20,175 nucleotides of DNA, taken from the IMG/VR virus record IMGVR_UViG_3300028178_000027, positions 1-20,175 of that record; one strand, given 5' to 3'. Below, piece after piece: positions 1-20,175 of the stretch. The stretch is from a virus. Position 1 is the first letter of the stretch, and the number at the start of each line of letters is the position of its first letter. The translations under genes and the position numbers were made by a program. Below the pieces are notes generated by a model. The model searched no databases and was not told the DNA's origin. It saw only the letters and a program-made list of their open reading frames with translations.

Positions 1-10
1 AATACTAAAA

Positions 11-559
11 ATGCTTGAAATGTTATTAGGAGCTAGTGGCGGCATCTTTGGTATTGTGGGCGCATTAGTTAAACACGGGCTCGAAGTTTATCAAGAGAAA
101 CAGCAAGCGGATAAAGACCTTGCTATCCTACGTGAAAAAAATTCACACGATTTAGCAATGATGGATAAACAAACAAGTCAAATGGAAATGGAAGCAAAAA
201 ATGGGGTCCGTGTTGCTGAAATTACAGCTAACGCCTCGATTGAGTCTTCTGCTTATTCCGCTTTAGCTTCTTCTTACGAATCGGATAAGGCAACTTATTC
301 AAATGACCCGAATAATAAGTGGTTAGTTGGTGTTGATGTTTTCCGAGGTTCCATTCGTCCGGGCCTTGCTTTATATTTTGCAATGTTTTTATCAGTAATG
401 CTATTCTTAATTTGGTGGCAATTGCCACCGCAAATTTATAAAGACGTTTCATTCTTAACTCCTACATTTTTTAAACTTGTTGACGCTTTAATATTTTTAG
501 CAACATCGTCTATTGGTTGGTACTTTGCCGCTAGACCAAGTACCAAGCAAAAAGACTAA
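11..559 (+). CDS. Holin-like phage membrane protein
   Basis: This 182-residue protein has a glycine-rich hydrophobic N-terminus (about residues 5-20), a charged helical middle (25-75, rich in Lys, Glu and Gln) and two strong hydrophobic segments near the C-terminus (about 118-138 and 153-173). The last segment is followed by a short basic tail. This layout resembles the three-transmembrane holin-like proteins of phages and gene transfer agents (GTA_holin_3TM type), which sit near structural or lysis genes and are proposed to act in the inner membrane. It is the only rightward gene at this end and probably the last gene of a late operon. It meets the next gene tail to tail, sharing bases 556-559. 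The start is uncertain: ATG at 11 and ATG at 20 are both possible, and too little upstream sequence is present to see a ribosome binding site. Function is inferred from topology only. Confidence 0.7.
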   Translation: MLEMLLGASGGIFGIVGALVKHGLEVYQEKQQADKDLAILREKNSHDLAMMDKQTSQMEMEAKNGVRVAEITANASIESSAYSALASSYESDKATYSNDPNNKWLVGVDVFRGSIRPGLALYFAMFLSVMLFLIWWQLPPQIYKDVSFLTPTFFKLVDALIFLATSSIGWYFAARPSTKQKD

Positions 560-786
560 AAACAATCTACTTGTTTTCCACTAATTACTTCTGTTTGATT
601 TTTATTCAAACTTAAATGCGTTTCAATACAAGCCTTAGATTCAATTTTTAAGGCTTGTTCTTTTTGTTGTTGCTCTTTTATTTCCTGCTCTTTATCTTTC
701 TCACCTAAGTATTGCCCTACAAGAAAAACAATAACAAATAATGCAAGAGTTAATAAATCTAACTTCCATAAATCTTTATTTTCCAT
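556..786 (-). CDS. Small single-pass membrane protein
   Basis: This 76-residue protein has a short cytoplasmic-type N-terminus, one hydrophobic segment (about residues 10-27), a charged helical stretch rich in Glu, Lys and Gln (29-46) and a C-terminal part with two cysteines (53 and 75). The start at 786 is fixed by a near-perfect Shine-Dalgarno sequence (AAGGAGG) with 7 bases of spacing. The gene has its own promoter at 817-844, which overlaps the end of the polymerase gene. The single helix plus charged extension is the shape of an inner-membrane spanin or another small phage membrane protein, and the neighbouring holin-like gene makes a lysis role conceivable. No family-specific motif was recognised and no overlapping outer spanin is visible, so the function is unknown. 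The opposing terminator at 628-665 is embedded in this reading frame. Confidence 0.75.
   Translation of the reverse strand: MENKDLWKLDLLTLALFVIVFLVGQYLGEKDKEQEIKEQQQKEQALKIESKACIETHLSLNKNQTEVISGKQVDCF
628..665 (+). terminator. Rho-independent terminator of the rightward module
   Basis: A perfect 10-bp stem, ACAAGCCTTA (628-637) with TAAGGCTTGT (649-658), has an 11-nt loop and is followed by the T-rich run TCTTTTTG. The T-run is on the + strand only, so it ends rightward transcription after the 11-559 gene. It lies inside the coding sequence of the opposing gene 556-786. Confidence 0.8.
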
Positions 787-816
787 GGTAAACCTCCTTG
801 TTGTTAAGTATGAATA

Positions 817-844
817 ATTATCACATATTTTAACTAATTTTCAA
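817..844 (-). promoter_or_regulatory. Sigma70-type promoter for the 556-786 gene
   Basis: On the minus strand, TTGAAA (839-844) is followed after 16 bases by GATAAT (817-822), preceded by TGT as in an extended -10. The -35 overlaps the last codons of the polymerase gene. It resembles the promoter at 9148-9175, which has the same -10 and spacing. Confidence 0.65.
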
Positions 845-2882
845 CTTGTTTACTGATGGCAGCAATATCTTCTAGAATACTATATGACTCGTTTATATAC
901 CAGTCGTAATTAACATCGTTTGGAAAAGAAGCTGGTAAATCTGGAATAGGTTTAGCTCCTTCCGACTTTGGTACAGTATTGCCACTGGCTGCTACCACAA
1001 TAACACCATCCACCCCATTAGCATAATACCACCTCACTGTGGAACCTAAGTAAAAGCCATCCTTAACAGCACCAGTACGAACTTTACGGAGAGTTACAAA
1101 CTTTCTAATATCTTTACAATTAAGAATTGTGGACGAAATAGGCGTTCCGTTTAATAAGTATTCAATAACAGCATCGTTGCAAATTTCATTTTGTGGTGTT
1201 TTTCTTAAATCAGCTTCACCATACGCTCCCTTAAGCTTAACTCTATCGCGGGATGATGTTTTCTTTGTATCTTTAACTGCAATATAATTATTTACATCCC
1301 TTGAGTATAATGCTAAATAACGAGCTTCTTCTGTTTGGAATCCTGTATCTTTTTCCCAGCGGCTAAGTATGTTATCAAACACCTGTTTTAATTGTGTTGG
1401 AACTTTTGTAACAATACCGTCTGTATTTGCACTAATAACTTCAAAGCCAGATAAATATAAACGTTCAATTAACATCAATAAGGAAAGCTGACCAGTTATT
1501 GTTGTTTGAATAACAAGGCTTGGTTCATAAAGTAGCGAATACTTATTCCCTGTTTTACCAAAAGAACCATTCACCGTAATTTTCAAAGTGTCGGCTGTTA
1601 GTTTGTCACCAGCTTCTTTAGCGGACAAACGTCTATTAACAATACTTTCATAAACCTGAAGAAAAATTGGGCCTAAGTGTTTTGGGTATAGCCTTAGATT
1701 TAAAATAATTCTTGGGTAGTACGATGCAACGTCCCTATCAATAATCATTGTATTTTCATCCGCTTTATAAGAAACAGTTTTTTCTGAACTATGCAGACCA
1801 CCAATCCCCATTCTATAAATACCGCCTCCAATTGGTATTTCTAAATCTGATAAAATATCGGGCATTGATATCCTGCCACTAAAACCAACAATGAACACCG
1901 CGCTTCGCACTGCCTGGAGAACCCATTGCATATTGGCTGTTTCAAAATTTATATAATCCGGAATACTATATAAATGGGCTGTACCAACAATTTCATCAAT
2001 ATTATCGGGTCTTTTTGGAAAAACACCAGTTGTTGTATATATCTCTTTTGCAATAATAGATTCTGCAATTTGTGCATCTGATTTAGAACGTAAATCTACA
2101 CCGTATCGAATACCAATTTGTTCACGTAATTCAATAGACTCTAATAGCTCTTTATAAAGAAGAACTGTATTTTCAAGGTCGTTTAAACAATACCAACGGA
2201 CGACTTCCCTTTGTGGATAAGTAAGGTTTGTCTCAGGATTATATGGAAGGTCTTGTACCCTGCGGCAATGCAAGCGACCTGAATAAACTTTTAAAGATGC
2301 TTCTAATGGGGCAACTTCAATTAAGTCAATATGGTCGATTTCTTTTAAATGCTTACACTTAAACTTCTTAAGTAAATCATAGGGACGTATAGGTGCGCCT
2401 TCCCCTGCTCCTGTAATTAAAAGGTTTGTTGCATATTTGAGGGTATCCACAGGGTGATAGTTTAGAGCGAGCGTTAAAACTGGAATATCGTAGTTGATAC
2501 CGTTGAACGAAACAATTGTAAAATTAGATATAACCCATTTTATTTTGTTTACTTCTTTTTCAGATAAATTACCTAAACCAGTTTCTAAATGACAATCTAT
2601 AAAGAATATTTTTCCGCTATCCGCCCCTTTAAAAGCAATGCAAAAATACTCGCTATATGACTCAATATCAAATATGAGCTTTTCTTTATTATTTTTATAA
2701 GACTCTGATATTAAATCTTGGTCTGAATACATTGATATATTAAAAGCTCTTGCTTCTTCAATATATGGTAAATAATCAGGGTTTTCCCAAACACGAGTAG
2801 GAGGGGTTTTCTTTATTTTTTCTTTTTTAACTTTAATGACAGGTTCATCCTGCCAAAACATACCAAGAGCATCATTCCTCAT
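834..2882 (-). CDS. Family B DNA polymerase with 3'-5' exonuclease
   Basis: This 682-residue phage replicative polymerase carries the complete family B signature. The exonuclease domain has Exo I FDIES (D72, E74), Exo II NGINYD (127-132) and Exo III YCLND (231-235). The polymerase domain has motif A DRDVASYYP (382-390), motif B KITVNGSFG (434-442) and motif C NTDG (486-489). It is a short family B enzyme without a recognisable N-terminal extra domain. Motif C has Asn in place of the first Asp of the usual DTD, while the second Asp (D488), which with the motif A Asp binds metal, is retained. The gene is the last of the tightly coupled deazaguanine operon, and its ATG overlaps the stop of the clamp gene (ATGA, 4 bases). 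Being copied with the clamp and dpdA suggests that replication and base modification are produced together. Confidence 0.95.
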   Translation of the reverse strand: MRNDALGMFWQDEPVIKVKKEKIKKTPPTRVWENPDYLPYIEEARAFNISMYSDQDLISESYKNNKEKLIFDIESYSEYFCIAFKGADSGKIFFIDCHLETGLGNLSEKEVNKIKWVISNFTIVSFNGINYDIPVLTLALNYHPVDTLKYATNLLITGAGEGAPIRPYDLLKKFKCKHLKEIDHIDLIEVAPLEASLKVYSGRLHCRRVQDLPYNPETNLTYPQREVVRWYCLNDLENTVLLYKELLESIELREQIGIRYGVDLRSKSDAQIAESIIAKEIYTTTGVFPKRPDNIDEIVGTAHLYSIPDYINFETANMQWVLQAVRSAVFIVGFSGRISMPDILSDLEIPIGGGIYRMGIGGLHSSEKTVSYKADENTMIIDRDVASYYPRIILNLRLYPKHLGPIFLQVYESIVNRRLSAKEAGDKLTADTLKITVNGSFGKTGNKYSLLYEPSLVIQTTITGQLSLLMLIERLYLSGFEVISANTDGIVTKVPTQLKQVFDNILSRWEKDTGFQTEEARYLALYSRDVNNYIAVKDTKKTSSRDRVKLKGAYGEADLRKTPQNEICNDAVIEYLLNGTPISSTILNCKDIRKFVTLRKVRTGAVKDGFYLGSTVRWYYANGVDGVIVVAASGNTVPKSEGAKPIPDLPASFPNDVNYDWYINESYSILEDIAAISKQVEN

Positions 2883-3835
2883 TTTCTAAGCCCAATAATT
2901 GCCCCGCGGATATTATCCCCATAAAATAAACAAGGGCTTGGCCAAGCAGTAAAATCAATTGTATCTGCAACTTCAAGAACTGTTAATAAATGTTGACGGT
3001 TAAAAGAACCATCGTTTACTATATCTTCGATAAAATATTCTGCCCCACCATCGTCAGTTTCTGATGTTGATATTCGACCTTCTTTAAATAGGTTTACTCT
3101 ATCAAACGTATCTGTAAATGGTTTTAAATCCTCAAGACATTGCACTAATAATTTTGGAAACTTAGACTGGATTGATTCTTTATTTAACACGTTAGCAAGG
3201 TCTGGCCATTCTGTACTATACGTTTGACTGCATAGCCAACGATTACCACTAAAATGAAATGTGATTCTATTTTCACTTACTTGCAAATATTCGGGCTCTT
3301 CGTTAATTCGGATAAGCTCGCTAATAGCTGCTTTCGGGACGTTGACTGTAATTGGAAAATCAAAACCAAGCCATGACTCTACAAGAGCAATATTATTTGT
3401 CGCATACGCAGACTGCCCTTTAAATAATATACCACGAGACCAAGCCCGTGAAGCGTCCTCTGATATAAATGGTGAAATACTTTTAATCGCTTGCAATAGT
3501 TTTCCATTTAATGCTACTTTTTCACCTTCGGGTGTAATTTCTGGATAGTTTTCTGGCGGTAAGCAATCAACCAGTGCTTTAAAGTTCCCTGACTTAATAC
3601 TAAGTTTTCCTTTAGCTGTTACATGAAGTGCAATAACATCTTCGCACGTTTGAATAGCTTTCATAAACTGCTCGGCTTTAGGTGTAATGTCTAAATCCAT
3701 GTCAATTGGGCCACATAGGCCAATTGTTCCATTAAACCCCTTGATTGTTTTATTAGCAATTCTAAAATGGGTTAAGCCTTGAACAATTTCTTTTTTGCCA
3801 ACTGCCCCAGCAACAAACTTTAAGTCTTTAAGCAT
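2879..3835 (-). CDS. DnaN-like DNA polymerase sliding clamp
   Basis: The 318-residue product looks like a divergent beta-clamp, the ring that tethers the polymerase to DNA. Support is weak in single motifs but consistent along the length: ALVDCLPPENYPEI (87-100) resembles the clamp segment leading to the 'FP' turn; AYATNNIALVES (143-154) matches the 'A-T-D/N-x-x-R/L' strand; the segment at 187-215 ends in a clamp-like W/YPDL; and the C-terminus ends in a short strand and LRK like the clamp's 'MPMR' end. It is shorter than E. coli DnaN (366 residues). Its position between dpdA and the polymerase, with TAATG overlap upstream and ATGA overlap downstream, fits a processivity factor. An alternative is an unrelated phage protein of the same fold. 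Confidence 0.72.
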   Translation of the reverse strand: MLKDLKFVAGAVGKKEIVQGLTHFRIANKTIKGFNGTIGLCGPIDMDLDITPKAEQFMKAIQTCEDVIALHVTAKGKLSIKSGNFKALVDCLPPENYPEITPEGEKVALNGKLLQAIKSISPFISEDASRAWSRGILFKGQSAYATNNIALVESWLGFDFPITVNVPKAAISELIRINEEPEYLQVSENRITFHFSGNRWLCSQTYSTEWPDLANVLNKESIQSKFPKLLVQCLEDLKPFTDTFDRVNLFKEGRISTSETDDGGAEYFIEDIVNDGSFNRQHLLTVLEVADTIDFTAWPSPCLFYGDNIRGAIIGLRK

Positions 3836-4755
3836 TAAAATAACTCCTGAACATAAGCTTTGAATATTTTACTTTGTTTAGCGTTCACTATTGCATTTAT
3901 CATACCATATGACCAAAGATTATAAGCAGCACGAGACTCATATATTGTGGATAACCGTTCGTAGGTAAAACCCTGCTCTTCTAGCATTTTAAAAAGAGCG
4001 TCCTGCTCAATAGCACTTAATGTCGTAGCGTGTTGGTTTTGGACGTGCCTAGATGGCGACTTGCTTGAAACAGAAATTGGGCCATACTTTGGAGTAACAA
4101 TACTACCAAACGCAGCGGACTGAATCCATGAAGACGAGTCCACACTATACCACGGATACCGTTGCATAACAGGAATAGCAGTAATACCAAAAGCATGAAC
4201 CTTAAGTCTTGGTTTCCCGCTTGAATCTGTTAAATACTCGTCCCATAGTTTATCTAACCAACGAATAAGGACATCGCTAGACTTTCCAACCATACCACCA
4301 AGAGTGATATAATCGTAATTTTTTACATAGTATTCTAAATAACGGTTATCCTCGCCATAATGGAAGCACGGCAATGGTCTAACACCTAGCTCTTGCATTG
4401 ACATTTGATTTCTATATGTTTGTAATGGGTCGCCAATTCCATCCAAAACAGAAGCCATAACAGCACCATCTTCAACTCGGATTATATCTCCGTTTCGTTT
4501 AATATAATCGCAATATGTTGGTAAATCAATTTCTACACCTAAAGTGAATGCTGAGAATGCGCCAGAGTCAAGAAATACTTTTGCGTTATCCGCCCTCATT
4601 TCGTCAACATATTTTTGTTTGTCAACATAATGGTATGACTCTAAAATGTTAGGTAAATTCCGGACAAGGGATTGCTCATGCTCTGTTAGCTTTAAATACC
4701 GATTTTGCCCGGGCTTATACCCGTTACCATAAACAGCGGCAACAAATAGATTCAT
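3835..4755 (-). CDS. dpdA: DpdA-like 7-deazaguanine DNA transglycosylase
   Basis: This 306-residue protein belongs to the phage branch of the tRNA-guanine transglycosylase superfamily that acts on DNA, exchanging guanine for a 7-deazaguanine base. Three aspartate sites align in order with those of TGT: FLDSGAFSA (D63), corresponding to the substrate-binding DSGGFQ site; VLDGIGDP (D105); and YSVDSSSW (D206), in the place of the nucleophile. LGGMVG (152-157) and HAFGIT (187-192) also match the TIM-barrel core. The C-terminus has no CxCxxC zinc motif, unlike bacterial TGT, and the protein has only two cysteines. The gene is next to folE, queD, queC and queE, which make the base, and only one base separates it from the folE stop. 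Its own ribosome binding site is weak, so translation probably depends on coupling. Confidence 0.88.
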   Translation of the reverse strand: MNLFVAAVYGNGYKPGQNRYLKLTEHEQSLVRNLPNILESYHYVDKQKYVDEMRADNAKVFLDSGAFSAFTLGVEIDLPTYCDYIKRNGDIIRVEDGAVMASVLDGIGDPLQTYRNQMSMQELGVRPLPCFHYGEDNRYLEYYVKNYDYITLGGMVGKSSDVLIRWLDKLWDEYLTDSSGKPRLKVHAFGITAIPVMQRYPWYSVDSSSWIQSAAFGSIVTPKYGPISVSSKSPSRHVQNQHATTLSAIEQDALFKMLEEQGFTYERLSTIYESRAAYNLWSYGMINAIVNAKQSKIFKAYVQELF

Positions 4756-4756
4756 T

Positions 4757-5695
4757 TTAGTTACGGCAAGCTGCTAAAAACTCAGCCCGTGTTTCTGGTT
4801 TTGTTTTCATTGCTCCGCGCAATGCTGTAGTAATTGTTTCACTACTTTGATTACCAACACCACGGGATTCAATACACATATGACGCGCTGTTAAGTAAAC
4901 ACCAACACCAATCGGGTTCAAGTGTTCCCACATTGCATTCGCTATTTGGTTTGTTAAACGCTCTTGGACTTGTAACCGTCTTGAAAAGACTTCTACAATT
5001 CTATCCATTTTAGATAAGCCCAATACTTTTTTATCAGGAATATAAGCAACGGTCACAAAACCAAAAATAGGAGCAATATGATGCTCGCAATGGCTATAGA
5101 CAGGGATATTTCTACGAATAACCATTTCATCCGAGTCCTCAGCTCCATCTTCGAAACTTTTAAAAATGGATTTGATATCGCTGTCTGAATACTTATATCC
5201 ACTAAACCACTCACCGAGTGCTTTTTGGTATCTTTTAGGAGTTTCCAGCAAACCTTGACGATTTGGATTTTCTCCAATATATTGAAATACCCGTACAACA
5301 TTATCAGTAAAGCTTTCGTCCGAGTTTTCATGTGAAACCTCCCAAGGAAATACAAACCAGCCATTTCGATACTCGTTTTTAAGGGTAATATCTCCCTTTT
5401 CAATTAAAGTAAAGAATGGTTTTTGTGGATATAAATCGCAGTAATGCTGCATTGTTTTTCCGCTGTCTAAAATATCATCAATGAAAAAATCAGCTTCGCT
5501 TGGATTTTCGGTAATCTTAAAGTCAATATATTTACGGATAGCATACATTGCGGGAATACCACCGCGAGGAATAGCATACGCTTTTAGATTTGAAATAAGA
5601 CTTTTATTTGATTCATAAATACTATAAATCTGGCCAGCAGTACGTTCTGCTAAGGATTGTAAAATATCATTTGTAATAATTGTTTTATTTGTCAT
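4757..5695 (-). CDS. folE: Phosphoribosyltransferase-GTP cyclohydrolase I fusion
   Basis: The C-terminal half (about residues 131-312) is a GTP cyclohydrolase I, which opens GTP to dihydroneopterin triphosphate, the first step to preQ0. It has the GLLETPKR entry motif (148-155), zinc-site SHCEHH (201-206; C203, H206) and RHMCIESRGV (271-280; C274), so it should be an active zinc enzyme. The N-terminal 120 residues are a phosphoribosyltransferase domain with AIPRGGIP (41-48), PRPP loop FIDDILDSGKT (71-81) and WFVFPWE (113-119), the last resembling the end of Gpt-type purine enzymes. I chose ATG at 5695: it has AAGG nine bases upstream and lies just after the queD stop. The longer frame from 5740 overlaps queD and lacks a ribosome binding site. 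The fusion is unusual; its N-terminal substrate is unknown. Confidence 0.9.
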   Translation of the reverse strand: MTNKTIITNDILQSLAERTAGQIYSIYESNKSLISNLKAYAIPRGGIPAMYAIRKYIDFKITENPSEADFFIDDILDSGKTMQHYCDLYPQKPFFTLIEKGDITLKNEYRNGWFVFPWEVSHENSDESFTDNVVRVFQYIGENPNRQGLLETPKRYQKALGEWFSGYKYSDSDIKSIFKSFEDGAEDSDEMVIRRNIPVYSHCEHHIAPIFGFVTVAYIPDKKVLGLSKMDRIVEVFSRRLQVQERLTNQIANAMWEHLNPIGVGVYLTARHMCIESRGVGNQSSETITTALRGAMKTKPETRAEFLAACRN

Positions 5696-5699
5696 TGTC

Positions 5700-6152
5700 T
5701 TAAACCTTAAATGAAGCGTGGCATTTAGCAGTTTCTTCAATAACTACTTTTTGCAAAGTAACACCAGTGCCAAGTAGTTGCTGAGGGCCAATTACTTGAA
5801 CTAAATATTGGCACATATTTTCAGCAGTCGGGTTGAATGGTACAAACACAATAGACTCGGAAAATATTAACTGTTCCGCTGGTTCTAGAAAAGCGGTTTC
5901 TTTAAGGCCTTTAATAAGACTATCGTTTTCCCATGCTAGGAACTTGTGATCCCAATTATTCTCGACCCACATACATAACTTTTCTTTAATAACAGAAAAA
6001 TCAATAACACGCCCTAAGCTGTCTAACTCGCCAACACATTCAAAATGAATACGGTAATTATGCCCATGCAAATGGCGACATTTATTTTCATGCCCAACTA
6101 CACGATGTCCACAACTAATATCGTGGTATCTCATTGCTTTTGTTCCGCTCAT
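5700..6152 (-). CDS. queD: QueD 6-carboxytetrahydropterin synthase
   Basis: This 150-residue enzyme of the PTPS/QueD family converts dihydroneopterin triphosphate, the FolE product, to 6-carboxy-5,6,7,8-tetrahydropterin in the preQ0 pathway. The zinc ligands are H16, H29 and H31, with the catalytic cysteine C25 in CRHLHGHN (25-32). FNPTAENM (about 106-113) and VIEETAKCHASF near the C-terminus (with the family's conserved Glu) complete the signature. The CxxxHGH arrangement marks QueD rather than eukaryotic PTPS. Its start codon overlaps the stop of the upstream 52-aa gene as ATGA, and GAGGTG lies just before it, so both coupling and a direct site are available. Length is normal for the longer QueD subgroup. 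Confidence 0.93.
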   Translation of the reverse strand: MSGTKAMRYHDISCGHRVVGHENKCRHLHGHNYRIHFECVGELDSLGRVIDFSVIKEKLCMWVENNWDHKFLAWENDSLIKGLKETAFLEPAEQLIFSESIVFVPFNPTAENMCQYLVQVIGPQQLLGTGVTLQKVVIEETAKCHASFKV

Positions 6153-6307
6153 AAAGTCACCTCTTTTCCGTTTATAATAAATGTTGATGGGAGTAAATGG
6201 TTACAGCGTGAAAACGCCTTTATATAACCCATAATTTCAGATTGGACTGCTGAGGAATATGGGATTATACTTTTTGGTTTTGTCTTTGGTGTACCACGGA
6301 TAGCCAT
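6149..6307 (-). CDS. 52-aa protein of unknown function in the preQ0 operon
   Basis: This 52-codon frame begins at the ATG ending at 6307 (protein starts MAIRGTPKTKPKS) and stops at 6149. It has a strong ribosome binding site (AAAGGA, 6-base spacing). It fills exactly the gap between queC and queD: its start is two bases from the queC stop, and its stop overlaps the queD start as ATGA. That fit is the main evidence that it is a real gene. The product is basic at the N-terminus (residues 4-13), with a central helix-like stretch (about 20-40) and one cysteine. I recognise no family. Its position suggests a role linked to deazaguanine synthesis or to DpdA, or merely a translational relay to queD. 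Confidence 0.75.
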   Translation of the reverse strand: MAIRGTPKTKPKSIIPYSSAVQSEIMGYIKAFSRCNHLLPSTFIINGKEVTL

Positions 6308-6309
6308 AA

Positions 6310-7104
6310 CTAATCCTTTCCTATTAAATACTCAACCGTATAGTTTGCTGATTTTGGTAATTCCATTAAGCCGTTGCGAACTGCTCGCATAACCAATGGA
6401 TCTGGAAAACCAGCTTCAAGGAAGCCTTGCGCTCGTAATACATTTGCATGGTTATTATCGCTTGGAGGGTACTTCCCGTCGTAGCTAGTATGCGTGTAAG
6501 CTAATGCTTCCCAGCAGCCTGGAAATGTGCGAGCTAGGCGTACTGTTTCCGCTTTAGACATATACATTAACGGTGTTAGTATTCTAACAACACCTGTTCC
6601 ACGATGGTCGTGGCCAAGTGCAGTATTGATATAATCTTCTGCTTTTGTAATAAATATGTCACGGCAATCGTCGTAATTAGCATTATCCATTTGGCAAACA
6701 CCAGTAACGATATTCTTAATACCTTTTGCTTCCGCTCTATTGGCTGCAATTGTTAAAAATAGTGCGTTACGCATTGGGACAAATGTTAATTCACGGCGAT
6801 TCCCAATTGTGGAATCCATTTGCTCAAAGTTATCGTATTTTTCTAATTCAATGCCTGGATTAGTTAATGGGGACATTGAAATTAAGCATTCCGGAACTTT
6901 AATAATTTCATGGTTATTAACACCTGCTATTTCTGCAACTTGGACGGCTGCTTTTATTTCAATTGCGTGTTTTTGCCCATAGTCGAAAGTAATTGCATGA
7001 ACCTCTTTAAATGTTTCTTTAGCCCAGAAAAGGCAAGTTGTTGAATCTTGCCCACCAGACAAAACAACAATAACAGACTCTTGTTTCAATCGTGCTATAT
7101 TCAT
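6310..7104 (-). CDS. queC: QueC-like preQ0 synthase lacking zinc cysteines
   Basis: This 264-residue PP-loop ATPase of the QueC family converts 7-carboxy-7-deazaguanine to preQ0 with ATP and ammonia, through an amide intermediate. The ATP-binding motif SGGQDS (16-21), FDYGQKH (40-46), FVPMRNALFLT (108-118) and TGVCQMD with YDDCRD (134-149) all match the family. The C-terminal zinc site does not: where E. coli QueC has TCYNG and a CxxCxxC cluster, this protein has TSYDG (206-210) and S215, N218 and N221. All four cysteines appear to be replaced while the flanking LRAQGF (223-228) remains aligned. It may fold without zinc, use D216 and H219, or have altered chemistry. It overlaps queE by one base (TAATG) and has no fused amidotransferase domain. 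Confidence 0.88.
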   Translation of the reverse strand: MNIARLKQESVIVVLSGGQDSTTCLFWAKETFKEVHAITFDYGQKHAIEIKAAVQVAEIAGVNNHEIIKVPECLISMSPLTNPGIELEKYDNFEQMDSTIGNRRELTFVPMRNALFLTIAANRAEAKGIKNIVTGVCQMDNANYDDCRDIFITKAEDYINTALGHDHRGTGVVRILTPLMYMSKAETVRLARTFPGCWEALAYTHTSYDGKYPPSDNNHANVLRAQGFLEAGFPDPLVMRAVRNGLMELPKSANYTVEYLIGKD

Positions 7105-7796
7105 TATTCTACTCCTATTAGTTTATGAACTTGGATACATAAGATATAATTATGCCGCATAACAGAACGTTTAGCAACGTCTAGGTTGAGGTTATTTTGA
7201 TGCACACTTTTGCTATCTTCAGGTTGAATATAAACAAGGGATCCTTGCGGTGCTTTAAATACGGAACCACTGTTCGGATGACCAAGTGCAACTAAAGGCA
7301 ACCCATCTATATCCACACTATCGCTGTTCACAACATATTTGTAAGCATAAATATGTTCTTTTAATTTTTTGTTAATTTCGCCTGTTTTTGGACTGCAAAT
7401 AATATAAACATTTCTATTCAGTTCTTGGAACAATGTCCCATTTGTTTCAATTTGGACAAGATACCCGCTAGATATTAAAATATCAGTTAATGGTACTAAA
7501 TTTTGTCTAAACGGCTCACCTCCAGTAATAACAATGAGTCTTCGTTTTGTTATATCAGCTGGTAGGTCTTTATGCAGTTGATGTATTTTATCAAGAATAG
7601 CAGACACGGGCATTAAAGAACGTTTTGTATATTCTGTATCACAATCAGGACATTGTAAATTGCAACCAGCTAAACGAATAAAGACAGCTGGCATACCAGA
7701 AAATATACCTTCCCCCTGAATTGTGTAAAAAATAGAATTTACTTGTAATGCACCGCTTACGGAAATGTCGCGGTTTTCGGGAAATTGATTATTCAT
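7104..7796 (-). CDS. queE: QueE 7-carboxy-7-deazaguanine synthase
   Basis: This 230-residue radical-SAM enzyme contracts 6-carboxytetrahydropterin to 7-carboxy-7-deazaguanine. The cluster motif CNLQCPDC (C45, C49, C52) binds the 4Fe-4S centre. FYTIQGEG (23-30) is the family's N-terminal signature, ITGGEP (about 90-95) is the SAM-binding motif, and ETNGT follows at about 117-121. It is the first gene of the operon, with AAGGA seven bases before ATG and an extended -10 promoter about 30 bases upstream. The terminator of the preceding transcription unit sits just behind that promoter. Length and motifs are normal. Confidence 0.93.
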   Translation of the reverse strand: MNNQFPENRDISVSGALQVNSIFYTIQGEGIFSGMPAVFIRLAGCNLQCPDCDTEYTKRSLMPVSAILDKIHQLHKDLPADITKRRLIVITGGEPFRQNLVPLTDILISSGYLVQIETNGTLFQELNRNVYIICSPKTGEINKKLKEHIYAYKYVVNSDSVDIDGLPLVALGHPNSGSVFKAPQGSLVYIQPEDSKSVHQNNLNLDVAKRSVMRHNYILCIQVHKLIGVE

Positions 7797-7822
7797 AATT
7801 AAATCCTTGGTTTAGAACTTTT

Positions 7823-7831
7823 ATTATACCA
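7823..7831 (-). promoter_or_regulatory. Extended -10 promoter of the queE-polB operon
   Basis: On the minus strand TGG precedes a perfect TATAAT (7823-7828), giving an extended -10. No good -35 is seen 16-18 bases upstream. Transcription would begin near 7816, leaving about 20 bases to the queE ATG. It is the only clear promoter before the chain of coupled genes ending at 834. Confidence 0.65.
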
Positions 7832-7867
7832 ACCATTGCATTAAACGGCCAGTAATATTGTATGAAA

Positions 7868-7890
7868 TAAAAAGCCCCAATTAAGGGGCT
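7868..7890 (-). terminator. Rho-independent terminator after the 7972-8409 gene
   Basis: AGCCCC (7873-7878) pairs with GGGGCT (7885-7890) around a 6-base loop. On the minus strand the stem is followed by TTTTTATTT. It ends the transcription unit of the two paralogous genes about 80 bases past the stop at 7972 and insulates the queE promoter downstream. The bases 7891-7971 hold no gene. Confidence 0.85.
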
Positions 7891-7971
7891 GCCAATATGG
7901 GTAAGGGCTTGGTAGCAAAGGCTTTTACACTATTATCCGACTTACGTCCAGCTTCAAGGAACCCTTATTTA

Positions 7972-8409
7972 TTACTCAGCCGCTGCCGCTTCTTTTACTG
8001 CCTTAGCTTTTTTAGGCTCTTTAACTGGTTTTTCTTTAACCACTTTATTTGGGTTAGGGATTGTGCCAGTTACACCATGGAATTTACGCCAGCGAGCATA
8101 TTGTGTCGCAGTTGTTGCAGGGTTTACGCCAACTTCAGCAGATGCAGTCAATACTTCTTCGCGTGATGGAACACGTTGTAGCGATGCTGATAAATTGTCG
8201 CAAACTAACCAAACCTTACCAGTTTCGCTATCTGCTTTAGGGCGTGAAATGCCATTTTGTTCAACTTTTTCAACCTTAGCTGACTCTTTTGCTGCCATCT
8301 TAGCTGCTTTTTCGGCTTCTTTATCCGCTTTCTTTTTAGCTGCTGCCGCTTCTTTTACTGCCTTAGCTGCTTCTTTATCTTCTTTACTTGGTTTTTGTAC
8401 TTCTGCCAT
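7972..8409 (-). CDS. Ala/Lys-rich protein with small HTH-like domain
   Basis: This 145-residue protein has a strongly basic, alanine-rich N-terminus (residues 8-50, predicted helical), a compact central domain (55-113) and a basic tail (120-145). The central domain starts SRPKADSETGKVW and ends NPATTATQYARWRKF. The same pattern occurs in residues 150-210 of the adjacent gene product, so the two are paralogues in this domain. The fold is plausibly a small helix-turn-helix or winged-helix type. Histone-like flanks and this domain suggest binding to DNA, perhaps packaging or condensing early phage DNA, but that is inference. The start has AAGGAG with 6-base spacing. A 27-base exact DNA repeat encodes the KAVKEAAAA motif at both ends. 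Confidence 0.8.
   Translation of the reverse strand: MAEVQKPSKEDKEAAKAVKEAAAAKKKADKEAEKAAKMAAKESAKVEKVEQNGISRPKADSETGKVWLVCDNLSASLQRVPSREEVLTASAEVGVNPATTATQYARWRKFHGVTGTIPNPNKVVKEKPVKEPKKAKAVKEAAAAE
7982..8368 (-). repeat. 27-bp exact direct repeat at both ends of one gene
   Basis: Bases 7982-8008 and 8342-8368 are identical over 27 bases and lie exactly 360 bases (120 codons) apart in the same frame. Both encode the residue string KAVKEAAAA, near the N-terminus and the C-terminus of the 145-aa protein. Identity at third codon positions points to a recent duplication rather than convergent composition. Confidence 0.9.
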
Positions 8410-8473
8410 GATAATCTCCTTGACTTGGTTTACATTAAATTAAAAATTTGAAACGAAATATCAGTGTAACTCA

Positions 8474-9118
8474 CTATTTATTATCTGTCAATACGTTTTT
8501 AGCTTTCCATTTACTAAATTGAACACTAAACGTTGACGCGCTTTGACCTTCCTGAGTGACAAACTCGTTAAACGCTTTATTGCGTAACTCTTTAAGGTCA
8601 ATGCCCTCTACATTATATTTATCTAAAATTTCCCACACAAGGGCTGTTGTTGAACCAGTACGCGGTCTATCTACTTCTTGTTTTGGTGTGCTTGGATCTT
8701 TTGGTTGTCTTGGTTCTCTTGGTTCACGTTTTTGTTTTGGTTCTTTTGGTGGTTTAACTGTTTCAACCGAACCAATAGTACCAGTAAATCCATAACCTGT
8801 TAGTGTTGCTTCTAAAGCACCAATATTGACATCGGTTAATTGCATTTTTTCAGCTTCAGTAATGCACATTTTAACAAGTGTTGCATAATCATCGCTTGGG
8901 ACTAAACTAAATGTATTCCAGAAAATATATTGTAACATCTTCAAATCAAACTTACTAAAGCCACGCCCCTCTAATGGCGGTGCAGAACAGTGTTGGCCTG
9001 GATGCTCGCACATATAAACCTGCCCAAGCAACGTTGCTTCGTTTAATGGAGCAACATATAGAATTTTTGATTCTTCAATATTAGTGTCACGTACTACCAT
9101 GTATAATTGTTTTGCCAT
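8474..9118 (-). CDS. Phage protein with HTH-like C-terminal domain
   Basis: This 214-residue protein has three parts. Residues 1-115 form a compact N-terminal region with CEHPGQHC (37-44), whose cysteines and histidines could bind a metal, and hydrophobic helices at about 58-95. Residues 120-148 are a Pro/Lys/Arg-rich linker of KEP and REP repeats. Residues 150-210 form a domain (DRPRTGSTTALVWEIL to VQFSKWKAK) that matches the central domain of the neighbouring 145-aa protein. A DNA-binding role is likely from the basic linker and the HTH-like end. The N-terminal part is of unknown family. A good ribosome binding site (AAGGAG) and a promoter at 9148-9175 precede it, so the pair can be expressed separately from the upstream recombination operon. 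Confidence 0.8.
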   Translation of the reverse strand: MAKQLYMVVRDTNIEESKILYVAPLNEATLLGQVYMCEHPGQHCSAPPLEGRGFSKFDLKMLQYIFWNTFSLVPSDDYATLVKMCITEAEKMQLTDVNIGALEATLTGYGFTGTIGSVETVKPPKEPKQKREPREPRQPKDPSTPKQEVDRPRTGSTTALVWEILDKYNVEGIDLKELRNKAFNEFVTQEGQSASTFSVQFSKWKAKNVLTDNK

Positions 9119-9147
9119 TTTTATCTCCTTGCTTAATTGATGTTCCC

Positions 9148-9175
9148 ATTATCTACTATCTAATTTTAATGTCAA
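9148..9175 (-). promoter_or_regulatory. Sigma70-type promoter for the paralogue pair
   Basis: On the minus strand a perfect TTGACA (9170-9175) is followed after 16 bases by GATAAT (9148-9153). It lies in the 72-base gap between the 9191-9415 gene and the gene starting at 9118. It is the strongest consensus promoter in the window. Confidence 0.75.
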
Positions 9176-9190
9176 ATATTTAATTGAATA

Positions 9191-9415
9191 CTAGAAAGGT
9201 AAACCCGCTTCCCAATTTTCAACACCACAAGAAAACATTAAAGTTTCTATAGGAGGCCTTGATTTAAACTTTTGACAAATTTCTGTTTTTAATTCAAAGT
9301 TTGTGCAATTCATACAACATGGAAAAGAGTCATTATAGACTAAGCATTTGTGGAGAGCAATCCCCGCTTGTTTACGAAGTTTCATTTCTATAGTTACATC
9401 ATTATTGGTACTCAT
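9191..9415 (-). CDS. Small Cys-rich phage protein, possible zinc binder
   Basis: This 74-residue protein has six cysteines, with CCMNC (33-37), C47 and C63 spaced as in a small zinc-binding domain. RPP (53-55) and the ending ENWEAGLPF resemble small conserved phage proteins of unknown role. The acidic, aromatic C-terminus ending in LPF recalls the tip of bacterial SSB proteins (DDIPF), which recruits replication partners; this is a resemblance only. It overlaps the end of the helicase gene by 14 bases and has GGAG about 10 bases before its ATG, so it is the last gene of the recombination operon. No terminator was seen after it. Confidence 0.75.
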   Translation of the reverse strand: MSTNNDVTIEMKLRKQAGIALHKCLVYNDSFPCCMNCTNFELKTEICQKFKSRPPIETLMFSCGVENWEAGLPF

Positions 9416-11060
9416 GGTTTAATATCTCCGGATGTTCTTTATTTAACCAAACTCGAATTCTTTTTGGTTTTCTTAAAATGTCAATGTTCAATATTGCTTC
9501 GTCCACTGTATTTGGTGTCCAATTGTCGTTGGCAGCATACCTCCACCAATCACGCGCTTTCTTAGATGGAAATCCACTATGCTCAATGCAAACAAACTCT
9601 GTAAATAACCTAAGTCCGCAACTATACGTTACTTTTAAACTCGGTATCTCTGTATTTTTAGATATATGTTTTTTATAAACAACCCTATCTACAGAAAATA
9701 CATCGCTTACTGTCATATCGCTAGACGCTGCAATTAACTCGTTTGTCGATGCGGTTGCTTTGACTTTATAAAACCTTGGAAACTCTGTACCACATTGCTC
9801 GCAAAAACGAACTCCGGCTGGGTTATAGCACATACAAGCATCGCATATTTTAACAGGAGCGTCCCCTTTACCCTTGCTTCTTGGTTGAGGAATTACAGGG
9901 TCGTTAATAGGGCCAAGTCTTCTAGTATTCCCTGCAAAATCTAAAACTAGACAATTTTGTTTTTGGCTTGTTGCAATAGATGCAAGGCGTTCTTCTTTTG
10001 TTGTTAATGGATAACCAACCTCATAGCAAGGCCTTGTTCCGCGCCCTAGCATTTGCACCCAAAGAGAAGCTGACATAGTTAGTCTAAGCATTGCGATAAG
10101 GTCTATTTGTGGGCAATCAAAACCCGTAGTTAAAATACCATTGTTCACCATTGCTGTATATTTACCTGCTTTAAAATCTGCAATATTATTATCGCGTTCT
10201 TTTTCTGGCATTTTTGAATGAACGTATGTAACAGATATATCCATCCCTTGCAACATTTCATAAATATGAATAGCATGGTCAACTCCTGTTGAAAATACTA
10301 ACCAACTTCTTCTATTTTGAGCAGTTGCATATTGAACAAGCTCGGCGCAAGCTTGGTATGTAATCTCGTTTTTATCAATAGCTTCTTGGGCATCCTTATC
10401 CACAAATTCGCCACCCCGTATTTTAATCTTAGAGGTATCTACTTCAAGCATTGGTTTTTTAGGAATAAGTGGAACTAAATAACCCTCTTGAATAAACCAA
10501 TTAAAAGAGTCTTTCTTACTCATATCTACAGCAACATCTGTAAAAATATGCCCTTCGTTTGTCAGTTTGCCATGCCCCTGCCTATAGTCTGTTGCGGTAA
10601 GACCAATTACTTTAAGATAAGGATTGATTTTCTTTAAATCGTTAATTAGTTTCACATACATTGTTTCTTCTCTTGGTGAAACTAAATGCGCTTCATCAAT
10701 TAAAAGAATATCAACATACCCAAATAATTTCAAATCTTCTTTAACAACAGAAGCAACTCCACCAAATGTAATTGGGTTAAATGTGTCCCTTTGATGTAAC
10801 CCTGCTGAATAAATGCCAACGGGGGCAGTTGGCCAAATAGCTAACAGTTTTTCATAATTCTGCTGAATTAACTCTTTAACATGGGTTAATAGCATTATTT
10901 TTGTATTCGGATAATTATGCAATGCTTCTTTACAAAAGCCTGCAATCACTAAGCTTTTACCCGTGCCAGTTGGCATAACAACTAAAGGGTTTCCGGAGTA
11001 ACTTATAAAGTAATCAAAAATAGACTTTACAGCGTATTCTTGGTAATCACGGAGCTTCAT
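9402..11060 (-). CDS. RadD-like SF2 helicase with zinc ribbon
   Basis: This 552-residue superfamily 2 ATPase has motif I MPTGTGKS (29-36), motif II DEAH (122-125), motif III LTAT (154-157) and motif VI QMLGRGTRP (336-344). After the two RecA-like domains comes a four-cysteine zinc ribbon (C406, C409, C420, C423). The remaining C-terminal region (430-552) is aromatic and basic. The order, helicase core then zinc ribbon, matches RadD/YejH, which helps process recombination intermediates together with SSB. The start overlaps the nuclease stop by 4 bases (ATGA), so the two are co-translated and likely act on the same DNA substrates. A role as replicative helicase is less likely because the primase-helicase at 16783 fills that place. 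Confidence 0.88.
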   Translation of the reverse strand: MKLRDYQEYAVKSIFDYFISYSGNPLVVMPTGTGKSLVIAGFCKEALHNYPNTKIMLLTHVKELIQQNYEKLLAIWPTAPVGIYSAGLHQRDTFNPITFGGVASVVKEDLKLFGYVDILLIDEAHLVSPREETMYVKLINDLKKINPYLKVIGLTATDYRQGHGKLTNEGHIFTDVAVDMSKKDSFNWFIQEGYLVPLIPKKPMLEVDTSKIKIRGGEFVDKDAQEAIDKNEITYQACAELVQYATAQNRRSWLVFSTGVDHAIHIYEMLQGMDISVTYVHSKMPEKERDNNIADFKAGKYTAMVNNGILTTGFDCPQIDLIAMLRLTMSASLWVQMLGRGTRPCYEVGYPLTTKEERLASIATSQKQNCLVLDFAGNTRRLGPINDPVIPQPRSKGKGDAPVKICDACMCYNPAGVRFCEQCGTEFPRFYKVKATASTNELIAASSDMTVSDVFSVDRVVYKKHISKNTEIPSLKVTYSCGLRLFTEFVCIEHSGFPSKKARDWWRYAANDNWTPNTVDEAILNIDILRKPKRIRVWLNKEHPEILNHEYQ

Positions 11061-11971
11061 ATCGACTGTTTAATTTCTTGATTTAGTTTATATTGTGGGC
11101 AGCCATTTAATTGCTGTTCTGGTGTTAAAAATTCGGAATTCTTAGTACAAAACCAAGAGCCACCACCGCTAATATGAACAGTTGAAAAAGCACACGTTCT
11201 ACAGTTAGTGGCAGGAACATCTTTACCATGGCAAATAGGTTTATAATCACAGAACGCGCATTCGTACCATGATGGGTTATTACTAATTTTTTCAGGTACT
11301 TTTTGTTCAAGAATAATAAATTTAGCTCTATCCAAATATCTGTCACCAATTTCAATTTCAACATTTATAATTTCCCCATATATGTCGTCATTATTTTTAT
11401 TTACAGCTAGATAAAGTGCATAATTTAATTTCATCTTTCTCATATAAATTTGCATTTGAACATAGTGTTCTGGTTTAGCTATTTTAACACCTGCTTTAAC
11501 TAGATTAGAGAAAGACTTATCACTATGCGTTTTAAATTCTGTTAAACATGGTTCATTTGGTATATCTGGTATATTTAAAGCAACACCATCTAGTGACCCA
11601 CCGAAATGACCAAAGACATCGCTAATGCGCCATTGTTTATTGTTTTGATCAAATTGCCAAACTTGGCACCCAATAGCCAAAAGCATCGCTACAAATCTAG
11701 GTTCTTCTAGATGGCCACGATTAAATAAGCGAACCATTCTCCCCTCGTGACGGACAAGCCTTGCCCATCTAAAAGAGTACCATAACTCGCGACTACATTT
11801 ACGTCCAATAAGAGACGCCCCTAAATGTTTTCTAAAAGGTGTTTCATCTGTACTATAGGCGTCACCTGCATGGGGCATTAGTTTTTCTAAAAAACCACGG
11901 AAAGAAGCGCCTTGGTCTTTAATTAAAATATCGTTTATTTTTTGTAAAGTTTTAGTCGCGAGTTGTACCAT
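11057..11971 (-). CDS. Cas4/AddB-like PD-(D/E)XK nuclease with Fe-S site
   Basis: The 304-residue product has the PD-(D/E)XK core: D128 in GGSLDG, E145-F-K147 in LTEFK, and a following QMQIYM helix (172-177). One cysteine before the core (C59, in IGRKCSRELW) plus CxxC and C after it (C238, C241, C247) reproduces the four-cysteine 4Fe-4S arrangement of Cas4 and AddB-type exonucleases. After this comes an extra C-terminal module with C257, C260, C275 and C291, which could bind zinc and is not part of the standard nuclease. It is likely the exonuclease of the phage recombination system, resecting ends for the Sak4-like ATPase. No Cas1, Cas2 or CRISPR array is present, so this is not an adaptation gene. 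It lies two bases after the dUTPase stop. Confidence 0.85.
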   Translation of the reverse strand: MVQLATKTLQKINDILIKDQGASFRGFLEKLMPHAGDAYSTDETPFRKHLGASLIGRKCSRELWYSFRWARLVRHEGRMVRLFNRGHLEEPRFVAMLLAIGCQVWQFDQNNKQWRISDVFGHFGGSLDGVALNIPDIPNEPCLTEFKTHSDKSFSNLVKAGVKIAKPEHYVQMQIYMRKMKLNYALYLAVNKNNDDIYGEIINVEIEIGDRYLDRAKFIILEQKVPEKISNNPSWYECAFCDYKPICHGKDVPATNCRTCAFSTVHISGGGSWFCTKNSEFLTPEQQLNGCPQYKLNQEIKQSI

Positions 11972-11973
11972 TT

Positions 11974-12585
11974 TTATTTACCAGTCGAACCTAGACCGTT
12001 TTCACCGCGTGAAGTTTCGTTAAGCTCTTCTACTTCAGTAAATATAACTTGTGAAACTGGTAAGACCAAGCCTTGCGCTACACGTTCACCGCGACTTGGT
12101 TGAATTACTGAAACAGAATTATCTTTAACCAACTTAACAAAAAGTTCACCACGATAATCTGAATCAACAATACCAACGCAATTTGCTAGACGGACATTTT
12201 CTTTAAAACCATGACCGCTGCGGCTAAATACCAACATCACATGATCTTTTGGAATTTCAAAGCTTAAGCCTGTTGAGTAGGTAATTGAATTTTCGTTTGG
12301 GTTATCTTTAAGGATTTCCAAAGCGGTAATATCAAAACAAGCAGAACCATCTGTTGCATATTGTGGAGTCACTGCATCTTGTTTTAACTTTTTAAGTTTA
12401 ACTGTTAATCCCTCCTGTTTATCCACAGTAACACTCGGTAGATTTTCTGTAGATATAGTGACAGTCTTAACTTCTGTAATTTTTTGTTCTTCGCTCTTAT
12501 CTTGAGCTGGAACAACATTAGTTTCTGGTTCTTTTACTTCTGGTTTTTGCCAAGGTTGCTTTGGTGTTTCTGTTTTTGTTGACAT
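11974..12585 (-). CDS. dut: dUTPase with disordered N-terminal extension
   Basis: This trimeric-type dUTPase (203 residues) hydrolyses dUTP to dUMP, preventing uracil incorporation and feeding ThyX. All five motifs are visible: I at 77-87 (ATDGSACFDIT), II at 120-125 (FSRSGH), III at 136-146 with catalytic D141 and Y144, IV at 164-171 (SRGERVAQ) and V at 193-202 (RGENGLGSTG). Motif V has Leu where Phe usually stacks on uracil. Before the core lies an extension of about 58 residues rich in Lys, Glu and Pro, including PWQKPE (11-16). I chose the ATG at 12585, which has AGGAG with 7-base spacing. The in-frame ATG at 12630 falls inside a hairpin and has no such site. Confidence 0.93.
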   Translation of the reverse strand: MSTKTETPKQPWQKPEVKEPETNVVPAQDKSEEQKITEVKTVTISTENLPSVTVDKQEGLTVKLKKLKQDAVTPQYATDGSACFDITALEILKDNPNENSITYSTGLSFEIPKDHVMLVFSRSGHGFKENVRLANCVGIVDSDYRGELFVKLVKDNSVSVIQPSRGERVAQGLVLPVSQVIFTEVEELNETSRGENGLGSTGK

Positions 12586-12610
12586 ATTATTTCTCCTAAA
12601 GTTAAATAGA

Positions 12611-12630
12611 ATGGGGAATTTCTTCCCCAT
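12611..12630 (-). other. Intercistronic hairpin before dut
   Basis: ATGGGGAA (12611-12618) pairs perfectly with TTCCCCAT (12623-12630) around a 4-base loop, between the DUF669 gene and dut. The minus-strand sequence after it (TCTATTTAAC) has too few T residues for a strong terminator. It may be an attenuator, an mRNA processing site or a protective 3' end. Confidence 0.6.
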
Positions 12631-12652
12631 AATTAAGACAAAGTATTACTAC

Positions 12653-13513
12653 TTATTTTTGCCAAGGTGGTGGTGCTGCCGTTGTTTGAGCAGTTGGTTG
12701 TGGCAAACTAGCCCCTGCTGGCGGGGCTGCTCCTACTGCTGCCCATGGAGGGTTAGCACTTGGGGCAGCGTTAGCAATTACAGGCGGAGCTGGTGGGGCT
12801 GGCGGTGCTACTGGGGCCGTTGCTACACTATAACGAGTTGCCATATCTGCTTCTGTAAGAACCTCTTGACCTTTCCAGTAATAGCCTGGAGCAGATGGGT
12901 GAGGTTGCCAACCATCCTGAACAGCTAATTGGGTTGGTGAAACTTGAGGAACCGCTGGGGCTGCTACTTGTGGAGGAGTAGGGGCTACTGGTGGCGCGAA
13001 TTGTGCTGGAGCCGCTTGCTGAACTTGTGGAGCAGCTTGAGTCGCCCATGCTGGTGTTGCTGCCGCAGAAGCAGGAGCGCCAGCAGTTGGAACTGTACCA
13101 TCAATTGATTTATAACCAATTGCATTATTTCGCGCTGGGTGAACTTTACCATCTGTGCCTGTACCTTCTGGTTCAACACCTACTTTAAGCTGAAACGGAA
13201 TACCATGTAGTGATTGCGTATCGTTAATTTGGAAAACACCAGTTGCATGGCAGATCGCCGATAAAGTACGCTGCGCTATTTCTTGAGCAGACGCATTTTT
13301 ATTTTCAAAATTGATATTTTCGAAAACTTTACGCTTTGCAAATGCACCGTCAATAACTGTGTACTCCATTGCAATAAAGCGACCGTCTTTTTTTGATGTC
13401 TGTTTAATTTCAGACCCTGTAATCATTACATTATACCAATCAGGTGGGAATGCCCCCATTTCCTGAATTGGTTCAACGCTTGTTGCATCAAAGTTAATTC
13501 CTAAATTTGCCAT
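12653..13513 (-). CDS. DUF669-family SSB-like protein with Ala/Pro tail
   Basis: Residues 1-140 match the phage DUF669 family, small proteins found with Sak4-type recombinases and thought to bind single-stranded DNA: FDATSVEP (8-15), PPDWYNVMITGSE (23-35), and the basic strand and helix pattern through about residue 115. From 141 to the end the protein becomes a low-complexity tail of Ala, Pro and Gln. A short ordered-looking insert (200-228, with GWQPHPSAPGYYWKG) interrupts it, and the protein ends PPPWQK. Bacterial SSBs carry a disordered linker and a conserved acidic tip; here the tip is aromatic-basic instead. The gene lies directly after the Sak4-like ATPase, 27 bases away, with AGGAG before the ATG. 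Its local GC content is higher because of the Ala/Pro codons. Confidence 0.82.
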   Translation of the reverse strand: MANLGINFDATSVEPIQEMGAFPPDWYNVMITGSEIKQTSKKDGRFIAMEYTVIDGAFAKRKVFENINFENKNASAQEIAQRTLSAICHATGVFQINDTQSLHGIPFQLKVGVEPEGTGTDGKVHPARNNAIGYKSIDGTVPTAGAPASAAATPAWATQAAPQVQQAAPAQFAPPVAPTPPQVAAPAVPQVSPTQLAVQDGWQPHPSAPGYYWKGQEVLTEADMATRYSVATAPVAPPAPPAPPVIANAAPSANPPWAAVGAAPPAGASLPQPTAQTTAAPPPWQK

Positions 13514-13540
13514 TTGAATCTCCTATTAAAAGAAAAGGTA

Positions 13541-14221
13541 CTACGATAAAATCTTACTAAAAATATGTGATAGATTTGGTGGTTCCATTTTGTCAAGCTT
13601 CCCGCTTCTATCTTTTGCTTGATACTGTAAATCTGGTGCTGTTTGAAGAAAACGGTATGTTTCATCAGGTTTGCCTGGAATAGAGCCAATACCAAGTCTA
13701 AAAACTTCATCAAACAAATAAGGCAACTGCTGACCAACTTTGCTTCCAGGCATCATTGGCCCCTGCAAGACAATACCAGTTAATTCGTCCTTACTTGCTT
13801 CTTGCTTTGCTGTCATAACAACGTGTTTTCCACTAATATCGCGGTACGCCTTAATTAAAGGTATCATATCGTCCATTAGTTTGCCGTATGCTTGCCGTGG
13901 GTCTTTAGATAATTCTTTAGCATTAGCTAAAACTGTTTCACCAATTTCTGTAATAGAATCGATGTAAATTGTAGCAAACTGTTTAGCTTCTGCTGCTGAA
14001 GTTATCCATTGGTAAATATCAGTTAAATCTTTAACTGTCTTGACTTTTACCATTGGTAAATCGAAACCAGCAAGAGATAATACGCCAGACTCGGCTGAAA
14101 TAATTATCGGGGATGGTGCTGTTGTTGCTAGAACTGTTTTACCATAACCCGAATTACCATAAATTAAAGATTTAATCCCGTGCATTTGTGCTTCATGTCG
14201 TGTATTTAGTATTTGTACCAT
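13541..14221 (-). CDS. Sak4-like RecA-fold recombinase ATPase
   Basis: This 226-residue ATPase has a single RecA-like domain. Walker A is GNSGYGKT (22-29), Walker B is the hydrophobic strand ending IYIDS (85-89), and the segment KHVVMTAKQE (about 131-140) is a strand typical of the family. Size and motif placement match Sak4-type (AAA_24, phage nucleotide-binding) single-strand annealing or strand-exchange proteins. Pairing with the DUF669 protein just downstream and the nuclease three genes on makes a complete phage recombination set. The start at 14221 has GGAG with suitable spacing. ATP-dependent DNA annealing is the likely role; only the ATPase part is certain from sequence. Confidence 0.85.
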   Translation of the reverse strand: MVQILNTRHEAQMHGIKSLIYGNSGYGKTVLATTAPSPIIISAESGVLSLAGFDLPMVKVKTVKDLTDIYQWITSAAEAKQFATIYIDSITEIGETVLANAKELSKDPRQAYGKLMDDMIPLIKAYRDISGKHVVMTAKQEASKDELTGIVLQGPMMPGSKVGQQLPYLFDEVFRLGIGSIPGKPDETYRFLQTAPDLQYQAKDRSGKLDKMEPPNLSHIFSKILS

Positions 14222-14223
14222 AA

Positions 14224-14433
14224 TTACTCCAAACCTGTTATGCTAACTTCTTTTTCTTGCATAAACACAATTATACTAACTACCCAAAGTAAAACAATTA
14301 CAGTCCAGAACACACCCATGCCAAAAGAACCGACATTAAGTTTGTCCAATAATAGCCAGAAAACAATTGTGGATACTAATGGGAACTTCGTTGGAATTTG
14401 GCTCCGCTTTACAACGAATTTTTCTTTTTTCAT
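14224..14433 (-). CDS. Small two-helix membrane protein
   Basis: This 69-residue protein has a basic N-terminus (KKEKFVVKR) and two hydrophobic segments (about residues 19-30 and 36-57), giving a hairpin in the membrane, then a short acidic tail. AGGTG lies just before the ATG. It sits 7 bases after thyX and 2 bases before the Sak4-like gene, so it belongs to the early operon. I recognise no family. Small membrane proteins in early phage operons can act in superinfection exclusion or host takeover, but nothing in the sequence shows which. Confidence 0.7.
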   Translation of the reverse strand: MKKEKFVVKRSQIPTKFPLVSTIVFWLLLDKLNVGSFGMGVFWTVIVLLWVVSIIVFMQEKEVSITGLE

Positions 14434-14440
14434 AATGCAC

Positions 14441-15145
14441 CTATTTCATTAGTTCGCGGTAAAGAGCAATAATGCCTGGAATTTGTGGTTCAAGAAGTTG
14501 CGTAATTGCTTGAGCATATTTTTGTGCTTCAACCTGAGCATGACCATGATCTCGTAATACTAAAAATCCTAGCATATTACGAAGGTCTTGTTTCCACAAC
14601 CAGTGAGTATAATGGTTAAGGTGTAAATGAAGTCTTGCGTGTTCAGGGGCTACACCAAGTTCTATTGACCTTAGATACTTTTTATAACCAATTCGGCAAC
14701 TATCATTAAGCTCCATTTTAAACCAATCTTGAACATTTTGGTCTAACCCCTCAGACTGACCTTGTTTCTTATCTTTCGGGGCAGCACCAACAATTTCAGG
14801 AATGTACCATTCTTCGGGTAATGTTACATATCGACCGCTTACTTCGTTTAGCGTTGCAGTACGGTGACGAACAAACTGACGAGCCACAAAGATTGGTAGT
14901 TTCATTTCTAACCAAACTTCAATTGACTCAAACGGAGTCATGTGTTTATTCTTTAGCAAGTAATGATTTAGTTTCATCTCTACTTCATAAGAACGTTCTA
15001 AATCCATACCATCAAAAGACATACGAGCACTATTCGCAGGGTCTGTATCGTTTGCATCAAAATTCGCAAGGGGTCGACGGGTTGGGCCAGCTAGGTTTCG
15101 TAATTGAACGAATCCATGGTCTAATACATGAATTTTAGGTGTCAT
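14441..15145 (-). CDS. thyX: ThyX flavin-dependent thymidylate synthase
   Basis: The 234-residue product converts dUMP to dTMP with FAD, NADPH and methylene-tetrahydrofolate. The ThyX signature RHRx7S is intact at 93-103 (RHRTATLNEVS), followed by GRY. HYTHWLWKQDLRN with LRDHGHAQVEAQKYA (about 178-211) forms the conserved C-terminal nucleotide-binding part. It works with the dUTPase in the same operon to direct pyrimidine nucleotides to dTTP. It is the usual length for a phage ThyX. The ribosome binding site is weak (GGGG), and the ATG lies 4 bases beyond the preceding stop, so coupling to the 57-aa gene is likely. Confidence 0.95.
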   Translation of the reverse strand: MTPKIHVLDHGFVQLRNLAGPTRRPLANFDANDTDPANSARMSFDGMDLERSYEVEMKLNHYLLKNKHMTPFESIEVWLEMKLPIFVARQFVRHRTATLNEVSGRYVTLPEEWYIPEIVGAAPKDKKQGQSEGLDQNVQDWFKMELNDSCRIGYKKYLRSIELGVAPEHARLHLHLNHYTHWLWKQDLRNMLGFLVLRDHGHAQVEAQKYAQAITQLLEPQIPGIIALYRELMK

Positions 15146-15149
15146 GGTA

Positions 15150-15323
15150 TTATAACCCCATTAGTTTAGAAAGATCACTAAAACTAAAGTTAGAAACAGG
15201 GGAACTAGAATTTTTTAACGATTGTCTAAATTCGCGTCCATCTCTATGTCGTCTGCCCGGGCCTTTTTTGGTGTAACTTGCTGCTTTCATACTTGAACGT
15301 TTTGTGATTTTACTTCTTGCCAT
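15150..15323 (-). CDS. 57-aa basic protein of unknown function
   Basis: This 57-residue protein is very basic in its first 36 residues (ARSKITKRSS start; KGPGRRHRDGREFRQ at about 20-34) and ends in a Ser/Leu-rich tail (SFSDLSKLMGL). The frame is open from 15386, but ATG at 15323 is preferred: AAGGAG lies 6 bases before it. It overlaps the preceding gene's end by 14 bases and is followed 4 bases later by thyX. The charge suggests nucleic-acid binding; I recognise no family. Confidence 0.7.
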   Translation of the reverse strand: MARSKITKRSSMKAASYTKKGPGRRHRDGREFRQSLKNSSSPVSNFSFSDLSKLMGL

Positions 15324-15723
15324 CTTGCTCTCCTTTAGGTTGATTAGATTCATTTTGCATTTCTTGCCAACGCTGTAAAGTATCAATTGCTTCTTGAATA
15401 TCTTTACTTACGTCCTTCCCTGCTCCTCTGCCCCCAGCAACAAGTAACTTCTTAACTGCGTGTTGAAAGCATGGGTCTGTAACGTTATATAACTGTAACA
15501 CACGATAAACGTCAATTCTATCTAAACCATCAACTGATTTAAAATAATGTGAATGCTTGTTTTTAACGTCATGCACGTTTGAGTTTAGGAACTCATTTAG
15601 TTCCTTCCCTGAAACTCTCTGTTTTTCTTCCTCAGTAGGAGGAATGCCACCGTTCTTTTTTGAATTGTGGACAAATAGTACAATAATTAAAATACCCAAA
15701 CACCAAACTATAACTAGCTCCAT
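15310..15723 (-). CDS. Membrane-anchored conserved phage protein
   Basis: The 137-residue product begins with a transmembrane segment (residues 3-18), then a charged linker, then a compact domain at about 59-122 with DRIDVYRVLQLY and VTDPCFQHAVKKLLVAGGRG, ending in helical DIQEAIDTLQRWQEM. This domain has the look of a conserved phage domain seen elsewhere without a membrane anchor and is loosely like DUF3310 (His-Tyr entry, then an 'AIKKLL' helix, then an 'EAIDxL' helix). Its biochemical role is not known to me. It starts exactly where the upstream 63-aa gene stops, so the genes are translationally coupled. The N-terminal helix would place it at the inner membrane. Confidence 0.7.
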   Translation of the reverse strand: MELVIVWCLGILIIVLFVHNSKKNGGIPPTEEEKQRVSGKELNEFLNSNVHDVKNKHSHYFKSVDGLDRIDVYRVLQLYNVTDPCFQHAVKKLLVAGGRGAGKDVSKDIQEAIDTLQRWQEMQNESNQPKGEQDGKK

Positions 15724-15915
15724 TTAATGAATACTCCTTGATTTATTTAGACTATTTACTTCTGTTGAAATTAAAATAGCATGGTTTCCGCTATCATGAA
15801 TAATTAAATCTTCAAGAAGCTGAAGTTCACAGCAGGTTTGAACATGGAGTTCAATTTCATCCCCGTTAATGTTAATCATGTTTTGCAGTTTTAATATCAA
15901 CTCGCTTGGTTTCAT
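15724..15915 (-). CDS. Small conserved phage protein
   Basis: This 63-residue protein starts MKPSELILKLQNMININGDEIELHV, a pattern (helix, turn, then acidic strand) common in small phage and prophage proteins of unknown function. The two adjacent cysteines (28-29) and an ILIST strand follow. It lies 6 bases after the gene above and directly abuts the next. The ribosome binding site is poor, consistent with coupling. No biochemical role can be proposed. Confidence 0.65.
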   Translation of the reverse strand: MKPSELILKLQNMININGDEIELHVQTCCELQLLEDLIIHDSGNHAILISTEVNSLNKSRSIH

Positions 15916-15921
15916 TTTTAT

Positions 15922-16383
15922 TTACTCAGGTGAAATATTTTCTGTTTTTGGTGGAACTAACTCAATAGTTGGTTTAGCCCGTTTAAATGTAACAATACTA
16001 GATAGTTCTGTTTTAACTACATCCGATTGCTTATTATATTCGGTAAGGGATAGCTCGGGCTTATATTTAAAGATGCTGTCGACTGGTATGCCCAATCTGT
16101 CAATAAGCTCTTTTTTCATTGTTTGCAGTAATGGGGCATCTACTGTCACATTAAACTTAGCAACGGTTTTTAATAACCAGTTGTTAGGTAAATTAACGTT
16201 AAATGTGCCAACTGCATTTTGGTCAGCTACTACCTTAGGAAAAGCCATTTCATACACTTTATCCCGTAGCTCGCTTTCCTGCTTTGCTAGTGTTGCTGCT
16301 TGCGTTCTTACTTCAGCCCATTGTTTTAATAGTAATAAAAATTCAGGTGTATCCACCATTTCGTTTTTGTTTGGTTTAGCCAT
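15922..16383 (-). CDS. Conserved phage protein heading the recombination operon
   Basis: This 153-residue protein is mainly helical in its N-terminal half (residues 10-50, charged, coiled-coil-like, with EVRTQAATLAKQESELRDKV at 24-43). A beta-rich stretch follows (57-82), then a basic C-terminal third ending in a Pro/Glu tail. It resembles conserved phage proteins that often lie beside DUF669 and Sak4-type genes. I know no assigned activity, and this family link rests on memory of such neighbourhoods. It is the first gene after the divergent control region and has AAGGAAG with 8-base spacing. Being first, it may be among the earliest products of the leftward operon. Confidence 0.7.
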   Translation of the reverse strand: MAKPNKNEMVDTPEFLLLLKQWAEVRTQAATLAKQESELRDKVYEMAFPKVVADQNAVGTFNVNLPNNWLLKTVAKFNVTVDAPLLQTMKKELIDRLGIPVDSIFKYKPELSLTEYNKQSDVVKTELSSIVTFKRAKPTIELVPPKTENISPE

Positions 16384-16415
16384 TTTAATTCTTCCTTGGT
16401 TGTGAAAGTATTAAC

Positions 16416-16444
16416 ATATTAACAAAGTATTTTAGGTATGTAAA
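16416..16444 (-). promoter_or_regulatory. Leftward early promoter
   Basis: On the minus strand TTTACA (16439-16444) is followed after 17 bases by TAATAT (16416-16421), 32 bases before the ATG at 16383. The -35 overlaps the left arm of the dyad at 16443-16472, so a protein bound there could block it. Confidence 0.5.
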
Positions 16445-16472
16445 GGACTATTATACTTTTACGATAGTCCTT
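16443..16472. promoter_or_regulatory. 9-bp dyad, candidate operator of the divergent promoters
   Basis: AAGGACTAT (16443-16451) is repeated in perfect inverse as ATAGTCCTT (16464-16472), with arm centres 21 bases (two helical turns) apart. The left arm overlaps the -35 of the leftward promoter and the right arm overlaps the -35 of the rightward promoter. This symmetry suits a dimeric repressor, possibly the Cro-like protein encoded next door. Confidence 0.65.
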
Positions 16473-16499
16473 GCTATTTAAAATTTTATTTGCTAAAGT
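16471..16499 (+). promoter_or_regulatory. Rightward early promoter
   Basis: TTGCTA (16471-16476) is followed after 17 bases by TAAAGT (16494-16499), preceded by TGC as in an extended -10. It lies 35 bases before the regulator ATG at 16534. An alternative -10, TATACT (16452-16457), has no matching -35. Confidence 0.45.
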
Positions 16500-16533
16500 A
16501 CACACCTCACCCACCTTTAATGGACTTTATAAA

Positions 16534-16767
16534 ATGGAAACACCTGTAGTTAAAGATATGCTAAACTGCGACAAGCCAAGCTCGCTTATTATTAAAACCA
16601 AAGAACTATTAACAAATGATGCTCGCTCTTTACTTGAAATCCATAGAGCGTCCGGCATTCCTTTTTATTGGTTACAGAAATTTAGTTCTAAGCATTTTGA
16701 TAACCCATCAGTAAACCGAGTACAATATTTATACGAGTTTTTGACAAATTCACAACTAACCTTTTAA
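16534..16767 (+). CDS. Cro/CI-like HTH regulator
   Basis: The 77-residue product has a helix-turn-helix core at about 25-72: LLTNDARSLLEIHRASGIPFYWLQKF, then NPSVNRVQYLYEFL. It strongly resembles the small XRE-type DNA-binding proteins of phages (RLAEIAREtGIPY-WLqKF pattern). It probably represses or activates the divergent promoters through the dyad at 16443-16472. The reading frame is open further upstream from a TTG at 16471, but the ATG at 16534 is chosen because it gives the family's usual length and leaves the dyad free. Its ribosome binding site is weak. It is followed after 15 bases by the primase-helicase, so it would be co-transcribed with replication genes and could set their timing. 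Confidence 0.8.
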   Translation: METPVVKDMLNCDKPSSLIIKTKELLTNDARSLLEIHRASGIPFYWLQKFSSKHFDNPSVNRVQYLYEFLTNSQLTF

Positions 16768-16782
16768 TTTTAAAGGGAAATC

Positions 16783-19023
16783 ATGTTAAGTAATATCCCT
16801 TTAGAGCTGAGGTTATTGCCTCAATGGGTTTGCGCTGGTGATGACAAAATACCAGTAAACCCAATTACAAAAGCGCAAGCTGATGTTACAAATCCATCAA
16901 CATGGTCAACTTTTGAAAATGCTGTAGCTGCTGGGTATAAACACGTTGGATTCGTTTTGTCAAAAAACGACCCATATTGTATTATTGACTTAGACAACAA
17001 ACCAGATAGACAGCTATCCCAAACCGAAATTGATATCCACAATAGAATTCTAGCAGCCTTCCCGAGCTACATTGAAAAAAGTGCAAACGGTTTAGGGTTT
17101 CACATTATTATTAAAGGACATTTGCCAAAAGGTAGAAGGAGGCAAAGCGTAGAGGCATATTCTAGCGAACGCTATATGATTTGTACTGGTAATGTTGCTC
17201 TAAATTTACCTATTACAGACTGTCAAGAAACGTTAGTCCAACTTGTTGCAGAAATGACAACAACTGCTGAACCAACTAAACTCGTCCAACACAATAGCGA
17301 AATACCAGATTCCATTATTGTTGAAAAAGCGTCTAATGCAAGCAATGGTGAAAAGTTTGATAAGCTATGCAATGGTGACTGGCAGAACGATTACCAATCC
17401 CAAAGCGAAGCGGACTTTGCACTGATGTCTATTATTTGCTTTTATACAAAAGATAATGAACAGTGCCGCCGAGTTTTCAGAACTACACAATTGGGAAAAC
17501 GGGATAAAGCCCAGCGGGATTCTTACCTTGACTACGCACTATCTAAAATCAGGGGGAATGAACCTCCGCCAATTGATCTAACTGCGTTAATTGAAAACGC
17601 TGCTAGAATGGAAGAAGAGAATAGAGCAAAACTAGAACTGGTTGAGCCAATTGTAGAAGAAGAGGAATACCTCTTTATACCACTAGAAAATCAAGACTTG
17701 CAATATCAAATCCCGCCTGGAATTGTGGGTGAGCTAACTAAGTTCTTTTATGGAACAGCGGTTAGACCTGCTTATGAAATTGCGTTAGCTTCAGCATTGT
17801 CTATTATGGCTGGGATCACGGGTCGTGCATATAATATCAGCGGGACTGGTTTGAACCATTATATCATATTGTTAGCAAGGACTGGTTCAGGTAAGGAAGG
17901 AGCAGCGCAGGGTATTGAAAAACTAATTAACGCAACAAGACCGCAAATTCCATCCATTGACAGCTTTATTGGGCCTGCTGTATTTAGTTCAGGGCAAGCT
18001 TTAATTAAAATGCTAGGGGAGAAGCCTTGCTTTGTAAGCGTTCTAGGGGAGTTTGGTTTAACGTTACAACAAATATCCCATCCCCGTGCAACAAGCTCTG
18101 AAAAAACACTTAAAAAGGTATTGCTAGACCTTTTTAATAAATCTGGAAAAAAAGATGTTCTACGTGGTTCTGTTTATAGCGACACTGATAAAAATACAAA
18201 AGCGGTTCAATCCCCAGCGGTGACAATTTTTGGTGAAAGTACACCCGAGTCCTTTTTTGAAGGTTTAGACGTTTCAAATATTGCGGAAGGGTTAATCCCC
18301 CGTTTTACAATTGTTGAATATACTGGCAAAAGACCACCAATGAATGACAATCCAGTATCTGAACCAAGTATGGATTTAATCAAAGCATTCTCGAATATTG
18401 TAGCTCAATCTTTAACCTTACAAAATAAACTAGCAACTATTGATGTTAAGATCTCCCCTGAAGCGGAGCTTGTCTTAAAAGCGTACTGCAAATATGCAGA
18501 TAAAGTGATGAATAGTGCGAACAATGAAGTAGAAATGCAATTGTGGAATCGCGCTCATTTAAAGGCATTGAAAACCGCGGCAGTTCTTGCAGTTGGTTTA
18601 AATTATATAGAACCAATAATAACACTAGAATGCGCTAATTGGGCAATGCGTTTTATAGACCAAGATATTAAATCAATATCCCACCGTTTTTCAATTGGGG
18701 ATATTGGGGTTGGCGATTCTAAACAAAGAGCAGATATAAAGAAAATAATTGCAACATATAAACTTGACCAAAAAGCTACGTCTGCATACAAAGTGATTCC
18801 ACAAATGCAACGTGATTATATTATTCCTCTTGGTTATTTATCTCGCCGCTGCCTTGCTTTAACTTCATTTAGGAACGACAGGCTTGGGGCAAACCGCGCA
18901 CTGTCCGAAACGATTCGCAATATGGTTGAGCAAAGTATGCTTGTTGAAATACCAATTCCGCAAATAAAAGAAAAGTATGGTGTTGACTGGAAATGCTACG
19001 GAGTAGGAAGTATGTTCTACTAA
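16783..19023 (+). CDS. Primase-polymerase fused to DUF3987 helicase
   Basis: This 746-residue protein combines two functions. Residues 1-160 are an archaeo-eukaryotic-type primase/polymerase domain: IIDLDNK with D69 and D71, KSANGLGFH (99-107) with its conserved His, and VEAYSSERYMICTG (123-136). Residues about 195-257 (DWQNDYQSQSEADFAL... RDSYLDYALSKIRG) form the C-terminal primase helical part. Residues about 310-600 are a DUF3987-type RecA-like helicase with a Walker A loop ARTGSGKEG (365-373), in which Glu follows Lys instead of Ser or Thr. It likely primes and unwinds phage DNA with the polymerase and clamp encoded at the far left. AAAGGG precedes the ATG. There is no sign of truncation. 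Confidence 0.9.
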   Translation: MLSNIPLELRLLPQWVCAGDDKIPVNPITKAQADVTNPSTWSTFENAVAAGYKHVGFVLSKNDPYCIIDLDNKPDRQLSQTEIDIHNRILAAFPSYIEKSANGLGFHIIIKGHLPKGRRRQSVEAYSSERYMICTGNVALNLPITDCQETLVQLVAEMTTTAEPTKLVQHNSEIPDSIIVEKASNASNGEKFDKLCNGDWQNDYQSQSEADFALMSIICFYTKDNEQCRRVFRTTQLGKRDKAQRDSYLDYALSKIRGNEPPPIDLTALIENAARMEEENRAKLELVEPIVEEEEYLFIPLENQDLQYQIPPGIVGELTKFFYGTAVRPAYEIALASALSIMAGITGRAYNISGTGLNHYIILLARTGSGKEGAAQGIEKLINATRPQIPSIDSFIGPAVFSSGQALIKMLGEKPCFVSVLGEFGLTLQQISHPRATSSEKTLKKVLLDLFNKSGKKDVLRGSVYSDTDKNTKAVQSPAVTIFGESTPESFFEGLDVSNIAEGLIPRFTIVEYTGKRPPMNDNPVSEPSMDLIKAFSNIVAQSLTLQNKLATIDVKISPEAELVLKAYCKYADKVMNSANNEVEMQLWNRAHLKALKTAAVLAVGLNYIEPIITLECANWAMRFIDQDIKSISHRFSIGDIGVGDSKQRADIKKIIATYKLDQKATSAYKVIPQMQRDYIIPLGYLSRRCLALTSFRNDRLGANRALSETIRNMVEQSMLVEIPIPQIKEKYGVDWKCYGVGSMFY

Positions 19024-19027
19024 TTCC

Positions 19028-19055
19028 TTGTCTAGTTTATTGCGTGATATATAAT
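19028..19055 (+). promoter_or_regulatory. Sigma70-type promoter with flanking dyad
   Basis: TTGTCT (19028-19033) is followed after 16 bases by a perfect TATAAT (19050-19055). The ATG of the next gene is 33 bases on. TTGCGT (19040-19045) and ACGCAA (19070-19075) form a 6-bp inverted repeat across the start site and could be an operator. Confidence 0.65.
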
Positions 19056-19087
19056 TACTACATCAAACAACGCAACGGAGAATAAAA

Positions 19088-19372
19088 ATGCAAGGCTTAA
19101 CAGTATTGGAAGCAACAGGCAGAACTGAGTTAGAACTACTAACCAGTACGCAAGAAGAACGCACTAAAATAAAAGCAATTTTGCAAGATAAGAATTTTAA
19201 TAATTCCGTCTTAATTGTGGATGCTGTGTTTAACCGTCAATTCGCAATCGTTCAAACTTTACTTGGTATTGAAGCAATGAATAGAAGTCACGGCTACATG
19301 ACAACTGAAATGCAAGAGTTTAGACGTTTTCTTAAACAACAAATTGATAACGGAACTAACAATCATGGATAA
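19088..19372 (+). CDS. 94-aa phage protein of unknown function
   Basis: The 94-residue product is mostly helical by composition and has no cysteines. It has a charged middle (TSTQEERTKIKAILQDK at about 19-35), a hydrophobic stretch SVLIVDAVFNRQFAIVQTLL (40-59) and a charged C-terminus. The middle stretch is amphipathic rather than membrane-like. It has GGAG with 8-base spacing and its own promoter, so it is likely an early gene. I recognise no family. Its last bases overlap the start of the next small gene by 8 bases. Confidence 0.75.
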   Translation: MQGLTVLEATGRTELELLTSTQEERTKIKAILQDKNFNNSVLIVDAVFNRQFAIVQTLLGIEAMNRSHGYMTTEMQEFRRFLKQQIDNGTNNHG

Positions 19373-19514
19373 TGTTTTTAGTATTGTAACAAAAGAAGCC
19401 CTTGACCGCCTTAAAGAGCGTGAAAAACAAGCGTCAATGAGGGAAGCCCAAGAACGTAACGAAGCTAAATGGAAAGCTATTGAAGAACAGGAAAAACAAA
19501 ATGTCAAATACTAA
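19365..19514 (+). CDS. 49-aa highly charged helical protein
   Basis: This 49-codon frame starts at the ATG of 19365 and overlaps the preceding gene by 8 bases and the following gene by 14. The product (starting MDNVFSIVTK) is rich in Lys, Glu, Arg and Gln from residue 10 on and would form one long helix or coiled coil with a single Trp. Evidence is positional: it bridges two small genes in an operon with overlaps typical of phages. Its ribosome binding site is weak, so it needs coupling. Function unknown. Confidence 0.6.
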   Translation: MDNVFSIVTKEALDRLKEREKQASMREAQERNEAKWKAIEEQEKQNVKY

Positions 19515-19737
19515 TTTTACATACGAAACAGTAAATGATAATGATGAACCAATAAGCTGGGAAGTTTCATGCAATGTATCATATGAGCAAGACCCATACG
19601 GAACAGGTGATAGCCCGGGCGAGTGGTCTGTTGAAGATATTAAAGTAGTAACTGAATCTGGCGTATTATACGAAGGCGATATCTCAGATTATCATATAGA
19701 ACAAATCATACAAAAAGCAATAATTGAAAATCACTAA
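19501..19737 (+). CDS. 78-aa acidic phage protein
   Basis: The 78-residue product is acidic, with alternating hydrophobic strands (ISWEVSCNVSYEQ at about 16-28), SPGEWSVEDIKVV (38-50) and a short C-terminal helix. The pattern 'SPGEW-VEDI' with a beta-strand followed by 'YEGDISDYHIEQIIQKAI' resembles small phage proteins of unknown function. I use ATG at 19501, which has AGGA about 9 bases upstream; the longer frame begins with a non-ATG codon. It is the last gene before the repeat-rich region. Confidence 0.7.
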   Translation: MSNTNFTYETVNDNDEPISWEVSCNVSYEQDPYGTGDSPGEWSVEDIKVVTESGVLYEGDISDYHIEQIIQKAIIENH

Positions 19738-19846
19738 GCCTTCATGCACTTTTGGAAATGAATAGCCTTCGTAGCTTTTTGATTTATTTCCAAACAAACA
19801 AGCCTTCATAGCTTTTTGAAATCAGTAAGCCTTCATGCACTTTTGA
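19736..19846. repeat. Four 20-bp direct repeats, A-B-B-A
   Basis: Copies begin at 19736, 19763, 19800 and 19827. Copies 1 and 4 read AAGCCTTCATGCACTTTTG plus one base; copies 2 and 3 are (T/A)AGCCTTC(G/A)TAGCTTTTTGA. Start-to-start spacing is 27, 37 and 27 bases, so a 64-base unit is effectively doubled. Copy 1 overlaps the stop codon of the preceding gene. A 9-bp inverted repeat, TTTGGAAAT (19751-19759) and ATTTCCAAA (19786-19794), encloses copy 2. Confidence 0.85.
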
Positions 19847-20175
19847 TTTTTGTGCATTTTCCTACCGTGTTGAACAGTTGCCTATAAAAGAGGCACTTTA
19901 CAAGTGTTTAAAATTTAGGCAGTTGTTTACTAATTGCCTAAAAAATAAGCAAACCCTACCAAACGTTCACAATCACATTTTAAAGCGTTTTTACCTGTTA
20001 GCCATATACTATGTTGACCAACATTAAAATATTGCGTTATACAGCGATTATGATTGCCTAATTTTTAAGCAGTTTAGCACAGGCTGCTTTATTAACAAAA
20101 TGAACTTGTGAAGTTATTTAAAATAAATCATCATAAATGGCAAAATAGTGCTGGCATTATTTTATTAAGCGAGTA
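19738..20175. other. Gene-free, AT-rich, repeat-dense region
   Basis: No convincing coding frame of any size is present after the stop at 19737. The region holds the four 20-bp repeats, the TTGCCTA elements and a weak hairpin, AAGCAG (20067-20072) with CTGCTT (20084-20089). It lies just behind the primase-helicase operon. Candidate roles are an origin with iterons, a control region, or the 3' end of the early transcript; the sequence does not decide between them. It continues past the window edge. Confidence 0.7.
19878..20071. repeat. Three 18-bp dyad-like TTGCCTA elements plus one inverted half-site
   Basis: TTGCCTATAAAAGAGGCA (19878-19895), TTGCCTAAAAAATAAGCA (19934-19951) and TTGCCTAATTTTTAAGCA (20054-20071) share the outer bases and have A/T-rich centres. 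The reverse half-site TTTAGGCA (19914-19921) faces TGCCTAAA (19935-19942) as a perfect 8-bp inverted repeat. The pattern looks like binding sites for a dimeric protein. Confidence 0.75.

Follow-up and report, generated by a model that had tools for sequence, protein, structure and literature searches.

Canonical QueC proteins, such as those of B. subtilis (3BL5), Pectobacterium (2PG3) and E. coli, have in common a fold, a PP-loop, substrate motifs, an essential tyrosine and their pathway neighbours, and a 2026 survey of the family treats the zinc motif C(x)8CxxCxxC as a hallmark (PMC13329287). The tyrosine is Y189 of the TCYNG loop in E. coli QueC, whose alanine mutant is inactive (PMC13329287), while in Cap9, a protein of the same PF06508 fold, the Y and D of the YxDC motif touch the base (PMC13279940). 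The product of the pathway, preQ0 (7-cyano-7-deazaguanine), is consumed by QueF (PMC6884629). Phages also use this pathway for modifying DNA, as seen for CAjan (dPreQ0) and 9g (dG+). No description of a zinc-less QueC was found in the literature searched, a set lacking several key papers. A similar replacement of a zinc-binding motif in a protein that is otherwise retained is seen in the zinc-less ribosomal protein paralogues (PMC5912738).

The window analysed here, a stretch of 20,175 nucleotides, comes from a metagenomic 20-kb viral contig that is itself a fragment (IMG/VR record IMGVR_UViG_3300028178_000027), and a megablast search with the whole window returned no near phage record. It encodes a QueC homologue that has the fold, PP-loop, substrate motifs and essential tyrosine of the canonical enzymes but differs from them in the absence of the zinc cysteines and in the presence of a C-terminal P..xNY extension (Table 1). 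The protein belongs to the family by its score against the PF06508 profile (173.3 bits, cut-off 22), and its AlphaFold2 model (mean pLDDT 89.6) finds B. subtilis QueC 3BL5 as best Foldseek match (E 1.3e-15, 36% identity). The gene lies in a same-strand run of QueE, QueC, a 52-aa ORF, QueD, a phosphoribosyltransferase-like domain fused to FolE, DpdA, a sliding clamp and a DNA polymerase. It is thus linked with queD, queE and folE, as canonical QueC is, and also with DpdA, as in the 7-deazaguanine DNA modification systems of phages.

Table 1. Position of the QueC gene, its motifs and its pathway neighbours in the window
Feature	Position	Strand	Basis
DpdA-like transglycosylase	3835..4755	-	phrog_887, E 1.3e-84
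Phosphoribosyltransferase-like domain fused to GTP cyclohydrolase I (FolE)	4757..5740	-	profile searches
QueD-like 6-carboxytetrahydropterin synthase	5700..6152	-	ORF list, profile search
52-aa ORF between QueC and QueD	6149..6307	-	ORF list
QueC homologue, 264 aa, without zinc cysteines	6310..7104	-	ORF list, PF06508 match, alignment
LPKSANY, residues 249-255, C-terminal P..xNY element	6340..6360	-	alignment
Predicted helix 219-231; N218 = N-cap, N221 = N3	6412..6450	-	AlphaFold2 model
S215-DN-N218-HA-N221, in place of CxxCxxC	6442..6462	-	alignment
TSYDG, T206-G210; first zinc cysteine = S207, Tyr = Y208, E. coli N190 = D209	6475..6489	-	alignment
YDDC substrate motif (YxDC), residues 144-147	6664..6675	-	alignment
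VPMRN motif (VPxRN), residues 109-113	6766..6780	-	alignment
YGQKHAIE motif (YxQxHxxE), residues 42-49	6958..6981	-	alignment
SGGQDS PP-loop, residues 16-21	7042..7059	-	alignment to E. coli QueC
QueE-like radical SAM protein, CNLQCPDC present	7104..7796	-	ORF list, profile search

When aligned to the E. coli enzyme, C188, C197, C200 and C203 correspond to S207, S215, N218 and N221, so that the canonical motif of PMC13329287 is absent. The remaining functional positions are all retained, including the equivalents of Y189 (Y208), K184 and the LR pair; the P of the canonical YPDC motif is D, as it also is in other phages. An alignment artefact can be excluded, since the flanking residues are invariant in relatives with and without the cysteines and since most viral relatives have the same loss with no partial cases. 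Nor is the gene decaying, given that a close pair of the same zinc-less group (L015/L045) shows a dN of 0.0067 against a dS of 0.36. An earlier note, made from the sequence alone, had described a QueC homologue on this stretch with an intact PP-loop and substrate motifs, TSYDG for TCYNG and none of the four zinc cysteines, and had read this as substitution rather than bad alignment; the alignments bear it out on each of these points, and the ORF lies at the coordinates given in the note, on the minus strand.

The four cysteines behave as a unit. Among 203 QueC homologues, collected by zinc-less queries and therefore biased in their frequencies, 114 have none and 89 have all four, and a search of the same set for intermediates with one to three cysteines found none. 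With the window counted, 94 of the 109 phage or viral relatives lack all four, a proportion subject to the same bias; they include the named phages MMDA13, HD01, Erebus, Iggy, RHEph04, 83AMN, Pan1, R5C, ZHS, ART, Me-ZS1 and ply2008005c. Sphingomonas phage MMDA13 and Pseudomonas phage Iggy, whose QueCs are 65% and 55% identical to that of the window, have its four losses, its T[SA]YDG loop, its extension and its gene cluster, the tail of the Iggy protein being much longer. Throughout the phage zinc-less group TCYNG becomes T[SA]YDG, the D rarely being S or C (L088, L097, L110). On the other hand, the cysteines are retained in the QueC of CAjan, in the aligned GR11A QueC and in the Gat-QueC of 9g, which has a fused amidotransferase domain. 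The 9g protein did not restore Q to E. coli delta-queC, a result for which channelling has been proposed as the cause. The C-terminal P..xNY element is found in 94/94 zinc-less viral QueCs and in 1/15 zinc-bearing ones (L030). Early-branching zinc-less QueCs of the phage type also occur on two contigs of bacterial MAG/SAG assemblies (L110, L170), which are probably viral contamination or prophage.

The zinc site seems to have been switched repeatedly. On a core tree built without the zinc region, for which sets smaller than the 167 reduced sequences (FastTree) were used, the zinc state switches nine or more times, many branches being weak and the exact count accordingly limited. A single clade of the zinc-bearing phage QueCs is rejected (p-AU 0.008, for a group picked after an earlier tree had been viewed). 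The zinc-bearing QueCs of L030 and L034 have cores whose best matches are zinc-less relatives (72% each); over the C-terminus, by contrast, they are closest to zinc-bearing L036, at 84% and 68% (against 50% and 47%). Judged from such sequence comparisons, the phage QueCs of L030, L034 and L102 look like chimeras with a swapped C-terminal module, the zinc cysteines lying in the C-terminus; L102 is a milder chimera-like case than the other two. Exchange of this module is a sign that either version can serve similar cores, and the natural swap makes the role of the QueC zinc directly testable.

A second zinc-less group is encoded on the chromosomes of bacteria, namely Rhodothermia, Cytophagales, a planctomycete and a Poribacteria MAG (L140, L141, L150, L151, L164, L205-L207 and L235-L246). 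These proteins carry T-D-Y-[NH]-G and LDN[PQ]AS signatures, with N-x-x-S instead of cysteines, and they group together on the tree (15/15 rows, support 0.886), separate from the phage group. In 15/15 sampled genomes, some of which may be incomplete, the zinc-less gene is the sole QueC match at E<=1e-10, and in 15/15 sampled bacterial genomes with this gene QueF scores above the cut-off, often within ~1 kb. Among the first five genomes QueA was found in 5/5 and QueF in 4/5, Adhaeribacter (G002) having the zinc-less QueC and QueA with no match to QueF. A second QueC match in the Poribacteria genome G005 was considered as a zinc form and rejected, as this copy is broken and, where it can be read, is most like the zinc-less gene. 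Since QueF uses preQ0 and no other QueC was found there, the bacterial enzyme most likely makes preQ0. This function may not carry over to the window protein, because the two are only ~40% identical and the bacterial forms have no C-terminal extension.

The predicted structure offers a candidate substitute for the metal. In the zinc-bearing L030 model a helix (212-224) begins directly after the Cys equivalent to N218, the residue modelled as N-cap in the window protein. At positions 200/203 of the alignment, the phage proteins have the pairs N-N (67), D-S (14), D-T (12) and D-N (1), and the bacterial zinc-less QueCs have N-S (20). N, D, S and T are typical helix-capping residues at such sites. 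The choice between N-N and D-S/T largely tracks clades and is not independent covariation. On the basis of the models, capping by N218 and N221 may have taken over from the metal. The C-terminal extension was also considered as a general compensator for zinc loss and rejected, as bacterial zinc-less QueCs end 14-18 residues past the LR arginine.

Taken together, these observations make it quite probable that the window encodes a zinc-independent preQ0 synthase QueC in a phage FolE-QueD-QueE-QueC-DpdA cluster, with helix capping in place of the zinc knuckle. FolE, QueD and QueE would provide 7-carboxy-7-deazaguanine, which QueC would adenylate twice and supply with ammonia to give preQ0, and DpdA would then swap guanine in the phage DNA for this base, probably guarding against restriction. 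In the usual enzyme the C-terminal zinc knuckle pins the TCY(N)G loop, with its essential tyrosine, to the start of the helix; in the window protein the side chains of N218 and N221 would cap the helix instead, and S207 and D209 in the loop as well as the C-terminal extension might add packing. What has changed thus seems to be the need for zinc and not the chemistry, and as far as sequence can indicate, the protein remains a QueC, altered at its zinc site, whose product is most likely preQ0. Of the two interpretations in the earlier note, independence of the fold from zinc has good support, from the repeated switching between similar cores with unchanged active sites, from a model that still folds as QueC without the ligands, and from the bacterial genomes with QueF in which the zinc-less gene is the sole copy found; there is no support for changed chemistry. 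Although the zinc motif serves as a hallmark of QueC, it appears to be dispensable in two groups, that of the phages and that of the bacteria, where it is the sole copy. This cautions against annotating QueC by its cysteines and provides an example in which helix capping may stand in for a structural metal site.

The form of changed chemistry that the note had proposed, in which the second dehydrating step is lost, the enzyme halts at 7-amido-7-deazaguanine and the phage DNA carries dADG, is unlikely. Some phages do contain dADG by routes that have not been worked out (PMC6884629, PMC8306585), and the cysteine loss adjoins the essential TCYNG tyrosine, but no active-site change accompanies it, the named catalytic and substrate-motif residues all being unchanged, and the sampled bacterial genomes with QueF yielded no QueC other than the zinc-less form. 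Moreover, dPreQ0 modification was reported for the DNA of Iggy, a phage with a QueC that shows the same four losses in the alignment (Olsen et al. 2023, as relayed in PMC11008142). Iggy therefore comes close to the case that, according to the note, would speak against its reading, a related phage QueC with the same losses that makes preQ0, although this evidence is weakened by the host, P. aeruginosa, which may itself supply preQ0. That the phage zinc-less QueCs yield a product other than preQ0, be it 7-amido-7-deazaguanine or another amidated form, with the dPreQ0 of Iggy derived from its host, is equally improbable. If it were true, the C-terminal module, all-or-none and swapped time and again, would act as an exchangeable cassette that determines the product.

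Somewhat less likely still is the replacement of zinc by another metal or ligand set, for example H205, D209, D217 and H219. H205 and H219 are invariant or nearly so and D209 is almost fixed in the zinc-less phage set, but zinc-bearing relatives already have both histidines together with the four cysteines, L088, L097 and L110 carry S or C in place of D209, and most of the bacterial zinc-less proteins seen have proline at the position of H219; no set of alternative ligands, such as the note had envisaged, is common to the phage and bacterial groups. There is little to recommend a catalytically dead protein or scaffold, with preQ0 coming from a host QueC. A host like P. aeruginosa probably encodes its own QueC. 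Some phages carry DpdA alone (PMC6884629), but the catalytic residues are invariant, the gene remains within its pathway cluster, and the dN/dS of the close pair L015/L045 is very low. Conjugation of a deazaguanine to protein, as by Cap9 or QatC, is scarcely credible even though QueC scaffolds have been reused in this way (PMC13329287, PMC13279940), given that Cap9 and QatC, which have the PF06508 fold and modify proteins or are proposed to do so, retain the zinc cysteines, that the FolE, QueD, QueE and DpdA neighbours indicate base synthesis, and that neither CD-NTase nor qat genes were identified among those proteins of this contig fragment that were scanned with Pfam and PHROGs.

The preferred reading, a zinc-independent preQ0 synthase, concerns QueC and not its neighbours. 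FolE retains SHCEHH and RHMC, and QueD retains the His/Cys of CGHRVVGHENKCRHLHGH, the likely metal residues of these families; zinc sparing across the whole pathway was therefore rejected. The ribosomal paralogues (PMC5912738) are alternative copies under zinc limitation, in contrast to the window QueC, which is a sole copy adjoining FolE and QueD proteins that still look metal-dependent.

Two further features of the cluster were observed. The N-terminal domain of FolE, of ~140 aa, has a phosphoribosyltransferase-like motif, FFIDDILDSGKT, and matches phrog_8995 (E 7.5e-9), its Pfam match being below threshold; of 110 FolE ORFs in the searched loci, 35 have such a domain fused, and 15 loci encode it as an ORF of its own. 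As an idea only, it might recycle the guanine freed by DpdA to GTP for FolE. The 52-aa ORF has one relative among the loci searched (L077, 45%), and eleven loci, MMDA13 among them, have a different small protein in or near the same spot, which in MMDA13 bears a QueF-like annotation.

Follow-up and report, generated by a model that had tools for sequence, protein, structure and literature searches.

Iteron-like repeats behind a PrimPol-MCM gene as a candidate phage replication origin

Does the gene-free DNA at the right-hand end of this viral sequence, with its four ordered repeats, serve as the replication origin of the phage, and is the primase-helicase encoded nearby the protein that acts on it? 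The window analysed here is the whole 20,175-base IMG/VR record, which is probably a fragment and ends within the gene-free stretch, 330 bp past the repeats. No relative of the window was found at the DNA level. The question was approached through the repeats themselves, the proteins encoded beside them, and the homologous position in viral contigs that carry a related primase gene.

Repeats and hairpin of the gene-free stretch

The sequence-only reading had described an A-B-B-A series of repeats with spacings of 27, 37 and 27 bases, and this series is real, with units of 19 nt (Table 1). All four copies are found on the + strand in a single orientation, pointing in the direction of transcription. 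The repeats exceed chance: the consensus pattern matches 4 times, whereas shuffled sequences average 0.23 matches (four or more in 0 of 100 shuffles), and scoring of 9-mer repeats gives 19 for the 111-bp repeat region, compared to a shuffle mean of 0.13 (reached in 0 of 1000) and above the score of every other 111-bp stretch of the record. A weight matrix run over the record gave 26-29 bits for the four copies and 11.7 for the next best site. Both the repeats and their uniqueness in the record are direct observations. Dispersal at many gene ends, which had been named as a sign of a transcription role, is not seen within the 20-kb record, as the four copies occupy one stretch. A reading as coding repeats was rejected because the spacing of 37 breaks the reading frame. 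A weak reverse-strand repeat core (GCCTTCGT) is present at 19670, within the 77-aa ORF gene.

Table 1. Features of the replication region (positions in the window)
Feature	Position	Strand	Remarks
Small HTH protein ORF	16471..16767	+	true start probably an internal ATG, giving about 77 aa
PrimPol (NrS-1 type) with MCM-like AAA+ helicase and predicted C-terminal winged helix (about 641-746 aa)	16783..19023	+	proposed initiator
Three small ORFs (94, about 48 and 77 aa)	19088..19737	+	between PrimPol and repeats
Repeat copy 1, type A (AAGCCTTCATGCACTTTTG)	19736..19754	+	overlaps stop codon of 77-aa ORF
Repeat copy 2, type B (TAGCCTTCGTAGCTTTTTG)	19763..19781	+	in inverted-repeat loop
Repeat copy 3, type B (AAGCCTTCATAGCTTTTTG)	19800..19818	+	
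Repeat copy 4, type A (AAGCCTTCATGCACTTTTG)	19827..19845	+	
Gene-free stretch, proposed origin	19738..20175	.	at least 438 bp, ends at record end
Inverted repeat TTTGGAAATGAAT / ATTTATTTCCAAA	19751..19794	.	13-nt arms 19751-19763 / 19782-19794, 18-nt loop
Second repeat family TTGCCTA	19878, 19934, 20054; as TTAGGCA 19915	+; -	span 19878..20060

The inverted repeat noticed around copy 2 proved larger than the 9 bp claimed for it, with 12 of the 13 arm positions complementary (9 bp exact); the corresponding 44-nt DNA hairpin has a folding energy of -8.1 kcal/mol (z -2.8). The stretch was also borne out as gene-free up to the record end, as it contains no ORF of at least 50 aa. Its description as AT-rich holds (68%, compared to ~63% for the record) but only modestly, and in the DNA-stability profile its least stable 100-bp window is in the top 5% of the record without being the least stable overall. 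The location behind the primase operon likewise stands, but with three small ORFs in between and copy 1 overlapping the last stop codon; the repeats begin 713 bp past the primase stop. No relatives were found for these three ORFs; the product of the one that adjoins the repeats (19504-19734) is acidic. A second, shorter repeat family is concentrated in the same stretch, where TGCCTA occurs 4 times, versus 2 times across the other 19.7 kb. With regard to a layout of two-orientation repeats around an AT-rich tract, the AGCCTTC repeats run one way and the TTGCCTA repeats both ways, the AT-richness is modest, and the stretch is cut off by the end of the contig. The GC skew has a turning point near 17 kb, which is uninformative on the origin because the skew follows gene direction.

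The PrimPol-MCM protein and the region behind its gene in relatives

The 746-aa product, labelled primase-helicase in the sequence-only reading, matches phage primase families. It combines an AEP PrimPol core with a helix-bundle domain (HBD) homologous to that of NrS-1 polymerase, the domain make-up of a PrimPol of the NrS-1 type (PF22763, NrS1-1_pol-like_HBD, 28.2 bits with a cut-off of 27.9; PDB 6a9w/7rr4, hmmsearch E about 1e-37; VIA Z 20 across about 235 residues). In a structure model with a mean pLDDT of 85.6, residues 312-640 resemble an MCM AAA+ motor (3f8t; Z 17.4, rmsd 3.6 over 249 residues). This domain make-up is directly established; the C-terminal 100 residues, modelled as helices followed by two strands, are read here as a putative winged helix. 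The small HTH gene is found immediately upstream of the PrimPol gene in most relatives as well, and its product could be a regulator or a co-initiator. A palindrome, AAGGACTAT-N12-ATAGTCCTT, at 16443-16472, in the promoter region from which the two operons diverge, is likely the operator of this gene, and is unrelated in sequence to the AGCCTTC repeats. The gene order is that of annotated relatives, whose primases are at most about 55% identical: SSB, Sak4-like, helicase and Cas4-like nuclease genes make up one of two divergent operons and HTH-PrimPol the other, an arrangement that may indicate a replication module of the Queuovirinae-like kind. Elsewhere in the window, positions 3835-7796 form a 7-deazaguanine DNA-modification block, with a QueD-like PTPS identified by Pfam and, by sequence inspection, QueC-like, QueE-like and DpdA-like proteins, as well as a GTP cyclohydrolase I fused to a phosphoribosyltransferase-like domain (4757-5740).

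A profile scan yielded 80 viral contigs as relatives, the nearest named phages being Variovorax VPv64, Stenotrophomonas Bhz54 and Pseudomonas PSASB_03, with about 51% primase identity. Ranked for repeats within each locus, the 700 bp behind the PrimPol gene came among the highest 5% at 21 of 69 loci, where about 3.5 would be expected. In a set of 25 loci with a RusA-like gene at the far border and a gap of less than 450 bp, 18 gaps had more repeats than dinucleotide shuffles; with near-duplicates removed, this was significant for 12/18 gaps, compared to 3/18 upstream control regions. The gene-free stretch of the window reached z 5.6 in the same shuffle test. These family-wide iteron clusters are seen directly, and typically consist of lineage-specific iterons of 7-10 bp, which in many cases surround an AT-rich tract and occur in both orientations. 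Isolates with such clusters include Kharn, VpKK5, Bhz54 and Shy, a phage of E. coli; the gap behind the primase gene is at about 34.9-35.2 kb in Shy (OR996328, host E. coli K-12) and at about 32.75-33.0 kb in Kharn, which infects Sphingomonas.

The iteron words vary from lineage to lineage (GGGGATAGGG, CGTCCTAAA, ACTTACA, GGGAACC, TTGGAAAT, GTTAACC, TATACAA and GTATAAGG), and several are largely confined to the gap: all seven copies of CGTCCTAAA in a 52-kb record, all five of TTACTTACA in a 42-kb record, five of six copies of GGGGATAGGG in Bhz54 (the sixth being in the divergent promoter), 4/5 of the Shy iteron, and 9/14 of GTTGTATR in Kharn. Two opposed iteron groups flank an AT-rich tract in L045, L005-L007 (L005 being Bhz54), L036 and Kharn. 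Intervening ORFs displace the iterons in L036, L021 and L043, as in the window; those of L036 (GTTAACC, both orientations, 8340-8620) are located about 1.1 kb behind PrimPol. A comparison of iteron words with protein regions, among them the C-terminal domain, gave at most a weak correlation and did not single out a domain that would read the iterons. No iterons were found behind the primase gene in 9g, NP1, AH03, SCUT-S4, L018, L020, L022, L025 and Loki. The relative closest by full-length PrimPol identity (54%), L012 (region 7234-9822), has no gap behind the gene, which is directly trailed by several opposite-strand genes, two of them methyltransferase-like; its origin must therefore be elsewhere. 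The gap of Bhz54 contains a perfect 77-nt tandem duplication including poly-T (7470-7623), either real or an assembly artefact; the unit is single-copy in PSASB_03 and VPv64.

None of the relatives carries the AGCCTTC repeat, and searches of the viral contigs with the paired pattern and the type A pattern gave zero matches outside the window. Because the repeat is absent from all other contigs, its conservation cannot be shown. The type B pattern matched in two unrelated contigs, which was judged to be chance; one match, in L101, is inside a coding sequence, with the opposite strand coding for a QKAMKA-type peptide.

A candidate origin and its alternatives

We propose that several copies of the PrimPol-MCM protein would attach to the repeats by way of the C-terminal winged helix, possibly assisted by the small HTH protein, and would assemble on the duplex into a ring or double ring. 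The protein could then melt the hairpin or AT-rich DNA close by, after which the NrS-1-type PrimPol domain would lay the first DNA strand. For the relatives, an origin behind the gene with a self-loading PrimPol-MCM protein is quite probable. For the window we infer that its repeats are its own version of these iterons, that the PrimPol-MCM protein is what binds them, and that replication begins in the stretch from 19736 onward, with a probability of roughly 0.6. The origin proposed in the sequence-only reading is favoured by the iteron clusters behind the homologous gene across the family and by precedents, but is the leading reading rather than a demonstrated one, because the rest of the genome is missing and the window's repeats are unshared, in one orientation and past three ORFs. 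Their length of 19 bp also sets them apart from the relatives' iterons, and together with their distance from the primase gene, the modest AT-richness and the relatives lacking iterons, this counts against an origin.

The orientation of the four copies, facing the direction of transcription in a stretch that precedes unseen rightward genes, would also suit operators or other transcription control of those genes by a DNA-binding protein such as the small HTH protein, or a regulatory RNA leader or terminator. Bhz54, PSASB_03 and VPv64 indeed carry one copy of their family iteron immediately ahead of the HTH gene, within the divergent promoter. However, the weight-matrix scan found no copy in the divergent promoter of the window, and no iterons precede the HTH gene in L045, L049, L023, L027 and L041. 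Neither an intrinsic terminator nor a promoter was predicted at the repeats (19736-19850), and no Rfam match or tRNA was found. As the copy number and two-armed layout in relatives fit an initiator better, we consider transcription control unlikely.

Somewhat less likely still is that the repeats are recent, functionless local duplications, left behind by recombination where the 77-aa ORF ends, with the true origin past the contig end. Copy 4 with its 8-nt leader is 96% identical to copy 1 over 27 nt, stop-codon context included, as local duplication would produce, and the repeats occur in no relative while the contig stops shortly after them. Yet the A-B-B-A alternation, with drifted spacers and a constant core, argues against simple duplication, as do the unrelated second family, present in both orientations in the same stretch, and the functional appearance of the relatives' iterons at the same position. 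A gene-free stretch with a hairpin and repeats might also be a packaging (pac/cos), partition or recombination site. This is very improbable, since in PSASB_03 more than 4 kb separate the homologous gap from the start of the large terminase gene, and the gap adjoins genes of replication and recombination, i.e. PrimPol and the RusA-like resolvase.

Implications and comparison with known systems

An iteron origin behind an initiator gene is of a known kind. In the literature searched, which covers the field in part, we found no description of a phage-wide PrimPol-MCM initiator with lineage-private iterons, leaving aside the repeats of phage MMDA13 as far as the available text of that report goes. 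It is a tentative and rather doubtful generalization that a large group of PrimPol-MCM phages keeps its origin behind the initiator gene and rewrites the iteron 'password' in each lineage, with each protein recognising its own origin. If true, private iterons would lead to replication incompatibility between co-infecting relatives, and the window would be an extreme form, with two long repeat types on one strand and a second family. Most phages of this broad group have no mapped origin, as far as the literature searched shows; a fixed position, lineage-private iterons and a single PrimPol-helicase initiator would predict the replication start in dozens of genomes. They would also provide a natural series of initiator-origin pairs for following how recognition codes diverge, with cultivated relatives that include Escherichia phage Shy.

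Among known systems, SaPI iterons lie directly behind rep and are recognised by the C-terminal domain of Rep, and in SCCmec the Cch2 helicase binds direct repeats, three iterons, behind its own gene (both as reviewed in PMC7581432). The four AGCCTTC copies have one trait of the SaPI/SCCmec type, at least three copies of a short repeat in non-coding DNA downstream of the initiator gene, although they are 713 bp and three small ORFs behind it. The likeness to SaPIs is in the position of short repeats behind an initiator gene of helicase type, whereas the protein described here is a PrimPol-MCM-like fusion, the phage looks lytic, and the repeats are longer, one-sided and only putatively bound. 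SCCmec shares the small number of repeats behind a helicase gene, but Cch2 belongs to the D5-type helicases and its polymerase-primase is a separate protein.

The PrimPol of NrS-1, which starts DNA de novo at the template word TTTGGTTA (PMC8718748), has the same PrimPol and HBD domains as the window protein, but the words in the window differ from this one, TTTGGAAAT being nearest and in look only. Sphingomonas phage MMDA13 has a long non-coding segment with four imperfect 12-bp repeats (TGCGTTAACCAT), and resembles the window in combining repeats, a primase-helicase and 7-deazaguanine genes; its repeats, however, are located between divergent gene blocks, and the available part of the report mentions no origin role for them (PMC7472734). 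The GTTAACC iteron of L036 resembles the MMDA13 repeat and, loosely, the NrS-1 word.

The crenarchaeal plasmid pRN1 has an operon of a small DNA-binding repressor and a PrimPol-helicase, with a required cis element just downstream (PMC4234260). The window has a comparable order of a small HTH protein gene, a PrimPol-helicase gene and a putative cis element downstream, but pRN1 uses a stem-loop of roughly 100 bp rather than iterons. A stem-loop of that size within about 170 bp of the PrimPol gene is not found in the window, whose 44-nt stem-loop is located 728 bp past the stop. The authors of the pRN1 study propose similar origins for some phages (PMC4234260).
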